Shown piece after piece: positions 1 through 64,000 of a stretch of DNA of 64,000 nt. The position numbers were made by a program, and so were the translations under genes. The stretch is from Miltoncostaea oceani. Its GTDB lineage: Bacteria; Actinomycetota; Thermoleophilia; Miltoncostaeales; Miltoncostaeaceae. Below the pieces are notes generated by a model, which was given only the letters and a program-made list of their open reading frames with translations, searched no databases and was not told the origin of the DNA. How positions within the stretch are numbered: the first letter of the stretch is position 1; each line of letters opens with the position of its first letter. The DNA lies in contig NZ_CP064356.1 in assembly GCF_018141545.1 (NCBI RefSeq), positions 248,001 through 312,000 of the forward strand, read 5' to 3'.

Positions 1-1456
1 GCAGGGTGTAGGTGAACCCGATCGCCTGCTCACCAAGGAGCGGCCGCAGCTCGAGGCGCGCCATCTGGGCCGACTGCTCGATCTCCGCCGTCGCCGCGGC
101 GAGCTCGTCCTCTCGTGAGGCGGAGACCGTGACGTAGCCCGAGAAGCGGACCCCCGAGTGACCCTCGGCGAGCTCCTGCTCGCGCTCGAGGAGCGCCTGC
201 TGCTGACGCCTGCGCCGGGCGGTGGCGAGGAAGCCCATCCGCGCGCGCAGCTCGTCGTCGGAGATCTCGTTGGTGCGGGCGTTCTCGGCCGAGCGGAGCG
301 CGCGCGCCGGGTCAAGCGGCTCCATCACCACGGCGACCGTGCGCCGGGTGGCGCCGCCGAGCAGGAACGGCAGCAGGAAATCGGCGCCGACCTCGACCCG
401 GGGCCACTCGGCGATCCAGTAGGTGGAGTGCAGGGCGTCATCGCTTCGGTAGTGGCGCCAAGACTCCTCGGCCGCCATCGGCCCGGCGTTCGCCGGCGCG
501 GTTCCGGCGCGCTCAGGATCGCCGCCACCGAGGCGGTCGAGACGCGGGCGGTCGTCCGGGCAGAAGCCGAGACGAATCGCCCGGGCGAGCAGACGCGGGC
601 TGAGCGCACCGCGCACCACGACCTCGGCCCGCAGCAGATGCTCGGAGAGGGCCGTCAGCTCCCGCATCAGGACCGTGACCGCCCCCGCTTCGCCGCCGCC
701 GGCGCGACGAATGGCCCCCGAGGCGCGGCGAGTGTCGATCTGGAGGGCGAGGAAGGTCTCGTGCTGGCGACCGGCGGGCCCGGCCTCGTCGAGCAGTTCG
801 AGGTAGGAGCGAACGCCCGGGTGCGAGGCGGGGAGGGTGAGGCCGTCACGCAGGTAGCGCCCGAGCTCATCGACGGGCTGGGTAACCGTGCGATCGATCC
901 AGGCCAGACGGCTTACCGGGCTGCCCGGGCGGGCGAAGCCGGACAGCACCGAGCCCCAGCGCGCAAGCCGACGCTCCTTGTCGTCGACCTCGAGCAGCGC
1001 GAAGGCGCCGCCCTCGACCGCGAGGACCGCCGTCCAGGTGGAGCCCTCGTGGGCGATCCCGACCTCGCCGCGCGAGGCCCGGGCCGAGAGGATCCGAAGC
1101 CCGGTGAGGCTCTCCGGGAGGTCGAGATCCTCGTCCTGGCCCAACCCGCGCCCGCGCGTCGGTGCCCGGGAGAGGTGGCGATGGCCGCCGGTCGCGCGCC
1201 GGCTGGCGAAGCCCGTCGCGATCGCTGCCCAGGCGATCGGCGGGCGACCGCCGAGGCGCAGGAAGGCGCTCGCAAGGCCGGATCCGGCAACGGACAGTCC
1301 TGCGAGAGCGCCGGCGGTGGTGGCCGCGACGTTGAGGCAGACGACCAGGCCGACGAGCCCGAGCGCGACGCAGGCGATCTGGCTCCAGCCGAGGCCGCCG
1401 ATGGCGCCCCCGGGCTCGATCGGCCCGAAGCGGTAGCGAGTGGGCTCAGGCGCCAT
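1..1456 (-). CDS. SCO6880-family conjugation protein (partial, 3' end off the window)
   Basis: The first 485 residues are visible; the stop lies beyond the left edge. Two adjacent hydrophobic segments lie at about residues 25-65, then a long soluble region. The visible C-terminal part has an Arg/Gln/Glu-rich helix (RRRQQQALLEREQEL) followed by FSGYVTVSASREDELAAA and ending at GEQAIGFTYTL. This pattern is known from the SCO6880 family, found in conjugation clusters of actinobacterial integrative elements. It probably anchors or organises the transfer channel at the membrane; its exact role is not known. The ATG start overlaps the end of the upstream VirB6-like gene by 11 bp, so the two are likely translated together. 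I recognise the family by motif and gene context, not by a search. Confidence 0.75.
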   Translation of the reverse strand, partial: MAPEPTRYRFGPIEPGGAIGGLGWSQIACVALGLVGLVVCLNVAATTAGALAGLSVAGSGLASAFLRLGGRPPIAWAAIATGFASRRATGGHRHLSRAPTRGRGLGQDEDLDLPESLTGLRILSARASRGEVGIAHEGSTWTAVLAVEGGAFALLEVDDKERRLARWGSVLSGFARPGSPVSRLAWIDRTVTQPVDELGRYLRDGLTLPASHPGVRSYLELLDEAGPAGRQHETFLALQIDTRRASGAIRRAGGGEAGAVTVLMRELTALSEHLLRAEVVVRGALSPRLLARAIRLGFCPDDRPRLDRLGGGDPERAGTAPANAGPMAAEESWRHYRSDDALHSTYWIAEWPRVEVGADFLLPFLLGGATRRTVAVVMEPLDPARALRSAENARTNEISDDELRARMGFLATARRRRQQQALLEREQELAEGHSGVRFSGYVTVSASREDELAAATAEIEQSAQMARLELRPLLGEQAIGFTYTL

Positions 1457-2828
1457 CGGCGCCTCGGAGGGGCAACTGCGCACCGGGCGGCGGCCCGGCC
1501 GGTCGACGTCGCTCGGGCGGCGAGGGAGCCGGTCGCGAGGTGGGGGCTCCCGAGGGCTGGGCCGGGCTGGCTGCCGTGGCTGCGACGGTGGGCACCTGGC
1601 CCCCGGCGGGCGGACGGGAGCCAGTCGGCATCGAGCCGCCGCCGGGCGCTCCTCCGGGCGACACGGAAGCCGCGCCACCGCCACCACCGGTGGGGCCGGA
1701 TCCGCTGCCGCCGGACCCGCCGCCACCAGACGCGCCACCCATCGCCCCTGCGCCGAGCGCGAACGCCCCGGCGCCCGTTCCCACTGCGCCGAAGGACATG
1801 CGCGTGCGGGCCACGTTCCACGCGAGGGAGGTCCCGGTCGTCGTGGCCACGGCGTGGCTGGCCTCGCGCTGGGGCTGCGCGATCTCGGCCGCGAGCGGGA
1901 TGAGCGAGAAGAGCACGAAGGGCGAGAAGGCCGACAGCAGGAACATCCCCGCTCCGGCGAGGACAGCTGAGGGCCCGTCGCCCGAGGTGAGCGCCGAGAG
2001 GCCGAGCGACAGCGTCGCCACGATCACGAGCTTGGAGAGGATCGCCGCGACGATCAGTTGCACGAGGCGCCGCACCCAGCCCGAGAGCGCCGGCCAGATC
2101 ATCGTCGCGAGGAAGAGCGGCAGGAACATCACCGCCACGTAGACCACCCCGGCGCGCAGGATCAGCTCGAACCAGACGAAGATCGCCGCGAGCGCCATCA
2201 CCAGTGCCATCAGGAAGGACGCAAAGAGCGGGACCGGCCCGCCGACGGCGCTCGCCTGGGTGAGCGTGCTGGCCAGCGCGTGGGTGTCGTTGGCCACTCC
2301 AGCCGTGAGCTCGGCCGAGAGGGCATCAGTGACCGCGAGCGCGGTTTGCGTGACGCTCACGGCGAGCCCCGTAAGGAGCATCGCCGCGGGGAGATGTAGG
2401 AGCCCGACGCGGATGAGGAGCCCCCCATCCTGACGAATCAAGACCTGCAGCACGGTGAGGAGCAGGAGGGGCAGCAGCAGGATCGCGCCCGCCTGGAACA
2501 TGAAGGCGTAGTGGCTCTGGAACCAGGAGGCCGAGAGGTTGACCGAGGTGGTCGAGTCGATCGCGTCAGCGACCTGGAGCAGGAGCCAGGAGGCCCCCTC
2601 GCCGACCCAGCTCGTCAGCTGACCGAGTACCGCGTCGCCGGCCGCGCCCGCCGCGGCACCAGCCGCGTCGCCGGCCGCGCTGCACAGGACGCTGACGCCC
2701 GGGACATCGCAGGGCCCGGGAAGGTCCACCGCCTCGGCGCGAGGAGGGGGACTCAGGAGGGGGAGCCCCGTCGCGATGACGAGAGCCAACAGGCAGACGC
2801 TCGCCGAGCGATGTCTCGATGCGGTCAC
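1446..2828 (-). CDS. VirB6/TrbL-like polytopic conjugation membrane protein
   Basis: 460 residues. An N-terminal signal sequence (about 1-31, ending PPPRAEA) is followed by several long hydrophobic segments between residues 95 and 340, for example AGAILLLPLLLLTVLQVL and FLMALVMALAAIFVWFELIL. The last 110 residues are a low-complexity Gly/Ser/Pro-rich tail. This is the layout of VirB6/TrbL-type inner-membrane channel components of type IV secretion. I chose the GTG at 2828 because it overlaps the upstream stop as GTGA and directly precedes the signal peptide; a longer frame exists but adds non-membrane sequence. It sits between the VirB8-like and SCO6880 genes in one operon. Family assignment rests on topology and context. 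Confidence 0.72.
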   Translation of the reverse strand: MTASRHRSASVCLLALVIATGLPLLSPPPRAEAVDLPGPCDVPGVSVLCSAAGDAAGAAAGAAGDAVLGQLTSWVGEGASWLLLQVADAIDSTTSVNLSASWFQSHYAFMFQAGAILLLPLLLLTVLQVLIRQDGGLLIRVGLLHLPAAMLLTGLAVSVTQTALAVTDALSAELTAGVANDTHALASTLTQASAVGGPVPLFASFLMALVMALAAIFVWFELILRAGVVYVAVMFLPLFLATMIWPALSGWVRRLVQLIVAAILSKLVIVATLSLGLSALTSGDGPSAVLAGAGMFLLSAFSPFVLFSLIPLAAEIAQPQREASHAVATTTGTSLAWNVARTRMSFGAVGTGAGAFALGAGAMGGASGGGGSGGSGSGPTGGGGGAASVSPGGAPGGGSMPTGSRPPAGGQVPTVAATAASPAQPSGAPTSRPAPSPPERRRPAGPPPGAQLPLRGADGA

Positions 2829-3553
2829 GGGGCGAAGGGGGAGAAGCCCTGGGCCGCCGCGACGAAGTCGCCCGGCGCTTCGGTCGTCGCCGGAGCCGTG
2901 ACGCTCGGGACCGGACCCGGCACGTCGGTGCCAAAGCGCTCCACTCTCCAGCTCCCGCGCGACCATGCGAGCTCCGCGCGGCTCGTCGACCATGCCGCGA
3001 TCGGGGGACGCTCCGACGCCGCTAGGAGCGTCACCTGCCAGACCGCCACCGTAGCCCGACGCCCTGAATACGCTTCCACCCGATAGCCAAGGGGCGTCAT
3101 CGCGAGGACGATGTCGCGCCGGGCAACAGAGCCCAGGGTCCGGCCCAGGTAGTCATAGGTCCGGTCGAAGAGCGGGTCGAGCTGCGCGCGATATGCCGGC
3201 CGAGCAAATGCTGCGACAGCGACGCGGCGAGCCCGTCGACTCGCGATCAGGCGAGGGTCGGCGAGCGACGACAGCGCCCGAGCGGCCGATCGGGCAGCGC
3301 CTTCGCGCGTGTGCGCTGCGAGCGGACGCGTCGCCCCAGTCGGAGGAGAAGGGGCGCCCGGGAGCGGCGAGAGGGACGAGGCGGGGCGTCGGGCGTCTGT
3401 TCCGCTCTGGCCCGGAGCACTGATGCGGCCCGCTGCGAGGCCGAGCGCGAAGAGCAGCAAGGCGCCTCCAAGCGCTGCGGGTATCCGCCGGCGGGCACGG
3501 CGGTCCCTGCGGGTGCCGAGGACTCGGGCGCCGGAGCGGATAGAGGAGGGCAC
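2825..3553 (-). CDS. VirB8/TcpC-like single-pass conjugation protein
   Basis: 242 residues from a GTG start. A basic N-terminus is followed by one membrane helix (about 24-43, ALGGALLLFALGLAAG) and a Ser/Pro-rich stretch. A globular domain of about 140 residues then contains VAVWQVTLLA and SRAELAWSRGSWRVERF. A short cytosolic tail, one helix and an NTF2-like extracytoplasmic domain are the layout of VirB8 and TcpC, which link the conjugation channel to its periphery. It lies 3 nt after the pilin-like gene and overlaps the VirB6-like gene by 4 bp, so it belongs to the same operon. The fold is inferred from the pattern of strands, not shown by a conserved motif. Confidence 0.6.
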   Translation of the reverse strand: MPSSIRSGARVLGTRRDRRARRRIPAALGGALLLFALGLAAGRISAPGQSGTDARRPASSLSPLPGAPSPPTGATRPLAAHTREGAARSAARALSSLADPRLIASRRARRVAVAAFARPAYRAQLDPLFDRTYDYLGRTLGSVARRDIVLAMTPLGYRVEAYSGRRATVAVWQVTLLAASERPPIAAWSTSRAELAWSRGSWRVERFGTDVPGPVPSVTAPATTEAPGDFVAAAQGFSPFAP

Positions 3554-3556
3554 GGG

Positions 3557-3853
3557 CTACTGCCGCCCTATGCCGTAGAAGAAATTCACGATCTGCGGAG
3601 CCATTCCGACCAGTAGGCCCGCCCCCGCCGCGATGAGGACGCCGCGCCGGCCGCCGGACGTGGCGCCGTGATGGTTCGACTGCGCGCCCCAGGCCCACGC
3701 GATGGCCGCTACGACCAGCGCCGCGAGGATCAGGATCAGCGACCAGGAGTAAAGACCATCAACGAGCTTCTGGAGCTTGGCTTGTCCCGGAAGACCGGAG
3801 GGGTCGGGCGTGGCGGACACCTGTAGAGCGAGGCCTAGTCTCAACGCCGGCAA
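3557..3853 (-). CDS. Small two-helix membrane protein, pilin-like (VirB2/DUF6112 type)
   Basis: 98 codons from a TTG, or 88 from an in-frame GTG inside the sequence LALQVSATP. Two hydrophobic helices stand out: WSLILILAALVVAAIAWAW and GVLIAAGAGLLVGMAPQIV. They are separated by a short polar loop rich in His, Gly and Arg. Size and topology match VirB2/TrbC-type pilin subunits and the small DUF6112 proteins that precede actinobacterial conjugation genes. It is the first gene of the leftward operon, so the gap upstream should hold the promoter. The start codon is uncertain, and the pilin role is inferred from position and topology. Confidence 0.6.
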   Translation of the reverse strand: MPALRLGLALQVSATPDPSGLPGQAKLQKLVDGLYSWSLILILAALVVAAIAWAWGAQSNHHGATSGGRRGVLIAAGAGLLVGMAPQIVNFFYGIGRQ

Positions 3854-4234
3854 AGAGCCGCTCCTTCCGTTGGCTCGCCTTAGCCCTGCTGGCCACTAGG
3901 GATAGGAAGAGTCTGTTGACTATCCGTAGCAAACTAAAGCGTGCCTTGCCGCCGGACGCAACCGAGACTGGTACGGACCGCTGGTGCGCTCGGTCGAGTC
4001 CGCCTCCGGTCAAGGTCCAGCGACGGTCCTGTCGCGTTGGCGCCCGGCACCGTGGGCCCTCGGGTCGGGAGGTCGCCCGGGATCGGGGCCGGGGCTCGTA
4101 CCGCGGCAAGCACAGACACGACCCCCATTGGCGCCGGGGGCCTCGGGCTCGCTCGCCGAATCCGAAGGGCCGAAACCGCCACCGGGCATTGGATTGCACA
4201 ACCGGCGGTCCTGCCGCAGCTCGCGCCCCCGCAG
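3854..4234. other. Intergenic region between ietS and the conjugation operon; no gene seen
   Basis: No open frame here has convincing coding character. The first 80 bases are less GC-rich than anything nearby. They contain a 6-bp inverted repeat, GGATAG (3900-3905) and CTATCC (3920-3925), with a 14-nt loop, lying just before the pilin-like gene. This is a reasonable place for the promoter and operator of the conjugation operon, but no convincing -35/-10 pair is visible. A weak GC-rich hairpin near 4200-4216 could end ietS transcription. Confidence 0.4.
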
Positions 4235-6559
4235 CTACGGCTGCAAACGCACCCTCGTGGGGAGGAGGAGTTGCAAGCTCGCGTACAGGTCGATGTCCTG
4301 TCGCGCCTCGTCTTCCAGAGTCACGACTAGCGCGTAGCGCTCCGCCTGGACGAGCCATGGCGAGGAGATGTGACGAAGGACCACGTAGTAGGTCTCGCCA
4401 TCGTCGACGTCGAGGCGACTGGTTCTCAGCGATCGCACTTGGAGGGTGCTGTCGTTGCTCGCCTGTTGACCCGGTACCAGCGTGGGCCGTCGCCGGTCGC
4501 GCGGGAGCGCGCGGCGCGCCTCTCTCTCAGCGGGCTGGCGCTGCCACGTTTCGCGAATATCGTCCAAAGTCATCGCTCGAACGAGATCGAAGCTCATGTG
4601 GCTCGAGAGGTACTCCCGACGAGTCCGCCGGACGTCTGGGTCGAAGGCGAGCGCCACCGTGATAGTCCGAGCGGTCGCCCCTCGCGCGAACTCGGGCGGG
4701 ATGGGAACAGGGTGGATGACGGCGGTGTCGGCGTCGAGGGAACCCTCGAAGGTCATCGCTACTCGCCGCGCTCCGCTCTCCATCACGCGCGACGCGATTG
4801 GGCGCCCGTAGCCGGCGACCCGACGCAAATCGTCATCATCGAGACCCGCTGATCGGGTGATCGGGAGAGCCGCGGCGCCGATTAGGGCCCGTACGAGGTT
4901 GGCGCTTGCCCCCGGATAGCGCTTGAGAACCTGAGCAGCGATGCGGGCGACGCGAGGAGCGGCAAAGCTCGTTCCGTTCGCGATGCCAAACAGCTGTCCA
5001 TCTCGCCTAGCGAGAGAGAGAACGCTGACCCCGTAGTCGCGATCCCGGCGCGTACCGAGGTCATTAAGGACCCAGTTGCCCCCTCGCTCGACGACGTCGG
5101 GTTTGGTTGCTCCGGCAACGCCTGGGCCGGTACGAGTGAACGGCGACGCTTGCCCGACCTCGGCGACGGCTCGGTCGCCCGGCCTTGAGGTGCCCGTGAT
5201 CGTCTGCGGGGCGTCGGAGTGGGCGATGCTGCCAACCGTGAGCACGTTGGCAGCGACCCCCGGCTCGGCCACCCGTGCGTCGTCCGCCAGAAGGAATCCC
5301 GGGTATGCGCTGCACAGGTCGGTGCCCGGCGGCAGATCACGGGGAGTGTGATTACCGGCCGCGACGACGATGACTATGTCGAGCTCCCGCGCGAGATCGT
5401 CGAGGCTCTCGGTCCAGGTGCTGACATGCGGGCCGCTGTAGGGGGAGTCGTCGGCTATGGACAGGTTGAAGACCCGGACGTGATGTTCGTCGTGTAGCTG
5501 CCGGATTGCCTGCTCGACGACCATGTGGACCGGGAGGTCTGTCGGGAAGCGCGTTCGGCTCGCGTCGCGAGGGTCGGGCTCAAGTACCCGAACGCTGTGG
5601 ATTGGCGCGTGGGCGACCCATGGGACCTCACCAGCGAGGGCCCCTTCGAGATCGTCGTAGGCCAGAATGCCCGCGACGAGCGTTCCATGGTCGCTTGCCG
5701 GTTGCCACGAGTGGCCAGCCGGGATCGCGCTCCGCGAGACGACCACCTCGCTCGGGAGTAGGGGGTGATCCATCACCCCGTCGTCGATGAGTCCGACTGG
5801 GGCCATCGGCTCGAGGGAGGCGGTCGGCAGGGTTTCAACGTCAGCGTTTCGCCAGTCCGAGGGCTCCAGACGTGGGGTCGGAGGGCGGCGAATCCGCTCT
5901 ACGACAGTCAGGTCGAGCAAGTCGTCCAAGCACTGCCGGCCGACGCGTGCGCGAACGACCGAGTATCTGGCCCGCTCATCGGCCCCGAGGATCGTCGCGC
6001 CATGAAGCGAGATGACCGTCTGCACGTCTCCGATCCGCGCGCGCGCCGTCGCACCGTCGGGTGATGGCCACACGATCACATCGACAACCCATGGTGCGCC
6101 CGCTTCGTCACCGTCCTCGGGCACGCCGGGACCGCGACGGTCGGTGCGGTCATACGGCAGGAACTCGTCTATCGACTCGAAAAGCGACCGTTGTGGCGCG
6201 TTAGACCTATCTCGTCCGGCCGCGGTGTAGGCGGCGAGATTCGCCTCGAGCAATGCGGGCTCATCACCAGGGGCGAGCACGAAGTAAGTCCATGCCGTGG
6301 TGTCGCCAAGAAACTGGAGCCCGCTTGTGCCGAGGGCGCTCTCCTTCAGCGGCCCGAGAGCACGGATCTTGAAGACGTAAGCGGGATCTACGCCCTCGAT
6401 GCTCCTCGCGGCGCGCTGGGCCTCCACAGCGCGGGCGAGCTCTCCAGAGAGCTTGCGGCCATGGGCGCCCGGAGAAGGTTTAGGCCGATCCCCGCCGCCT
6501 CCACCTGCCCGTCGGCTCTCGAGGTGCACGGGCATGGGCAGCACCAAGTGATCACTCAT
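4235..6559 (-). CDS. ietS: Subtilisin-like serine protease of an IetAS system (IetS-like)
   Basis: 774 residues, no signal peptide, so probably cytoplasmic. An N-terminal domain of about 250 residues precedes a subtilisin (S8) domain at about 253-545. Catalytic residues are visible: Asp259 in VGLIDDGV, His291 in SDHGTLVAGI, the oxyanion Asn403 in VVAAGNH and Ser531 in NGTSFAAPRVA. A C-terminal extension of about 230 residues follows. It starts 3 nt after the AAA ATPase gene, in the same operon. AAA-ATPase plus S8 protease is the composition of IetA/IetS, first described on a Ti plasmid as an incompatibility-enhancing toxin-antitoxin pair and later reported to protect against phage. The protease is the likely effector. 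All catalytic residues are intact. Confidence 0.8.
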   Translation of the reverse strand: MSDHLVLPMPVHLESRRAGGGGGDRPKPSPGAHGRKLSGELARAVEAQRAARSIEGVDPAYVFKIRALGPLKESALGTSGLQFLGDTTAWTYFVLAPGDEPALLEANLAAYTAAGRDRSNAPQRSLFESIDEFLPYDRTDRRGPGVPEDGDEAGAPWVVDVIVWPSPDGATARARIGDVQTVISLHGATILGADERARYSVVRARVGRQCLDDLLDLTVVERIRRPPTPRLEPSDWRNADVETLPTASLEPMAPVGLIDDGVMDHPLLPSEVVVSRSAIPAGHSWQPASDHGTLVAGILAYDDLEGALAGEVPWVAHAPIHSVRVLEPDPRDASRTRFPTDLPVHMVVEQAIRQLHDEHHVRVFNLSIADDSPYSGPHVSTWTESLDDLARELDIVIVVAAGNHTPRDLPPGTDLCSAYPGFLLADDARVAEPGVAANVLTVGSIAHSDAPQTITGTSRPGDRAVAEVGQASPFTRTGPGVAGATKPDVVERGGNWVLNDLGTRRDRDYGVSVLSLARRDGQLFGIANGTSFAAPRVARIAAQVLKRYPGASANLVRALIGAAALPITRSAGLDDDDLRRVAGYGRPIASRVMESGARRVAMTFEGSLDADTAVIHPVPIPPEFARGATARTITVALAFDPDVRRTRREYLSSHMSFDLVRAMTLDDIRETWQRQPAEREARRALPRDRRRPTLVPGQQASNDSTLQVRSLRTSRLDVDDGETYYVVLRHISSPWLVQAERYALVVTLEDEARQDIDLYASLQLLLPTRVRLQP

Positions 6560-6562
6560 GCC

Positions 6563-7537
6563 CTACCAGGGTCTGCTGAGGGCGTCTCGGACAGCCCGGT
6601 CGAGATCGTTCTGTTCGACGGTGTCTCGGTGCTCCAAGACAGAGAAACGCACCGCGTCCCATGCGACTTTCTCCACGGCGGAGTGAGGCTTTCCTTTCAG
6701 CCGCGAAGCACTCCCGTCGATGTCAAGATCGCGGTGCTTGATCGAACGGAGTCGCTGGCGGAGCAGGCGCCGGCTCTGGTGCACCGTCGCAAGCGGGAAC
6801 GACAGTACTTCATCGAATCGTCGCCACAGGGCCGAGTCGAGAAGCTGCTCATGGTTCGTAGCGGCGATGAGCAGACTCGGTCCATGGAACGCGTCGATCA
6901 TCTGCAAAAACGCCGTGATCACGCGTTTAATCTCGCCATGCTCGCTTGGATCGTCTCGCGCCTTTCCGAGCGCGTCGAACTCATCGAATAGCAGTACCCA
7001 CGAGCCCTGGCTTACGAAGTCGAAGATTCGATGCAGATTGGACGCCGTCTCCCCGAGGTAGCTCGAGACGACGGCATCGATGCGGACCACAACCAGCGGC
7101 AGTCCCATTTCAGTCGCCAAGGCTTCGGCCGCGCTTGTCTTTCCGCACCCTGGCGGCCCGTGAAACAGAACGCGCTGCCGTCGCGGGATTCCGCGCCGGT
7201 CAATCTCGTCCCACCTTCTGTACTCCTCGGAGAGCAATCGCAGGCGATCGACTAGATCACCGGTGAGCACGAGGTCATCCAGCGATCGCTCGGCGTGCCG
7301 GACCTCCGCCAGCGGCCACTCGCCCTCGCGATCCCGTGGAGGTTCTGGCAAGACGACCTCCGGCGCGACCGTGGAAGATCCGCCGCCGACAGTCAGGAGC
7401 GCTCGGAGATCCCGCGCCAGCACCGTATGGTGCTTCGCCTCTTCCTCTTCGATGATCTCCTGCGCCGCGCGCCGAAACGCGAGTTGGTCACCCTCACGGT
7501 AGGCGCGAAACAGCGCCTTGAGCTCACGACCAGCCAT
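6563..7537 (-). CDS. ietA: AAA+ ATPase of an IetAS system (IetA-like)
   Basis: 324 residues. An N-terminal helical region (about 1-75) is rich in Glu and Arg. One AAA+ module follows, with Walker A GPPGCGKT at 127-134, Walker B LLFDEFDAL from 182, sensor 1 AATNH near 225-229 and an Arg pair at 239-240 in SALWRRFDEV that can act as the arginine finger. It is most like the small IetA/spastin-type ATPases that pair with S8 proteases, and it lies directly upstream of such a protease with a 3-nt gap. In known IetAS pairs the ATPase controls or restrains the protease. The ATG lies 6 nt after a TAAGGT box, so the message is probably leaderless. Confidence 0.8.
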   Translation of the reverse strand: MAGRELKALFRAYREGDQLAFRRAAQEIIEEEEAKHHTVLARDLRALLTVGGGSSTVAPEVVLPEPPRDREGEWPLAEVRHAERSLDDLVLTGDLVDRLRLLSEEYRRWDEIDRRGIPRRQRVLFHGPPGCGKTSAAEALATEMGLPLVVVRIDAVVSSYLGETASNLHRIFDFVSQGSWVLLFDEFDALGKARDDPSEHGEIKRVITAFLQMIDAFHGPSLLIAATNHEQLLDSALWRRFDEVLSFPLATVHQSRRLLRQRLRSIKHRDLDIDGSASRLKGKPHSAVEKVAWDAVRFSVLEHRDTVEQNDLDRAVRDALSRPW

Positions 7538-7543
7538 CGGTCA

Positions 7544-7549
7544 ACCTTA
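7544..7549 (-). promoter_or_regulatory. Probable -10 box of ietAS (leaderless start)
   Basis: On the minus strand TAAGGT is followed by 6 nt and the ietA ATG. The spacing puts the transcription start at or next to the ATG. No ribosome binding site precedes the ATG. No clear -35 is visible. Confidence 0.45.
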
Positions 7550-7624
7550 CCGTGGGTCTCGGCCCTCCATCGCCGAGGCCGCGCGTGAGGCGTTGGAACC
7601 GAACGGGCTGCGGTTCGTTGCGGC

Positions 7625-9439
7625 TCAGCCCACTCGGACGTCGACGCGGGTGGCTACAGCGGGCAGAAACGGCCAACCTATATCCCGGGGAACTACGACT
7701 CGCAGCGGGATCGTGAAGGCACCTGCGTGCGCGCTGAACTGATAGGTCAGCACGTAGCGGCCCCGCCGATCGGCAGTGGCGAGAGCCAGGGGTCGCCAGG
7801 TGCCCCCCTGGCGCCACTCGAGCTTCACCAGCTTGCCGCGACCGGCGTCCCGGGGAGCGATCGCGCCCGAAATCCGGAGGGTCTCGCCGGGGGCGATCGA
7901 GCGTGCTCCAATCCGGGCCGTGACCAGCGGCCGAAGCTGAATCACTGCGGGCGCGATTGCCAACGGGCGCCCGAGCGCAATCGCGCGCCACGTTCCGCTC
8001 TGGCGTGGGCGCACCTGGAACGTGAAGCGCCCACGACGATCTGTGAGCGTGGTCCCGTGGGAGAAGCCCTCCGGATCGAGCAGGTAGACCGTCGCGCGGC
8101 GCAGGCCCCGCCCATTCGGGTGGAGGAAGCGCCCCGAGATCCTCAGCGGTTGCGAGTAGGTTCCCGCGATCAGCGGCACGAGCAGGCGACCGCTGCGGCT
8201 GTAGCTGCGCGTCTGGTTGGAGCGGATGGCCCGAGCCTCGATGCGCGAGAAGTCGGGCAGCGGCACCCCGCTCGCCTCTATCCGCCCGGGTTCACCAAGG
8301 GGCCCGTCTCCTCCGACGATCGTGGTCGCCTGGGCCCCGCCGATCGCCGCGCTCGGGCGGGTGACCAGGGCTGAGGTGACCTCGCGTGAGAGCCCGGCGT
8401 TGTCGCTCGCGCTCAGGACGAAGCGGATCGTCTCGCCGGGCGCGGCGTACGCCGACAAGTCGAGGTCCCGCGTCTCGCCGCCGGTGGTCGACGATGCGAC
8501 AGTCGGCCCATCCGCTCCGCGGGCGCGCAGGGTCCAGTCGTGCACCCCGCTCGTGGCGTCGGCGACCGAGACCGTCGCCCGCACGCCGTCGGCGGGCAGG
8601 CCGATGAGGGCGATGCTCGCCGAGGGCGGGGTGCGATCGATGCGCAGGGTCGCGTCCTGGAAGGCCGCTGAGCCGGTGCCATCGCCGTCGACCTCGAGGC
8701 GGAGCGTCTGTAGGCCGTCGGGTATCCCCGCCAGGTTGAGGCGGGCCGACTGCGAGCCCTGTCCGGGCGCCGCGGCGTAGAGGCCGCGCCCGCCGATGCC
8801 GATCCGCTGCTGGCCGATGCCGTCGGAGCCGAAGTTGTCGGCAGCCTGCCACTCGACCTGCGTCTGGTTACCGGTGACCCAGTCACCTGGCACGTTCGTC
8901 CAGCGCGCGGATGGCGCCTCGATGTCGCGCACGAGGATCGTCGGATCGAGGAAGGTCCAGACGCGATTGGGCTGCTGGCGCGCCTCGGTCTGCCAGAGGC
9001 GAAGCGAGGCGGTCTGGGCCCTCATTCCGATCTGGTAGGCCTTTGGCTGAGAGGGGCTTCGCGGGATGTCCGACTCGGCCACCTGCCAGGCGAGGGCGCC
9101 GTCGGCGAGCACCTGCTGGGCGATCGAGGTGGCCGTCTGATGGAAGCGCACTGCGCGCCAGCTGAGAGCCTCGATCACGGAGCCCGGCACCGGCGTACGC
9201 ATGTCGATCTGCCACTTGGCCCCTGTGAACGAGGTGCCCATGGGCGGGCAGGTCACCCCGAAGCTCGCGCCGGTCTGCGCCACCGAGCACTGGCCGTCGG
9301 GAACCGCCTGGGCAGCCACGGCCTCGATCGCGTAGCTGTAGAGGCTCCCGTCGGTCGCAAGCGCCGGCGAGGAGCCAAGAGCACCCGCGGCGGCGAGCAC
9401 GCCGAGGCCGAGCGCTCCCCTGAGGCTCGCGCGCCGCAT
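7625..9439 (-). CDS. Secreted multi-domain surface protein with Ig-like and prealbumin-like repeats
   Basis: 604 residues. A signal peptide covers about 1-28 (GVLAAAGALGSSPALA). The N-terminal part resembles actinobacterial secreted proteins that compute a bound or covered shape (YSYAIEAVAAQAVP, later GLYAAAPGQGSQ). A middle Ig-like segment follows (RIDRTPPSASIALIG). The C-terminal 200 residues have strand-rich units such as LRISGRFLHPNGRGLRRATVYL and TLRISGAIAPRDAGRGKLVKL, like carboxypeptidase-regulatory or prealbumin-like modules. There is no sortase motif and no C-terminal membrane helix. Its start overlaps the stop of the membrane protein at 9439-10194. On a conjugative element a role in cell contact or mating-pair formation is plausible, but that is inference. 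Confidence 0.55.
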   Translation of the reverse strand: MRRASLRGALGLGVLAAAGALGSSPALATDGSLYSYAIEAVAAQAVPDGQCSVAQTGASFGVTCPPMGTSFTGAKWQIDMRTPVPGSVIEALSWRAVRFHQTATSIAQQVLADGALAWQVAESDIPRSPSQPKAYQIGMRAQTASLRLWQTEARQQPNRVWTFLDPTILVRDIEAPSARWTNVPGDWVTGNQTQVEWQAADNFGSDGIGQQRIGIGGRGLYAAAPGQGSQSARLNLAGIPDGLQTLRLEVDGDGTGSAAFQDATLRIDRTPPSASIALIGLPADGVRATVSVADATSGVHDWTLRARGADGPTVASSTTGGETRDLDLSAYAAPGETIRFVLSASDNAGLSREVTSALVTRPSAAIGGAQATTIVGGDGPLGEPGRIEASGVPLPDFSRIEARAIRSNQTRSYSRSGRLLVPLIAGTYSQPLRISGRFLHPNGRGLRRATVYLLDPEGFSHGTTLTDRRGRFTFQVRPRQSGTWRAIALGRPLAIAPAVIQLRPLVTARIGARSIAPGETLRISGAIAPRDAGRGKLVKLEWRQGGTWRPLALATADRRGRYVLTYQFSAHAGAFTIPLRVVVPRDIGWPFLPAVATRVDVRVG

Positions 9440-10194
9440 CAGCTGAGGTTCCAGGGGCCGGGGGTGAACTCGCGCTCGGCCGGCGACACCGTCGGGGCCG
9501 GCGCGCGGCTGGGCGTCGATACGGGCGGGGGAGACACGACCTGTGTCGTCTGCACAGCGCCGCTCTGCGCGGGGGCGCGCTCACGCTCGCGCGCCCGACG
9601 TCGCGCGACCTCGCGCGCGTGGCGAGCCTCGGCCCGCTGCCGCTCACGGGCGGCCTCGCGGACGCGCGCCTCGCGCTTGGCGAAGGCTGCCGTCCTCTCT
9701 GCGACATCCAGGATCGTTCGCGCGGGCACGCTCATCGCCACAACCTTCGCATCGTCATGAGCGGCGGGGGCGTTCCCACCGAAGGAGAAGAGCACCACCA
9801 CGGTGAGGACCGCAAGCCCGAGGAGCCCCGCCAGCGCTCCCGTGGCCACGACCGCGCCGAGGCTCGGTATACGTATAGAGGGGCGAGGGCGATGAGAATC
9901 ACCCCCCCTGGGCGTCGATCGGCTCTGCGATCGGCCAGGCCGGCGTCGAGGGCCCGATCCGGAGGCCGCAGGTGCAGGCGAGGGACGCTGTCGGCTCTCG
10001 GCATCGAGCGGGACGAGGTCGGGGTTCGGGCCAAGGGTCTCACCGCCGGCTCCGATGGCCGGCCCCCAGGTCGGGGGCGCCGGCAGGTCGCTCGCCAGTT
10101 CCTCGGGCTCGTCGGGGATAGGGCGAGCAGGGTCGGCCCCCACGCGCTCCCGGGCCGGGTCGCCTCGATCCACTCCGCCATCCTCGTTTGCCAT
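9439..10194 (-). CDS. Single-pass membrane protein with long disordered arms, unknown function
   Basis: 251 residues. The first 105 are Pro/Ser/Arg-rich and probably disordered in the cytoplasm. One membrane helix follows at about 113-138 (AVVATGALAGLLGLAVLTVV). After it comes an Arg/Glu/Ala-rich helix, probably coiled coil (REARVREAARERQRAEARHA), and a Pro/Thr-rich end. It overlaps the next gene, the secreted surface protein, by one base (TGATG), so the two are likely made together and may work together at the envelope. I do not recognise the family. The sequence layout (short arm, helix, charged rod) would suit an anchor or spacer across the wall. Confidence 0.5.
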   Translation of the reverse strand: MANEDGGVDRGDPARERVGADPARPIPDEPEELASDLPAPPTWGPAIGAGGETLGPNPDLVPLDAESRQRPSPAPAASGSGPRRRPGRSQSRSTPRGGDSHRPRPSIRIPSLGAVVATGALAGLLGLAVLTVVVLFSFGGNAPAAHDDAKVVAMSVPARTILDVAERTAAFAKREARVREAARERQRAEARHAREVARRRARERERAPAQSGAVQTTQVVSPPPVSTPSRAPAPTVSPAEREFTPGPWNLS

Positions 10195-10322
10195 ATCGCC
10201 GCCGTCTCCCTATGATCGGTTGACTGAGTGCGGCAAACTGATGATAGCCACCCAAGAGCGGAACGCACAAGCTATGAAATCTTCCCACCGCGGTTCTCCG
10301 CAAGCCCCGCCGGTCGGTCAGA
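10195..10322. promoter_or_regulatory. Divergent promoter region between the two arms of the element
   Basis: The leftward surface-protein genes and the rightward regulator-integrase genes start on either side of this 128-bp gap. On the plus strand TTGACT (10220-10225) is followed after 17 nt by GATAGC (10243-10248), a plausible but weak promoter. On the minus strand TTGCCG followed about 16 nt later by CATAGG could serve the other direction. The overlap of the two would allow joint control by the HTH protein encoded next door. Confidence 0.35.
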
Positions 10323-10778
10323 ATGACCCTCATGGCGCAGACACCGGCGAACGAGGTGCTTACCGCCAGCGAGGTGGCCGCCTGGCTCGAGCTGAACATC
10401 GAGACGGTCCAGCGTGGGGCGAAGGCAGGCCGCATCCCCGCCCGGCGGATCGGCAAGGAGTGGCGCTTTCTGCGCGACGCAGTGGCCGAGGCCCGGGGGC
10501 TCCGGGCTGTTGCCGCGAGCGGGGCGGAGGACGACCCCTTTCCGCGCTCCCCCTTCGAGATGCACACGGGCGCCGCGGCGGCAGGGATGGACTCCGAGCA
10601 GGCCGCCGAGTTCCTTCGGGTGAAGGAGTGGACGGTGCGAAGCGAAGCCAACCAGGGGCGTCTGCCCGGATGGCACGAGGGCCCGCGCTGGCGCTTCTCG
10701 CGCGAGGAGCTCGTCGAGCACATGCGCGCCGACGAGCCACAGGACCGGATCCGGTACGAGAGGCGACGCGCCCCCTAG
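10323..10778 (+). CDS. Double helix-turn-helix (excisionase/MerR-type) DNA-binding protein
   Basis: 151 residues, or 148 from the second ATG three codons on. It contains two copies of the small excisionase-type winged helix. The first is at about 12-58 (LTASEVAAWLELNIETVQRG, later RIGKEWRFLRDAV) and the second at about 90-132 (SEQAAEFLRVKEWTVRSEAN, later GPRWRFSREELVEHM). Each copy shows the typical order: short helix, recognition helix, basic turn, then W-R-F. Two such domains in one chain should bind two half-sites. It is the first gene of the rightward group that includes the IclR regulator, hydrolase and integrase, so a role in controlling excision or transfer is likely but not shown. Confidence 0.65.
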   Translation: MTLMAQTPANEVLTASEVAAWLELNIETVQRGAKAGRIPARRIGKEWRFLRDAVAEARGLRAVAASGAEDDPFPRSPFEMHTGAAAAGMDSEQAAEFLRVKEWTVRSEANQGRLPGWHEGPRWRFSREELVEHMRADEPQDRIRYERRRAP

Positions 10779-10803
10779 AGACCCGGGGCCGGAGGGTCAT
10801 GCG

Positions 10804-11721
10804 ATGACCGAGTCCCGCTTTCCCCGCGCCGGCCGCGTGCGCCAGCTCCAATACGCCCTCTCGGTGCTCGACCTCTTTCGGCCGCCGGATCGGACCGAGC
10901 TCAGCCTTTCAGCGATCGCCCAAGAGCTCGGGCTCTCGGAGGAGTACGCCAACAAGCTCCTTCGCCACCTGGAGGTGGCGGGCGTCGTCGAGCGCGGGCC
11001 GGTTTCTGGCGCCTGGCGTTTGGGGATCCGCCTCGCCGAGCTTGGGGGATACGCGATCGCCTCGCTGCATCCATGGGACGAGTTCCGTCCGCCCCTGGCG
11101 ACACTGCAGGAGACGACCGGCTTCGGCGGCCTGATCGCGGTGCTCTCGGGCGGGCGGGCGGTCTTCGTCGATCACTTCCGTGGCACCGATCGCGCACTTG
11201 GGCGTGCATTTCCGGCACACGCCACTGCCCTCGGCAAGGCGATCATCGCGGAGATGAGATCAGGCGCCGGTGACGATGCGCTCGCAGAGCTCGTGCTCGC
11301 GCCCTGGACGACCAGGACGATCACCGACCGGGATCGGCTTGTCGCGGATCTGGCTGGCGCCAAGGAGCGCGGCTACGCCCTCGAGGACGGCGAGTTCCAC
11401 GAGGACCGTCGCTCGATCGGCGCGGCGGTGCGCGACCACACCGGCACGGTGGTGGCGGCGATCGGGGTGGGGGCCCCGGCGAGTCGCCTTCCTGACGAGA
11501 TGATCGACGAGGTGGCGCGCGCGGTGGTGGCGGCGGCCGCCGAGGTGTCGCGCCGCCTGGGGGCCGGGTCGCTGGAGGCCCTGCCCCCGTGGAGGCCGGT
11601 GGTCGAGGTCCAGTCGGTGATGGAGCCTCCGCTCGAGGTCCAGCCGGCGGGAGCGAGCGAGGCGCCCTCCGCAAAGCCCGCCCGCCGCCGGCCGCGGGCC
11701 AAGGGATCCTCGGCGAAATGA
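10804..11721 (+). CDS. IclR-family transcriptional regulator
   Basis: 305 residues. The winged HTH lies at about 15-75 (LSAIAQELGLSEEYANKLLRHL), followed by an IclR effector-binding domain at about 85-245 with GRAVFVDHFRG, AFPAHATALGKAI and AAVRDHTGTVVAAIGV, which match the family pattern. The C-terminal 55 residues are Pro/Ala/Arg-rich and end in a basic tail (ARRRPRAKGSSAK) not usual for IclR proteins. A GGAGG ribosome site precedes the ATG. Its stop overlaps the next start as ATGA. IclR regulators usually bind small organic acids; here the likely target is the element itself, since no catabolic gene is near. Confidence 0.75.
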   Translation: MTESRFPRAGRVRQLQYALSVLDLFRPPDRTELSLSAIAQELGLSEEYANKLLRHLEVAGVVERGPVSGAWRLGIRLAELGGYAIASLHPWDEFRPPLATLQETTGFGGLIAVLSGGRAVFVDHFRGTDRALGRAFPAHATALGKAIIAEMRSGAGDDALAELVLAPWTTRTITDRDRLVADLAGAKERGYALEDGEFHEDRRSIGAAVRDHTGTVVAAIGVGAPASRLPDEMIDEVARAVVAAAAEVSRRLGAGSLEALPPWRPVVEVQSVMEPPLEVQPAGASEAPSAKPARRRPRAKGSSAK

Positions 11722-12689
11722 GCTCCACCGGCCAGAGTCTTCCGCGGCCGTTGGCGATCGCCGGAGCAGGCGTCACCGCGCTCCTGTCGCTGGTCGTCGG
11801 GCTTCCGGTGATCGCGCTTCTTGGACTCTCAGGCCCCGGCGGCTCCACGGGTGCGTCAACGGCCGACGCCGCCACCCTCGACGCCTGGATGGCTCAGCAG
11901 GTTCCGGGCTCGCCGCTGGTCGGTCTCGGCGCGATCTTCGTGAGCGAGGGGGAGCGCAACGGCATCGACCCGCGTGCGCTGGTCGCAATCGCGATGCACG
12001 AGTCGGTTCTCGGGACCGCGGGATCGGGAGCCGCGATCCACAACGCGTTCGGCTGGGGGCCGGCGATCGCCTTCCCGAGCTGGCAGGAGAACATCGCAAC
12101 CGTCGCGCGCGGCCTCGCGCAGGGGTACACCGCTCGCGGTCGCGACACCCTGGCGGCAATCCAGCCAGTCTGGGCGCCGCTCGGCGCCGCCAACGACCCA
12201 GCCGGTCTCAACTCGGCCTGGGTCGACGCCGTCGGCCGCTACTACAAGGACATGGGCGGCGATCCGAGGGCCTCGATCGCATTCGTGCCCGCCGTCAGCG
12301 ATGGGCAGGCGGCGCTCTGCCCGGTCGGACCGTGGGGCGGAACCGAGCGCCCCGTTGAGGCCCTGGCCAGGCTCACGGGGTTGCCGGTGACGAGCGCGAA
12401 GCGCACGCGCCAGATGACCGCGAGCGGCGGCACCTCCGACCATTGGGTCGGCTGCGCGAAGTGCTTTGCCAACGACCTCGGAACGACGCCTCCGGCCGGA
12501 GACGCCCTCGCCTCGAGGATCGCCAGCGCGATCGGCGGACCGGGCTACGCGAACTGGGGCAGCACAGGCGGAGTCCTCAACGTGGAGCGCTGCGGGATCC
12601 GCTTCCAGCTCCTGTGGCGCACCTACGTGGGCGGCAACCACTGGAACCACATCCACATCGGCGCGCGGCTCGTTGGGTACGCGCCGTGA
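11718..12689 (+). CDS. Two-domain cell-wall hydrolase (glucosaminidase-like plus M15-like)
   Basis: 323 residues. A membrane anchor or signal helix lies at about 15-40. Residues about 55-190 resemble the glucosaminidase/lysozyme domain of bacterial autolysins: LVAIAMHESVLGTAGSGAAI holds the likely catalytic Glu, followed by NAFGWGP and AWVDAVGRYYKDMG. Residues about 230-323 carry SDHWVGCAKCFANDL and NHWNHIHIGA, which fit the His/Asp/His zinc pattern of M15-type peptidases or their inactive relatives. Such wall-cutting enzymes open peptidoglycan for conjugation channels, the VirB1 role. The gene is coupled by ATGA to the IclR gene and by GTGA to the next gene. Activity of the second domain is uncertain. 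Confidence 0.62.
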   Translation: MSSTGQSLPRPLAIAGAGVTALLSLVVGLPVIALLGLSGPGGSTGASTADAATLDAWMAQQVPGSPLVGLGAIFVSEGERNGIDPRALVAIAMHESVLGTAGSGAAIHNAFGWGPAIAFPSWQENIATVARGLAQGYTARGRDTLAAIQPVWAPLGAANDPAGLNSAWVDAVGRYYKDMGGDPRASIAFVPAVSDGQAALCPVGPWGGTERPVEALARLTGLPVTSAKRTRQMTASGGTSDHWVGCAKCFANDLGTTPPAGDALASRIASAIGGPGYANWGSTGGVLNVERCGIRFQLLWRTYVGGNHWNHIHIGARLVGYAP

Positions 12690-12976
12690 CCGGCGAGCCG
12701 CCAGGAGTGCTCGACGTGGCGGCCGTGATGCAGCGCTATCGCATCCGCGATCGCAGGGCGGCTCGGCGTCTCATGGATGATGCCGGAGGTTTCCTCGTCG
12801 CCGGGCGGCTCGTCGTGCGGTGGGACGACCTCGAGGCCTTTGAGCACCGCCAGCGCGAGGCCCGCAGCAGGGCGAGTGACGGCGAGGGCGCCCGGTCAGC
12901 CGCGCGGTCGATCGCGGCCATTCGGCGGCCGAGCCCGCCGAAGAAGCCGCTCACTCCCGGGTGGTGGCGGACGTGA
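12686..12976 (+). CDS. Small excisionase-like HTH protein
   Basis: 96 residues from a GTG that overlaps the hydrolase stop (GTGA). Residues about 8-55 look like an AlpA/Xis-type winged helix: VLDVAAVMQRYRIRDRRAAR, then LVAGRLVVRWDDLEAFEHR, where the W-D-D-L-E-A ending is typical. The tail is Ser/Ala/Arg-rich and basic. It lies directly before the integrase gene and overlaps it by 4 bp, the usual place for a recombination directionality factor. That it directs excision is inference from position and fold. Confidence 0.6.
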   Translation: MTGEPPGVLDVAAVMQRYRIRDRRAARRLMDDAGGFLVAGRLVVRWDDLEAFEHRQREARSRASDGEGARSAARSIAAIRRPSPPKKPLTPGWWRT

Positions 12977-14247
12977 ATGCCCGACGAGGGTGGCGCGAGA
13001 CGATCGAGCCCGGCATCTACCGCGCCCACCGGGTCGCTTGTGCCTCCTCGGTCGATCGCCGACCGGGTCGCCGCTGCAGCTGCTCGTTTCAGATCGTCGT
13101 ACCCGGCACTCGTCCCGGAGCGACTCGCCTTCTCACGGTCAGCGGGACGGTTAGCCGTGCTCGGGCCGAACGCGACCGGCTGCGCGGTGAGGGACGCCCC
13201 GAGCTTCCCCTGGTCGTCGAGTCCGGAACGCTCGACGACCTCGCGGGCGACTACCTGAGGGCGAAGGCGCCGACGCTCGCACCGTCCACGGTGGCGGTTC
13301 GGGAGGAGGCCTACAGGCTTCGGGTGAGCCCCGGGCTGGGGGACCTCAAGCTTGCTGAGATCACGCGGCAGCGCGTCGAGGTCTGGCTGGCGGAGACGCT
13401 TGGCACCTCGAGCCGGCACGCTACCGGGAAGGCGCTGGAGGCGCTGCGCGTCATGCTGAATCTGGCCGTCCAGTGGGGAAGGATTTCAGACAACCCAGCC
13501 GCCGGGCTCCGGCTCCCGAAAGCGCCTCGAGAGCGTCATCGCGCGGAGCGTGTCCTAGACGCTGCCCAACTCGCGGCCCTCTTCGATGGCACCCGGAGAG
13601 TCCACCTGGAGTCGATGCTCCGGATGGCGGGCGAAGCCGGGCTCCGACGTGGCGAGGTGATCGGCCTCCGCTGGCCGGACGTCGACTTCTCGGCTCGGCG
13701 AGTCCTCGTGGCGCGGTCGGTATGGCAGGAGGTCGGCCGGGACGGCGGCGCCCCTCGTCGCATCGTCGGCCCTCCCAAGAGCGGTCGCGAGCGCCGAGTC
13801 GCGATCTCCGCAGGGCTCGCGACCCGCCTCGCCCGTTGGTACGCCATCGCGGTGGTTGAGGGAGGAGCGTCCGCAGACGGCTACGTTTGGCCAGCGCTCG
13901 ATGGCGGACCGATGGACAGTGGAACGCCAGGGCAGGCCCTGGCGCGCGTTCTAGTACGAGTCGGCCTGCTTGACACCTCGGGACGCCCCCTCATCTCCTT
14001 CCACGGGCTTCGCCACACCGCGGCGTCGGTGATGCTCGCGCGTGGCGTGCCGCTGATCGTGGTGTCTCGTCAACTGGGGCACGCCAATCCCAACATCACT
14101 GCGCAGGTCTACGCGCACCTCCTGTCGGACAGCCAACTCGATGATGCGGCCGCCGTCTTCGATCCCGCTCCAGGCACCGAGACCTTGCGGGAGACGTTGC
14201 GGGAGATTGAGGAGACCCCCGAAAGGCGTATGGACAGTGGTATCTGA
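12973..14247 (+). CDS. int: Tyrosine site-specific integrase
   Basis: 424 residues. An N-terminal arm-binding region, a SAM-like core-binding domain (about 85-185, LAPSTVAVREEAYRLRVSPG) and a catalytic domain (about 190-390) are visible. The active-site residues are all present: Arg225 in AGLRRGEVIGLRW, Lys269 in GPPKSGRERRV, His344 and Arg347 in HGLRHTAA, His370 in GHANPN and Tyr380 in QVYAHL. I chose GTG 12973 because it overlaps the previous stop as GTGA, as elsewhere in this operon; two GTG codons just upstream are alternatives. The gene reads toward a tRNA-Arg 3' fragment 14 bp beyond its stop, so it should recombine at that tRNA. Confidence 0.9.
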   Translation: MNARRGWRETIEPGIYRAHRVACASSVDRRPGRRCSCSFQIVVPGTRPGATRLLTVSGTVSRARAERDRLRGEGRPELPLVVESGTLDDLAGDYLRAKAPTLAPSTVAVREEAYRLRVSPGLGDLKLAEITRQRVEVWLAETLGTSSRHATGKALEALRVMLNLAVQWGRISDNPAAGLRLPKAPRERHRAERVLDAAQLAALFDGTRRVHLESMLRMAGEAGLRRGEVIGLRWPDVDFSARRVLVARSVWQEVGRDGGAPRRIVGPPKSGRERRVAISAGLATRLARWYAIAVVEGGASADGYVWPALDGGPMDSGTPGQALARVLVRVGLLDTSGRPLISFHGLRHTAASVMLARGVPLIVVSRQLGHANPNITAQVYAHLLSDSQLDDAAAVFDPAPGTETLRETLREIEETPERRMDSGI

Positions 14248-14260
14248 CCGCAAGGCCCCG

Positions 14261-14306
14261 AGGTTTCCTAAACCTGGTGTCGCAAGTTCGATTCTTGCCG
14301 GGGGCA
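14261..14306 (+). other. Attachment site: 3' half of tRNA-Arg(CCU)
   Basis: This holds the anticodon loop TTCCTAA (CCU), the 3' anticodon strand ACCTG, the T arm GCAAG-TTCGATT-CTTGC (14282-14298) and the 3' acceptor strand CGGGGGC plus discriminator A. No D arm or 5' acceptor strand GCCCCCG is present at the right distance upstream. The base before the core (g) would mismatch in the anticodon stem, so identity with the tRNA starts about here. It is the duplicated core left by integration into the tRNA gene. No CCA is encoded. Confidence 0.85.
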
Positions 14307-14403
14307 TGGGCCTGCTCGCTCCCTGTCGGTGATCCCGCCGACGCTGCGCGGCGTGCCGGGAAGTCGGCGCGCGCGGCGCGGGTCCCGCGACGCGCACGGC
14401 CGT

Positions 14404-14907
14404 TCAGGGGTCCTGGGCCCGCCAGGCGTCGAGAGCACGGAGCTCCGCCGTGGGGAACGGGTACTCGTCGCTCCATCGGCGCAGGTAACCCTCCTCGCCG
14501 TGCTCGTCGAGGACCGCACGCGCCTCTCGCGCCACGACGCGCACCAGGGCATCCCGGCGCACGACGCCGGACAACTGCCGTTCGGCAGCGGGCCCGTCCT
14601 GCCCGCGGACGTCGACGTGGAGGCGGACGTTCCCGGCGTCGAGGGCGAACCGCCAGACGACCCAGGTGCCCTCCTCATCCCAGGAGACGGAGACGTCAGC
14701 CGCACCCTGCGTGAGCGCGAGGACGGCGCGGAGCAGGTCCCCCAGTGCGTCGGTGACGTAGCTCGGACCCATCTCGACTGCGTTCCCGCCGACCTCGAGT
14801 CGCGCGTCGGCCCACCCCGCGCCCCCCCACCCCGGACGGAGGCGGTACTCGAACGCGACGTCGTCGACGGGGCGTTCCGTCGACGGGATGGTGGGCCCCC
14901 CGGGCAT
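14404..14907 (-). CDS. Conserved-looking hypothetical protein
   Basis: 167 residues from the ATG at 14907, which has a GAGG element 4 nt before it. The frame is open further upstream but that part is only Arg/Gly-rich. The protein looks soluble, with alternating strands and helices: VAFEYRLRPGWGGAGWADAR, then GPSYVTDALGDLLRAVLALT and VSVSWDEEGTWVVWRFAL. The C-terminus (RRWSDEYPFPTAELRALDAW) is helical. I recognise no enzymatic motif and no family name. It is the first chromosomal gene after the element and reads toward the attachment site. Confidence 0.5.
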   Translation of the reverse strand: MPGGPTIPSTERPVDDVAFEYRLRPGWGGAGWADARLEVGGNAVEMGPSYVTDALGDLLRAVLALTQGAADVSVSWDEEGTWVVWRFALDAGNVRLHVDVRGQDGPAAERQLSGVVRRDALVRVVAREARAVLDEHGEEGYLRRWSDEYPFPTAELRALDAWRAQDP

Positions 14908-14954
14908 CCCGCCTCGCGGGCGATGCCCTCGCCGTCGTCCGCGTCTGCCGCCTC

Positions 14955-15446
14955 TCACTCGAACCGACGGACGTGGAGCGCGCGGATCGCCTCGACGGCA
15001 TGACGACCCCAGTGGATCCTGTGGCCCAGGCGCCATTCCCACGCCACGACCTCGGGAGCGACGCCGGCGTCGAGTCCGAGGAGGCCCGCCTTGAGATCCC
15101 TCCAGACGTCGGCGAGATCGTCATCAAGGAAGTGCTCGATCGCCTCACCCGCCTCGGGACCCTCCATCTCGAAGACGGACCAGTACGTCGACCAGTCGCC
15201 GAGTGTCTCGCTGAGAGCATCGAACCGGGCGGTCCAGTCCTCGTGGGAGATGGGGGGCGATGACGGCCCGTCGTGGAACTCGGCGTCCAACAGGAGCGCC
15301 GCGGCGTGGACATCGGCGAGCGTCCGATCCGCCCGAGCGGCGAAGTCGTCCCTGTCCGGGTACGGCGCTCCGTCGATCAGCGCGCAGAAGCGCCTCGCCG
15401 CGTCGACGAACGCCGAGAAGCCCTCAGTTCTCACAGGCGATGCCAT
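14955..15446 (-). CDS. DUF5063-family protein
   Basis: 163 residues, soluble and acidic. It opens with FVDAARRFCALIDGAPYPDR and has helical blocks ADRTLADVHAAALLLDAEF, WSVFEMEGPEAGEAIEHFLD and DLADVWRDLKAGLLGLDAG. It closes with EVVAWEWRLGHRIHWGRHAV. This order of motifs fits DUF5063, a bacterial family of unknown function. ATG 15446 is the best start but lacks a clear ribosome site. It lies next to the hypothetical gene at 14404-14907, in the same direction, and the two may form a small operon. No biochemical role can be given. Confidence 0.6.
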   Translation of the reverse strand: MASPVRTEGFSAFVDAARRFCALIDGAPYPDRDDFAARADRTLADVHAAALLLDAEFHDGPSSPPISHEDWTARFDALSETLGDWSTYWSVFEMEGPEAGEAIEHFLDDDLADVWRDLKAGLLGLDAGVAPEVVAWEWRLGHRIHWGRHAVEAIRALHVRRFE

Positions 15447-15480
15447 CCGCGTCGCCGTCGGACCGGCACGGGTCCGATCC
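15424..15480 (-). pseudogene. Excalibur-type motif at the end of an unassigned frame
   Basis: In a frame distinct from both neighbours the sequence reads GSDPCRSDGDADGIACEN and stops. This is the D-x-D-x-D-G-x-x-C-E calcium-binding pattern of the extracellular excalibur domain, including both cysteines. The frame upstream has no credible start, ribosome site or signal peptide before it runs into the UspA gene, and the 3' part overlaps the first codons of the DUF5063 gene. It is best read as the remnant of a lost secreted gene. The motif is short, so chance cannot be fully excluded. Confidence 0.3.
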
Positions 15481-15577
15481 GACGGAACGGGAGTCCGGCG
15501 CCCGACACGTCGCACCGAGTGGCGGCGGCTGCGACGACGAGGAACGGACTGCCCATCCGGATGGGGACGCCCGGGAC

Positions 15578-16045
15578 TCAGTCCCCGGGGGCGGGCACCA
15601 CCAGCACGGGGCAGGGGGACCGCTCGAGCAGGCGGCGGGACGTGCTGCCCAGCAGGCGCCTCTCCAGCCCGTGCCCGCGCGCGCCGACGACGATGACCTC
15701 GGCGTCGCGTTCCGCTGCGACGCGTGCGAGCGCGTCGGCGACGTCGCCGTCCTCGGCGACGGCCAGGCCCTCCGCGAAGAAGCCGGCCTCCGTGGCCAGC
15801 AGCGCGCCGCGATCCGCCGTGTGGCGGGCGCCGTCGAACATCCCCTGGTCCGCCGCCGCCGCCGCCCCGAAGTCGATCGTGGCGGTCGGGATCGTCGCGG
15901 CGGCGAACGCCGTGTACGCGGCCCCGGACTCCCACGCCACCACCACCAGGGCCGGACGCCGACCGAGCACGGCGGCCGCCGCGGTGATCGCGCGGTCCGC
16001 GCTCTCCGAACCGTCGTAGCCGATGAGGGCGAGTCCGTCGGGCAC
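15578..16045 (-). CDS. Universal stress protein (UspA family)
   Basis: 155 residues, a single Usp domain. The first strand reads LALIGYDGSESADRAI and the nucleotide-binding signature is VGARGHGLERRLLGSTSRRL, matching G-x2-G-x9-G-S/T of ATP-binding Usp proteins. It ends SPCPVLVVPAPGD. The GTG start at 16045 is supported by TATCCT placed 6 nt upstream, typical of a leaderless message; a longer frame upstream adds only Gly/Pro/Arg-rich sequence. It is transcribed away from the PadR gene. Usp proteins bind ATP and support survival under stress; no specific partner can be named. Confidence 0.85.
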   Translation of the reverse strand: MPDGLALIGYDGSESADRAITAAAAVLGRRPALVVVAWESGAAYTAFAAATIPTATIDFGAAAAADQGMFDGARHTADRGALLATEAGFFAEGLAVAEDGDVADALARVAAERDAEVIVVGARGHGLERRLLGSTSRRLLERSPCPVLVVPAPGD

Positions 16046-16051
16046 CCGGCC

Positions 16052-16057
16052 AGGATA
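16052..16057 (-). promoter_or_regulatory. Probable -10 box of the UspA gene
   Basis: TATCCT on the minus strand, 6 nt before the GTG. It places the transcript start at the start codon and so decides the choice of GTG 16045. Confidence 0.5.
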
Positions 16058-16101
16058 ACCCGCGGCGGCACGCCCGCCCAGGGGGGTGCGAACCCCGGCC
16101 C

Positions 16102-16131
16102 TTGACTTATCGGAAGACATCTTCCTATTGT
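16102..16131 (+). promoter_or_regulatory. PadR gene promoter with an embedded operator dyad
   Basis: TTGACT (16102-16107) and TATTGT (16126-16131) are 18 nt apart. Between them lies GGAAGA-CA-TCTTCC (16112-16125), a perfect 6-bp inverted repeat with a 2-bp spacer. The PadR ATG follows 7 nt after the -10. A repressor bound here would block polymerase, so autoregulation by PadR is likely. Confidence 0.65.
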
Positions 16132-16138
16132 CTCGCCC

Positions 16139-16498
16139 ATGTCACGACGAACCGCCGGGACCCTCCTCCCCATCGAGACCGAGATCCTCGGCGCCGCGCT
16201 CGCGATGCGCCGCGCCGGCCACCCCGGATTCCACGGCTTCGGCCTCGCCCAGACGATGCGCGAGCAACGCGGATCCCGGGCGCTGACCGCCCACGGGACC
16301 CTCTACAAGGCGCTCGCCCGGCTCGAGGAGTTCGGGATGCTGACCTCCCGCTGGGAGGACCCCGCCGACGCGCAGGGGCGCCCCCGCCGGCGCCTCTACG
16401 AGCTCACCGGACCGGGCGCCCAGGTCGCCGAGCGCTCCCTCGCGGACCTGGGCGCGTCCGCCGCGCCCCGGCCGCGCGTCGCGGCGGAGCCGGCATGA
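16139..16498 (+). CDS. PadR-family transcriptional regulator
   Basis: 119 residues, a winged helix of the PadR type. The key regions are ILGAALAMRRAGHPGFHGFG, LTAHGTLYKALARLEEFGML (recognition helix, with the typical G-T-L-Y-K-A-L-x-R-L-E) and RPRRRLYELTGPGAQVA (wing). The C-terminal dimerisation helix is short, as in the small PadR class. The message is probably leaderless and the promoter contains a matching dyad. It overlaps the downstream membrane-protein gene by 4 bp (ATGA). PadR regulators next to such membrane proteins usually control them; the signal is not known. Confidence 0.85.
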   Translation: MSRRTAGTLLPIETEILGAALAMRRAGHPGFHGFGLAQTMREQRGSRALTAHGTLYKALARLEEFGMLTSRWEDPADAQGRPRRRLYELTGPGAQVAERSLADLGASAAPRPRVAAEPA

Positions 16499-17292
16499 CC
16501 CCCGAGCGCATGGCGGCCCTCGTCGCGCGGTGGGTGCGGTTCTACACCCGCGACCTGCCCGCCCCCGTCGCCCGCCGGCGGGCCGACGAGATCGCCGCCG
16601 ACCTCCACGACCACATCGCCCACGAACGGACCGCCGGCACCGGGGACGGCCGCATCGCCCTCGGCATCGCGTCGCGGATGGTCCGCGGCCTCGCCGCCGA
16701 CACGTCGTGGTCGCGGCGGCACCGCACGACGCCCGCGGGCGTCCGCCGGTCGCTGCCACGCGTCCTCGGCGTCGTCGCGCTCCTCCTGTCGCTGCCCGCC
16801 GGGGCGATGCTGCTCACCGACGGCGGCGTCGACTGGGCGCCGTTCGACTTCCTCGCCGCGGCCGTGCTGCTGACGGGGGCGGGGCTCGTCATCGACCGGT
16901 TCGCGACCCGGCCGGGCGACCCGGCCTACCGGTCCGCCGTCGGCCTCGGCCTGGTGGGGGTCCTGCTGCTCGTCGTCCTCGCCGCCGCCGCGGGCGTCGT
17001 CGGCGAGACCGGCGACCCCATCGACCTCATGTACGGCGGGGTGCTCGCCGCCGGCGTCGCCGGCGCCGCCCTCGCACGGCTGCGGCCGGAGGGCATGGCG
17101 CGGACGCTGCTCGCGATGGCCGGCCTGCAGGCGGTGGTCACGGTGACCGCGCTCGCCGCCGGCCGCCACGAGGAGCCCGCCGCGTCCCTCGCGGAGATCC
17201 TGGGGCTCAACGGGATCTTCATCGCCCTGTTCGTCGCCTCCGCCGGGCTCTTCCGGCGGGCCGGGCGCCGCCGGGCGGCGCCCACGGCCTGA
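16495..17292 (+). CDS. DUF1700/HAAS-like membrane protein, partner of PadR
   Basis: 265 residues. The N-terminal 70 residues form the helical domain often found in proteins paired with PadR regulators: WVRFYTRDLPAPVARRRADE, then IAADLHDHIAHE and ASRMVRGLAADTSW. Six hydrophobic helices follow from about residue 85 to 255, for example VLGVVALLLSLPAGAMLL and VGLGLVGVLLLVVLAAAAGV. The end is basic (RRAGRRRAAPTA), which suits a cytosolic C-terminus. The start overlaps the PadR stop. Function is unknown; related proteins are thought to sense or influence envelope state. A strong hairpin follows the stop. Confidence 0.7.
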   Translation: MTPERMAALVARWVRFYTRDLPAPVARRRADEIAADLHDHIAHERTAGTGDGRIALGIASRMVRGLAADTSWSRRHRTTPAGVRRSLPRVLGVVALLLSLPAGAMLLTDGGVDWAPFDFLAAAVLLTGAGLVIDRFATRPGDPAYRSAVGLGLVGVLLLVVLAAAAGVVGETGDPIDLMYGGVLAAGVAGAALARLRPEGMARTLLAMAGLQAVVTVTALAAGRHEEPAASLAEILGLNGIFIALFVASAGLFRRAGRRRAAPTA

Positions 17293-17316
17293 CCCGGTCG
17301 CCCGGCGAAGGGGGAG

Positions 17317-17354
17317 TGGACCGCCCCGCGACCGCGTCGCGGGGCGGTGGTCCA
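17317..17354. terminator. Bidirectional hairpin between convergent genes
   Basis: The arms TGGACC-GCCCCGCGA and TCGCGGGGC-GGT-GGTCCA pair with a 3-nt bulge around the loop CCGCG. It lies between the converging membrane-protein and dodecin genes. There is no T-run, which is common in GC-rich genomes. Confidence 0.6.
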
Positions 17355-17359
17355 CCCGG

Positions 17360-17578
17360 TCAGTCCTTCTGGCCGTCCACCTTGAACGAGATGTCGACCG
17401 TGACCTGCCACCGGTCGACCTCACCGTCCTCGTTGACGTTCGCGCGGATGTCGGCGATCTGGATCCACGTCAGCCCGTGGACGCGGTCGGCCGACGTCTT
17501 CAGCGCCACCTTGGCGGCGTCCTCGATCGAACCCGCCGACTCCCCGACGACCCTGACGACCTTGAATGCGGTGTCCAT
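17360..17578 (-). CDS. Dodecin
   Basis: 72 residues, the usual length. It starts MDTAFKVVRVVGESAGSIED and contains KTSADRVHGLTWIQIADIRA and VDRWQVTVDISFKVDG. These cover the beta-alpha-beta-beta fold, with the conserved Trp (in LTWIQI) that stacks against flavin and the Gln two residues on. Dodecins form hollow 12-mers that store riboflavin-type flavins or CoA and protect the cell from free flavin photochemistry. An AGAGGAG ribosome site lies 5 nt before the ATG. It stands alone between a terminator and a divergent secreted-protein gene. Confidence 0.92.
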   Translation of the reverse strand: MDTAFKVVRVVGESAGSIEDAAKVALKTSADRVHGLTWIQIADIRANVNEDGEVDRWQVTVDISFKVDGQKD

Positions 17579-17668
17579 CTCATCTCCTCTGGAGGGTGTC
17601 GGACACCACTACCCCGCGTCAGCCCGAAGGATTCGGGATCCGTCGGAGCCGAGTGGCGCGCCGGCCGC

Positions 17669-18844
17669 TCAGAGCCCGGGCAGCTCCCCGGCTCCGAGGG
17701 GGACGTCGCACGGCGCGACCCGCCCGGCCCGGTCCGTCGCGCCCCAGCCGCAGGGGGCCACGCCCCGCCGGGGGCCCGGACCCAGCGGACCGATGTCGCG
17801 GGCCGCGCGCAGCCGGGGGTCGGTGCTCTCCCCGAGCGGGGCCGGAGCGCCCCACGCCCCGCCGAAGCCGTACCAGCCCTCCGCGCGCGCATCGCGCAGC
17901 AGCCTCTCGCCCCGCCACCGCAGACCGCCGTCGGCCGTCGCGTCGTACGTCCCCGCGAGTGTCCCGCCGCCCGTGGCGACCGCGAACCGGTGGGCTCCGG
18001 CCTCGGGGTACGACGCGTGGCTCGCGAGGGCGCTGAAGACGACGGGGTGCTCACCGTCCTCGAGTCGGCCCGCCGCCGCCGCCCACGGCTCCACCCGCGG
18101 CCGGCCGTGCTGGTAGTAGGCGATCTCGACCGCCCGGTCGGTGGCGTCGAGGCGGACGGCGACGCGTTCCCAGTCGCCCTCGTGCAGGCGCAGCCGCCGT
18201 CCCGCGAGGAGCGGTGCCACCTGGGCCAGCGCGGGCGGCACGGCGTCGAACGCGTCGACGACGACGCCCGAGTCGGCGGACAGGAACCAGTAGGTCACGA
18301 CCCGGCCGGGGACGTACTCGAAGTACATGGGCGCGGAGACCTCGCCCGCGACCGGTGCGCGGCCCCTCCGCACGCGCGCCGGGAGGTCGAGCACGAACCC
18401 CTGCGTGAGCGGCACCCCGCGCGCACGCAGCGGTCCGCCCTGGAGGGGACGGCTGAGGAGGTTGCTCGCGACGGGGCGCCCGACGTACCGGCACCGGGCA
18501 CCGACGCCGACCCGGTGGGCCAGGCGCCCGCGGCCGAGCGCCGCCTCACGGGCGTGCACACCGCCGGCCGCCGGGGCATCCGCCACCCGGACGCCGGCCG
18601 TGAAGCGGCAACCGCGCCAGCGCACCCCGGCGGCCGCCACCAGGTCGCGCGCGGCGGTGGGGAGCGTCGTCTCGGCGGGGTGGATGCGGACGTGCGGCGC
18701 ATAGCGCTCCACCGCCGCCGGCACGGCGGCGTGCGCGGGAGTGGCCGCGCCGAGGGCGGCCGCCGCGAGCGCGAGCCCGGCGAGGCTCCTCCGCACGTCG
18801 GGCCGAGAAGCCGCCGACACGTCGATCTCCTCCTGGTCCGACAT
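17669..18844 (-). CDS. Secreted Vps62-like protein
   Basis: 391 residues. After a polar start comes an export signal at about 18-40 (LAGLALAAAALGAATPAHAA). The mature part contains VERYAPHVRIHPAET, MYFEYVPGRVVTYWFLSAD, RLHEGDWERVAVRLDAT and PVVFSALASHASYPEAG. The H-E-G-D-W-E and S-A-x-x-S-H-A-S-Y motifs are typical of the Vps62 family, first named in yeast but widespread as secreted bacterial proteins of unknown function. Two Cys pairs are present near the ends. It is monocistronic. A lipid- or metal-binding role has been suggested for such folds; I see no direct proof here. Confidence 0.7.
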   Translation of the reverse strand: MSDQEEIDVSAASRPDVRRSLAGLALAAAALGAATPAHAAVPAAVERYAPHVRIHPAETTLPTAARDLVAAAGVRWRGCRFTAGVRVADAPAAGGVHAREAALGRGRLAHRVGVGARCRYVGRPVASNLLSRPLQGGPLRARGVPLTQGFVLDLPARVRRGRAPVAGEVSAPMYFEYVPGRVVTYWFLSADSGVVVDAFDAVPPALAQVAPLLAGRRLRLHEGDWERVAVRLDATDRAVEIAYYQHGRPRVEPWAAAAGRLEDGEHPVVFSALASHASYPEAGAHRFAVATGGGTLAGTYDATADGGLRWRGERLLRDARAEGWYGFGGAWGAPAPLGESTDPRLRAARDIGPLGPGPRRGVAPCGWGATDRAGRVAPCDVPLGAGELPGL

Positions 18845-19036
18845 CGTCCCCGCGACCGTCGCTCCGCGGGCTCCGGCACGTCAACCACCCGGGCGGCGCG
18901 TGCCGGATGGCGGGACGGCGTCTCGCGATCACCGACCCGGCGCGGGGTCCGGGCCGGCGGCGGCGGGTCCCCGTTTGCGCCCCCCGCGGTGGGGAACCGT
19001 CACCGCGACCGGACGCGAGGGAAGGGAACCACGCAG

Positions 19037-19522
19037 ATGACGGACCACGGGGACGACGTGCGCAAGGTCGCGGGGCTGCTGCAGGGGAAGCGGTTCGGGA
19101 TGATGACCACCACCGCCGAGGACGGCACCCTCATGAGCCGCCCGATGGCGCTCCAGGAGGTCGAGTTCGACGGCGACCTGTGGTTCTTCGCGGCGCGCGA
19201 CTCGCGCCTCGTCGAGCAGGTGCAGGCCAACCCCCAGGTGAACGTCGCCGTCGAGTCGAGCAGCACCTGGGTCTCGCTCACCGGCGCCGTGAGCGTCATC
19301 GTCGACGAGGCCCGCAAGCGGGACCTCTGGAACGCCGGCGTCGAGGCCTGGTTCCCCGAGGGCCCCGACGACCCCGGCATCGTGCTCCTGCGGCTCGAGG
19401 CCGAGTCGGCCGAGTACTGGGACACGCCCGGCGGGCGCATCGCGAGCCTCTTCAGCTTCGCGAAGGCGAAGGCGACGGGCACGCGCTACTCCGGTGGCGA
19501 CCACGGGACCGTCGAGATGTAG
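19037..19522 (+). CDS. Pyridoxamine 5'-phosphate oxidase-fold general stress protein
   Basis: 161 residues, the split-barrel flavin-binding fold of the general stress protein 26 group. Key regions are RKVAGLLQGKRFGMMTTTAE, LMSRPMALQEVEFDGDLWFF, ARDSRLVEQVQANPQVNVAV and WVSLTGAVSVIVDEARKRDL. The C-terminal SLFSFAKAKATGTRYSGGDH is characteristic. Such proteins bind FMN, FAD or F420 and reduce small molecules; the substrate is not known. A GGAAGGGAA sequence 8 nt before the ATG serves as the ribosome site. The frame is longer upstream, but that part has no protein-like character. Confidence 0.85.
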   Translation: MTDHGDDVRKVAGLLQGKRFGMMTTTAEDGTLMSRPMALQEVEFDGDLWFFAARDSRLVEQVQANPQVNVAVESSSTWVSLTGAVSVIVDEARKRDLWNAGVEAWFPEGPDDPGIVLLRLEAESAEYWDTPGGRIASLFSFAKAKATGTRYSGGDHGTVEM

Positions 19523-19526
19523 ACCC

Positions 19527-19569
19527 GGCCCGTCGCCGCGCGCCCCGGTCCCGGGGCGCGCGGCGGGCC
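19527..19569. terminator. Very stable hairpin between convergent genes
   Basis: GGCCCG-TC-GCCGCGCGCCCCGG and CCGGGGCGCGCGGC-CGGGCC pair around a 2-nt centre, with a 14-bp perfect stem plus a 6-bp outer stem. It separates the stress-protein gene from arsM, which run toward each other. Confidence 0.7.
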
Positions 19570-19571
19570 GT

Positions 19572-20387
19572 TCAGCAGCAGCCGGTGGCGCCCGACGCCG
19601 CGGCGGGTGCCGCCACGACCGGGGCGTCGTCCGGCTTGACCGCCCGGACGATGGCCCCGTGCAGGCCGTCCGCGACCTCGTGGGTGAACGTGACGTCCAC
19701 GTCGCGGAAGCCGGCGGCGTCGAGGAACGCCCGGTACTCGCCGACCGACAACGCACCGGCGATGCACCCGGCCCAGCCGCCCCGCTCGGCGCGCTCGTCC
19801 GCGGTGAGGCGGTCCTCGGCGACGACGTCGCTGATGCCGATCCGCCCGCCGGGCCGCAGCACCCGGAACGTCTCCCGCAGCACCGCCTGCTTGTCGGGCG
19901 ACAGGTTCACCACGCAGTTCGAGATCACCACGTCGACCGTCGCCGCCGGCAGCGGGATCTCCTCGATCCGCCCCTTCAGGAACTCGACGTTCGTCGCGCC
20001 CGCCTCCGCGGCGTTGCGCAGGGCGAGGGCCAGCATCTCGTCGGTCATGTCCAGGCCGTACGCCTTCCCCGTCGGGCCGACGCGCCGCGCGGAGAGGAGC
20101 ACGTCGATCCCGCCACCCGACCCGAGGTCGAGCACCACCTCGCCCTCGCGCAGGTCGGCGACGGCCGTCGGGTTGCCGCAGCCGAGGCTCGCGAGGACCG
20201 CCTGGTCCGGCAGGTCACCGCGGTCGGCGTCGGCGTAGAGGGCGCTGCCGAACACCGCGTCCTCCGGCGCGCAGCACCCGCCCTCCCCGCAGCCCGAGAC
20301 GATCCCCGGCTGGGTCCCCGCCGTCGCCTCGGCCGCCGCCTGCGCGTACCGGGCGCGGACCTCTTCGTGGATGTCGGACGTCGACAC
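19572..20387 (-). CDS. arsM: Arsenite S-adenosylmethionine methyltransferase
   Basis: 271 residues from GTG 20387, chosen because GAGGAG lies 6 nt upstream; an ATG 30 nt earlier lacks a ribosome site. SAM motif I is VLDLGSGGGIDVLLSARRVG. Arsenic-binding cysteines are in GCGEGGCCAPED, in SNCVVNLSPDK and in GGWAGCIAGAL, matching the three conserved cysteines of ArsM/AS3MT. The end is GATGCC. The enzyme methylates As(III) stepwise to methyl-arsenicals, some of them volatile. The gene follows arsR with its start just after the arsR stop, so both come from the operator promoter at 20805-20831. Confidence 0.9.
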   Translation of the reverse strand: MSTSDIHEEVRARYAQAAAEATAGTQPGIVSGCGEGGCCAPEDAVFGSALYADADRGDLPDQAVLASLGCGNPTAVADLREGEVVLDLGSGGGIDVLLSARRVGPTGKAYGLDMTDEMLALALRNAAEAGATNVEFLKGRIEEIPLPAATVDVVISNCVVNLSPDKQAVLRETFRVLRPGGRIGISDVVAEDRLTADERAERGGWAGCIAGALSVGEYRAFLDAAGFRDVDVTFTHEVADGLHGAIVRAVKPDDAPVVAAPAAASGATGCC

Positions 20388-20410
20388 GGCGTTCTCCTCG
20401 GGAGTCGGGT

Positions 20411-20791
20411 TCAGCATGCGCACACCTGCGCGGGCGGACCGGCGACCCACGCCGCGAACTCGGCGAGGGCGTCGGGGACGACGTAGTAGTAGGCCCACAG
20501 GCCCCGCCGCTCGGAATCGACGAGCCCCGCCTGGCGCAGCACCTTCAGGTGGTGGGAGACGGTCGACTGGCCCACGTCGAAGAGCGGGATCAGCTCGCAG
20601 ACGCACACCTCGCCCGCGTGGCGGCGCAGCACGTCGATGAGCTGCAGCCGGATCGGGTCGCCGAGGGCCTTCGCCACGACGGCCATCCGCTCCGCCTGGG
20701 CGCGCTCGACGTCGGGGTACGCCACGGGCTCGCAGCACGGCTCGCCCGCCGGGCGCTTCTGCTTGGGGGAGAGCTCCAGATCGATCGCCAT
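20411..20791 (-). CDS. arsR: Arsenic-responsive repressor, ArsR/SmtB family
   Basis: 126 residues with a winged HTH (STVSHHLKVLRQAGLVDSER). The metalloid site is visible as EVCVCELIPLFDVGQSTVSH, where the C-V-C pair at the start of helix 3 is the classic As(III) ligand motif. Further Cys pairs occur near the N-terminus (EPCCEP) and at the very end (VCAC), which could add a ligand. The repressor leaves DNA when arsenite binds. It is divergent to aqpS-arsC and precedes arsM on its own strand, so one operator controls both arms. Confidence 0.92.
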   Translation of the reverse strand: MAIDLELSPKQKRPAGEPCCEPVAYPDVERAQAERMAVVAKALGDPIRLQLIDVLRRHAGEVCVCELIPLFDVGQSTVSHHLKVLRQAGLVDSERRGLWAYYYVVPDALAEFAAWVAGPPAQVCAC

Positions 20792-20804
20792 GAATGCACG
20801 GTAG

Positions 20805-20831
20805 TCGATTGAAGTGATGAACGTCAATCGA
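20805..20831. promoter_or_regulatory. ArsR operator dyad with divergent promoters
   Basis: TCGATTGA (20805-20812) and TCAATCGA (20824-20831) form a perfect 8-bp inverted repeat with an 11-bp spacer. On the plus strand TTGAAG (20809-20814) and TATCCT (20833-20838) can drive aqpS-arsC. On the minus strand TTGACG (20823-20828) with a weak -10 near TACCGT can drive arsR-arsM. The dyad overlaps both -35 boxes. Confidence 0.7.
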
Positions 20832-20860
20832 ATATCCTGCGTCCCGATGGTGGACGCCCC

Positions 20861-21586
20861 GTGACCGCCCGGCCCGACCTGTCGCGACGCGTCGCCGCCG
20901 AGGCGATCGGCACCTTCTGCCTCGTGTTCGCGGGCACCGGGGCGGTGGTCGTGAACGCCGTCGCGGGCGACCCCCTCGGGCACGGCGGGGTCGCGGCCGC
21001 GTTCGGGCTGGTGGTCGCCGTCATGATCTTCGCGTTCGGCCACCTCTCGGGCGCCCACCTGAACCCCGCCGTCTCGCTCGCGTTCGCGGCGGGCCGGCAC
21101 TTCCCCCGCCGGGAGGTCGCGCCCTACATCGCCGCGCAGGTCGCCGGGGCCGTCGCGGCGTCGTTCGCGTTGCGGGGGCTCTTCGGCGTCGCGGGTGGGC
21201 TCGGCGCCACCCATCCCCGGCACGTCGGCGCGGGCGGGGCCCTGGTGCTCGAGGCGGGGCTCACGGCGGTGCTGATGATCGTCGTGCTCGCCGTCGCCAC
21301 GGACACCCGGGCCGTCGGCTCCCTCGCGGCGATCGCGATCGGTGGCACCATCGCGCTGGAGGCCCTCGTCATCGGCCCGATCACGGGGGCGTCGATGAAC
21401 CCCGCCCGCTCCCTCGCCCCCGCACTCGCCGCCGGCGACGTCGCCGACCTGTGGATCTACCTCGCGGGGCCCATCGCCGGGGCGATGGCCGGCGTGGTGC
21501 TCTACGGCGTCCTGCGGGACGCGCGCGACCTCACACCGGCCGTCCCGCGCGCGACGGCCACCGAACGGGAGGAACCCGCACGATGA
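20861..21586 (+). CDS. aqpS: Aquaglyceroporin of the arsenic locus (AqpS-type)
   Basis: 241 residues, six membrane helices and the two half-helix NPA loops: GAHLNPAVSLAFAAG and GASMNPARSLAPALA. The protein is a MIP channel. It lies in an ars operon directly before arsC, with a 4-bp ATGA overlap, and is divergent from arsR. In Sinorhizobium meliloti the AqpS channel with ArsC lets arsenite made in the cell flow out down its gradient. No ArsB or Acr3 pump is present here, so the channel may be the exit route. GTG 20861 is the first start after the operator promoter. Confidence 0.85.
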   Translation: MTARPDLSRRVAAEAIGTFCLVFAGTGAVVVNAVAGDPLGHGGVAAAFGLVVAVMIFAFGHLSGAHLNPAVSLAFAAGRHFPRREVAPYIAAQVAGAVAASFALRGLFGVAGGLGATHPRHVGAGGALVLEAGLTAVLMIVVLAVATDTRAVGSLAAIAIGGTIALEALVIGPITGASMNPARSLAPALAAGDVADLWIYLAGPIAGAMAGVVLYGVLRDARDLTPAVPRATATEREEPAR

Positions 21587-22023
21587 CCGACACCCCCCCA
21601 CCGCCGGACGACGGGCGCCCCGAGGTGCTCTACGTCTGCGTCCACAACGCGGGTCGCTCCCAGATGGCGGCGCTGTTCACCGAGCACCTCGGCGGCGGGC
21701 GCGTCGTGGTGCGCTCCGCCGGGTCGGAGCCCGCGGACCGCCTCAACCCCCTGGTGGTGGAGGCGATGGCGGAGATCGGGCTCGACATGTCCGCCGCGTT
21801 CCCGAAGCCCCTCACCGACGACGCCGTCCGCGCGTCGGACGTCGTGATCACGATGGGGTGCGGCGACACGTGCCCGTTCTACCCGGGGACCCGGTACGAG
21901 GACTGGCCGCTCACCGACCCCGCCGGTGCGACGAGCGTCGCCGAGGTCCGGGTCGTCCGCGAGGAGATCCGCACCCGGGTCATCGACCTGCTCGCGTCCC
22001 TCGGGATCACGCCCGCGGCCTGA
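21583..22023 (+). CDS. arsC: Arsenate reductase, low-molecular-weight phosphatase type
   Basis: 146 residues. The active-site loop reads CVHNAGRSQMA (C-x5-R), preceded by EVLYV. Two further cysteines are in MGCGDTCPFYPGTRYEDW, the usual redox pair of this class, and DP of the general-acid loop is in WPLTDPAGA. The enzyme reduces As(V) to As(III) with thioredoxin or, in actinobacteria, mycothiol-linked systems. GGGAGGAA lies 8 nt before the ATG, which overlaps the aqpS stop. Reduced arsenite could leave through AqpS or be methylated by ArsM. Confidence 0.9.
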   Translation: MTDTPPPPDDGRPEVLYVCVHNAGRSQMAALFTEHLGGGRVVVRSAGSEPADRLNPLVVEAMAEIGLDMSAAFPKPLTDDAVRASDVVITMGCGDTCPFYPGTRYEDWPLTDPAGATSVAEVRVVREEIRTRVIDLLASLGITPAA

Positions 22024-22042
22024 CCGGCCCCGGCCCCCGGGG

Positions 22043-23284
22043 TCAGCCGGCGAGCCTCCGGAGGGCGCCCGCCAGGACGCGGACGCCGTCGGCGATCTCC
22101 TGCGGGGAGCTGTACTCGTCGGGGCGGTGGCTGATGCCGTCCCTCGACGGGATGAAGACCATCGCGGCGGGGCAGATGCGCGCCATGAAGACGCAGTCGT
22201 GGTACGCCCGGCTCACCATCCGCATCGCCGGCAGGCCGGCCTCGGCGCACGCCTCCTCGATCGCCGCGAGCACCGCGGGTTCGGAGGTCGCGGGGCCGTC
22301 CGCGTTGAGGATCTCCTCGCGGTGGGTGACGCCCTGCGCGGCCGCGGCGTCGCGGGCGGCGGCGCGGACCCGCTCCAGCACCGCGTCGCGGCGCGCCTCG
22401 TCGGTGTCGCGGATGTCGATGTCCAGGCGGACGTGCCGGGGGATGCTGTTCACCGCCGCCGGCTCCAGCGTCAGCAGGCCGACGGTGCCGACGGTGTCCT
22501 CCGCGCCGCTGCCGCGCGCCTCCCGGTCGACGGCGCGGATCACGTCCGCCGCCGCCACCAGCGGGTCGTGGCGGTCGCGCATCAGCACCGCGCCCGCGTG
22601 GCCGCCGGCGCCCGACAGCTCCACGCGGAGGGTCGCCGGGGCCGCGATCGCGGTGACGACGCCGATCGGGACCCCCGCCGCCTCCAGCAGGGGGCCCTGC
22701 TCGATGTGGAGCTCCACGAACGCGGCGTAGTCCCCCGGGGCCAGGCGCGCCGCCGCCACGTCCCCGCCGACCCCCGCCGCCGCGCGGGCCTCGTCGAGCG
22801 TGAGGCCGTCGGCGTCGCGCAGCCGCCCGAGGCGGGCGTCGTCGACCACCCCGGCCAGCACCCGGCTGCCGAGGCACCCGAACGCGAAGCGCGTCGGCTC
22901 CTCCGCGGTGAACATGATCAGCTCGACCGACCGGACCGGCCGCACGCCCGCCGCCATCAGGGCGCGGATCGCCTCCAGCCCGCCGAGCACCCCCACCACG
23001 CCGTCGAACCGCCCGGCGTCGGGGATCGCGTCGATGTGGGACCCCGTCGCGACCGGGGCCGCCGCGGGGTCCGTCCCCTCCCACCGGCCGATCACGTTGC
23101 CGATCGCATCGACCCGCACCTCCAGCCCGGCGTCGCGCATCCGGTCGGTGAGCCACGCCCGCGCGCGCAGGTCGGTGTCGGTGAACAGCACCCGCGTCAC
23201 CGACGGGTACGGCGTGTCGGAGATCCGGGCGAGCTCCTCGATCTCGGCGTCGAGGCGGGCCCCGTCGACCGGGACGGCGCTCAC
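22043..23284 (-). CDS. M20 amidohydrolase: allantoate or ureidoglycolate amidohydrolase
   Basis: 413 residues from a GTG that overlaps the previous stop (GTGA). Metal and active-site motifs: GSHIDAIPDAGRFDGVVGVL, TAEEPTRFAFGCLGSRVL, ELHIEQGPLLE and SRAYHDCVFMARICPAAM. It belongs to the allantoate amidohydrolase group of M20 peptidases and is last in the purine operon. The His motif reads S-R-A-Y-H-D-x-x-F-M-A-R. From memory this is closer to plant ureidoglycolate amidohydrolase than to the G-A-G-H-D-A of allantoate amidohydrolases. It should therefore act on allantoate, on ureidoglycolate, or on both; sequence alone does not decide. Confidence 0.78.
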   Translation of the reverse strand: MSAVPVDGARLDAEIEELARISDTPYPSVTRVLFTDTDLRARAWLTDRMRDAGLEVRVDAIGNVIGRWEGTDPAAAPVATGSHIDAIPDAGRFDGVVGVLGGLEAIRALMAAGVRPVRSVELIMFTAEEPTRFAFGCLGSRVLAGVVDDARLGRLRDADGLTLDEARAAAGVGGDVAAARLAPGDYAAFVELHIEQGPLLEAAGVPIGVVTAIAAPATLRVELSGAGGHAGAVLMRDRHDPLVAAADVIRAVDREARGSGAEDTVGTVGLLTLEPAAVNSIPRHVRLDIDIRDTDEARRDAVLERVRAAARDAAAAQGVTHREEILNADGPATSEPAVLAAIEEACAEAGLPAMRMVSRAYHDCVFMARICPAAMVFIPSRDGISHRPDEYSSPQEIADGVRVLAGALRRLAG

Positions 23285-24018
23285 GCCATCACGTCCCGGT
23301 TCCAGTCCTTGTAGATGAGGTAGCTCGCGGGGCCGGTCCCGTACGCGCAGCACCACTGGGGGCAGAACGGCCCCATCCAGATCGCGTCGCCCGCCGCCAC
23401 CGGGTACCACGCGTCGCCGAGCCGGTAGACCAGCGACCCCTCCAGCACCAGCAGGCCGTGCTCCATCACGTGGGTCTCGACGAACGGCAGGGACGCGCCG
23501 GGGTCGAAGGTCATGATGTTCAGGGCCAGGTCGAGCGCGGGGTCGTCCGGCAGGAGCTGGGTGACGCGCACGTGCGGGTCGCCCAGGAAGTCCACCGGCG
23601 TCGTGCGGGTCGCGTCGCCCACCACGGGACGCCCCCGGGGCGCGCCCGCCAGCGCCACGTGCGGCTTGTCGATGACGCAGATCCGCCCCGCCCCCGCCGC
23701 GGTGAGCGTGTGCGCGTCGCCCGGCGGGATGTACGCCACGCCGCCCGGGCCGAGCTCGTACCGCCGCCCCGCCGCCTCCAGGGCGACGGCGCCGCTCACC
23801 ACGTACACCGCCCGCCCGCAGCCCTCCGCCGGGGGGCCGGCGACCGCCCCCGCCACGACGGTGACGAGGGCCATCGAGAACCGCGCCCCCATCGCCGGCG
23901 CGACGAGCTGCACGTGCTCCGCCCCCGTCCACCCCGGGACGGGCCCGGCGACGTGGGTCTCGGGGGCGATCACCGCGTGGTCGCGGCGCACCACCGTCCG
24001 TGCGTGGGGGCCGGTCAC
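23281..24018 (-). CDS. allE: (S)-ureidoglycine aminohydrolase
   Basis: 245 residues, two cupin domains in tandem. The first holds LEAAGRRYELGPGGVAYIPP and the second has FVETHVMEHGLLVLEGSLVY, with the metal-binding Glu/His set, then YPVAAGDAIWMGPFCPQWC. It ends YLIYKDWNRDVMA, which is typical of AllE/YlbA. The Mn enzyme releases ammonia from (S)-ureidoglycine to give (S)-ureidoglycolate. It is coupled by GTGA overlaps to allantoinase before it and the amidohydrolase after it, so the order in the operon follows the pathway. Confidence 0.9.
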   Translation of the reverse strand: MTGPHARTVVRRDHAVIAPETHVAGPVPGWTGAEHVQLVAPAMGARFSMALVTVVAGAVAGPPAEGCGRAVYVVSGAVALEAAGRRYELGPGGVAYIPPGDAHTLTAAGAGRICVIDKPHVALAGAPRGRPVVGDATRTTPVDFLGDPHVRVTQLLPDDPALDLALNIMTFDPGASLPFVETHVMEHGLLVLEGSLVYRLGDAWYPVAAGDAIWMGPFCPQWCCAYGTGPASYLIYKDWNRDVMA

Positions 24019-25343
24019 GGCGCCACCACCGCCGGGCGCACCAGCCGCCCGCGGGCGGGCGCCCCCGGGTCGGCGCCCTCGCCCCACACCGTCACGCCCC
24101 GCAGCAGGGTGCGGACCACGCGGGCCGTCAGGCGGTGCCCGGTGAACGGCGAGTGGCGGTGCCGGTACTCCCAGTCCGCGGCCTGCGGCTCCCACGCCGC
24201 GCCGACGCGGACGATCGCGAGGTCGGCGTCCGCGCCGGGGGCGATGCGGCCCTTGCCCGGCAGGCGCAGGCGCGCCGCCGGCACGGCGCTCAGCAGGTCC
24301 GCCATCCGGCCGGGACCGACGCCGTGGCCGGGTCCGTGCGTGAGCATCAACGGCAGCGTCGACTGCGCCCCCGAGATCCCGCCCCACACCGCGAACATGT
24401 CGTCCCCCTCCTTCATCCCGGGCGGCCCCGGCGAGTGGTCCGAGGCGACGAGGTCGATCGCGCCGCCGCGCACGCGCTCCCACAGGGCCCGCTGCTCGGC
24501 GGATGATCGCAGCGGGGGGGCGCACTTGGCGAGGGCGCCGATCCGCGCGGCGTCGTCCTCGTCGAGGGTCAGGTAGTGGGGGCACGTCTCGCAGGTGGCG
24601 TCGACCCCGCGGGCCCGTGCCTCCGCCACCAGGTCGGCGCCGCCGGCGCTCGACACGTGCACGACGTGCAGGGAGCACCCGGTCTCCTCCGCGAGCCCGA
24701 GCGCGACGCGGATCGCCGCGAGCTCGGCCTCGACCGGTCGCGACGCCACCCAGTCGCGCATCGAGCGCCGCCCCTCGGCCCGCGCCCGGTCGCCGAGGCG
24801 GGCCGTCAGGACCGGGTCCTCCGCGTGGACCGCGACCGGCAGGCCGAGCGCCGCCGCCCGCTCCATCCCGCGTCCCAGCGTCTCCGGGTCGGCGGCGGGG
24901 AACTCGTCGACCCCGCTCGGGCACATGAACGCCTTGAAGCCGACGACGCCCCGCTCCGCCAGCGCGTCCATGCCGCCGAGCCCGCCCGGCACCAGGCCGC
25001 CCCACAGCGCGAAGTCGATGCGGGCCCGCCCCCGCGCGGCGGCGACCTTCGCGTCGAACGACGCGGCGTCGAGCGTCGGGGGGATCGCGTTCAGGGGCAT
25101 GTCGACGGCGCACGTGACCCCGCCGGCCGCGAGCGCGCGCGTGCCGGTGTCGAAGCCCTCCCAGTCGGCGCGGCCGGGGTCGTCGAGGTGGACGTGGATG
25201 TCGACGCCGCCGGGCAGCACCATCGACCCGCGGGCGTCGATCTCCTCGCGGGCGGGGCCGAGGCCCTGGCCGACGGCGGTGATGACGCCGTCGCTCACCG
25301 CCACGTCCTCGGCCGCGCCGCGCACGACCAGGTCGTGGGTCAC
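24015..25343 (-). CDS. allB: Allantoinase
   Basis: 442 residues, a cyclic amidohydrolase. Metal ligands: DIHVHLDDPGR, the Lys that is carboxylated in GVVGFKAFMCPSGVDEFP, AVHAED, LHVVHVSSAGG and LVASDHSPG. FKAFMCPSGVDEFP is typical of allantoinases rather than dihydropyrimidinases. The enzyme opens the allantoin ring to allantoate. GTG start and stop both overlap neighbours by 4 bp. It stands between OHCU decarboxylase, which makes (S)-allantoin, and ureidoglycine aminohydrolase. Confidence 0.92.
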   Translation of the reverse strand: MTHDLVVRGAAEDVAVSDGVITAVGQGLGPAREEIDARGSMVLPGGVDIHVHLDDPGRADWEGFDTGTRALAAGGVTCAVDMPLNAIPPTLDAASFDAKVAAARGRARIDFALWGGLVPGGLGGMDALAERGVVGFKAFMCPSGVDEFPAADPETLGRGMERAAALGLPVAVHAEDPVLTARLGDRARAEGRRSMRDWVASRPVEAELAAIRVALGLAEETGCSLHVVHVSSAGGADLVAEARARGVDATCETCPHYLTLDEDDAARIGALAKCAPPLRSSAEQRALWERVRGGAIDLVASDHSPGPPGMKEGDDMFAVWGGISGAQSTLPLMLTHGPGHGVGPGRMADLLSAVPAARLRLPGKGRIAPGADADLAIVRVGAAWEPQAADWEYRHRHSPFTGHRLTARVVRTLLRGVTVWGEGADPGAPARGRLVRPAVVAP

Positions 25344-25828
25344 GCGGCGTCCCGGATCCGGAGGTCCATGATCGCGACGATCTCCTCGACGGCCCGCGCC
25401 CGCTCGGTGGCGGCGTCGTGGGGGAGGCGCTCCTCGTAGTCGCGCAGGATCCCCGCGACGTCGCGGCCGCGCACGCAGATGACGAAGGGGAAGCCGAAGC
25501 GGGCGCGGTACGCCGCGTTGAGCCGGGTGAAGCGCGCCAGGTCGCCGGGGGTGAGGCGGTCGAGGCCCGCGGAGCGCTGCTCCCCGGCCGACTCGGGGGT
25601 GAGGTCCCCGTCGAGGACCGCCCGCCCCGCGAGGTCGGGGTGGGCCCGGATCAACGCGAGCTGGTCGCCCTCCGGCGCCTCGCGCGCCACGCGGGCGAAC
25701 GCCGCGGCGACGTCGTCCACGCCGGCGAACGGGCCGAGCTCCCACGCGCGCTCCGCCACCCACGGGGACCCCTCGGCGACGCCTCCCAGCCGGGCGAGGA
25801 ACGCCGCCCGGTCCCCCGCGCCGCTCAC
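25340..25828 (-). CDS. uraD: OHCU decarboxylase
   Basis: 162 residues, all-helical. The family motifs are present: LALIRAHPDLAGRAVLDGDL (with the catalytic His), SAGEQRSAGLDRLTPGD and LNAAYRARFGFPFVICVRGR, then ILRDYEERLPHDAATERARA. The enzyme converts 2-oxo-4-hydroxy-4-carboxy-5-ureidoimidazoline to (S)-allantoin, the third step after urate oxidation. It is coupled by GTGA overlaps to the xanthine dehydrogenase molybdenum subunit and to allantoinase. Uricase and HIU hydrolase, which supply its substrate, are divergently transcribed 5 kb away. Confidence 0.92.
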   Translation of the reverse strand: MSGAGDRAAFLARLGGVAEGSPWVAERAWELGPFAGVDDVAAAFARVAREAPEGDQLALIRAHPDLAGRAVLDGDLTPESAGEQRSAGLDRLTPGDLARFTRLNAAYRARFGFPFVICVRGRDVAGILRDYEERLPHDAATERARAVEEIVAIMDLRIRDAA

Positions 25829-28071
25829 CCCTCGACGCCGGCGACGGCGGCCGGCGTGAGGGGCACGCGCGGCAGTTCGCGGCCGGTCGCCGCGCGGACG
25901 GCGGCCACCACGGCGGGGGTGGACGCGATCGTCGGCATCTCGCCGACCCCGTTCAGGCCGTACGGCGCGTGGGGGTGCGGCGTCTCGCTGATGCGCATCC
26001 GGACGGGGGGCATGTCGAGCACCGTCGGCACCAGGTAGTCGGTGAACGACGCGTTGCGCAGGACCCCGTCGCGGAGCTGGATCTCCTCCATCAGCGCGAG
26101 GCCGAGGCCCTGGGCGATGCCGCCCTCGATCTGCCCCTCCAGCGCGAGCGGGTTCATGATCCGGCCGACGTCCTGGGTCGTCGCGATCTCGACGGCGCGC
26201 ACCAGGCCGAGCTCGCCGTCGACGTCGCAGACCGCCCGGTGGGCGGCGAAGGCGAGCGCCACGAGGGAGTCGCCCTGGCCGGTGGAGGGGTCGAGCGCCT
26301 CGGTCGGGCGGTGCCGGAAGACGGCGGTCTCCTCCACCGGGCCGTCGAGAAGCAGCGCCTCGAGGGCGACCGACTCGTCGCCCGGGGCGCCCCGCTCCGC
26401 CAGCCGGGCCCGCACCATCTCGCAGGCGAGCCGCGCCGCGCCGCCGGTCATCCAGGTCTGGCGCGACGCCGACGTCGAGCCGGCGGAGCCGACGTCGGTG
26501 TCGGCGGGCAGCACGATCACCTTCTCCACGTCGAGCTCGGTCCGGACGATCTGCTCCAGCACCGTGATCAGGCCCTGCCCGACCTCGGCGGCGGCGGTGT
26601 GCACCTCCGCCCGCACGCCCTCGTCGTCGAGGGACAGCCGCACCCGCGCCGTGGAGAGGTCGTCGAAGCCCTCCGCGAACGCGATGTTCTTGAACCCGAC
26701 GGCGAAGCCGACGCCGCGCCGGGTGCCCTCGCCGTGGGTGCTGTTCGACACCCCGCCGGGCATCTCGCGCAGGTCCACCGGGATGCTGCGCTCCGACATC
26801 GGCAGCGGCATCGCGCGGAGCGACTCGAGCAGCTCCCGCACCGGGGCGGGGCCGTCGACGAGCTGCCCGGTGGGCAGGCGCATCCCCGGCTCCAGGGCGT
26901 TGCGCAGCCGGATCTCGACGGGGTCCATGCCGAGTTCCGCCGCGAGCCGGTCCATCTGCGACTCGTGCGCGAACGCGACCTGGACCGCGCCGAACCCCCG
27001 CATCGCCCCGCAGGGCGGGTTGTTGGTGTACGCGACGTACGCGTCGATGTGGGCGCTCGGCACGTCGTAGGGGCCGCAGGCGAACGTGGCGGCGTTCGCC
27101 ACCACCGCCGTGCTGCTCGACGCGTAGGCGCCGCCGTCGAGCACGATGCGCGCCGTCACGTAGCGGAGGCGCCCGTCGCGGTCGGCGCCGTGCTCGTACT
27201 CCATCCGCGCGGGGTGGCGGTGGACGTGCCCGTAGAACGACTCCTCCCGCGAGTACATCATCTTCACGGGGCGGTTCGTGCGCAGGGCGAGCATCGCGAC
27301 GTGCACCTGCATCGACAGGTCCTCGCGTCCCCCGAAGGCCCCGCCGACGCCGGCGAGGTGCAGGCGCGTCTGGGCGAGCGTCAGGCCGAGGCTCGCGGCC
27401 ACCTGGCCCTGGTCGACGTGGAGCCACTGGGTGGCGATGTGCAGGTCGACGCCGCCGTCGGGGCCGGGGATCGCGAGCGCCGACTCGGGGCCGAGGAACG
27501 CCTGGTCCTGCATCCCCACCTCGTACACGCCGCGGACCACCACGTCGGCGCTCGGCGCCGACGCGCCGTGGCGGATGGGGACGTGGCGCAGCAGGTTGCC
27601 GCCGGGGTGCAGCGGCGGGGCGTCCGGGGAGAGCGCGGCCTCGGCGTCGGTGAGCGGCGTCGCCACGTCGTAGTCGACGGCGATCAGCGCGGCGGCGCGG
27701 CGGGCGGTCTCGGGGTGGTCGGCCGCGACGATCGCGACGGGTTCGCCCTGGTACCGCACCCGGTCGATCGCGAGGACCGGCTGGTCGGCGATCTCCATCC
27801 CGTACGTCGGCCGCCCCGGCACGTCGTGGTGGGTCAGCACCGCATGGACGCCCGGCACCGTCACCGCGGCGGACACGTCGACGCCGCGGATGCGGGCGCT
27901 CGGGTGGGGGCTGCGCAGCGTCGCCCCCCACAGCATCCCGTCGCCCTGCAGGTCGGAGGCGTAGGCGAACTCGCCGCGCGCCTTCGGCGGGGCGTCGGGG
28001 CGCAGGACGCTCTCGCCGATGCGGCCGCGCTTCAGCTCGCGCCGGGTGCGGGTGATGCGGGTGGTGCTCAC
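25825..28071 (-). CDS. xdhA: Xanthine dehydrogenase, molybdenum-binding subunit
   Basis: 748 residues, the length of separate Mo subunits. Visible landmarks: AYASDLQGDGMLWGATLRSP at the start, GVGGAFGGREDLSMQVHVAM (molybdopterin binding), NPPCGAMRGFGAVQVAFAHE (substrate Arg loop), EVGQGLITVLEQIVRTELDV, and GLNGVGEMPTIASTPAVVAA with the catalytic Glu. It oxidises hypoxanthine and xanthine to urate with the FAD and 2Fe-2S subunits encoded at 29878-30744 and 29414-29881. A deaminase gene sits between this gene and the other two. Both ends overlap neighbours as GTGA. Confidence 0.9.
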   Translation of the reverse strand: MSTTRITRTRRELKRGRIGESVLRPDAPPKARGEFAYASDLQGDGMLWGATLRSPHPSARIRGVDVSAAVTVPGVHAVLTHHDVPGRPTYGMEIADQPVLAIDRVRYQGEPVAIVAADHPETARRAAALIAVDYDVATPLTDAEAALSPDAPPLHPGGNLLRHVPIRHGASAPSADVVVRGVYEVGMQDQAFLGPESALAIPGPDGGVDLHIATQWLHVDQGQVAASLGLTLAQTRLHLAGVGGAFGGREDLSMQVHVAMLALRTNRPVKMMYSREESFYGHVHRHPARMEYEHGADRDGRLRYVTARIVLDGGAYASSSTAVVANAATFACGPYDVPSAHIDAYVAYTNNPPCGAMRGFGAVQVAFAHESQMDRLAAELGMDPVEIRLRNALEPGMRLPTGQLVDGPAPVRELLESLRAMPLPMSERSIPVDLREMPGGVSNSTHGEGTRRGVGFAVGFKNIAFAEGFDDLSTARVRLSLDDEGVRAEVHTAAAEVGQGLITVLEQIVRTELDVEKVIVLPADTDVGSAGSTSASRQTWMTGGAARLACEMVRARLAERGAPGDESVALEALLLDGPVEETAVFRHRPTEALDPSTGQGDSLVALAFAAHRAVCDVDGELGLVRAVEIATTQDVGRIMNPLALEGQIEGGIAQGLGLALMEEIQLRDGVLRNASFTDYLVPTVLDMPPVRMRISETPHPHAPYGLNGVGEMPTIASTPAVVAAVRAATGRELPRVPLTPAAVAGVEG

Positions 28072-29417
28072 ACCGCCATCCGCGCGCTCGCCAGGGCCGC
28101 GCCGCGGCCGACCTCGTCGGGGTCCGCCGTCACGAGGCGGCCGTCCTCCACCACCGTCCGGCCCGCGACGAGCACGTGGGCGGCGTGGCGCGGCGGGCCG
28201 AGCACGAGGGTCGCGACGGGGTCGGCGATGCCGGCCTGCCCGGGGTCGGCGACGGGCCAGAGGGCGATGTCGGCGAGCTTGCCGGGCTCCAGGGAGCCGA
28301 TCTCGTCGTCCCGGCCGAGGCACCGCGCGCCGTGGATCGTGCCGAGGGCGAGGGCGGTGCGCGCCGTCATCGCGGCGGGGCCGCCCCGCAGGCGGGCGAC
28401 GAGCAGCGCCTGGCGCATCTCGACGGCCATCTCCCCCGACTCGTTCGACGCCGCGCCGTCGACGCCGAGGCCGACGGCGACGCCGGCGCCGAGCAGGTCG
28501 GCCACCGGGCCGATCCCCGTCCCGAGCCGCGCGTTCGAGGACGGGCAGTGCGCGACCCCCGTCCCGGTCGCGCCGAGGCGGGCGATCTCGGGCGGGGACA
28601 GGTGGACGCAGTGGGCCAGCCAGACGTCGGGGCCGAGCCAGCCGAGGTCGTCGAGGTACTCCACGGGCCGCACCCCGTACGTCTCGAGGCAGAAGGCCTC
28701 CTCCTCGACGGTCTCCGCGAGGTGGGTGTGCAGGCGCACGCCGTGGCGCCGCGCGAGCTCCGCCGCGTCGCGCATCAGCTCCCCCGTCACCGAGAACGGC
28801 GAGCACGGGGCGACCGCGATCCGCAGCATCGCGCCGGGCGCGGGGTCGTGCCAGCGCCCGATCGCGTCCTCGGTGGCGGCGAGGATCGCGTCGCGGTCCT
28901 CCACCACCTCGTCCGGCGGGAGCCCCCCGTGGGAGCGCCCGAGGTCCATCGAGCCGCGGCACGGGTGGAAGCGCAGGCCCACCTCCCCCGCTGCGCGGAT
29001 CGTGGCGCCCAGGAGGTCGCCGCCGTCGCGGGGGAAGAGGTAGTGGTGGTCGGTGCTCGTGGTGCAGCCCGACGTCGCGAGCGCGGCCAGCGCCGCCCGC
29101 GCGGCGTGGAACGTGATCTCCTCGTCGATGCGCGCCCACCGGGGGTAGAGGGCGGTGAGCCAGCCGAAGAGGGTCTCCTCCTGGGCGTACCCGCGGGTCG
29201 ACCACTGGTAGAGGTGGTGGTGGCAGTTGACGAGGCCGGGGGTGGCGAGCAGGTCGCGGCCGTCGATGCGGCGGGCGCCGGGGGCCGGTGGCGGGGCCCC
29301 GGTGCCGAGGGCGGCGATGCGCTCGCCGTCGGTGAGGATCCAGCCGGAGTCGTGCTCGGTGCCGGCGGCGTCGACCGTGGCGATCGCGCAGCCCTCGATG
29401 AGCACGGCGTCGCTCAC
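28068..29417 (-). CDS. 8-oxoguanine deaminase-like amidohydrolase (or guanine deaminase)
   Basis: 449 residues, the TRZ/ATZ branch of the amidohydrolase fold. Metal motifs: TPGLVNCHHHLYQWSTRG, RLHTHLAETVEEEAFCLETY, WLAHCVHLSPPEI and GLGVDGAASNESGEM. NCHHHLYQ and TRGYAQ are what I expect for 8-oxoguanine deaminase, which makes urate directly from 8-oxoguanine; hydroxyatrazine hydrolases are close relatives. In this operon it would feed urate or xanthine into the same path. The gene lies between the 2Fe-2S and Mo subunit genes of xanthine dehydrogenase, with GTGA overlaps on both sides. Substrate is inferred. Confidence 0.8.
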   Translation of the reverse strand: MSDAVLIEGCAIATVDAAGTEHDSGWILTDGERIAALGTGAPPPAPGARRIDGRDLLATPGLVNCHHHLYQWSTRGYAQEETLFGWLTALYPRWARIDEEITFHAARAALAALATSGCTTSTDHHYLFPRDGGDLLGATIRAAGEVGLRFHPCRGSMDLGRSHGGLPPDEVVEDRDAILAATEDAIGRWHDPAPGAMLRIAVAPCSPFSVTGELMRDAAELARRHGVRLHTHLAETVEEEAFCLETYGVRPVEYLDDLGWLGPDVWLAHCVHLSPPEIARLGATGTGVAHCPSSNARLGTGIGPVADLLGAGVAVGLGVDGAASNESGEMAVEMRQALLVARLRGGPAAMTARTALALGTIHGARCLGRDDEIGSLEPGKLADIALWPVADPGQAGIADPVATLVLGPPRHAAHVLVAGRTVVEDGRLVTADPDEVGRGAALASARMAV

Positions 29418-29881
29418 CCGGTGCTCCGCGCCGAGGCGAGCCGCACCGCGTCGAGGATCTTCTCGTAGCCGGTGCAGCGGCAGAGGTTGCCGGCGAGGGC
29501 CTCCCGGATCTCCGCGTCGCCGGGGGAGGGGGTGCGGCGCAGCAGGTCCTCGGTGGCCATGATCAGGCCGGGCGTGCAGAAGCCGCACTGGATCGCGCCG
29601 GTCTCGACGAACGCCTGCTGCACCACCCCGAGCTCGCCCGGGGGCGCGAGGCCCTCCACGGTCGTGACGACGCGGCCCTCGGCCTGGCGCGCCAGCACCA
29701 GGCACGAGCACACGAGCACGCCGTCGAGGGTGACCGAGCACGAGCCGCACTCTCCCTGCTCGCATGCGTTCTTCGCGCCGGGCAGCCCGAGCCGCTCGCG
29801 CAGCACGTACATGAGGCTCTCGCCCTCCCAGAGGCCGTCGACCTCGTGCACCTCGCCGTTGACCGAGAGGGTGAGCCTCAC
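29414..29881 (-). CDS. xdhC: Xanthine dehydrogenase, 2Fe-2S subunit
   Basis: 155 residues with two iron-sulfur sites. The plant-ferredoxin-type cluster is KNACEQGECGSCSVTLDGVL followed by CSCLVLA. The second, all-helical cluster is AIQCGFCTPGLIMATEDLL and AGNLCRCTGYEKILDAV. All eight expected cysteines are present. The subunit passes electrons from the molybdenum centre to FAD. GTG starts and stops overlap the FAD subunit gene before and the deaminase gene after by 4 bp. Confidence 0.93.
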   Translation of the reverse strand: MRLTLSVNGEVHEVDGLWEGESLMYVLRERLGLPGAKNACEQGECGSCSVTLDGVLVCSCLVLARQAEGRVVTTVEGLAPPGELGVVQQAFVETGAIQCGFCTPGLIMATEDLLRRTPSPGDAEIREALAGNLCRCTGYEKILDAVRLASARSTG

Positions 29882-30744
29882 GCGGCGAGCTCCTCCCAGC
29901 ACCAGCCGAGGGTCCGCCGGCCGAGCACCGCGAGCGCGTGGCGGCGGTAGGCGGCGCTGCCGCGGACATCGTCGATCGGCTGGGCCGCCGCCCCGACGAG
30001 CTCGCCGAACCGCGCCGCCGCCGCGTCGCCGATCGGCGTGCGCCGCTCCCACAGGTCGCCCTCGTCGAGGACCCCGGTCAGGAACTCCTCCGCCGCGGTG
30101 GCGCGCACGACCGTCGGGGCCGCCGAGCCGATCGCGGCGCCCACCGTGCGCGCCTCCGCGTCGAGCGTCAGCGCGAACGAGCAGACCGCGATCACCATGG
30201 CGTTGCGGGGCCCGACCTTCGCGAACTGCTGGGGTCCCCGCGCCGCCGGCAGCCGCACCGCGGTGATCAGCTCGTCGGGGGCGAGCGTCGTCCGCTTCGG
30301 CCCGGTCATGAACGCGCCGATCGGGACGGACCGGGCGCCGGTCGCCGACGCCAGCTCGACGTGCGCGCCCGCCGCCACCAGCGGCGGCAGCGCGTCGCCG
30401 GCGGGCGAGGCGGTGGCGACGTTCCCGCCGATCGTCCCCCGGTTGCGGATCTGCGGCGACCCGACGGTGCGGGCGGCGATCGCGAGGCCGGGTGCGAGCG
30501 CCCCGAGGGAGTCGACGAGGCGCGTGTGCGTGACGCCCGCGCCGATGACGAGGTCGTCGCCGTCGCGCTCCAGCGTCGCGAGCTCCTCGAGCCGGGTGAG
30601 GTCCATGATCCGCTCGGGCCGGCGCCGGTCGAAGTTGATCTCGACCATCAGGTCGGTCCCGCCCGCCAGGGGCAGCGCCTCGGGGTGGGCGGCGCGCAGG
30701 TCGAGGGCCTCGGCCAGGTCCCGGGGCTGGAGCGTGGTGTCCAA
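29878..30744 (-). CDS. xdhB: Xanthine dehydrogenase, FAD-binding subunit
   Basis: 288 residues. FAD-binding landmarks: HPEALPLAGGTDLMVEINFD, IRNRGTIGGNVATASPAGDA (the conserved pyrophosphate loop) and a C-terminal CO-dehydrogenase flavoprotein domain with DVRGSAAYRRHALAVL. No ATG or GTG fits. The TTG at 30744 lies 7 nt after TATCCT, so I take it as a leaderless TTG start. It is the first gene of an eight-gene operon that runs to 22043, every junction a GTGA overlap. Uricase is transcribed in the other direction 60 bp away. Confidence 0.88.
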   Translation of the reverse strand: MDTTLQPRDLAEALDLRAAHPEALPLAGGTDLMVEINFDRRRPERIMDLTRLEELATLERDGDDLVIGAGVTHTRLVDSLGALAPGLAIAARTVGSPQIRNRGTIGGNVATASPAGDALPPLVAAGAHVELASATGARSVPIGAFMTGPKRTTLAPDELITAVRLPAARGPQQFAKVGPRNAMVIAVCSFALTLDAEARTVGAAIGSAAPTVVRATAAEEFLTGVLDEGDLWERRTPIGDAAAARFGELVGAAAQPIDDVRGSAAYRRHALAVLGRRTLGWCWEELAA

Positions 30745-30751
30745 GTCCGGG

Positions 30752-30757
30752 AGGATA
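30752..30757 (-). promoter_or_regulatory. Probable -10 box of the purine catabolism operon
   Basis: TATCCT on the minus strand, 7 nt before the TTG of the FAD subunit gene. The gap to the divergent uricase gene is only 60 bp, so both promoters and any operator must overlap here. Confidence 0.5.
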
Positions 30758-30804
30758 CGATCGCGCGACCCCGTTGGCGAGTGGCCCGTCGGCCAGGGAG
30801 CGCC

Positions 30805-31680
30805 ATGACCGAGTACGCGATCACCTACGGAAAGACCGGGGTCCCCGTGTACCGGCACGAGGCGACCCCCCTCGCGGGCCTGCGGGCGCTGCCCGAATCG
30901 GAGTCGCGGGGCCGCCCGAACGCCCTGTTCGCCGCCCGCGTCACCGTCGAGGTGTTCGGCGACAACTTCCTGCCGTCGTACACCGCGGGCGACAACTCGA
31001 TGGTCGTCGCGACCGACAGCATCAAGAACCTGATCATCCGCGAGACGGGTTCGTGGACGGGCGCGACGCTGGAGAGCCTGCTCGAGCACCTCGGCGACCA
31101 CCTCCTCACCGGGTACCCGCAGATGGAGGCGGTGCTGGTCTCCGGCCGGGAGATCCGCTTCGACCCCGCCGGGCCGGAGGGGTCGCTGCACGCGCGGGTG
31201 GAGGGCGACCACGCCACCGCCGAGCTGCGCCTGGTGCGCGCCGGCGACGGGGTCGCGATCGACGACCTGCGGTGCGCGCGGATGGACATGTCGCTGCTGA
31301 AGCGCACCGGCAGCGCCTTCACGGCGTTCGTCCGCGACGACTACACGACGTTGCCGGAGCGCCGCGACCGCCCCCTCTGGGTCGGCCTCGACGTCGCGTG
31401 GCGGTACGCCGACCCCCGGGACGCGCTCGGCGCCGACCCCTCCCGGTACGTCGACGCCGGGCAGGTCCGCGACGTCTGCGCCGCGGTGTTCGAGGAGTTC
31501 GTCAGCGAGTCGATCCAGCACCTCGTCCACGAGATGGGGCTGCGCCTGCTGCGTCGCTTCCCGGAGGTCTCGGAGGTCTCCTTCGAGGGGCGCAACCTGA
31601 CCCGCGACCCCGTCGTCCCCGGCGTCTACACCGACCCGTTCCCCGCCCACGGCACGATCACGCTGACGATGCGCCGGTGA
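30805..31680 (+). CDS. uox: Urate oxidase (uricase), cofactor-free
   Basis: 291 residues, two T-fold domains. Landmarks: ITYGKTGVPVYRH (with the catalytic Lys), VEVFGDNFLPSYTAGDNSMV, VATDSIKNLIIRETGSW (the T-D-S-x-K-N motif), LKRTGSAFTAFVRDDYTTLP and LDVAWRY. It ends HGTITLTMRR without a peroxisomal signal. The enzyme oxidises urate to 5-hydroxyisourate with O2. AGGGAG lies just before the ATG. The next gene, HIU hydrolase, overlaps by 4 bp and takes the unstable product. Confidence 0.93.
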   Translation: MTEYAITYGKTGVPVYRHEATPLAGLRALPESESRGRPNALFAARVTVEVFGDNFLPSYTAGDNSMVVATDSIKNLIIRETGSWTGATLESLLEHLGDHLLTGYPQMEAVLVSGREIRFDPAGPEGSLHARVEGDHATAELRLVRAGDGVAIDDLRCARMDMSLLKRTGSAFTAFVRDDYTTLPERRDRPLWVGLDVAWRYADPRDALGADPSRYVDAGQVRDVCAAVFEEFVSESIQHLVHEMGLRLLRRFPEVSEVSFEGRNLTRDPVVPGVYTDPFPAHGTITLTMRR

Positions 31681-31994
31681 GCGGCCGCATCACCACCCAC
31701 GTGCTCGACACGGCCCGCGGGGCGCCGGCGGCCGGGATCCCGGTGGCGCTCCGCCGCGACGGGGCGGTCGTGGCGACCGCCGTGACGAATGCGGACGGCC
31801 GCACCGACGCCCCCCTCCACGAGGGGCTCGAGCCCGGCGCCTACGAGATCACGTTCTCGGTGGGGGCGTACCTCGCGGGCGAGGGCTTCCTCGACGAGGT
31901 GCCGGTGCGCTTCCGCGTCGACGACCCCTCCGCCCACCACCACGTGCCCCTCCTGCTCAGCCCGTGGTCGTACACCACCTACCGGGGGTCCTGA
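31677..31994 (+). CDS. hiuH: 5-hydroxyisourate hydrolase (transthyretin-like)
   Basis: 105 residues. The signature runs from RITTHVLDTARGAPAAGIPV, which has the active-site His near the start, through ADGRTDAPLHEGLEPGAYEI to HHHVPLLLSPWSYTTYRGS, with the final Y-R-G-S of functional HIU hydrolases. All catalytic His/Arg positions are present. GTG start overlaps the uricase stop. The gene converges on the nucleoside permease gene with only 4 bp between stops. Confidence 0.95.
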   Translation: MSGRITTHVLDTARGAPAAGIPVALRRDGAVVATAVTNADGRTDAPLHEGLEPGAYEITFSVGAYLAGEGFLDEVPVRFRVDDPSAHHHVPLLLSPWSYTTYRGS

Positions 31995-31998
31995 GCCC

Positions 31999-34509
31999 TC
32001 AGCTCCGCACGTAGGGGATGCCGACCGCGGCGGGCGGCTTCGGACGGCCGATGATGCCGGCGACGGCGATCAGCGTCAGCACGTAGGGGAGCGCCTCGAA
32101 GAGGATCGCGAGGGAGTCGGAGTAGACCGGCAGCCGCTGCGCGATGGCGCTGGACGCGCCGAACAGGAGGCAGGCGAGGAACAGGCCCTTCGGGCGCCAG
32201 TTGCCGAAGATCAGCGCGGCGAGGGCGATGAACCCGGAACCCGCGGTCATGTTCTCGCTGAAGGAGTTCACGAACCCGATCGACAGGAAGGCGCCGCCGA
32301 GCGCCGCGAGGACGCCGGACAGGAGCACCGCCGTGTACCGGATCCCGTAGACCGACAGGCCGACCGTCTCGGCCGCGCGGGGGTGCTCGCCGACCGACCG
32401 CAGGCGCAGCCCGAACGGCGTCCGGAAGAGGACGTAGTACGAGACGGGCACCATGATCAGCGCGACCCAGATCAGCAGGTTCATGGTCCCGAAGGCGCGG
32501 CCGAAGAACGGGACGTCGTCGAGGAACGCGAGGTGGACGTCCGGGATCTGGGGGATGCCGCCGGGGGTGCCCTCCGGCCCGTAGATGTCGACGAACAGGT
32601 ACCCCGTCAGGCCGACCGCCAGGAACCAGATGGCGGTGCCGCTCAGGATCTGGTCGGCGCGGAAGTGGATGGAGGCGACGGCGTGGATGCCCGCCAGCAC
32701 CGCGCCGGCGATGACCGCGAGGATCACCCCGGCGACCCACGATCCGAACTTGTCGGCGCCGAGGATCCCGAAGAACGCGCCGACGAGGAGCATCCCCTCG
32801 AGGCCGATGTTGACGACGCCGCTGCGCTCCGAGAAGAGGCCGCCGAGCGCCGCGAAGATCAGCGGTGTGGCGAAGCGGAGCATCGACGCCGTCAGCGCCG
32901 ACCACACGAAGACCGACTCCAGGTTGGAGACGCTCGACTGGGTCGCCATCACGCCGAGGGTGCCGCCGATCAGGGCGAGGCCGATCCCGATCCCGCCCAT
33001 CCGCCGCGGGCCGCGCCACGCCGTCCACCCCGCGAGGGCGAGGGCGATCAGGCCGATGACGATCGGCACGGCCGGCTGGCGCACCGTGAACGGCGGCACG
33101 GCGACCACGAACGCCACGACGGCGAGGAAGATCCCCGCGAGCCCGATCGCGCGCTCGGCGGTCGGCACCCGGTCGCGCGCCCACGCGCCGAGGCGCGCGG
33201 ACAGGGGCGGCGCGGCGGGCAGCTCGATCTCGGTGGCCTGCAGGGCCGCCACCCGGGCGGTCGCCGGCATCCTGCCGCGCCGGCGGAACGTGGGCATCCG
33301 CAGGTTCGGTATCGGCCGTCCGCGGCGGTTCCAGAGCCAGAGGATCAGGACGTCCAGGCCGATGAACAGCAGCACCAGCGCCTGGATCATCGTCGTCAGG
33401 TTGCCGGCGAGCTGCGGCGCGAAGACCTCGGGGTCGAGGCTCCGGGTGGAGGTGCCGTACAGCAGGGCGCCGAACAGGAGCGACGCGAAGGCCGTCCCGA
33501 TCGCGGTGTTGCGGCCGAGCAGGGCGCAGGCGATGCCGATGAAGCCGATGTCCGAGAACTGCACGTCGAGCGTTCCGAGGCGGTACTGCCAGCCGAGGAT
33601 GTCCATCGCGCCGCCGAGCCCCGCGAACGCGCCGCTGATGGCCATGGCGAGGAAGTAGCTGCGGCCGACGCTGATGCCGCCGTAGCGGGCGGCCTCGGGG
33701 TTGCGCCCGACGGCGCGGACGCGGAAGCCGAGGGTGGTGCGGTTGAGGATCGCCCAGTAGGCGACGAGCGCGAAGATCGCGAGGACGATCCCGAGGTGCA
33801 GGCCCTGCAGGAGCTCGTCGCCCCAGATGACGGGGAGCTTCGCGTCGTCGACGATGTCGTTCGAGATCGGGACGCTCGGGTTGACGTCGTTCTGCAGCGG
33901 GCCGCCGATGCCGAACAGGTACGACCCGACCCAGTAGGCGACCCAGTTGAGCATGATCGTGGTGATCACCTCGTGGGCGCCGACGGTGGCCTTCAGGATC
34001 CCGGCGATGCCCGCCCACAGGGCCCCGGCGAGGGCGGCGAGCACCATCGCCAGGACGATGTGCGCCGGCCCCGCGAGGCCCGCCCACGACGACCCGACCC
34101 ACACCGACACCACCGCGCCGACGGTCCACTGGCCCTGGCCGCCGATGTTGAAGAGCCCGCAGCGGAACGCGAAGGCCACCGCGAGCGACGTGAAGATCAG
34201 CGTCGTCGTGATGATCAGCGTCTGCTGCAGGTTGAACGCGGCGGCCTCGCGCTCGATGCCCTGCACCCACGGGAAGAACCAGTTGAGGCCGGTCCCGTTG
34301 AAGATCCCCTTGTAGGTCGTCAGCGGGTTGTGGCCCGTCGCGGCGACGACGACGCCGCCGATCAGGAACGCGAGGACCGTCGTCGCGATCGCGGTGAGCA
34401 CGCCCCCGGCGCGCGGCGCGAGCAGCCCGTAGAGGCCGCCGCGGTCGCCGGGCTCCGGCGGGGGGAGCTGCTGCGGCGGCGGCAGCGGCGGCGGGGCGGT
34501 GGTGCTCAC
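31999..34509 (-). CDS. Fused nucleoside ABC-transporter permease (two permeases in one chain)
   Basis: 836 residues, more than twice a normal BMP-type permease. Residues about 35-370 match the NupP/YufP type: GLFNIGGQGQWTVGAVVSVW and TVGAHEVITTIMLNWVAYWV. Residues about 440-836 match the NupQ/YufQ type: LFSERSGVVNIGLEGMLLVG, HFRADQILSGTAIWFLAVGL and LRSVGEHPRAAETVGLSVYG. A basic linker with PNLRMPTFRRRGR and extra hydrophobic helices joins them. In most bacteria the two are separate genes. A Pro-rich segment precedes the first helix. It is coupled by GTGA to the ATPase gene. The two halves should form the heterodimer-like channel in one polypeptide. Confidence 0.88.
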   Translation of the reverse strand: MSTTAPPPLPPPQQLPPPEPGDRGGLYGLLAPRAGGVLTAIATTVLAFLIGGVVVAATGHNPLTTYKGIFNGTGLNWFFPWVQGIEREAAAFNLQQTLIITTTLIFTSLAVAFAFRCGLFNIGGQGQWTVGAVVSVWVGSSWAGLAGPAHIVLAMVLAALAGALWAGIAGILKATVGAHEVITTIMLNWVAYWVGSYLFGIGGPLQNDVNPSVPISNDIVDDAKLPVIWGDELLQGLHLGIVLAIFALVAYWAILNRTTLGFRVRAVGRNPEAARYGGISVGRSYFLAMAISGAFAGLGGAMDILGWQYRLGTLDVQFSDIGFIGIACALLGRNTAIGTAFASLLFGALLYGTSTRSLDPEVFAPQLAGNLTTMIQALVLLFIGLDVLILWLWNRRGRPIPNLRMPTFRRRGRMPATARVAALQATEIELPAAPPLSARLGAWARDRVPTAERAIGLAGIFLAVVAFVVAVPPFTVRQPAVPIVIGLIALALAGWTAWRGPRRMGGIGIGLALIGGTLGVMATQSSVSNLESVFVWSALTASMLRFATPLIFAALGGLFSERSGVVNIGLEGMLLVGAFFGILGADKFGSWVAGVILAVIAGAVLAGIHAVASIHFRADQILSGTAIWFLAVGLTGYLFVDIYGPEGTPGGIPQIPDVHLAFLDDVPFFGRAFGTMNLLIWVALIMVPVSYYVLFRTPFGLRLRSVGEHPRAAETVGLSVYGIRYTAVLLSGVLAALGGAFLSIGFVNSFSENMTAGSGFIALAALIFGNWRPKGLFLACLLFGASSAIAQRLPVYSDSLAILFEALPYVLTLIAVAGIIGRPKPPAAVGIPYVRS

Positions 34510-36077
34510 GACGGCATCGGCGTCCGGCCGCCGAGCATCGCGCCGCCGAGCGTCTCGCGGTCCACGCCGGGCGCGAACTCGGCGACGATACGGCCCTCGT
34601 AGATCACGAGGATCCGGTCGGCGAGCGACAGGACCTCCTCGAGCTCCAGCGAGACGAGCAGGATGGCGCGACCCTCGTCGCGCTCGGCGACGAGGCGTTT
34701 GTGGACGTACTCGATGGCGCCGACGTCGAGGCCGCGGGTCGGCTGCGAGGCGACGAGCACGGCGGGGTCGCGGGAGACCTCGCGGGCGATGATCACCTTC
34801 TGCTGGTTGCCGCCCGACAGGGACGTGGCGTGCGCCTTGACGCCGCCGCCGCGCACGTCGAACTCGGTGAGGAGCGGCGCGGCCTCCTGCTCCATGCGGC
34901 GCGGGAACAGCCAGCCGTGGCGCGACGACGGCGGCTTGTCGAAGTCGTGCAGCGCCATGTTCTCGGCGAGGGTGAAGTCCATGACCAGGCCGCGGTGCTG
35001 GCGGTCGGTCGGGATGTGCCCGACACCCGCCTCGAGCACGGCGTGCGGCGTGGCGCCGGTGATGTCGCGGCCGTCGGCGGTCACCGTCCCCGACGTCGGC
35101 GCCCGCAGGCCGGTGATCGCGTCGATCAGCTCCGCCTGGCCGTTGCCGTCGACGCCGGCGATGCCGACGATCTCGCCGGCCCGGACGTCGAGGGACAGGC
35201 CGCGCACCGCCTCGAGGCCGCGGTCGTCGTGGACCACCAGGTCGCGCACCTGGAGGCGGGCCTGCGCCGGCGCCGACGGGGCCTTCTCGATGGAGAGCAC
35301 GACGTCGCGGCCGACCATGAAGCGCGCGAGGCTCTGCTCGGTCGCGCCGGCCGTCGCCTCCGTCGCGATGTACTTCCCGCGCCGCAGGACCGTGACGCGG
35401 TCCGCGATGTCGAGGACCTCGTTGAGCTTGTGGGTGATGAAGATGACCGACGTGCCCTGGGCGGTGAGGCTGCGCAGGATGCCCACCAGCTCGGTGGCCT
35501 CCTGCGGCGTCAGCACCGCCGTCGGCTCGTCGAGGATCAGGATGTCGGCGCCGCGGTAGAGCGCCTTCAGGATCTCGACCCGCTGCTGCATCCCGACGGT
35601 GATGTCCTGCACCAGCGCGTCGGGGATGACGGCCAGGCCGAACCGGTCGGAGATGGCCTTCACCCGGCCCTCGGCCTGCGGGGTGTCGAGCAGGGGGCCG
35701 CGGTGCGGCTCGACGGCGAGCACGATGTTCTCGGCGACGCTCATGACCGGGACCAGCATGAAGTGCTGGTGGACCATGCCGATGCCGAGGGCGATCGCGT
35801 CGCTCGGGGAGCGGATCGCGACGACCTCGCCCCGCACCCGGATCTCGCCCTCGTCCGGGGTGGTGAGGCCGAACAGGATGTTCATCAGGGTGGACTTGCC
35901 CGCCCCGTTCTCGCCGAGCAGGGCGTGGACCTCGCCCCGCCTCAGGTCGAACGAGACGTCGTCGGACGCGACGACCCCCGGGTACCTCTTGGTGATGTGG
36001 CGCAGTTCCAGCACCGTCTCCCCCGGCGCGCGTGGCGCCGGGGGAGCGTGCGGGGCGATGGGCCGGTCCACGGCCAC
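34506..36077 (-). CDS. Nucleoside ABC transporter, double ATPase
   Basis: 523 residues with two ABC domains. The first has Walker A LLGENGAGKSTLMN, a shortened signature region (QDITVGMQQRVEILKALYRG) and Walker B ILILDEPTAVLTPQE. The second has GIAGVDGNGQAELIDAITGL, in which the P-loop lacks the usual Lys, the signature LSGGNQQKVIIAREV, and a Walker B VLVASQPTRGLD. This asymmetry is normal for RbsA/NupO-type pairs, where one site is weak. It energises the fused permease and works with the BMP lipoprotein encoded just upstream. GTG start at 36077, with GGAGA before it. Confidence 0.9.
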   Translation of the reverse strand: MAVDRPIAPHAPPAPRAPGETVLELRHITKRYPGVVASDDVSFDLRRGEVHALLGENGAGKSTLMNILFGLTTPDEGEIRVRGEVVAIRSPSDAIALGIGMVHQHFMLVPVMSVAENIVLAVEPHRGPLLDTPQAEGRVKAISDRFGLAVIPDALVQDITVGMQQRVEILKALYRGADILILDEPTAVLTPQEATELVGILRSLTAQGTSVIFITHKLNEVLDIADRVTVLRRGKYIATEATAGATEQSLARFMVGRDVVLSIEKAPSAPAQARLQVRDLVVHDDRGLEAVRGLSLDVRAGEIVGIAGVDGNGQAELIDAITGLRAPTSGTVTADGRDITGATPHAVLEAGVGHIPTDRQHRGLVMDFTLAENMALHDFDKPPSSRHGWLFPRRMEQEAAPLLTEFDVRGGGVKAHATSLSGGNQQKVIIAREVSRDPAVLVASQPTRGLDVGAIEYVHKRLVAERDEGRAILLVSLELEEVLSLADRILVIYEGRIVAEFAPGVDRETLGGAMLGGRTPMPS

Positions 36078-36098
36078 GGTGGGCGGCCCGGTCTCCGG

Positions 36099-37151
36099 CT
36101 AGAGCTCGTCCGGGACCGTGACCTCGCCGTCGATGATCTGCTGCTTGAGCGCGTCGAGCTCGTCGAGCAGCTCCTGCGGCACCTCGTCGCTGGTGGTGCC
36201 GAGGGCGACGCCGTCGTTGGCGAGGTTGAACGTCGCGTCCTCGCCACCCTTGAAGGTCCCGTCCTGGACGGCCTGGATCGTGTCGAACACCGAGGTGTCG
36301 ACCCGCTTCACGGCGCTGGTCAGGATGTGCGGGCCGAGGTCGGACTGGTCGCGATCGACGCCGACGCCCCAGACACCCTCGTCCTCGGCCGCCCACAGGG
36401 CGCCGAGGCCGCAGCCGCCGGCCACCTGGAAGACGACCTGCGAGCCCTTCGAGATCTGGTCGAGGGCGCGCTCCTTGCACTTCGCCTGGGCGACGAAGTC
36501 CTGGGAGTAGTCGATCAGGACCTTCGTGTCCGGGTTCGCGGCGAGCGCACCGGCCTTGTAGCCCGCGATGAAGATCGTGACGGTCGGGATCTCGAGACCG
36601 CCGACCGCGCTGATGACGGGGGCCTTGCCCGGCGTCTTCAGCTCGGCCATCTTGGCCGCGAGGTAGCCCACGAGGTAGCTGTTCTCGTTGGTGGCGAAGG
36701 TGAGGCCGCGGACGTTCGGCGGCGTGCCCTTCAGGTCGGCGTTCGGGAAGTCCACGATCGCGAAGTTGCTCTCGGGGAACTGCGTCGCGACGGTGCTGAC
36801 CGCATCCGCCATCAGGAAGCCGACGCCGACGGTCAGGTCGTAGTCGTCGCGCGCGAGCGTCGCGAGGTTCGCGATGTAGTCGCCGGCCGCCGCGGACTCG
36901 ATCGGACGACCCTCGACGCCCAGCTCCGACTGCGCCCGCTCCAGGCCCTCGAGGGCCGACTGGTTGAACGAACGGTCGTTGAACTTGCCGACGTCGCTGA
37001 CGAGGCCGGCCTTGATGTCCGACGTCGGCGTCGACGTCGTCTCACCGGCCCCCGACCCCGAATCGTCGTCGTCTCCGCAGGCGACCACCATGCCGAGCGC
37101 CGCCACGACGGCGACCACCCCGGCGAGGACCCTCCAGCGTCGTGCTCTCAT
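36099..37151 (-). CDS. BMP-family nucleoside-binding lipoprotein
   Basis: 350 residues. The signal peptide ends in a lipobox, GMVVAC, with the lipid-carrying Cys near residue 25, followed by an acidic linker GDDDDSGSG. The mature part has KAGLVSDVGKFNDRSFNQSA, typical of BMP/PnrA/NupN binding proteins, then EVFQVAGGCGLGALWAAED-like binding-site residues and GVGVDRDQSDLGPHILTSAV. It should bind nucleosides outside the membrane and hand them to the permease. ATG 37151 has AAGGAG 5 nt before it. It is the first gene of the transporter operon. Confidence 0.92.
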   Translation of the reverse strand: MRARRWRVLAGVVAVVAALGMVVACGDDDDSGSGAGETTSTPTSDIKAGLVSDVGKFNDRSFNQSALEGLERAQSELGVEGRPIESAAAGDYIANLATLARDDYDLTVGVGFLMADAVSTVATQFPESNFAIVDFPNADLKGTPPNVRGLTFATNENSYLVGYLAAKMAELKTPGKAPVISAVGGLEIPTVTIFIAGYKAGALAANPDTKVLIDYSQDFVAQAKCKERALDQISKGSQVVFQVAGGCGLGALWAAEDEGVWGVGVDRDQSDLGPHILTSAVKRVDTSVFDTIQAVQDGTFKGGEDATFNLANDGVALGTTSDEVPQELLDELDALKQQIIDGEVTVPDEL

Positions 37152-37210
37152 CGCCACTCCTTGATCGCCCGCGCGCCTTGTACGTGCGGAGCCATGTCCC
37201 GTAGCGCGCT

Positions 37211-37216
37211 TTTATA
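37211..37216 (-). promoter_or_regulatory. Probable -10 box of the nucleoside transporter operon
   Basis: TATAAA on the minus strand about 60 nt before the BMP gene. Unlike most promoters here it leaves a leader with a ribosome site. The leader contains GCGCGC copies that could pair. I find no purine-riboswitch core in it. Confidence 0.4.
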
Positions 37217-37269
37217 CAGCCTCGGGGGCGGCGGCGATACGGCCCCCGCGACACGGCGTGACAGGCGGG

Positions 37270-38553
37270 TCAGCGCGCCGCGATGCGCTCCCGCACGCGC
37301 GGCCCCGGCGTGGGGGCGACGGCGCCGATGCGGACGGCCCCGGCGAAGGCCTCGGCGCCGGCCGCCATGTGCGCCGCGTCGTCCGCGTGGAGTTCCGCGA
37401 GAACCTGACCCCGGGACACGGTGTCGCCCGGGGCGACCCGCAGCACGACGCCGGCGCCGGCGCTCACGGGGTCCTCCTTGCGCGCGCGGCCGGCGCCGAG
37501 CCGCCACGCGGCGACCCCGACCGGCATCGCGGCGACCGCCGCGACGACGCCGTCCGCGTCGGCCCGGACCTCCTCGACGAGCGGCGCCACCGGGAGGGGC
37601 GCATCGGGGTCGCCGCCCTGCGCCCGGACCATCCGCCGCCACCGGTCCATGGCCCGGCCGTCGGCGAGGGCCGCCGCCGGGTCGGCGTCGATGCCGGCGA
37701 GGGCGAGCATCTCGCCCGCCAGCGCGAGGGTCACCTCGACGACGTCCGGCGGGCCGCCGCCCTCCAGCACCTCGAGCGACTCCCGCACCTCGAGGGCGTT
37801 GCCGGCGGTGAGGCCGAGGGGCGCGTCCATGCCGGTGATGAGGGCCGTCGTGCGGACGCCGTTGGCCTCGCCGATGCCCACCATCGTGCGGGCGAGCGTC
37901 CGCGCGTCGTCGAGGTCGCGCATGAACGCGCCCTCCCCCGTCTTGACGTCCAGCACGAGGGCGTCGGTGCCCTCCGCGATCTTCTTGGACATGATCGAGC
38001 TCGCGATCAGCGGGATCGACTCGACGGTGCCGGTCACGTCCCGGAGGGCGTAGAGCTTGCGGTCGGCGGGCGCCAGGTCGCCGCTCGCCGCGCAGATGGC
38101 GGCGCCGATCTCGGCGAGCTGCCCGACGAACTCCTCGTTGGTGAGGGCCGTGCGGAAACCGGCGATCGACTCGAGCTTGTCGAGGGTGCCGCCGGTGTGG
38201 CCGAGGCCACGGCCGGAGAGCTGCGGGACGGCGGCGCCGCAGGCGGCGACGAGCGGGCAGAGGGGCAGGGAGATCTTGTCGCCGACCCCGCCGGTCGAGT
38301 GCTTGTCGACCGTCGGGAAGGGGACGGCGGAGAGGTCGAGGCGCTCGCCGGAGCGGATCATCGCGTCGGTCCAGGTGGCGAGCTCCCGCGGCCCGAGGCC
38401 GTGGTGGAAGATCGCCATCAGCAGCGCCGACGCCTGCTCGTCGGCGACCTCGCCGGCCGTGTACGCGGAGAGGAACCAGTGGATCTGGTCGTCCCGCAGC
38501 TCGTGCCCGTCGCGTTTCGCGCGGATGACGTCGACGGCGGAGTGGGTTCTCAT
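37270..38553 (-). CDS. deoA: Thymidine phosphorylase
   Basis: 427 residues. The family signature is LSGRGLGHTGGTLDKLESIAG, preceded by DKHSTGGVGDKISLPLCPLV, which holds phosphate-binding residues. The active-site Lys is in SSIMSKKIAEGTDALVLDVK. The C-terminal domain includes GVVLRVAPGDTVSRGQVLAE. The enzyme splits thymidine or deoxyuridine with phosphate into base and deoxyribose 1-phosphate. It overlaps cdd by 4 bp (ATGA), so cytidine deamination and phosphorolysis are linked. Distinction from the related pyrimidine-nucleoside phosphorylase Pdp is not certain. Confidence 0.9.
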   Translation of the reverse strand: MRTHSAVDVIRAKRDGHELRDDQIHWFLSAYTAGEVADEQASALLMAIFHHGLGPRELATWTDAMIRSGERLDLSAVPFPTVDKHSTGGVGDKISLPLCPLVAACGAAVPQLSGRGLGHTGGTLDKLESIAGFRTALTNEEFVGQLAEIGAAICAASGDLAPADRKLYALRDVTGTVESIPLIASSIMSKKIAEGTDALVLDVKTGEGAFMRDLDDARTLARTMVGIGEANGVRTTALITGMDAPLGLTAGNALEVRESLEVLEGGGPPDVVEVTLALAGEMLALAGIDADPAAALADGRAMDRWRRMVRAQGGDPDAPLPVAPLVEEVRADADGVVAAVAAMPVGVAAWRLGAGRARKEDPVSAGAGVVLRVAPGDTVSRGQVLAELHADDAAHMAAGAEAFAGAVRIGAVAPTPGPRVRERIAAR

Positions 38554-38951
38554 CGGCCGGATCGCGTCCCGAGGTCGTCGGGGCCGAACGCGCCGGGCAA
38601 CAGGTCGCCGAGCGTGACCGGCCCGTCGTCGCCGTCGAGCAGCAGGCCGGGGCCCCCGTGCTCGAAGAGGAGCTGGCGGCAGCGCCCGCACGGCGCGAGT
38701 GGGCGGCCGTCGCCGGCCACGACCGCGACGGCGACGAGGCGCCCGCCGCCGCTCGCGCGGAGGTCGCTGACGAGCCCGCACTCGGCGCAGAGGCCGAGGC
38801 CGTAGCAGGCGTTCTCGACGTTGCACCCGCGCACGACGCGCCCGTCGTCGGTGAGCCCGGCGGCGCCGACGAGCACCCCCGAGTACGGCGCGTACGCCCG
38901 GTCGGTCATGGCGCGGGCCGCCTCCCGCAAGGCCTCCCAGTCGGGGGTCAC
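38550..38951 (-). CDS. cdd: Cytidine deaminase
   Basis: 133 residues, the homotetrameric type. The zinc motif is CNVENACYGLGLCAECGL, with the expected N-x-E-N and the C-A-E core, and LAPCGRCRQLLFE. AYAPYSGVLVGAA at the start is also typical. It turns cytidine and deoxycytidine into uridine and deoxyuridine. The GTG start overlaps the upstream HAD gene stop and the end overlaps deoA, so the three form one operon. Confidence 0.93.
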   Translation of the reverse strand: MTPDWEALREAARAMTDRAYAPYSGVLVGAAGLTDDGRVVRGCNVENACYGLGLCAECGLVSDLRASGGGRLVAVAVVAGDGRPLAPCGRCRQLLFEHGGPGLLLDGDDGPVTLGDLLPGAFGPDDLGTRSGR

Positions 38952-39655
38952 GTCGCCGTCCCGGACAGCGCCGCCACCGCGGCGGGCGCCTCGCGGATCT
39001 CGCGGACCCGGGCGAGGCGCGGGTGCGACTCGTCGACCTCGGCCCGCTCGAACTCCCAGGTGACGTGGTACGGCACGTGGACCCCGGCGCCGCCCAGCTC
39101 CAGCACCGGGGCGATGTCCGACTTCACGGAGTTGCCGATCATGCAGAACCGCGCGGGCCGCGACCCGAGGCGGGTCAGCACCCGCGCGTAGGTGGCGGGG
39201 TCCTTCTCGGCGACGACCTCGACCGCCTCGAACAGCTCCGCGACGCCGGAGGCGGCGACCTTCGACTCCTGGTGGAAGAGGTCGCCCTTGGTGATGAGCA
39301 CGAGGCGGTGGCCGTCGCCGAGCTCGCCGAGGGCGTCGGCGACCCCGTCGAGCAGCTCGACGGGGTGGCTCATCAGCTCCTTGCCCATCTCGATGATGCG
39401 CTCGATCTGCTCACCGCCGACGCGGTTGCCGGTGAGGGTGAGTGCGGTCTCGATCATCGACAGCGTGAAGCCCTTCACGCCGTACCCGAAGACCGCGAGG
39501 TTGCGCCGCTCCGTCGCGAGGAGGGCCTGGTGGACGTCGTCCCCGTCGACCCACGGCTCCAGCAGCTCGACGTAGCGCTGCTCGGTCACCGCGAAGTGCC
39601 CCTCGCTGTGCCAGAGGGTGTCGTCCGCGTCGACGCCGATGACCTCGATGCCCAT
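38948..39655 (-). CDS. HAD-family phosphatase, possibly a nucleotidase
   Basis: 235 residues with the HAD motifs: [18 protein letters not shown] (D-x-D-x-T); [13 protein letters not shown], the Lys in [36 protein letters not shown]. The helical cap is of the YjjG/pyrimidine-nucleotidase size. As first gene before cdd and deoA it may remove phosphate from nucleoside monophosphates so that they enter this route; this is inference from context. TACACT lies 7 nt before the ATG, so the message is probably leaderless. It is divergent from add. Confidence 0.82.
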
Positions 39656-39662
39656 GGGCCTC

Positions 39663-39668
39663 AGTGTA
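39663..39668 (-). promoter_or_regulatory. Probable -10 box of the HAD-cdd-deoA operon
   Basis: TACACT on the minus strand, 7 nt before the ATG of the HAD gene; no ribosome site is present. Confidence 0.5.
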
Positions 39669-39701
39669 GGGGCGCCGATGGCCCGCGCCCGCGCCGTGGC
39701 G

Positions 39702-39707
39702 TACCGT
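39702..39707 (+). promoter_or_regulatory. Probable -10 box of add
   Basis: TACCGT, 6 nt before the ATG of the adenosine deaminase gene. It is back to back with the HAD-operon promoter, 33 bp away. Confidence 0.45.
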
Positions 39708-39713
39708 TGGCGC

Positions 39714-40787
39714 ATGGACATCGACCCCCAGAACGTGATCCGCGCCCCGAAGGTGCTCCTCCACGACCACCTCGACGGCGGGGTCCGCCCCCAGACGATC
39801 GTCGACCTGGCGCGCGAGGGCGGCTACGACGGGCTGCCGACGACCAACGCGGAGGAGCTGCGGCAGGTCATCTCCCGCGGCGCGAACCGCAACGACCTCG
39901 TCCTCTACCTCGAGACGTTCGCCCACACCGTCGCGGTGATGCAGACCCGCGAGGCGCTGGAGCGCGTCGCGGTGGAGTGCGCGGAGGACCTCGTCGCCGA
40001 CGGCGTCGTCTACGCGGAGATCCGCTTCGCCCCGGAGCTGCACATCGAGAAGGGCCTCAGCCTTGACGAGGTCGTCGAGGCGGTGCTCGCCGGGTTCGCG
40101 CGCGGCACGGAGGGGACGGGGCTCACCGTCCGCGTGCTGTGCTCGGCGATGCGCCAGCAGGCGAGCTCCCTGGAGATCGCGGAGCTGGCGTTGCGCCACC
40201 GCGACCACGGCGTCTGCGGGTTCGACATCGCCGGTCCCGAGGCGGGGCACCCGCCGTCGCGGCACCTCGACGCGTTCTCGCGGGTGATGCGTGACGACTT
40301 CCACATCACGATCCACGCGGGCGAGGCGTTCGGGCTGCCGTCGATCGCGGAGGCCCTGCACGTCTGCGGGGCGGAGCGCCTCGGGCACGGGGTGCGGATC
40401 ATCGACGACATCCACCCCGACGGCGAGGGCGGGTTCACGATGGGGCGCCTCGCGTCGTTCGTGCGCGACCGCCGCGTGCCGCTGGAGCTGTGCCCGACGT
40501 CGAACGTCCACGTCGGCGCGGCCCCCTCGATCGCGGAGCACCCGATCGGGCTGCTGACGCGCCTGCGGTTCCGCGTCACGGTGAACACGGACAACCGGCT
40601 GATGAGCGACACGTCGCTGAGCCGGGAGTTCCTGCAGCTCGCCGCGACGTTCGGCTGGGACCTCGACGACATGCGGTGGGCGACGATCAACGCGATGAAG
40701 AGCGCGTTCCTGCCGTTCGACGAGCGCCTCCACCTGATCAACCGCGTCATCAAGCCGGGCTATTCGATGCTGGGCGCCGACGGCTGA
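39714..40787 (+). CDS. add: Adenosine deaminase
   Basis: 357 residues. Zinc and active-site motifs: [14 protein letters not shown] (H-x-H, with D replaced as usual by HLDG), [14 protein letters not shown] (His and Glu), [14 protein letters not shown] and [17 protein letters not shown] (Asp pair). The protein turns adenosine and deoxyadenosine into inosine and deoxyinosine. With PNP and xanthine dehydrogenase from the same island this leads adenosine to urate. It is monocistronic, followed by a GC-rich hairpin at 40795-40816. Confidence 0.92.
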
Positions 40788-40794
40788 CGCGGGA

Positions 40795-40816
40795 CGCCCC
40801 CACCGCCGGGGGGGCG
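40795..40816. terminator. GC-rich hairpin after add
   Basis: CGCCCCC (40795-40801) pairs with GGGGGCG (40810-40816). It separates the converging add and LOG genes. No T-run. Confidence 0.5.
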
Positions 40817-40839
40817 CGGGGTCCGGGGGGTCCGGGTGG

Positions 40840-41436
40840 TCAGACGGCGGGGGGCCCGCCGTCCATCCACTTGTCGAGCGCGAGCGGCTCCCACGCCGCG
40901 AGGGCGTCGAGGAGCGCGGCGGGTTCGCGTTCGGAGAGGAGCATGTCGCGGTGCTCGGGACGCACGAACCGGGCGTCGCGGGCGGCGTCGAGCATGGTGG
41001 TGAGCGGCGCCCAGTAGCCGGCGACGTCGAGCAGCCCGACGGGTTTGCGGTGGATGCCGAGCTGCGTCCACGTGAGGGCCTCGACGAGCTCCTCGATGGT
41101 CCCGACGCCGCCGGGCAACGCCGCGAACGCGTCGGAGCGCTCCGCCATCAGGAACTTCCGCTCGTGCATCGAGTCGACGACGACGAGCTCGGTGAGGTCG
41201 ATCTTCGAGATCTCCCGGGCGTGCAGCGCCGCGGGGATGATCCCGGTGACGGGCGCCCCGGCGGCGAGGGCGGCGTCGGCGGCGATCCCCATCAACCCGA
41301 CGCTGCCGCCGCCGTAGACCATCCCCATCCCACGCCGGCCGATCTCCGTCCCGAGCGCCGCCGCCGCCGCGGCGTACGCGGGGTCGGCTCCGGGGCTGGA
41401 TCCGGCGTAGACGCAGACTGTCCTGAGCTCGGGCAC
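40840..41436 (-). CDS. LOG-family nucleoside monophosphate phosphoribohydrolase
   Basis: 198 residues from GTG 41436, which lies 8 nt after TAGAGT; a longer frame runs into the repeat array and is not credible. Signature motifs: TVCVYAGSSPGADPAYAAAA, MVYGGGSVGLMGIAADAAL, and PGGVGTIEELVEALTWTQLG, where PGGxGTxxE is the catalytic loop; MHERKF also fits. LOG proteins cut N-glycosidic bonds of adenine-type nucleotides to base and ribose 5-phosphate. In this island it would salvage or degrade nucleotides directly. The cytokinin-activating name of plant relatives need not apply. Confidence 0.88.
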   Translation of the reverse strand: MPELRTVCVYAGSSPGADPAYAAAAAALGTEIGRRGMGMVYGGGSVGLMGIAADAALAAGAPVTGIIPAALHAREISKIDLTELVVVDSMHERKFLMAERSDAFAALPGGVGTIEELVEALTWTQLGIHRKPVGLLDVAGYWAPLTTMLDAARDARFVRPEHRDMLLSEREPAALLDALAAWEPLALDKWMDGGPPAV

Positions 41437-41444
41437 GGCCGCGC

Positions 41445-41450
41445 ACTCTA
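41445..41450 (-). promoter_or_regulatory. Probable -10 box of the LOG gene
   Basis: TAGAGT on the minus strand, 8 nt before GTG 41436. It fixes the start and shows that the repeat array just upstream is outside the gene. Confidence 0.45.
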
Positions 41451-41459
41451 GGGGGACGA

Positions 41460-41945
41460 ACCCCTCGGGGACGGCCGGCGACGTCGTCGGTCCATTTGGC
41501 CACGCACCGAGGTCCACTTGGACGTGACGGCGAGGTCCACTTGGCCGACGCACCGAGGTTCATTTGGACGTGGCGTCGTGGTCCATTTGGCCGGACGGGA
41601 GCGTGCGGTCCTGATCGTGTCCCCGAGGGGTCGGGCGCGGGACGAACCCCTCGGGGAAGGCCGGCTGACCTGGTCGTCCACTTGGCCGCCGCTCCGAGGT
41701 TCATTTGGCCGGAGCGCGATGGTCCACTTGGCCGACGCACCGAGGTCCACTCGGCCGAGCGCCATGGTCCACTTGGACGTGACGGCGAGGTCCACTTGGA
41801 CGGACGGCGAGCGTGAGCCCAGATCGTCCCTGAGGGGTTGAGCGTGAAAGAACCCTCACGGCGCCCGGCCCACGAGGTGGTCCACTCGGCCGGACCGCAG
41901 CGCCCATTCGGACCTCGCGCCGAGGTCCAATTGGACCAAGGACGA
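41460..41945. repeat. Array of a palindromic motif every 22-23 bp, in three bracketed blocks
   Basis: Fourteen copies of a core like GGTCCA(C/T)TTGG(C/A)C start at 41489, 41511, 41534, 41557, 41580; 41675, 41698, 41721, 41744, 41766, 41789; 41879, 41901 and 41924. The best copy, GGTCCAATTGGACC at 41924, is a perfect palindrome. Steps inside a block are 22 or 23 bp, and spacers alternate between CGACGCACCGA-like and CGTGACGGCGA-like sequences. Block 1 is bracketed by a perfect 12-bp inverted repeat (41460-41471 and 41620-41631), block 2 by nearly the same arms (41646-41657 and 41827-41838). The period is not a multiple of 3, so the array is not coding. The whole gap 41437-41989 holds no gene. 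Confidence 0.85.
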
Positions 41946-41989
41946 GCGCAACGGACGAAGCGGGAGCCGGGCGACGTCGGGCCCGGCGG

Positions 41990-42892
41990 TCACCCCGGGG
42001 TGGGCCGCGCCCCCGGGATCGTGACGACGCTCGCCGCCATCCGGCACGCCGTCGCCAGGGCGGCCTCCGGGTCGGCGCCGGTGCGGCGGGCGGCGAGCCA
42101 GCCGGCGGCGAACGCGTCGCCCGCCCCCGTCGTGTCCACCACCGGGCCGGGGGGCTCGGCGGAGGGGACCCGCGCCTCGCCGCCCGCCGCGTCGCGCCAC
42201 ATCGCGCCGTCGCGGCCGAGCTTCAGCACCACCTCGCGGTGCCCTGCCAGCAGGCTGTCGGACACGACCCGCGGGTCGCGGGACCCGCACAGCACCTCCG
42301 CCTCGTCGAGGGTCGCGAGGACCACGTCGACGCCCCGCACCAGCGCCCGGAACGTCGCCCCGCCGACCTCCGCGAGCGGCGCCGCCGACGCCGGGTCGAC
42401 CGACGTCGTCACCCCCGCGTCGTGGGCGCGCTCCAGCGCCGCCACCGCCGCATCCCGGGTCGACGCCCGCAGCAGGGCGTACCCCGAGACGTGCAGGTGC
42501 CCGCCGGCCGACAACAGGTCCCACGGCACCGCCGACACCCCGAGCAGGGCGTTCGCCCCCGCGTCGGGCAGCATCGTCCGCTCACCACCCGCATCGACCA
42601 GCACCACGCACGCCCCCGTCGCGGCGCCCGGCGCCACCGTCAGCCGCGCATCCACCCCCGACGACTCCAGGGCACGGGCCGCCTCGCGCCCCGCCGCGTC
42701 GTCGCCGACGCACCCCACGAACACCACCGGCACCCCGAGGCCGCCGAGCCACGCGGCCGTGTTCGCCGCGGACCCCCCGGGGCGCATCACGATCTCCGCG
42801 GGGGTGTCGCTCGCCGGCGCCAGCGGCCGGTCGGTGCGCGCCACGACGTCCGTCATGACGTCGCCCACCACCACCACCGGGGGTGGGCTCAC
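41990..42892 (-). CDS. psuK: PfkB-family sugar kinase, probable pseudouridine kinase
   Basis: 300 residues of the ribokinase fold. The N-terminal signature is [20 protein letters not shown] and the C-terminal one [20 protein letters not shown], with the catalytic Asp in G-A-G-D. It starts from a GTG that overlaps the stop of a pseudouridine-5'-phosphate glycosidase gene, the usual partner of PsuK. The pair would phosphorylate pseudouridine and split it to uracil and ribose 5-phosphate. General ribokinase-type activity cannot be excluded from the sequence; the neighbour makes pseudouridine most likely. Confidence 0.82.
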
Positions 42893-43788
42893 CCCGCCAT
42901 CGCGGCGGCGATGCGCGCCGCCAGCCCCGCGTTGCGGAGCACCAGCGCCACGTTCACGCGCAGGCTCTCGCCCCCCGTCTCCGCATGGAACCGCCCGAGG
43001 ATGAACGGCGTCGCGTCCTTCCCCCCGATCCCCTCCGCCGCCGCCGCCGCCAGCGCGTCCGCGAGGACGCGGTCGTGCAGGGCGGGGTCCATCTGCTCGG
43101 CGACGGGGAGCGGGTTCGCCACCACCACCGCCTGCGGCAGGCCCAGCACCCGACGGGCGGCGTGGATGCGCGCCACCTCGCCGGGGTCGTCGACCCGCCA
43201 CGGCACCGGATGCCCCGAGTCCGCGAGGTAGAAGCCCGCGAGGTGGTCGGTGCCGTACCCGAGCACCGGGACCGAGAGGGTCTCGAGGCGCTCCAGGGTC
43301 GCGCCGACGTCGAGGATGGACTTCACGCCCGCGCAGACCACCACGACCGGCGCCCCCGCCAGGGCCGTCAGGTCCGCCGACTCGTCGAACGTCGCCGAGG
43401 CCTCGCGGTGGACCCCGCCCAACCCCCCCGTCGCGAAGGCGCCGATCCCGGCGAGCGCCGCGACGTGGGCGGTGCTCGCCACCGTCGTCGCCCCCGGCAG
43501 GCCCCGCACCAGCGCCGGGGCGAGGTCGCGCACCCCGAGCTTCAACACGTCCCCCCGGGCGGCGACCTCCTCGAGCGCCGCGTCGTCGAGACCGACGCGC
43601 ACCCGGCCGCCGAGCACGGCGATCGTCGCCGGCACCGCGCCCCCGGCCCGCACCGCGCCCTCGATCTCCCGCGCGATCCGCAGGTTGTCCGGCCGCGGGA
43701 GGCCGTGGGCGATGATCGTCGACTCCAGCGCCACCACGGGCCGGCGGTCCGCGAGCGCCGCGGCGACCTCCTCGGTGACCTCCAGCAT
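42889..43788 (-). CDS. psuG: Pseudouridine-5'-phosphate glycosidase
   Basis: 299 residues. Family motifs: [77 protein letters not shown], where the Lys is the catalytic one, and [18 protein letters not shown]. The enzyme opens the C-glycosidic bond of pseudouridine 5'-phosphate. It starts one base into the stop of the short aldehyde dehydrogenase-like gene (TGATG) and is coupled to psuK by GTGA. All five genes from deoC to psuK are arranged as one operon. Confidence 0.95.
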
Positions 43789-44630
43789 CAGATGCGGGCG
43801 GGGTGCCAGACCGTGCGGATCTCGCAGAACGCCGTCGCCGTCGCGATGTCCTCCCGGCCACCCGTGCGGGGCGTGCGCTTCAGGTTCGCCGCGGCCCGCT
43901 CCTCCAGGCCCTCCACCATGTCCGCGGGGGCGCCGCTCAGGTCGATCAGGTCGACGTCCTCGTGGTCGGCGAGCCACGGCAGGAGCTGGGCGTGGTCGCC
44001 CGTCAGCAGGTTCACGACGCCCCCCGGCACGTCGGAGGTCGCGACCACCTCGCCGAGGGTGCTGGTCACGAGCGCCGCCGGGCCCCCGGCCACCGCGACC
44101 GCGGCGTTGCCCGCCGCGAGCGCCGGCAGCACCAGCCCGAGGACGCCGCGGACGCCGCCGTCGTCGGGGCACGCCAGCGCGCAGACACCGAGCGGCACCG
44201 GGTTCGACAGGTTCAGGTACGGCCCGGACACCGGGTTCACCCCGCCGACGAGCTGGTCGAGCTTGTCCGCGAACCCCGCCCAGTAGACGGCCGCGTCGAT
44301 CGCCCCCTCCACGTCGTCCCGCGCCGCCGCCTCCGTCACGCCGACGGCCTCGAGCTCGGCCCGCAGCTGGGCGGCGCGCCCCTCCAGCACCTCCGCCACG
44401 CGGTAGATGATCTGGGCGCGGTTGTAGGCGGTGCGCCCCGCCCACCCCGCCTGGGCGCCCCGTGCGGCGCGCACGGCGTCGCGGGCGTCCTTGCGCGACG
44501 CCTGCGCCACGTGGGCGAGCAGGCGCCCGTCGGCGCCGGTGACGGGGAAGGTGCGCCCCGACTCGGAGCGCGGGAACGCCCCCCCGATGAAGAGCTTGTA
44601 GGTCTTGCGGACCTCGACGCGGTCGCTCAC
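43788..44630 (-). CDS. Short aldehyde dehydrogenase-like protein without catalytic cysteine
   Basis: 280 residues, a little over half of a normal aldehyde dehydrogenase. It opens [20 protein letters not shown], as usual, and has the Rossmann-like part with [40 protein letters not shown] and [20 protein letters not shown]. The typical Lys (K-P-x-E) and catalytic E-L-G-G/Cys part are absent, so it cannot be an active dehydrogenase alone. It overlaps the full aldehyde dehydrogenase gene by 4 bp. Together the two make about 778 residues, near the length of ALDH16-type proteins, which carry a second non-catalytic ALDH-like domain. A stable complex is likely. Confidence 0.75.
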
Positions 44631-46123
44631 GCGGGCACCGGCTCCAGGGCGAGGTACTCGGCGAGGCCCTGGCGGCCCCCCTCGCGGCCGAAGCCCGACT
44701 CGCGGACGCCGCCGAACGGGCTCGCCGGGTCGAACTGGTTGAAGCAGTTCGCCCAGACCACGCCCGCGCGGAGCCGCTGCGACACCCACAGGATGCGCGA
44801 GCCCTTCTCCGTCCACACACCCGCCGACAGGCCGTACCGGGTGGCGTTCGCCTTCGCGACGGCCTCCGCCTCGGTGCGGAACGTCTCGACGGTGAGCACG
44901 GGGCCGAACACCTCCTCGCGCACGATCGGGTCGGACGCCCCGGCGCCGCTGACGATCGTCGGCGGGAAGAAGAAGCCCCGCTCCGGCAGCGGGCGGCTCG
45001 GCTGGTCGATGCGGCAGCCCCGCTCGGCGGCCCCGTCGACGTAGCCGCGGATGATCTCGAGCTGGGCGAGCGAGTTGATCGCGCCGACGTCGGTGTTCTT
45101 GTCGAGCGGGTCGCCGGTGCGGAGCAGCTCGATGCGGCGGAGGAGGCGGTCCATCAGCTCGTCCGCGACGCCCTCCTGCACCAGCAGGCGCGAGCCGGCG
45201 CAGCAGACGTGGCCCTGGTTGAAGAAGATGCCGTCCACGATGCCCTCGACGGCCTGGTCGAGCGCGGCGTCGTCGAACACCAGGTGGGCGCCCTTGCCCC
45301 CCAGCTCCAGGGTCAGGCGGGTCCCGGTGCCCGCGAGGGCGCGGCGGATCGCCTTGCCCACCTCGGTGGAGCCGGTGAACGCGACCTTGTCGACGCCGGG
45401 GTGCGACGCCAGCGCCGCGCCGGTCGCGCCCGCCCCCGTCACGACGTTGACGACGCCGGGCGGGATCTCGGCCTCGCGGACGAGCTCGGCGAGCAGCAGG
45501 GCCGTCAGCGGCGTCGTCTCGGCGGGCTTCAGCACCACCGTGTTGCCGCACGCCAGCGCCGGCGCGATCTTCCAGGCGGCCATCAGCAGGGGGAAGTTCC
45601 AGGGGATGATCTGCCCGACGACCCCGAGCGGGCGTGCCCGCATCCCCGGGACGGCGTACGCGAGCTTGTCGGCCCACCCGGCGTGGTGGAAGAGGTGCGC
45701 CGCGGCGAGGGGGACGTCGACGTCGCGCGACTCGCGGATCGGCTTGCCGCCGTCGATCGACTCGAGCACCGCCAGCTCGCGGCTGCGGTCCTGCACGAGT
45801 CGGGCGAGGCGGAACAGGTACTTCGCGCGCGTGCGGCCCGGCATGTCGCGCCAGCCGCCCTCGTAGGCGCGCCGGGCCGCGGCGACGGCGTCGTCGACGT
45901 CGGCGGCGGACGCCTCGGCCACCTCGGCCAGCGTGTCGCCGGTCGCGGGCTCGACCGTCGGGAACACGACCCCGTCGCGTCCCGGCCGCTCCTCGCCGTC
46001 GATCACCAGCCCGTACCGCGGGCGGATCGTGACGATGTCGCGCCCCTCGATGGAGGGGACGTAATCGGCGAGGGTGCGCGCCAGCTCGGACGCGGCGGCG
46101 TCCTGACGGGGGGTCGTGGTCAT
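44627..46123 (-). CDS. Aldehyde dehydrogenase of the deoC operon
   Basis: 498 residues with the full catalytic set: Asn in [20 protein letters not shown], Lys in [19 protein letters not shown], Glu in [20 protein letters not shown], Cys in [19 protein letters not shown], and [20 protein letters not shown]. The gene starts one base into the deoC stop (TGATG). DeoC releases acetaldehyde, so acetaldehyde oxidation to acetate is the obvious job; no CoA-binding evidence is visible. It is coupled to the short non-catalytic homologue after it. Confidence 0.88.
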
Positions 46124-47067
46124 CAGTCCACCGGGAGGTCGCCGGTCCGCGCGTAGCGGCCGGAGCGCGCGAAGCGCAGCTGCAGGACGATGTCGTTCAG
46201 GAGGGTCGAGGCGCCGAACCGGAAGCGGTCGGGCGTGAGGGCGTCGGCGCCGAGGGTCTCGGCGACGAGGGCCAGGTAGCCGAGGGCCTGCTTCGAGGTG
46301 CGGATGCCGCCGGCGAGCTTCAGGCCCACCTCCCGGCCGGTGGCGTCCCGGAACTCGCGGATCGCCTCGGCCATGCACAGCGCGACGGCGGGGGTCGCCG
46401 ACACGGGCAGCTTGCCCGTCGAGGTCTTGATGACGTCGCTGCCGGCGGCCATCGCGATCATGGAGGCGAGCCGGACCATCTCGTAGGAGCCGAGCTCGCC
46501 GGTCTCGAGGATCGTCTTCAGGTGGGCACCGCCGCAGGCCTCCTTCGCGGCGGCGACCTCGTCGTGCACCACGTCGATGCGCCCCGACAGCAGCGCGCCG
46601 CGGTTGATGACGATGTCGATCTCGTCGGCGCCGTCCGCGACCGCGCCGCGGATCTCGTCGAGGCGGTCGGCGAGGGGGCTCTGCCCGGAGGGGAACGCCC
46701 CCGCCACCGACGCGACGTGCACGGGCGAGCCGGCGACGTGCGCCCGGGCGGTCGCGACCATCGACGGGTAGACGCAGACGGCCGCGACGGGCGGCACCGA
46801 CCCGTCGTCGGGGTCGGGGCGCAGTGCCCGGGCGCACAGGGCGCGCACCTTGCCGGGCGTGTCGGCGCCCTCGAGGGTGGTGAGGTCGATGCAGCGCACC
46901 GCCAGCTCCAGCCCGGCGCGCTTGCTCTCGCGCTTGATCGACCGGCCCGTCAGGCGGGACGCGCGGGCCTCGAGGGCCAGGGCGTCGACCGCCGTCACCC
47001 GCAGGGGGGCGTCGAGCAGGGCGCCGTCGATGACGGCGCCGCGTGCGTCACGTCGGAGGGTCGTCAC
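46123..47067 (-). CDS. deoC: Deoxyribose-phosphate aldolase
   Basis: 314 residues, longer than the 220-260 common in bacteria because of an N-terminal extension of about 45 residues. Catalytic motifs: VAAVCVYPSMVATARAHV, GADEIDIVINRGALLSG, HLKTILETGELG with a proton-relay Lys, and DVIKTSTGKLPVSAT with the Schiff-base Lys, then KLAGGIRTSKQALGYLALV. It splits deoxyribose 5-phosphate into glyceraldehyde 3-phosphate and acetaldehyde. It is first in the deoC-aldh-aldh-psuG-psuK operon and lies 31 bp after the phosphomutase gene. Confidence 0.93.
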   Translation of the reverse strand: MTTLRRDARGAVIDGALLDAPLRVTAVDALALEARASRLTGRSIKRESKRAGLELAVRCIDLTTLEGADTPGKVRALCARALRPDPDDGSVPPVAAVCVYPSMVATARAHVAGSPVHVASVAGAFPSGQSPLADRLDEIRGAVADGADEIDIVINRGALLSGRIDVVHDEVAAAKEACGGAHLKTILETGELGSYEMVRLASMIAMAAGSDVIKTSTGKLPVSATPAVALCMAEAIREFRDATGREVGLKLAGGIRTSKQALGYLALVAETLGADALTPDRFRFGASTLLNDIVLQLRFARSGRYARTGDLPVD

Positions 47068-47098
47068 CCGCCGATCTTGGCACGTCCGTCGTCCCGGG

Positions 47099-48763
47099 TC
47101 AGGCGAGCAGCAGGGGCTCCAGTCCCGACCGGACGGCGGCCAGCGTCGCGCCGGCCCGCGCGCGGGCGGCGGCGACGTCGCCGTCGGGCGCCGGCTCGAC
47201 CGCCTCGCAGTAGCACTTGAGCTTCGGCTCGGTGCCCGACGGCCGCACGATCACGCGGACCCCGCCGTCCAGGTCGAGGCGCAGTACGTCGGGTGCGAGG
47301 GGTGTCGCGGCGCGCACCGCGAGGGGGCCGACGGCCGCGGGCGGGTCGCCGGCGAGGCGTCCGACGAGCGCCGCCCGGCGCTCCGCGCCGCCGGGGGACT
47401 CGTCGCGCAGCGAGAAGTTCGCTGTCACGTGGGCGCCGTGACTGCGGTGGAGGTCGTCGAGCGCGTCGGGCAGGGTGCGGCCGCGCCCCGCGTACGCGGA
47501 CGCCATCGACGCGACGGCGAGCGCCGCCGACAGGCCGTCCTTGTCGCGCACGTCGGGGCCGACGGCGTAGCCGATGGCCTCCTCGTAGGCGAGCACCTGC
47601 GTCCACCCCGGGTGCTCCATCGCGGGCCGCGAGAGCCACTTGAAGCCCGTGAGCGTCTCGGCGTGACGCGCGCCGTGGTGGGCCGCGACCTTCGCCAGGA
47701 GCTGCGACGACACCACGCTCGACGTCACCAGACGATCCGGCCCCGAGGTCACCTCGCCGAGGAGCCAGTCGCCGAGCAGGCCCCCCACCTCGTCACCCGT
47801 CAGCTGGCGGGTCCCCCCGTCGGGGCCGGGCACCAGCACGGCGACGCGGTCGGCGTCGGGGTCGAGGGCGAGCCCGAGGACGGCGCCCGTCTCGCGCATC
47901 CGCGCGGCCAGGAGGTCGGTGGCGCCCGGCTCCTCGGGGTTGGGGAACGCGACGGTCGGGAAGCCCGGGTCGGGCTCCTGCTGGGCGGCGACGACGTGGA
48001 CGTCGGAGTGCCCCGCCGCGGCGAGCAAACGGGCGAGCAGCGCGCCCCCCACGCCGTGCATCGCCGTCGTGGCGATCCGGATCGGGACGGGCGGGGCGGG
48101 GACGCGGGCGATCGTCGCGGCCACGTAGTCGTCGATCACGGCGTCGTCGAGGGGCGCGACCCCGGCGCCCGCCGCGCCGGGGATCGAGATGACCCCGTCG
48201 CGCGCCACTGCGTCGATGGCCGCGGCGACCCGGCCATCCACCGGCGGGACGATCTGGGCGCCGTCGCCCATGTAGAGCTTCAGCCCGTTGTCGGCGGCGG
48301 GGTTGTGGCTCGCCGTCACCACGATCCCGGCGGCGGCGCCGAGGCGGCGGATCGCGAACACTCCGACGGGTGTCGGCAGCGGACCCGTCCCGAGCGTCAC
48401 CGGCAGGCCGTGGGCCGCGAGCACCTCGGCGCAGTCGGCGGCGAACGCGGTGGACATGCGCCGCGCGTCGTGGGCCACCACGACGCCCCGCCGCCGGGCG
48501 TCGGGCACCTCCTCCACCAGGTAGCGGGCGATCCCCGCCGCCGACTCGCGCACGACGGCGCGGTTCATGCGGGCCGGGCCGCCGCCCATCGTGCCCCGCA
48601 GGCCGGCGGTGCCGAACGCGAGCCGGCCGGCGAACCGCGCGGCGAGCGCCGCGCCGTCGCCGGCGGCGAGCAGGGCCGCGAGCTCGTCCCGGGTCCCCGG
48701 GTCGGGGTCCCGGGCGATCCACTCCTCGACCCGCGCGCGCAGCTCCGGGCCGACCGCGGGCAT
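47099..48763 (-). CDS. Phosphoglucomutase-family enzyme, probable phosphopentomutase
   Basis: 554 residues, the four-domain phosphohexomutase fold. The phosphoserine loop is IVVTASHNPAADNGLKLYMG, metal loop GLALDPDADRVAVLVPG, sugar loop LAYEEAIGYAVGPDVRDKDG, and phosphate loop VIVRPSGTEPKLKCYCEA. FGTAGLRGTMGGGPARMNRA at the start is typical of the PGM2-like branch, whose human member is mainly a phosphopentomutase. It starts one base into the PNP stop, so ribose 1-phosphate made by PNP would be turned into ribose 5-phosphate. No DeoB-type mutase is seen here. Pentose specificity is inferred from context. Confidence 0.82.
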   Translation of the reverse strand: MPAVGPELRARVEEWIARDPDPGTRDELAALLAAGDGAALAARFAGRLAFGTAGLRGTMGGGPARMNRAVVRESAAGIARYLVEEVPDARRRGVVVAHDARRMSTAFAADCAEVLAAHGLPVTLGTGPLPTPVGVFAIRRLGAAAGIVVTASHNPAADNGLKLYMGDGAQIVPPVDGRVAAAIDAVARDGVISIPGAAGAGVAPLDDAVIDDYVAATIARVPAPPVPIRIATTAMHGVGGALLARLLAAAGHSDVHVVAAQQEPDPGFPTVAFPNPEEPGATDLLAARMRETGAVLGLALDPDADRVAVLVPGPDGGTRQLTGDEVGGLLGDWLLGEVTSGPDRLVTSSVVSSQLLAKVAAHHGARHAETLTGFKWLSRPAMEHPGWTQVLAYEEAIGYAVGPDVRDKDGLSAALAVASMASAYAGRGRTLPDALDDLHRSHGAHVTANFSLRDESPGGAERRAALVGRLAGDPPAAVGPLAVRAATPLAPDVLRLDLDGGVRVIVRPSGTEPKLKCYCEAVEPAPDGDVAAARARAGATLAAVRSGLEPLLLA

Positions 48764-49581
48764 CAGGCGGCGGCGACCACCGCGCGCAGCAGCTCGGCCA
48801 GCCGCGGCACCGACGCCTTCCCGGTGGCGAGCACCTCCCGGTGGTCGAGGGCCTCGGCGGACATCCCGGCGGCGAGGTTCGTGACGAGCGAGACCCCGGC
48901 GACCTCGGCGCCGAGGTGGCGGGCGGCGATCGCCTCGAGCACGGTCGACATCCCCACGAGGTCCGCCCCCCACGACCGCAGCATCGCGATCTCGGCGGGG
49001 GTCTCGTAGGAGCCGCCGAGCAGGCCCGCGTACACGCCCTCGGGGATGCCCGGGACCGCGGCGGCCGCCGCGGCGCGCAGGCGGGGGCTGTAGAGGTCGG
49101 TGAGGTCCGAGAACCGCCCGGGCATGCCCGCCGGCGGGTCGGCCCCCGTCATGGGGTTGGCGCCCGTCAGGTTCAGGTGGTCGCGGATCATCACCGGCGT
49201 GCCGGGGCCGTGCTCGGGCATCAGGGAGCCGGCGGCGTTGGTGAGCACGACCGTCGCGCAGCCCGACAGGACCGCGGCGCGCACGCCGTGGACCACGGTC
49301 GGCACGGGGTGCTCCTCGTAGAGGTGGGCGCGGCCGGCCATCACCAGCAGGGGGACGCCGTCGGCGTCCACCGAGTGGGCCATGCCCGAGTGCCCCTGCA
49401 CCGCCGGCTCCGGGAAGCCCGGGAGCTCCGGCATCGGCACCCCGTCGCGCACCGTGCCGAGCATCGGGACGACGTCGGCCCAGCCCGAGCCGAGGACCAG
49501 CGCGACGCGGTGCTCCCCGAGGCGCTCGCGGATCGCGTCGCCGGCGGCGTGGGCGGCGGTGTACGGGTCCGTGCTCGTCAT
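48763..49581 (-). CDS. Purine nucleoside phosphorylase
   Basis: 272 residues, the trimeric class. Motifs: VALVLGSGWADVVPMLGTV, VQGHSGMAHSVDADGVP, VMAGRAHLYEEHPVPTVVHG, VVLTNAAGSLMPEHGPGTPV, LLGGSYETPAEIAMLRSWGA (base site) and DLVGMSTVLEAIAARHLGAE. It cleaves inosine and guanosine (and deoxy forms) with phosphate. CATAGT lies 7 nt before the ATG, which suggests a leaderless message. The next gene, a phosphomutase, is coupled by TGATG. Confidence 0.93.
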   Translation of the reverse strand: MTSTDPYTAAHAAGDAIRERLGEHRVALVLGSGWADVVPMLGTVRDGVPMPELPGFPEPAVQGHSGMAHSVDADGVPLLVMAGRAHLYEEHPVPTVVHGVRAAVLSGCATVVLTNAAGSLMPEHGPGTPVMIRDHLNLTGANPMTGADPPAGMPGRFSDLTDLYSPRLRAAAAAAVPGIPEGVYAGLLGGSYETPAEIAMLRSWGADLVGMSTVLEAIAARHLGAEVAGVSLVTNLAAGMSAEALDHREVLATGKASVPRLAELLRAVVAAA

Positions 49582-49588
49582 CGTCCGC

Positions 49589-49594
49589 ACTATG
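49589..49594 (-). promoter_or_regulatory. Probable -10 box of the PNP operon
   Basis: CATAGT on the minus strand, 7 nt before the PNP ATG. The NDH-2 promoter lies 35 bp away on the other strand. Confidence 0.4.
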
Positions 49595-49628
49595 GCAGCG
49601 CGCGCGGTCCGGCGGCACGGGCGGCTGC

Positions 49629-49634
49629 TATACC
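49629..49634 (+). promoter_or_regulatory. Probable -10 box of the NDH-2 gene
   Basis: TATACC, 6 nt before GTG 49641; no ribosome site precedes the GTG. Confidence 0.45.
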
Positions 49635-49640
49635 GGGTCG

Positions 49641-51005
49641 GTGGACCAGCAGCACGCACATCGCGTCGTCGTGGTGGGGGGCGGGTTCGGCGGCCTCCAG
49701 GCCGTCCGGCACCTGAAGCGGTCCCCCGCGGCCGTGACCCTCATCGACCGCCGCAACTTCCACCTCTTCCAGCCGCTGCTCTACCAGGTGGCGACGGGCG
49801 CGCTCTCTCCCGGTGAGATCGCCGCGCCCCTGCGCGGCGTGCTGAAGCGCCAGGGCAACGCGACCGTCGTGCTCGCCGAGGTGCAGGGCATCGACCTCGA
49901 CCGGCGCGTCGTGCGCACCCGCGCCGTGGGCGGGGGGCGCGAGTCGGAGGTGGGGTACGACACGCTGATCGTCGCCGCCGGCGCCCGCCACTCCTACTTC
50001 GGCAACGACGAGTGGGCGCGGGTCGCCCCCGGCCTGAAGTCGCTGGAGGACGCCCTCGAGCTGCGGCGGCGCATCCTCACCGCCTTCGAGGCGGCCGAGG
50101 TCGAGCCCGACCCCGACGTCCAGCGCGCCCTCCTGACCTTCGTGGTGGTCGGCGCCGGCCCCACCGGGGTCGAGCTGGCCGGGCAGATCGCGGAGATCGC
50201 GCGCGACACCGTCCGCCGGGACTTCCGCCACATCGACCCGACCACGGCGCGGATCGTGCTGGTCGAGGGAGCCGCGCGCGTCCTCACCGCCTTCCCCGAG
50301 TCGTTGTCGGCGAAGGCCGAGCGCCAGCTCGCGGCCCTCGGCGTCACCGTCCGCGACAGCCGCCTCGTGACCGACGTCGACGCCGACGGCGTGACCCTGT
50401 CGCCCGCCGGCGACGGCGACGGCGGGTCCGAGCGCCTCGACGCCCGCACGGTCGTGTGGGCCGCCGGCGTCGCGGCGTCGCCGCTCGCGACCGCGCTCGC
50501 CGAGGGGTCCGGCGCCGCGCTCGACCGCGCCGGCCGCATCACCGTGGAACCCGACCTGACGCTCCCCGGCCACCCGGAGGTGTTCGCGCTCGGCGACATG
50601 GTCCGGGTCTCCGACGGCGCCGGCGGCCAGATCCCCCTGCCGGGTGTCGCGCCGGCGGCGATGCAGCAGGGGCGCTACGCGGCGAAGGTGATCCGCGCGC
50701 GCCTCGCCGGCACCGAGCCCCCGTCCCGGTTCACCTACACCGACAAGGGCAACCTGGCGACCATCGGCCGCATGAAGGCCGTCGGCGAGATCCGCGGGGC
50801 GAAGCTGTCGGGCACGCTCGCCTGGCTCGGGTGGCTGTTCATCCACCTCTTCTACCTCACGGGCCTCCAGAACCGGCTGCTCGTGTTCATCCGGTGGACC
50901 GTCTCGTTCCTGACCCGCGGCCGCGGCGCGCGCCTCATCACGGGCGGCGCCGAGGACCCCGTCGCCTCCCCCGCGTCCGCGGAGGCGGAGGTCCACCGCT
51001 CCTAG
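49641..51005 (+). CDS. ndh: Type II NADH dehydrogenase
   Basis: 454 residues. FAD-binding start HRVVVVGGGFGGLQAVRHLK, quinone-side motif NFHLFQPLLYQVATGALSPG, NADH-binding FVVVGAGPTGVELAGQIAEI, and second FAD motif FALGDMVRVSD with PGVAPAAMQQGRYAAKVIRA. The C-terminal stretch AWLGWLFIHLFYLTGLQNRL and the next hydrophobic segment should lie in the membrane surface. The enzyme passes electrons from NADH to menaquinone without pumping protons. It converges with a small gene whose stop it overlaps by 4 bp. Confidence 0.9.
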   Translation: MDQQHAHRVVVVGGGFGGLQAVRHLKRSPAAVTLIDRRNFHLFQPLLYQVATGALSPGEIAAPLRGVLKRQGNATVVLAEVQGIDLDRRVVRTRAVGGGRESEVGYDTLIVAAGARHSYFGNDEWARVAPGLKSLEDALELRRRILTAFEAAEVEPDPDVQRALLTFVVVGAGPTGVELAGQIAEIARDTVRRDFRHIDPTTARIVLVEGAARVLTAFPESLSAKAERQLAALGVTVRDSRLVTDVDADGVTLSPAGDGDGGSERLDARTVVWAAGVAASPLATALAEGSGAALDRAGRITVEPDLTLPGHPEVFALGDMVRVSDGAGGQIPLPGVAPAAMQQGRYAAKVIRARLAGTEPPSRFTYTDKGNLATIGRMKAVGEIRGAKLSGTLAWLGWLFIHLFYLTGLQNRLLVFIRWTVSFLTRGRGARLITGGAEDPVASPASAEAEVHRS

Positions 51006-51193
51006 CGGGCCCCCGGGGGCAGGACGGGGTCGGCGTCGGGGTCGGTCCGGCCGTGAGGGGGGTGGGGCGGGGTCGTGGCGCGCGAGGCGCCCTGCACCGG
51101 CGTCTGCTCGGGCGGCCCGGCGTCCTCGGCCCGTTGGCGCAGCTCGTCGCTGGAGCTGTCGTGGCTCCGCGGCGTCGCGTGGCGGTCGCTCAT
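51002..51193 (-). CDS. Small hydrophilic protein, unknown
   Basis: 63 residues, rich in Pro, Asp, Arg, Ser and Thr: SSSDELRQRAEDAGPPEQTP is the only part likely to be helical, the rest should be disordered. GAGGAGG lies 6 nt before the ATG, a strong ribosome site that supports translation. No Cys, no membrane segment, no known motif. Its stop overlaps the end of the convergent ndh gene by 4 bp. Confidence 0.5.
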   Translation of the reverse strand: MSDRHATPRSHDSSSDELRQRAEDAGPPEQTPVQGASRATTPPHPPHGRTDPDADPVLPPGAR

Positions 51194-51228
51194 GGATGCC
51201 TCCTCGTGGGTGCCGTCCCCACCCCGTA

Positions 51229-51245
51229 CCCGCCGCGGCGGCGGG
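51229..51245. terminator. Short GC hairpin downstream of the leftward SDR gene
   Basis: CCCGCCG and CGGCGGG pair around a 3-nt loop (CGG). It lies 10 bp past the SDR stop on the minus strand and also before the small 51002-51193 gene. Confidence 0.35.
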
Positions 51246-51254
51246 CCCAACCGG

Positions 51255-52043
51255 CTACCGCGCCCGCACACCCGTGATCGTCAGCTCGGTGATGCGGCGG
51301 GGCGCCTCGGCGAGGGCCGCGAACGCCCAGGCGCGGCGCGGCAGCCGCACGTGCCGGCGGTCGTCCGCGACGGCGCGCACCGTGTGCGCGCAGAGCCGGT
51401 CGAGCGGCGTGTCGGTGAGCAGGCCCAGCCGGTAGAAGCGCCGGAACGCCGCGGCGGTCGGCGGGTGGGCGACGACCGACGCGCGCATGTCGGTCGGCAC
51501 CAGGCCGACCTCGACGACGGTGGTCCCGACCGGCAGCCCGCGCAGGTCGGCCCGCAGGCCCGCGGTGAAGTGGGTGAGGGCCGACTTGCTCGCCGCGTAG
51601 GCGACCATGCCCGGCAGCACCGCCGTTCCCGCGAGGGACGACATGTTCACGACGTGGCCGCGCCCGCGGTCGATCATCCCCGGGAGGACCTGCCGGGTCA
51701 GCTCCATCGGCGCGAGCACGTTGATCGCGACGAGGCGCTCGAGGTCGGCGGGGTCCATGTCGTCGAGCGTGCCGGTCACGTCGATGCCCGCGTTGTTGAC
51801 GAGCACGTCGACCGGGCCGGCGGCCTCCTCGACGCGGGCGATCAGGCCCGCGCGCCCGGCGGCGTCGGCGAGGTCGGCCACGAGGGCCGTGCCGCCCGTC
51901 TCCGCGGCCAGCTCCTCGACGGCCGTGGCGGTCCGCGCCACCACCGTCACTCGGCCGCCCGCGGTGGCGAACGCCCGCGCGAGGCCGGCCCCGATCCCCC
52001 GCGAGGCCCCCGTCACCAGCACGTGCGCGCCGTCGATCTCCAT
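51255..52043 (-). CDS. Short-chain dehydrogenase/reductase
   Basis: 262 residues of the classical SDR fold. NAD(P) motif VLVTGASRGIGAGLARAFAT, NNAG motif VDVLVNNAGIDVTG, Ser in HVVNMSSLAGTAVL and the Y-x3-K pair in YAASKSALTHF. The C-terminal 60 residues (FRRFYRLGLLTDTPLDRLC, later RITELTITGVRAR) are basic and may bind membranes or a large substrate. GGGGAGG lies 7 nt before the ATG. Substrate unknown; it is divergent from another SDR gene. Confidence 0.85.
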   Translation of the reverse strand: MEIDGAHVLVTGASRGIGAGLARAFATAGGRVTVVARTATAVEELAAETGGTALVADLADAAGRAGLIARVEEAAGPVDVLVNNAGIDVTGTLDDMDPADLERLVAINVLAPMELTRQVLPGMIDRGRGHVVNMSSLAGTAVLPGMVAYAASKSALTHFTAGLRADLRGLPVGTTVVEVGLVPTDMRASVVAHPPTAAAFRRFYRLGLLTDTPLDRLCAHTVRAVADDRRHVRLPRRAWAFAALAEAPRRITELTITGVRAR

Positions 52044-52107
52044 GCCGCAGCCTCCCCGGCCGTCTGTGGGTCGCGGGCCATCATGGCGACCCGCCACCGC
52101 CCGCGGG

Positions 52108-52113
52108 TAGGTT
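52108..52113 (+). promoter_or_regulatory. Probable -10 box upstream of the second SDR gene
   Basis: TAGGTT. The transcript would start near 52120 and carry a 46-nt leader with GGGGAGG 8 nt before ATG 52166. An ATG at 52120 is out of frame with the SDR and probably unused. Confidence 0.4.
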
Positions 52114-52165
52114 CCGGGCATGCGCCGGGCGCCCGGCCGGGCGCGCCGACGGGGAGGTCGCGGAG

Positions 52166-52939
52166 ATGGCGGGTCGGCTCGAGGGCATGGGCGTGGTGGT
52201 CACCGGGGGGACGAAGGGGCTCGGACGGGAGACGGCGCTGCTGATGGCGGCGGAGGGCGCGCGGGTCGTCGCGGTGGGCCGCGACGCCGCCGACGGGGCG
52301 TCGCTGCGGGAGGAGGCCGCCGGCCTGCCCGGCACGGTCGCGTTCCACGCCGGGGACGTGCGGGAGGAGGCGACCCACACGGGGGCGATCGCCGCCTGCG
52401 CCGAGGGCGGGCGCCTCGACGCCTACGTCAACAACGCCGGCATCCTCGGCCCCGAAGGGCCGCTGCACGACACCTCGCTCGAGGACTGGGAGGAGGTCAA
52501 CGCCGTCAACATGCGCGGCGTCTTCCTCGGCTGCCGCGCCGCGATCCGCGCGATGCGGGGCACCGGTGGCGGCAGCATCGTCAACGTCGGGTCGATCCTG
52601 TCGCTGACCGCCGACCCGTTCCTCACCTCGTACACCGCCACCAAGCACGGGGTGCTCGGCCTGACCCGGGCGCTCGCGGTGGACTACGCCGCCGACGGCA
52701 TCCGCGCCAACTGCGTCCTGCCGGGGGACATGGAGACGCCGATGATCCTCGAGTACTTCGCGGCCAGCGACGACCCGGCGGCGACGCGGGCGGAGATGGA
52801 GGGCGCCTACCCCATCAAGCGGATCGCGCGGCCGCGGGAGGTCGCCCAGGCGGTGCTGTTCCTCGCCTCGCCGGAGTCGTCGTTCGTGAGCGGCGCCGAG
52901 CTGCTCGTCGACGGCGCGCTCACCGCGAAGGCCTACTGA
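52166..52939 (+). CDS. Short-chain dehydrogenase/reductase
   Basis: 257 residues, classical SDR. Cofactor motif VVVTGGTKGLGRETALLMAA, NNAG motif LDAYVNNAGILGPEG, catalytic Ser in IVNVGSILSLTADPF and Y-x3-K in YTATKHGVLGLTRALAVDYA. The end FVSGAELLVDGALTAKAY is typical of the FabG-like branch. The preference for NADP may follow from the Arg in AVGRDAAD after the second strand. Substrate unknown. It ends 7 bp inside the convergent transporter gene. Confidence 0.87.
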   Translation: MAGRLEGMGVVVTGGTKGLGRETALLMAAEGARVVAVGRDAADGASLREEAAGLPGTVAFHAGDVREEATHTGAIAACAEGGRLDAYVNNAGILGPEGPLHDTSLEDWEEVNAVNMRGVFLGCRAAIRAMRGTGGGSIVNVGSILSLTADPFLTSYTATKHGVLGLTRALAVDYAADGIRANCVLPGDMETPMILEYFAASDDPAATRAEMEGAYPIKRIARPREVAQAVLFLASPESSFVSGAELLVDGALTAKAY

Positions 52940-54168
52940 CTGCGGGGGATCAGGATCCCGCGACCGGTCGCCGCGCTGCGGGCCGCGCCCGCCGCGGCGC
53001 CGGTCAGCGCCACCGCCGCCAGCACCAGGTGGGTCGACGCGAGGCCGACGCCCAGGGCGAGCGCGGCGCCGGAGATCGCCCCGACGGCGGCCGCCAGCGC
53101 CCACGCCGCGCCGGCGGCCATGCCGACGGCGGGCGCGAGGTCGTGCGACGCCGCGATCCGCAGGGCGCGGGTGACGAGGATGCCGAGGAACGCGGCGGCG
53201 GCGAGGCTCAGGGCGTAGGCCGCGGCGGCGGTGAACGTGCCGCGCGCCCCGTACGCCGTGAGCGCCGCGGCGGCCTGCACCGCGAGCGCCATCGCCAGGA
53301 CCGAGCTGAGCCGCGCCCGGGCCGTGACGCGGCGCACGAGCGGACGGCCGAGGCGGACCGCGACGAACCCGGCCGCGAGCGCGGGGACGAGGGCGCCGCG
53401 CAGGCCGACGCCGTCCTTGAGCCAGACGATCAGCACGGCGGCCTGGGCCGCGCCGACGGCGGCGCTGAGGGACCCGGCGAGCAGCACGCGGCGCAGCAGG
53501 CCGTCGCCGGCGACGATGAGGGCCGCCCGCCGGAGCGCGAGGTCGAGCCGCGGGCCGTCGTCGGTGCGCAGGTCGAGGTCGGGGTGGTGGCGCGCGGCGA
53601 CCAGCGCGCCCGCCGCGGCGAGCAGCGCGGCGACCGCGACGGCGCCGTGCGGTCCCGCGACGAGGCCCGTGCCGAGCGCGCCGGCGGCGCCGAGCGCGGA
53701 CCCGGCGCCGAAGCTCGTCGTCAGGCCCTGCGCGGCGTCGGCCCGTCGCTCGGGCGCGACGAGGTGGTGCAGCACGTCGGTCGTGGCGCCGTCGAAGACC
53801 ACCCGCGCGGCGCCGACGACCAGTACGCACCCGACGACGGCGGGCAGGCCGAGGGCCCCCGTCGTCAGGTCGCAGGTGATGAGGGCGGCCGCCGCCACGG
53901 CGGGCGCCCCCCACAGCAGGGTGCGCCGGTGGGCGCGGGCCGCGAGGGCCGCGGCGAGAGGGGCGCCGAGCGCGAGCGGGGCGACGCCCGCGACGATCAC
54001 GGCGGCGGCGCCGACCGGGCCCGTGCCGAGCGTGACCGCCAGCCACACGGCGCCGATCGAGCCGGCCGTGAGGGCGGCCGCGACGAGCCGCTGCACCCGC
54101 CAGAGGCGCGCGCGCTCACGGGCCGTGTCGGCCGGGGCGTGGGTGTGATGTGTGACGAAGTGGGCCAT
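52933..54168 (-). CDS. MFS-type transporter
   Basis: 411 residues, about twelve hydrophobic helices rich in Ala, Gly, Val and Leu. After a His-rich start (HFVTHHTHAPAD) the first helix is LVAAALTAGSIGAVWLAVTL. The loop between helices 2 and 3 reads AALAARAHRRTLLWG, a variant of the MFS G-x3-D-R-x-G-R signature with His for the usual Gly/Arg pair. The cytoplasmic middle loop has DLDLRTDDGPRLDLALRRAA. It resembles drug-efflux MFS proteins of actinobacteria. Substrate is not known. Confidence 0.72.
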   Translation of the reverse strand: MAHFVTHHTHAPADTARERARLWRVQRLVAAALTAGSIGAVWLAVTLGTGPVGAAAVIVAGVAPLALGAPLAAALAARAHRRTLLWGAPAVAAAALITCDLTTGALGLPAVVGCVLVVGAARVVFDGATTDVLHHLVAPERRADAAQGLTTSFGAGSALGAAGALGTGLVAGPHGAVAVAALLAAAGALVAARHHPDLDLRTDDGPRLDLALRRAALIVAGDGLLRRVLLAGSLSAAVGAAQAAVLIVWLKDGVGLRGALVPALAAGFVAVRLGRPLVRRVTARARLSSVLAMALAVQAAAALTAYGARGTFTAAAAYALSLAAAAFLGILVTRALRIAASHDLAPAVGMAAGAAWALAAAVGAISGAALALGVGLASTHLVLAAVALTGAAAGAARSAATGRGILIPRSQ

Positions 54169-54286
54169 GACATGACGGTGGCCGGCGCCCCTGGGGGCCC
54201 GGCCACCTCTCCAGGGTAGGTCGTCGGCCGGGACGGCGCCCTCCCCGAGGTCCCGTGCCCGCCGATCACCGCCCGCGGGGGCCGCG

Positions 54287-54292
54287 TAGGAT
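54287..54292 (+). promoter_or_regulatory. Probable -10 box of the hydrolase gene
   Basis: TAGGAT, 6 nt before ATG 54299; same layout as other leaderless genes of this window. Confidence 0.45.
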
Positions 54293-54298
54293 CGGCGC

Positions 54299-55177
54299 AT
54301 GAGCACCCGACGCATCGACGTGGGCGAGGTCCGCCTCTCCGTGACCGAGGCCGGCGACCCCTCCAGGGAGCCGGTCGTCCTGCTGCACGGCTTCCCCGAG
54401 ACCTCGCATTCGTGGCGCCACCAGCTCCCCGCCCTCGCCGCCGCCGGCTACCACGCCGTCGCCCCGGACCTCCGCGGGTACGGCGGCTCGGACCGCCCCG
54501 CGGCGGTCGACGCGTACGCCGCGCCGAAGCTCGTCGGGGACGTCGCCGGGCTGATCGGCGCCCTCGGGCACGAGAGCGCCCACCTCGTCGGCCACGACTG
54601 GGGCGGCGGGCTGGCGTGGGCCCTTGCGGGCACCCGCCCGGAGATGGTCCGCTCGCTCACGATCCTGAACGCGCCCGTCGGCGTGGTGTCCGCGCGGCTG
54701 CGCCGCGAGGACCCCGCCCAGCGTGCGAAGAGCTGGTACATGCTGCTCTTCCAGTTCCCGGGGGTCGCCGAGACCTGGCTGTCGCAGGACGACTTCGCCA
54801 ACCTGCGGCAGTTCGTCTTCGACGACGCCGCCCCCGGCACGTTCCCCGAGGAGGACCGGGAGATCCTGGTGGACGCGCTGCGCCGCGACGGCGCTCTCAC
54901 CGCCGCGCTCAACTGGTACCGCGCCAACATGCCGGCGGCGTCCTGGCTCCGGGATCCCCCGGACCCCCCGGAGGTCACGGTGCCGACCCTCATCATCTGG
55001 GGGGAGGCCGACAGCAACATGGGTCCCGTCCTGCTGGAGCGCTCCGCGGCGACCGTCACCGGCCCCCTGCGCGTCGAGCTCCTGCCGGGCGTGAGCCACT
55101 GGGTGCCGGAGGAGGTCCCGGACCGCGTCAACGGGCTCCTCGTCGACTTCCTCGGCGCGCTCCCCGCCGCGACCTAA
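54299..55177 (+). CDS. Alpha/beta hydrolase, epoxide hydrolase-like
   Basis: 292 residues. Oxyanion motif LHGFPETSHSWRHQLPALAA, substrate-entry DLRGYGGSDRP, nucleophile elbow LVGHDWGGGLAWALAG with Asp as nucleophile, acid and His in the C-terminal part (IIWGEADSNMG and LLPGVSHWVPEEVP). HGFPE and GHDWGG are the signs of epoxide hydrolases and haloalkane dehalogenases; the cap is of epoxide-hydrolase length. It should add water to an epoxide. The gene is monocistronic and leaderless by position. Confidence 0.85.
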   Translation: MSTRRIDVGEVRLSVTEAGDPSREPVVLLHGFPETSHSWRHQLPALAAAGYHAVAPDLRGYGGSDRPAAVDAYAAPKLVGDVAGLIGALGHESAHLVGHDWGGGLAWALAGTRPEMVRSLTILNAPVGVVSARLRREDPAQRAKSWYMLLFQFPGVAETWLSQDDFANLRQFVFDDAAPGTFPEEDREILVDALRRDGALTAALNWYRANMPAASWLRDPPDPPEVTVPTLIIWGEADSNMGPVLLERSAATVTGPLRVELLPGVSHWVPEEVPDRVNGLLVDFLGALPAAT

Positions 55178-55261
55178 CAATTCCCGAACATCCGGGCCGT
55201 GATGCCCGGCCCGCCTCGCCGTCGAAGGGATGCACGGACCACGACGGGCGAGGAGCCGGGG

Positions 55262-55486
55262 ATGCGCGACGAGGACGGGGAGCGGGGATGGCCCGACGGG
55301 GCGCCCGGGGTCGACGAGGCCCGGCGCAAGCTGCACAACCTCCTCGCCGGGCGCTTCCTGCTCTACGAGGTGACCGGCGACCGCCAGATGGTGGTGCTCA
55401 GCATGCCCCGCCGGGTCACCACGACCGCAGGGCCCGCCGGTCGACCTTCCCGGAGGGCAGCCGGGGGAGCTCCTCCAGCGGCGTGA
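55262..55486 (+). CDS. Possible small protein overlapping a convergent gene
   Basis: 74 codons. GAGGAG lies 6 nt before the ATG. The middle part (GVDEARRKLHNLLAGRFLLY and EVTGDRQMVVLSMPRR) looks like a helix plus two strands of a small globular domain. The last 24 codons overlap the 3' end of the monooxygenase-ligase fusion gene on the other strand and look non-protein-like. It may be a real small gene or chance. No family recognised. Confidence 0.35.
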   Translation: MRDEDGERGWPDGAPGVDEARRKLHNLLAGRFLLYEVTGDRQMVVLSMPRRVTTTAGPAGRPSRRAAGGAPPAA

Positions 55487-57884
55487 CCGCCTGGGGGGCC
55501 TTGTAGGGCTCCAGCGCCCGGGCGACGTGGCGGCGCAGGTCGCCCGCCAGGTCGTCGGGGGCGGGGACGTCCCCGGCCAGGACCACGAACGCGGCGGGCC
55601 GCATCAGGCCGTCGTCGCCCGGCAGGCCCACGACCGCCGCCTGCTCCACGGCGGGGTGGTCGAGGAGGCTCGCCTCCACCTCGGTCGGGCTGACCCACCG
55701 CGCGTCGACCTTGAAGAGGTCGTCGGAGCGCCCGAGGTGGCGGTAGACCCCGTCCTGCTCCTCCAGCACGTCGCCCATCCGCAGCCAGGGGCCGAAGACC
55801 AGCTCGCGGGTCTCGTCGGAGCGGCGCCAGTAGCCGGTGGTGTTGGAGGGGCTGCGGATCCAGAGGCGACCGGGGGCGCCCTCCGCGACGGGCCGGCCCT
55901 CGTCGTCGGCGAGGCGGATGTCGACGCCCGCGACGGCGCGGCCGAGGGTGCCGGGGGCGGCCTGCTCGCCCGGCCGTGTCGAGATGACCACGTTGGAGCA
56001 CTCGGAGCAGCCGAGCCCCTCGACGAGGTCGAGCCCGGCGACCTCCCGGAGGCGCGTCGCGACGGGCGGGGGCAGGCTGTCGCCCGACGACACCGCCAGG
56101 CGGACGGTGGCCAGGGACTCCGCGTCCGGATGCTTCTCGAGGAAGCGCGCGAGCTGCGCCCAGAAGGTCGGGACGGCGGTGAGCACCGTGACCTCGTGGC
56201 GCGCGACGGTCTCGAGCACGCCGCGGGGGGACGGGCGCGCCCCGGTCAGCACCGTCGCGGCCCCCCGCCCCAGCACCCGGAAGAAGCCGTTGCCGAAGCC
56301 GAGCGACGTGAAGAGGCGGGCCATCGAGTGGCAGCGGTCGCCGGGGCCGAGGCCGAGCACCTCGTCGGCGTAGGTCTCGATGCCGGTGCGCATGTCGCGG
56401 TGGGCGTGCATCGCGCCCTTCGGCCGGCCCGTCGACCCCGACGAGTAGATGAGGTAGCCGAGGTCCTCCGGGTGCACCGGTCGCAGGGGCGCGGGCGCGC
56501 CGGCCTCCAGCGCGTCGGGCGCCAGGAGGCGCGGTCCGTCCGGCAACTCCATGTCGCCGGCGCCGACGACCACGGCCGGCTCGCAGTCGGCCACGAGGTC
56601 CCCGAGCCGGGTCGCGTCGCCGGCGGGGTCGACCGGCACGGGCACGGCGCCCATCCGCGCGGCGCCGAGGAACGCGGCGAGCCACGGGCGGCCGTCGCGG
56701 AGCGCCACGATCACGCGGTCGCCGGGGCGGGCGCCCGCCGCGGCCAGCGCGCCGGCGGCCCGCGCCGACGCCTCCGAGAGCTCGCCGAACGTCCACGACC
56801 CCCCCTCGTCGACCGCGGCGAGGTCGTCGCCGCGCCCGTCCTCGACGTGCCGGTCCACGAGGAGGTGGGCGAGGTTGTCGGACGGCGCGAGGCCGGGGGC
56901 CGCGACCCGGACGGGGGCCGGGTCACGCGGCGCCGCGGGCGCGTCCGCGCCGCCGAGGGTCGCGGCGGCGAGGGCGTCGAGCGCCTCCGGCGGGGTGCGG
57001 GAGGGCAGCACGAGGACGGCGTCCGTGACCCCCTGCGCCGCGTGCGCGGCCAGCGCGTCGCGCACCTCCTCCGGCGTCCCGACGACACCCGTGCCGCGCA
57101 GCCACCGGATCAGCCCGGCGGGGGTGGTGCCGAGGGCGTCGGCCTCGGGCCGCAGCCACTCCTCGGCCTCGCGGCGCGACGGCATCGGCAGCACGTAGGT
57201 GTAGAGGGCGCACGCGAGCGGCGTCGCCCGGCCCGCCGCCCGGCGCGCCTCCTCGGCGGCGGCGTACCGCCGCCCGACCTCCTCGGCGCCGACGAACGCC
57301 GCGACGATCCCGTCGGCCTGCTCGCCGGCGAGGCGCAGCAGGCGCGGCCCGTGGGCGGCGAGCCAGATCGGCGGCCCGCCCTCCTGCACGGGCGGCGGCT
57401 GGTTCGGCGCCCCGTCGAGGACGTCGTCGACGTCGGCGCCCCCGGGGGAGTCGAACATCGCGCGCATCACCGCCAGCGCCCGGCGCACGCCGGCGGTGCG
57501 CTCACCGCGCGTGCCGAGTGGGAACCCGTAGGCGCCGTGCTCGGGGACGTCGGAGCCGGTCCCGAGCCCCACCACGACGCGACCCGACGAGATCACGTCG
57601 AGGATCGTCGCCATCTTCGCCGCGAGGGCCGGCGGCCGGTAGCTGGCCGACAGGACCACGGTCCCGAGGCGCACCCGCGACGTCAGCGCGGCCAGGGCCG
57701 CGAGGGTGGTGAGCGCGTCGAAGGCCGGCTCGTCCTTCGTGCGCCCGGGGGACTGGAGGTGGTCGTTGACCCAGACGCCGTCGAACCCGAGCCGCTCGGC
57801 CCGGAGGGCCCCGTCCCGCAGCGTCTCCCAGGTCGACCCGTACTGGGCCACCCGGACCCCGATCCTGGGGAGGTCGCCCGTCAT
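55416..57884 (-). CDS. Fusion: luciferase-like (F420-type) monooxygenase plus acyl-CoA ligase
   Basis: 822 residues, two enzymes in one chain. Residues 1 to about 320 form a luciferase-like TIM barrel: AERLGFDGVWVNDHLQSP, LGTVVLSASYRPPALAAKMA, GRVVVGLGTG and GTPEEVRDAL, the pattern of F420- or FMN-dependent members. Residues about 330-822 form an adenylating enzyme: YSSGSTGRPKG (480-490), SNTTGYWRRSDETREL, LGRSDDLFKVDARWVSPTEV and the final Lys in LPSGKVDRRAL. The ligase half resembles the benzoate-CoA ligase branch. Both halves have their key residues, and there is no stop or frame shift at the joint. It may activate an acid and oxidise the product, or the reverse; substrate unknown. Confidence 0.85.
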   Translation of the reverse strand: MTGDLPRIGVRVAQYGSTWETLRDGALRAERLGFDGVWVNDHLQSPGRTKDEPAFDALTTLAALAALTSRVRLGTVVLSASYRPPALAAKMATILDVISSGRVVVGLGTGSDVPEHGAYGFPLGTRGERTAGVRRALAVMRAMFDSPGGADVDDVLDGAPNQPPPVQEGGPPIWLAAHGPRLLRLAGEQADGIVAAFVGAEEVGRRYAAAEEARRAAGRATPLACALYTYVLPMPSRREAEEWLRPEADALGTTPAGLIRWLRGTGVVGTPEEVRDALAAHAAQGVTDAVLVLPSRTPPEALDALAAATLGGADAPAAPRDPAPVRVAAPGLAPSDNLAHLLVDRHVEDGRGDDLAAVDEGGSWTFGELSEASARAAGALAAAGARPGDRVIVALRDGRPWLAAFLGAARMGAVPVPVDPAGDATRLGDLVADCEPAVVVGAGDMELPDGPRLLAPDALEAGAPAPLRPVHPEDLGYLIYSSGSTGRPKGAMHAHRDMRTGIETYADEVLGLGPGDRCHSMARLFTSLGFGNGFFRVLGRGAATVLTGARPSPRGVLETVARHEVTVLTAVPTFWAQLARFLEKHPDAESLATVRLAVSSGDSLPPPVATRLREVAGLDLVEGLGCSECSNVVISTRPGEQAAPGTLGRAVAGVDIRLADDEGRPVAEGAPGRLWIRSPSNTTGYWRRSDETRELVFGPWLRMGDVLEEQDGVYRHLGRSDDLFKVDARWVSPTEVEASLLDHPAVEQAAVVGLPGDDGLMRPAAFVVLAGDVPAPDDLAGDLRRHVARALEPYKAPQAVTPLEELPRLPSGKVDRRALRSW

Positions 57885-57914
57885 GCCGCTACCGATGCCC
57901 GGCCGCGGGTGCGG

Positions 57915-58487
57915 CTAACCCGGTCCGAGGACGACGATCACATCCGCCGCCTCCGGCACCTCCGTCCCCAGTGACGTCCCGCCCGGCAGGGCGCGCACCG
58001 CGGCGATCTGGAGGTCGCGGGCGACGCGGCGGGCGGCGGGGCGCTGACCGGCGCGGAAGTAGACGACCGACGGACCCGACTGCCCGGGGGCGTTGCCGGT
58101 GGCGACGCCGACGTAGCCGAGGCTCTCCGCCTGGCCCGCCGTGCGCGCGGCGAGGCCGGCCTCGCCGGTGCCGTTCAGCACGCCGAGCGCGATGTCGGCC
58201 CGGTCGGGCGGCGGCTCGGGCGCCTCGGCGGCCGTGGTCGTGGGCGCCGTCCCCGTCGTGCCGGTCGTCGATCCGGGGGCGGTGGTGGCGCCGCCGCCGT
58301 CGGCGCTGCCGTCGTCCTCGGGCTGCGCCGGGGCGAGGACCGTCACCGGCCCGTCGTCGCCGCGCACCACCCACCCGCCGACGAAGCCGATCACCAGGCA
58401 CGACGCGACGAGCGCGACGGGGCGCACCCACGGACGCGGGCCGCCGGGCCCCTCGGGCGGGGCGGGCGTGACGGGCTCGGTGGTCAT
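57915..58487 (-). CDS. Membrane-anchored LytR_C-domain protein
   Basis: 190 residues. A cytosolic Pro-rich start, one helix (about 22-42, PVALVASCLVIGFVGGWVV), a Thr/Gly/Pro linker, then a C-terminal LytR_C domain: ALGVLNGTGEAGLAARTAGQ, SLGYVGVATGNAPGQSGPSV and VVYFRAGQRPAARRVARDL. The V-L-N-G-T-G-x-x-G-L-A motif marks this domain, found at the end of LytR-CpsA-Psr enzymes and alone in actinobacteria. It faces outward and probably binds cell-wall polymers. The LCP catalytic domain is absent. Confidence 0.8.
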   Translation of the reverse strand: MTTEPVTPAPPEGPGGPRPWVRPVALVASCLVIGFVGGWVVRGDDGPVTVLAPAQPEDDGSADGGGATTAPGSTTGTTGTAPTTTAAEAPEPPPDRADIALGVLNGTGEAGLAARTAGQAESLGYVGVATGNAPGQSGPSVVYFRAGQRPAARRVARDLQIAAVRALPGGTSLGTEVPEAADVIVVLGPG

Positions 58488-58713
58488 CGGGGGGACACCG
58501 CGGGCGATGCTACCGGCCGCCCCGGCCGTTACCGCATTTCCGCGTCGGCCGGGGGTGGTGATAGTGTCCGCCGCGGTCGCGCAACACGCGCAGCCGGGGG
58601 ACGGGCGACCAGGCCCCTCGCCCGGCGACACCACGAGCCACGCGGAACGCGACCGTGGAGACGCGCCGGAGCATCGGCCCGGCATGCTCCCGTGCCCAGG
58701 AGGTCGGCACGAG

Positions 58714-61266
58714 ATGCCCGACGGACCGCATCCCTCGACCGAAGAACGCGCCGCGACGTCGCCCGGCGAGGACCTCGCGCGGGCGCTCGCCGACCCGGCC
58801 GCCGCCTGGCCCGACGTCGTCCTGCGCGAGCACCAGGTCGAGGCGCTCGACGAGCTCGCGGGGCGCCTCACCCACGGTCAGACGCGCACCTGGGTGGACG
58901 CGCCCACCGGCTCCGGCAAGACGATCATGTTCCTCGCGCTCGCTGCCGCGCTCGGGGGCAGCACCCTGATCCTGGTGCCGCGGCGCAACCTCGCGGAGCA
59001 GACCGCCGCCGGCCTCGCCCGCCACTTCCCCTCGGTGCCGACCCACGCCGAGGGCCCCGACGCCGCCGGCCGGCCCGGCGTCGCGATCTGCACCTACCAG
59101 GCCGCGCTGCGCCACCAGGACCGGATGGACTGGGACGCGGTCGACCTCCTGATCTGCGACGAGGCCCACGCGACCCTCGGGGCGCAGACGCGGAAGCTCC
59201 TCGACCGCGCCGTCAACGCCGTCGTCGTCGGCTTCACCGCGACGGGCGCCACCACGACGGGCCACGTCGAGCAGGTCTTCGGACCGGTCGCGGCGACGCT
59301 CGACCGCATGTCGGCCATCGAGCGGGGCATCCTCTGCCCGCTGCGCTCCCTGCGGGTCGAGCGGGCCGTCGACCTCTCCGACGTCGCGCGGGTGCGCGGC
59401 GACTTCGACCAGGCCAGCCTCGGTCGCGCCCTCGACAAGGCGAAGTGGCACCGGGCCTGCGCGGAGGTGTGGGTCGAGCACTTCCAGCCCCTCCGCCTCG
59501 CCGGGGTCGCCTACACCGCCACCGTCGCCCAGGCCCACGCGCTGGCCGAGGAGATGACGACCCGCGGGGTGCGCGCGGCGGCCGTCTCGGGGCAGACGCC
59601 CCCGCGGGAGCTGCAGCGCGTGCTGTTCGACTTCGCGTCCGAGCGGATCGACGTGCTCTGCAACGCCGACCTGCTGACCGAGGGCTGGGACGAGACCCGC
59701 GCCGCCGTCGTGATGCACCTCGCGCCCACCACGTCGGAGCGGGTCTTCGTGCAGCGCCTCGGGCGCGTCATGCGACCCGCGCCCGACAAGGAGGCGGTCT
59801 CCGTCGAGTTCCTCCCCGCGGGGGAGCAGATGGGCGTGCAGACGAGCCACGAGATCTTCGGGCTCGGCTGGTACAAGCCGCTCGGCCGCGTCGCCGGCCC
59901 GCCGGAGGGCGGTGAGCGCGGCAAGTTGGCGAAGGCCGCGGCGATCCTCTCCGAGCGCGAGGGCGAGGCCGCGAAGCTGGTCAACCCGGCCGCCGCACCC
60001 GGCCTGATCGCGGCGGGGCTGGCGGACGGCGGCTGGCGCGAGGCCGACCCCGGCCTGCTCCCCGTGAACCTGATGGAGGAGTGGGTCCAGGCGGCGAGCG
60101 CCGACGTGACCGTCGACGAGCTGATCGAGCGGGTCACGACGGGCGTCGACCCCCTCGCCGCGGTGCCCTGGTGGGCGCTCTCCGGCCTCGTCGCGCGGCG
60201 CCTCTACGACGGGGCCGACCAGCCGCTCTGGCGGGCGTGGGCGACGGCGCTGCTGGTGCAGCCCGAGCTGCGGCGGGCGTTGCCCGACGACGTGCCCCGC
60301 CGGGTGCTCGACCGCCTGCGCATGACGGCGCGGGAGCGGCTGCGGGCGTTGTGGTGGCACGCCGACCAGGCCGACACGTGGGACCGCCTCGCGACCCTCG
60401 AGCAGCTCGGCCGCTCCAGCGACCGCCGCCGCCGCTGGTCGGCCCTCGACGAGGCGTCGGTGTGGGCGCCGGGCTGGGCGTGGGACGTGTCGCGGGTGCT
60501 CGCCGACGGCACCCGCCCCGGCCGGAACCAGGAGGCCGCGCGCATCGCCGCCTGGGAGGCCCACCACCTCATCTCGAACGGCGGGGAGCTGGCCCTCATC
60601 GGCATCTGGCTGCGGGCCGCGGGCGAGCCGCCCCCCGAGCCGGTGGCGCCCCCCGAGGACGCCCCCCTGCGCCTCGGCCAGGCGGCCCGCCTGCTGGTGG
60701 TGCTCGGCCCGGGGGACGTCCCCGCCCGCAGCGAGCACCTGCGCCTCGCCGGCCGGGCGGCGGGCGCCGTCGGCGGGTGGGCGGAGCTGCGCGGGTACCT
60801 CGACGCCCTCGACATGACGAGCCCCGACGCCCGCCGCGCCATCCGCGCCGCCGTCGGCGCGGTGCAGCCGAAGGCGCTGCTGTCGCGTCGCGCCTGGAAC
60901 GCGCTGCGGTCGCGGCTGCCGCGGCTGCCCGAGCCGGAGGCCGTCGGCATCGGCGAGCCGCGCAAGGGCAAGGGCGGTGGCACGCCCGCCGCCGAGGGCG
61001 ACCCCGCCGCGCCCGCCCGCCCGCGCCGTCGCCGCCGCCGCCGGCTGCGCACCGCCGAGGGCGGCGCCGAGGCGCCCGCCGCCCCCGCCGAGGGGCAACC
61101 CCAGCGCCGCGACACGCCCACCCCGGCGCCCTCGGGCGACGGCGGCCCCGCCGAGGGGGCGCCGGCCGCCCGCCGCCGTCGGCGCCGCCGGCGCAAGCCG
61201 CGCACGGGCGGCGGCGGTGGCGAGGGCGGTCCGCCCGCGGCCGGTGGCGGGGCCGGCGAGGGATGA
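58714..61266 (+). CDS. SF2 (DEAH) helicase with a long C-terminal domain and Arg-rich tail
   Basis: 850 residues. Helicase motifs: I, DAPTGSGKT (62-70); II, CDEAHATLG (from 148); III, VGFTATGATT; V, VLCNADLLTEGWDETRAAVV; VI, VQRLGRVMRPAPDKEAV. Residues about 400-750 form a helical domain of unknown type (MTARERLRALWWHADQADTW). The last 95 residues alternate Arg clusters ([24 protein letters not shown]) with Gly/Ala/Pro-rich runs, a nucleic-acid-binding tail. AGGAGG lies 10 nt before the ATG; an in-frame ATG 30 nt earlier is the alternative. It is coupled by ATGA to a small helical protein. The role is not known; DNA repair, RNA work or defence are all possible. Confidence 0.8.
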   Translation: MPDGPHPSTEERAATSPGEDLARALADPAAAWPDVVLREHQVEALDELAGRLTHGQTRTWVDAPTGSGKTIMFLALAAALGGSTLILVPRRNLAEQTAAGLARHFPSVPTHAEGPDAAGRPGVAICTYQAALRHQDRMDWDAVDLLICDEAHATLGAQTRKLLDRAVNAVVVGFTATGATTTGHVEQVFGPVAATLDRMSAIERGILCPLRSLRVERAVDLSDVARVRGDFDQASLGRALDKAKWHRACAEVWVEHFQPLRLAGVAYTATVAQAHALAEEMTTRGVRAAAVSGQTPPRELQRVLFDFASERIDVLCNADLLTEGWDETRAAVVMHLAPTTSERVFVQRLGRVMRPAPDKEAVSVEFLPAGEQMGVQTSHEIFGLGWYKPLGRVAGPPEGGERGKLAKAAAILSEREGEAAKLVNPAAAPGLIAAGLADGGWREADPGLLPVNLMEEWVQAASADVTVDELIERVTTGVDPLAAVPWWALSGLVARRLYDGADQPLWRAWATALLVQPELRRALPDDVPRRVLDRLRMTARERLRALWWHADQADTWDRLATLEQLGRSSDRRRRWSALDEASVWAPGWAWDVSRVLADGTRPGRNQEAARIAAWEAHHLISNGGELALIGIWLRAAGEPPPEPVAPPEDAPLRLGQAARLLVVLGPGDVPARSEHLRLAGRAAGAVGGWAELRGYLDALDMTSPDARRAIRAAVGAVQPKALLSRRAWNALRSRLPRLPEPEAVGIGEPRKGKGGGTPAAEGDPAAPARPRRRRRRRLRTAEGGAEAPAAPAEGQPQRRDTPTPAPSGDGGPAEGAPAARRRRRRRRKPRTGGGGGEGGPPAAGGGAGEG

Positions 61267-61526
61267 GCACGGTGCGTGGCGACCGCTCGGAGGCCGTGGC
61301 CGACGAGCTCTGGCAGCGCGTCCGCACGATGGCGGCGCGCGTCGCCATGCTCGAGGCCTCCGAGGCGCTCGGCGAGCTCGACGAGGAGGGCCAGGGCCGC
61401 CTCGCCGTGCTGCGGATGCGCTGCACCCGCGCCGCGGAGCGCGCGCGGATGGCCGACGACCTCGCCGACCAGGTGCGCGACGTCCGCCGCGCCCGGGACC
61501 GTGACGGTGCGCCCCCGGTCCGTTAG
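61263..61526 (+). CDS. Small helical partner protein of the helicase
   Basis: 87 residues, almost all charged helix: ADELWQRVRTMAARVAMLEA, then LRMRCTRAAERARMADDLAD and QVRDVRRARDRD. Heptad-like spacing of Leu, Val, Met and Ala suggests a two-helix coiled coil. The start overlaps the helicase stop (ATGA), so it is made together with the helicase and may bind its tail or control it. No known family. Confidence 0.6.
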   Translation: MSTVRGDRSEAVADELWQRVRTMAARVAMLEASEALGELDEEGQGRLAVLRMRCTRAAERARMADDLADQVRDVRRARDRDGAPPVR

Positions 61527-61559
61527 GACGGACCTAACCTGGCCTTCACGCGGGCCCGG

Positions 61560-61565
61560 TACAAC
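61560..61565 (+). promoter_or_regulatory. Probable -10 box of the protease-MoxR-DUF58 operon
   Basis: TACAAC, 7 nt before GTG 61573. No ribosome site precedes the GTG. Confidence 0.4.
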
Positions 61566-61572
61566 CTGACCC

Positions 61573-62511
61573 GTGAGCGAGAGCCTCCCACCACTCGAGC
61601 GCCGGACGCGGCCGGAGGGCCTGCCCTCCCTGCCGCCCCGCGACCCCTCGGGTGACGGTCTCCCGCCGCTCCCGCCGTCCGCGACCCGCCCCGGTCCCGG
61701 ACTGCCCCCGATCGGGGCGACGCCCCATGGCTCGCCCCCGCCCCCGCCCCCCCCGCCGCCGGGCGGCGCCCGTCGCCTGCGGTCCGTCCCACGGTCGGCC
61801 GCCCTCGTGGCGGTCGCGATCGTCGCCGCCGGCGCCGCGGGGGGCCTCACCGCCTGGAGCCTCGACGACGACCCGGCGCCCGCGCCGGTCGCCACCACGC
61901 CGGTGACGGCGACGCCCACCGGCGTCCCGTCCCCCGCGGCGGAGGAGGACCTCGCCGACGCCGTCGCGCGGGTGTCGCCGACGGTGGTTCAGGTGCGCAC
62001 CGAGAGCGGCCAGGGCAGCGGCGTGATCCTCGAGCCGTCGGGGCTCATCGTGACGAACGACCACGTCATCCAGGGGGCGTCGCGGGTGGTCGTCATCACC
62101 CAGGACGAGCGCCGCATCGGCGCCGACGTGGTCAGCACCGACTCGCGTCAGGACCTCGCCGTCCTGCGTCCCGAGCAGGACGCGGGACGCGGGGCCGAGC
62201 TGGTCGACGCACCGGACGGGGGCCTGCGCCAGGGGGATCGGGTCTTCGCCATCGGGAGCCCCTTCGGGTTGCAGAACACGGTGACTGCAGGAGTGGTCAG
62301 CGCCGTGGGACGCACGAACCCGGAGGGGGTCCCGATGATCCAGATCGACGCCCCCATCAACCCCGGCAACTCGGGGGGCGGCCTCTTCGACCTCGAGGGC
62401 CGGCTGGTGGGCATCCCCACCTCGATCCTCGGCCCCATCCCCGGCAACGTCGGGATCGGCTTCGCCGTCCCCGCGTCGCGTGTCCGCGCGCTGCTCGACG
62501 GGGCCCCGTGA
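61573..62511 (+). CDS. Membrane-anchored S1C (HtrA/Deg-type) protease without PDZ
   Basis: 312 residues. A cytosolic Pro-rich arm of about 70 residues, one helix (73-95), a Thr/Pro linker, then a trypsin-like domain with His164 in LIVTNDHVIQG, Asp194 in RQDLAVLRP and Ser267 in NPGNSGGGLF. The chain ends right after the protease fold (GFAVPASRVRALLDGAP), so the PDZ domain of typical HtrA is missing. The catalytic part faces outward and should degrade or trim damaged envelope proteins. It is coupled to moxR by GTGA. Confidence 0.9.
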   Translation: MSESLPPLERRTRPEGLPSLPPRDPSGDGLPPLPPSATRPGPGLPPIGATPHGSPPPPPPPPPGGARRLRSVPRSAALVAVAIVAAGAAGGLTAWSLDDDPAPAPVATTPVTATPTGVPSPAAEEDLADAVARVSPTVVQVRTESGQGSGVILEPSGLIVTNDHVIQGASRVVVITQDERRIGADVVSTDSRQDLAVLRPEQDAGRGAELVDAPDGGLRQGDRVFAIGSPFGLQNTVTAGVVSAVGRTNPEGVPMIQIDAPINPGNSGGGLFDLEGRLVGIPTSILGPIPGNVGIGFAVPASRVRALLDGAP

Positions 62512-63560
62512 CCACCACCGCAGGAGGACCCGACCGCATGGACGACCGCCCCGAGCCCACCCTCGTGCCGGCGAGCGGGGCGTCGCCCCGCGAGCGCATG
62601 GAGGCCGTGCTCTACGAGCTGCGGCGCGTCGTGGTGGGGCAGGACCGCCTGCTCGACCGCGTCCTCGTGTCGCTGCTCTCCCGCGGGCACGTCCTGCTCG
62701 AGGGCGTCCCCGGCCTCGCGAAGACGCTGACGCTGGAGACCGTCGCCCGCGTCTGCGGCGGGCACTTCTCGCGCATCCAGTTCACCCCCGACCTCGTCCC
62801 CTCCGACGTCGTCGGCGGCCAGGTCCTCGACCGCGACGGTGGCTTCTCGACCCGCCTCGGTCCCGTCTTCGCGAACTTCGTGCTCGCCGACGAGATCAAC
62901 CGCGCGCCCGCGAAGGTGCAGTCGGCGCTGCTCGAGGTGATGGCCGAGGGCCACGCGTCGATCGCCGGCGAGACGCACCCCACCCCGCGCCCGTTCTTCG
63001 TGCTCGCCACCCAGAACCCGATCGAGAGCGAGGGCGTCTACCCCCTCCCGGAGGCCCAGGTCGACCGGTTCGCGATGAAGCTGGTCGTCGGGTACCCGTC
63101 CGTCGCCGACGAGGAGGAGATCGTGCGCCGCATGGCCTCCGACCCGCCCCAGCCGCGGCAGCTCCTCGACCCCGCCCAGATCATCGAGCTGCAGGAGGCC
63201 GCCGACACGGTCTTCGTGGACCACCGCGTCCGCGCCTACGCGGTGCGCCTCGTCAACGCGACCCGCACCCCGTCGGCGGAGGGCCTCGCCCACCTGGAGC
63301 CGTACCTCGACCTCGGCGGCTCGCCGCGTGCGTCGCTGGCGCTGATCCGCGGCGGCCGGGCGCTCGCCGTGATGCGCGGGCGCACGTACGTCATGCCCGA
63401 GGACGTCCACAGCCTGTTCCACGACGTGCTGCGCCACCGCATCGTGCTCTCCTACGAGGCGCTCGCCGCGGACGTGCGCCCCGACCAGGTGCTCGACGCG
63501 ATCATCGACGCCATCCCGCAGCCCGACGTGGAGCTCGGAAGTGGCCGCTCCGCCGGCTAG
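62508..63560 (+). CDS. moxR: MoxR-family AAA+ ATPase
   Basis: 350 residues from GTG 62508, which overlaps the protease stop; ATG 62538, ten codons on, has AGGAGG before it and is the alternative start. Walker A region LLEGVPGLAKTLTLETVAR, Walker B FVLADEINRAPAKVQSALLE, sensor 1 FFVLATQNPIESEGVYPLPE, and arginine finger in AQVDRFAMKLVVGYP. MoxR ATPases act with DUF58/VWA proteins as chaperones that insert metals or assemble complexes. The next gene encodes a DUF58 protein and overlaps by 20 bp. Confidence 0.92.
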   Translation: MTTTAGGPDRMDDRPEPTLVPASGASPRERMEAVLYELRRVVVGQDRLLDRVLVSLLSRGHVLLEGVPGLAKTLTLETVARVCGGHFSRIQFTPDLVPSDVVGGQVLDRDGGFSTRLGPVFANFVLADEINRAPAKVQSALLEVMAEGHASIAGETHPTPRPFFVLATQNPIESEGVYPLPEAQVDRFAMKLVVGYPSVADEEEIVRRMASDPPQPRQLLDPAQIIELQEAADTVFVDHRVRAYAVRLVNATRTPSAEGLAHLEPYLDLGGSPRASLALIRGGRALAVMRGRTYVMPEDVHSLFHDVLRHRIVLSYEALAADVRPDQVLDAIIDAIPQPDVELGSGRSAG

Positions 63561-64000
63561 CACGGCCCTCTCGGAGTCGCTCCTGCGGCGCGTGGAGCTG
63601 CGCGTCGCGCGGCGCCTCGACGGCCTGCTGCAGGGTGAGCGCCAGGGGCGGCGCCCGGGACCGGGCGGCGAGCCCGCGCTGACCCGCGCCTACGAGGACG
63701 GCGACGACGTGCGCTGGGTCGACTGGCCGCTCAGCGCCCGCACCGGCATGCCGATGGTGCGCGTCCCGGAGATCGAGCCGGTGCTCACCGCGTGGGCGCT
63801 GGTCGACTGCTCCCCGTCGATGGAGTACGGCACCACCGTCCAGACGAAGGCCGAGCTCGCCCGCGAGGTGCTCGCCGGCGTCGGGGTGGTGCTGCGCCGG
63901 CGGGGCGACCGCCTCGGGGTGATGGCGACGGCCACGGGCGACATCGACCTGATGCGGCCGCCCCGCGCGGACCGGCGCGGCCTGGTCGCCGCGATCGCCG
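63541..64000 (+). CDS. DUF58 protein (partial, runs off the window)
   Basis: The first 153 codons are seen. The DUF58 signature is ARRLDGLLQGERQGRRPGPG followed by TRAYEDGDDVRWVDWPLSA (R-x-Y-x-x-G-D-D-x-R-x-I/V-D-W), and a VWA-like strand with WALVDCSPSMEYGTTVQTK, whose D-x-S-x-S motif could bind a metal. GTG start 63541 has GGAG before it and overlaps moxR by 20 bp. DUF58 proteins work with MoxR ATPases. The 3' end is outside. Confidence 0.85.
   Translation, partial: MAAPPASTALSESLLRRVELRVARRLDGLLQGERQGRRPGPGGEPALTRAYEDGDDVRWVDWPLSARTGMPMVRVPEIEPVLTAWALVDCSPSMEYGTTVQTKAELAREVLAGVGVVLRRRGDRLGVMATATGDIDLMRPPRADRRGLVAAIA

What the first reader, a model, noticed from the sequence alone, without database searches (positions are those of the whole stretch)
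41460..41945. Non-coding array of palindromic boxes at a 22-23 bp step, in blocks closed by inverted repeats
Fourteen copies of a GGTCCA-N-TTGGACC-like dyad occur in groups of five, six and three, always 22 or 23 bp apart (about two helical turns), so all boxes of a group lie on the same face of the helix. Two alternating spacers repeat as well. Blocks 1 and 2 are each enclosed by a 12-bp inverted repeat (ACCCCTCGGGGA and TCCCCGAGGGGT). The third block is more decayed. The layout suggests cooperative binding of a dimeric protein or a mobile or duplicated regulatory array. It is not like a CRISPR, an IS or a known iteron set that I can name.
Basis: seen in the sequence. Interest (0 to 1): 0.78.

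Follow-up and report, generated by a model that had tools for sequence, protein, structure and literature searches.

The report
Genus-specific phased palindrome arrays between genes
The finding is one of about 30 chromosomal arrays of a 14-bp palindrome repeated every 23 bp, seen in one bacterial genus and usually lying between the ends of two facing genes; it looks like an undescribed relative of E. coli REP/BIME repeats that an unknown protein probably binds.

Summary
In detail: 14 boxes (5+6+3) at 22-23 bp steps, with a 12-bp inverted repeat closing blocks 1 and 2. It is one locus of a dispersed family. The host chromosome carries about 30 arrays (~300 boxes); all four sampled genomes of its genus carry them, and essentially none of about 750 other Actinomycetota do. 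The unit is 23 bp and oriented (CGGCCAAGTGGACC + 9-bp spacer). Boxes are conserved (0.81 identity between neighbouring units) over spacers (0.57), yet the 23-bp step is kept in 88-94% of short steps. Arrays prefer gaps between convergent genes (16/30 against 32/400 background gaps), and five lie at orthologous places in a sister species. RNAalifold finds no conserved RNA fold, unit orientation ignores gene direction, and no Y1 (RAYT-type) transposase was found in the genus. Best reading: a REP/BIME-like family of extragenic palindromes, differing in head-to-tail arrays with a fixed phase and no GTAG/CGTC tag, whose boxes are probably bound in register by a dimeric protein. No protein was identified; binding, and any role in topology or roadblocking, is inferred.

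The parts
41489..41593 (-). Block 1: five 14-bp boxes at 41489, 41511, 41534, 41557, 41580 (steps 22,23,23,23); units point to the - strand
41675..41802 (-). Block 2: six boxes at 41675, 41698, 41721, 41744, 41766, 41789 (steps 23,23,23,22,23)
41879..41937 (-). Block 3: three boxes at 41879, 41901, 41924 (steps 22,23); the last, GGTCCAATTGGACC, is a perfect palindrome
41460..41471 (+). Left arm of 12-bp inverted repeat, block 1 (ACCCCTCGGGGA)
41620..41631 (-). Right arm, block 1 (TCCCCGAGGGGT)
41646..41657 (+). Left arm, block 2 (ACCCCTCGGGGA)
41827..41838 (-). Right arm, block 2 (TCCCTGAGGGGT, one mismatch)
41453..41479 (+). 27-bp direct repeat opening block 1; the second copy at 41639-41665 (96%) opens block 2, so the blocks are a segmental duplication
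41639..41665 (+). Second copy of the 27-bp direct repeat, opening block 2
40840..41436 (-). Flanking gene, LOG-type 'possible lysine decarboxylase' family (PF03641); its 5' end faces the array, 52 bp away
41990..42877 (-). Flanking gene, PfkB-family sugar kinase (PF00294), followed upstream by an Indigoidine_A gene; its 3' end faces the array, 53 bp away

Best explanation
The array is one locus of a genus-restricted, vertically inherited family of short extragenic palindromes that works like REP/BIME elements of other bacteria. The unit is a 14-bp near-dyad (core GNCCRANTGGNC) plus a 9-bp spacer. It occurs as doublets and, by tandem duplication, as arrays of up to 25 units, mostly downstream of genes and preferentially between convergent genes. 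Inferred mechanism: a dimeric DNA-binding protein occupies each box and neighbouring dimers contact one another in the register set by the 23-bp step, so the array forms a compact protein-DNA platform at gene ends, where it could hold supercoils, recruit a topoisomerase or stop readthrough. Shown: motif, step, box-over-spacer conservation, placement, genus restriction, orthologous retention of five arrays. Inferred: existence of the binding protein, cooperativity, and the role at gene ends.
For: About 30 arrays in the host genome. Oriented 23-bp unit from 308 boxes, with long arrays of one orientation. Neighbouring-unit identity 0.81 in boxes against 0.57 in spacers, and 87/89 phase-chosen middle units are boxes. 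Step exactly 23 in 137/156 (G000) and 45/48 (G003) of short steps, although spacers carry about 5.7 substitutions each. Dyad pairs covary weakly but consistently above within-array shuffles. Convergent placement 16/30 against 32/400 background gaps of 60 bp or more, P=2e-9; G003 9/22, P=6e-5. Unit orientation does not follow gene direction and no consensus RNA structure is found, which favours the DNA level. Five arrays at orthologous places in G000 and G003. REPs elsewhere show the same convergent/tandem placement, dimers and occasional intragenic copies (PMC3733652), and BIME-2 arrays bind gyrase (PMC6379681).
Against: No binding protein was identified, and none is encoded consistently beside the arrays. 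Covariation within boxes is weak; the commonest box is not a perfect dyad. The defining REP features that were tested (GTAG/CGTC tag, Y1 transposase) are absent. Arrays were found with 23-bp patterns, so part of the step regularity is ascertainment. Arrays exist at only about 30 loci, so they are not a general terminator or topology device. The window array itself has no counterpart where its PfkB neighbour is conserved in G001, so its own conservation is not shown. G003 has some arrays between divergent genes.
Confidence: 0.55

Rival explanations
1. Neutral or selfish repeat: a palindromic minisatellite/miniature element that spread in the genus ancestor, tolerated between convergent genes because no promoter is hit, and kept similar by slippage and template-switch correction of palindromes, with no bound protein.
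For: Tandem and block-level duplications; homogeneous arrays such as L048; preference for convergent gaps is expected from tolerance alone; no functional theme among neighbours; avoidance of the origin-proximal region.
Against: Slippage copies spacers as faithfully as boxes, but spacers diverge 2-3 times more; the same box and step persist at five orthologous places after large divergence.
Confidence: 0.27
2. RNA-level element: arrays are transcribed into 3' ends and act as hairpin terminators or mRNA stabilisers in both directions.
For: Location at 3' ends and between convergent genes; perfect 37-bp palindromic doublets in G001-G003, e.g. L140; block 1 with its inverted repeat folds better than shuffles, z=-3.2.
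Against: RNAalifold gives no consensus structure for 76 doublets; half of the boxes break the outer stem pairs; unit orientation is unrelated to gene direction; no Rfam match; an average doublet pairs only about 10 of 18 positions in G000.
Confidence: 0.13
3. Ends of a transposon or phage (multiple terminal repeats, as in IS21-type elements) or plasmid iterons left in the chromosome.
For: Direct repeats of about 22-23 bp resemble iterons and multiple transposase-binding repeats (general knowledge).
Against: No transposase or replication gene among the flanking genes annotated, nor recognised by eye beside the distant arrays L090 and L092; no similarity in plasmids or phages; about 30 loci, some orthologous between species.
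Confidence: 0.05

Closest known systems
REP / BIME elements (GTAG- and CGTC-tagged families)
   Same: Short palindromes in many copies, extragenic, between convergent or tandem genes, as doublets and clusters, occasionally in genes; species- or genus-specific (PMC3733652, PMC2817692)
   Different: Fixed 23-bp phase, mainly head-to-tail arrays (HT is rare in REPs), 14-bp box, no unpaired tag, no Y1/RAYT transposase found in the genus
E. coli BIME-2 arrays
   Same: Tandem palindromes at gene ends, an analogue for protein binding (gyrase; PMC6379681)
   Different: Alternating REP orientation and longer REPs; gyrase binding is not shown here
Plasmid iterons
   Same: Direct repeats at about two helical turns
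   Different: No replicon or Rep gene seen; dispersed over about 30 chromosomal loci
CRISPR arrays
   Same: Regular repeats with diverged spacers
   Different: 14-bp repeat, 9-bp spacers; no cas gene among the neighbours examined

Membership tests
REP/BIME (RAYT-type) | Short palindromic repeats, high copy, mostly extragenic | tested here: met
   About 300 boxes in about 30 loci, mostly intergenic; two loci lie in coding frames
REP/BIME (RAYT-type) | Preference for convergent/tandem gene gaps | tested here: met
   G000 16 convergent, 12 tandem, 2 divergent; background gaps 32/224/144
REP/BIME (RAYT-type) | Unpaired GTAG or CGTC tag at one end | tested here: not met
   Position weights show no such tag; CGTC in G001/G002 boxes is part of the paired stem
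REP/BIME (RAYT-type) | Cognate Y1 tyrosine transposase (PF01797) in the genome | tested here: not met
   0 of 4 genus genomes; the control search rings in E. coli and 4 others
REP/BIME (RAYT-type) | Alternating orientation or HH/TT dimers with variable 20-100 bp spacers | tested here: not met
   G000 arrays are head-to-tail with a 9-bp spacer; G001-G003 have palindromic doublets, also with a 9-bp spacer
Rfam RNA family | Match to a covariance model | tested here: not met
   No match with E up to 1 in window 40500-43000
IS21-type multiple terminal repeats | IstA/IstB or other transposase between or beside repeat blocks | tested here: not met
   Flanking genes annotated by Pfam are housekeeping or regulatory; none is a transposase. 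Not all flanking genes were annotated.
Plasmid iterons | Adjacent Rep gene and origin | tested here: not met
   Neighbours are LOG-family and PfkB genes here and other ordinary genes elsewhere
Protein-binding site array | Demonstrated specific protein binding | not testable with these tools
   Needs affinity purification or ChIP

The most novel reading that the evidence does not exclude
A bacterial genus carries chromosomal arrays of phased palindromic sites for an undescribed dimeric DNA-binding protein that oligomerises along the array between convergent genes, acting as a transcription roadblock, insulator or topological anchor: a bacterial counterpart of arrayed terminator-protein sites.
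Probability: 0.25. Interest if true: 0.78.

Novelty: new variant of a known kind. Interest (0 to 1): 0.55.

Why it matters
No REP/BIME-like family described in the papers read here combines a fixed 23-bp phase, head-to-tail arrays and absence of a Y1 transposase, and none is from this class of Actinomycetota. Box-over-spacer conservation and orthologous retention make it directly testable whether such extragenic palindromes are maintained as protein-binding platforms at gene ends or are only tolerated.

Tried and rejected
(1) IS21-like or other transposon ends: no transposase beside arrays or, by eye, beside the distant look-alikes L090-L092. (2) Phage or plasmid origin: no DNA similarity; viral pattern hits spread over all allowed spacings, as chance would. 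(3) RAYT-driven REPs: no PF01797. (4) Rfam RNA: none. (5) RNA hairpin family: no consensus fold, weak pair support. (6) A family spread across phyla: distant hits exist (L090 Acidimicrobiia, L092 Proteobacteria, L179 another Thermoleophilia family), but most are plain minisatellites and their rate is near the reversed-pattern control (4 against 2 of 395); the phylum survey found only the genus. (7) Mid-replichore clustering seen first in G003 is not shared by G000; only avoidance of the origin-proximal part is common to both.

Full report
OBSERVATION. The window array is as described: 14 boxes in groups of 5, 6 and 3 with 22-23 bp steps, between a LOG-family gene (40840-41436, -) and a PfkB gene (41990-42877, -). 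Blocks 1 and 2 are enclosed by ACCCCTCGGGGA/TCCCCGAGGGGT and begin with a 27-bp direct repeat (96%), so the blocks are a duplication. The mean step of 22.6 bp is 2.15 turns, so boxes wind around the helix and do not share one face.

A FAMILY, NOT A SINGLE LOCUS. The host genome G000 (4.54 Mb, 3 contigs) has about 30 such arrays, all on contig 1 between 0.10 and 2.88 Mb; none was found on contigs 2 and 3 (P about 0.002 if placement were even). A weight matrix from 308 boxes gives an oriented 23-bp unit, CGGCCAAGTGGACC + TCGGGGTCG-like spacer, and nearly all units of a long array point the same way. Half-sites alternate between GGTCCA and CGGCCA; a minority arm type GCGCCA..TGGCGC occurs in G002 and G003. 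Every one of the four sampled genus genomes has arrays. With 2 mismatches allowed none of 115 other genomes of the family and class has one; with a looser core, 4 of 395 class genomes against 2 for the control; and in the 394 other genomes of the phylum sample, none. The samples overlap; together they cover about 750 other genomes. An exact scan of 85,000 species named genus members Ga0077541 and SupBloom_Metag_038 (a Thermoleophilia MAG); the few hits elsewhere are minisatellites or isolated pairs.

CONSTRAINT. To avoid choosing boxes by their sequence, I took pairs of boxes 46 bp apart and looked at the middle unit by phase alone: 87 of 89 are boxes (background 1.1%). Identity between neighbouring units is 0.81 in the box core and 0.57 in the spacer, homogeneous arrays left out. 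Of the short steps (20-26 bp in G000; 23-25 bp seen in G003) 137/156 and 45/48 are exactly 23 although each spacer has accumulated about 5.7 substitutions. The arrays were discovered with 23-bp patterns, which inflates this figure for doublets, less so for long arrays. Dyad partners covary modestly above within-array shuffles (z 2-3 at most variable pairs).

PLACEMENT. Sixteen of 30 arrays in G000 lie between convergent genes, 12 between tandem genes, 2 in a nominally divergent gap (both over 1.8 kb and probably holding missed genes); background gaps of at least 60 bp are 32/224/144 (P=2e-9). G003 shows 9/8/5. Neighbouring genes share no theme. Unit orientation does not follow gene direction where the two neighbours are in tandem.

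AGE. Reciprocal best hits show five G003 arrays at the same place as G000 arrays: L137/L057, L161/L056, L139/L055, and two inside coding frames, L135/L166 (a gene with a weak FliK-like match) and L162/L044. Flanking proteins are mostly 65-90% identical. The window array is not shared: its PfkB orthologue in G001 has no array and G003 lacks a close PfkB orthologue.

DNA OR RNA. RNAalifold predicts no consensus structure for 76 aligned doublets, outer stem pairs are broken in about half of the boxes, and Rfam is silent. The simplest doublets in G001-G003 are, however, near-perfect 37-bp palindromes, so hairpins are possible for some copies.

MECHANISM. The evidence fits a DNA-level element whose boxes are recognised by a dimer and whose step matters, placed where convergent transcription piles up. 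A role in topology or in stopping readthrough is by analogy with BIME-2, which binds gyrase in E. coli (PMC6379681), and with the placement of REPs (PMC3733652). I could not identify the protein. The neutral alternative remains serious because tolerance alone explains placement; the differential decay of spacers and the orthologous retention speak against it but do not exclude palindrome-correcting mutation.

COMPARISON. It works like a REP/BIME family but fails the tested membership marks of RAYT-type REPs: no GTAG/CGTC tag, no PF01797 protein in four genomes, head-to-tail fixed-phase arrays. I therefore call it a new variant of a known kind and not a REP family member.

Noticed in passing
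L166:4385-5935 (G000) and L135:5324-6853 (G003): A box doublet sits within the coding region of orthologous genes with a weak FliK (Flg_hook, below cut-off) match, so the element can be read through as protein.
   Followed up: partly
L044:5296-6135 and L162:5986-6142: Array elements lie inside a proline/alanine-rich open frame next to a conserved gene cluster; no Pfam family for the 803-aa frame.
   Followed up: partly
G000 contig 2 (815,643 bp): Lower G+C in sampled stretches (0.69-0.71 against about 0.75), no arrays, and a weak second DnaA-domain hit at 788558; may be a secondary replicon.
   Followed up: no
L185 (G003 1.672 Mb) and L183 (G002): A second box type, GCGCCA..TGGCGC, with the same 23-bp step, missed by the main profile; more such arrays may exist.
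   Followed up: partly
L179 (G216, another family of the class): Four boxes GCGCCACTTGGCGC at 23-bp steps with unlike spacers just after a stop codon: the best look-alike outside the genus.
   Followed up: partly
L161 (G003 1.086 Mb) and L163:6050-6300 (2.633 Mb): The array region appears as a near-identical duplicate at two places of the G003 chromosome.
   Followed up: no
window 31999-47067: Gene run that looks like nucleoside salvage: BMP-type transporter, thymidine phosphorylase, cytidine deaminase, adenosine deaminase, PfkB plus Indigoidine_A (likely pseudouridine kinase/glycosidase), DeoC-like; names other than the Pfam-tested ones are by eye.
   Followed up: no
G000 and G003 chromosomes: Arrays avoid the origin-proximal region: 2 of 30 within 700 kb of dnaA in G000, 0 of 24 within 500 kb in G003; contig 1 of G000 is assumed circular.
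   Followed up: partly
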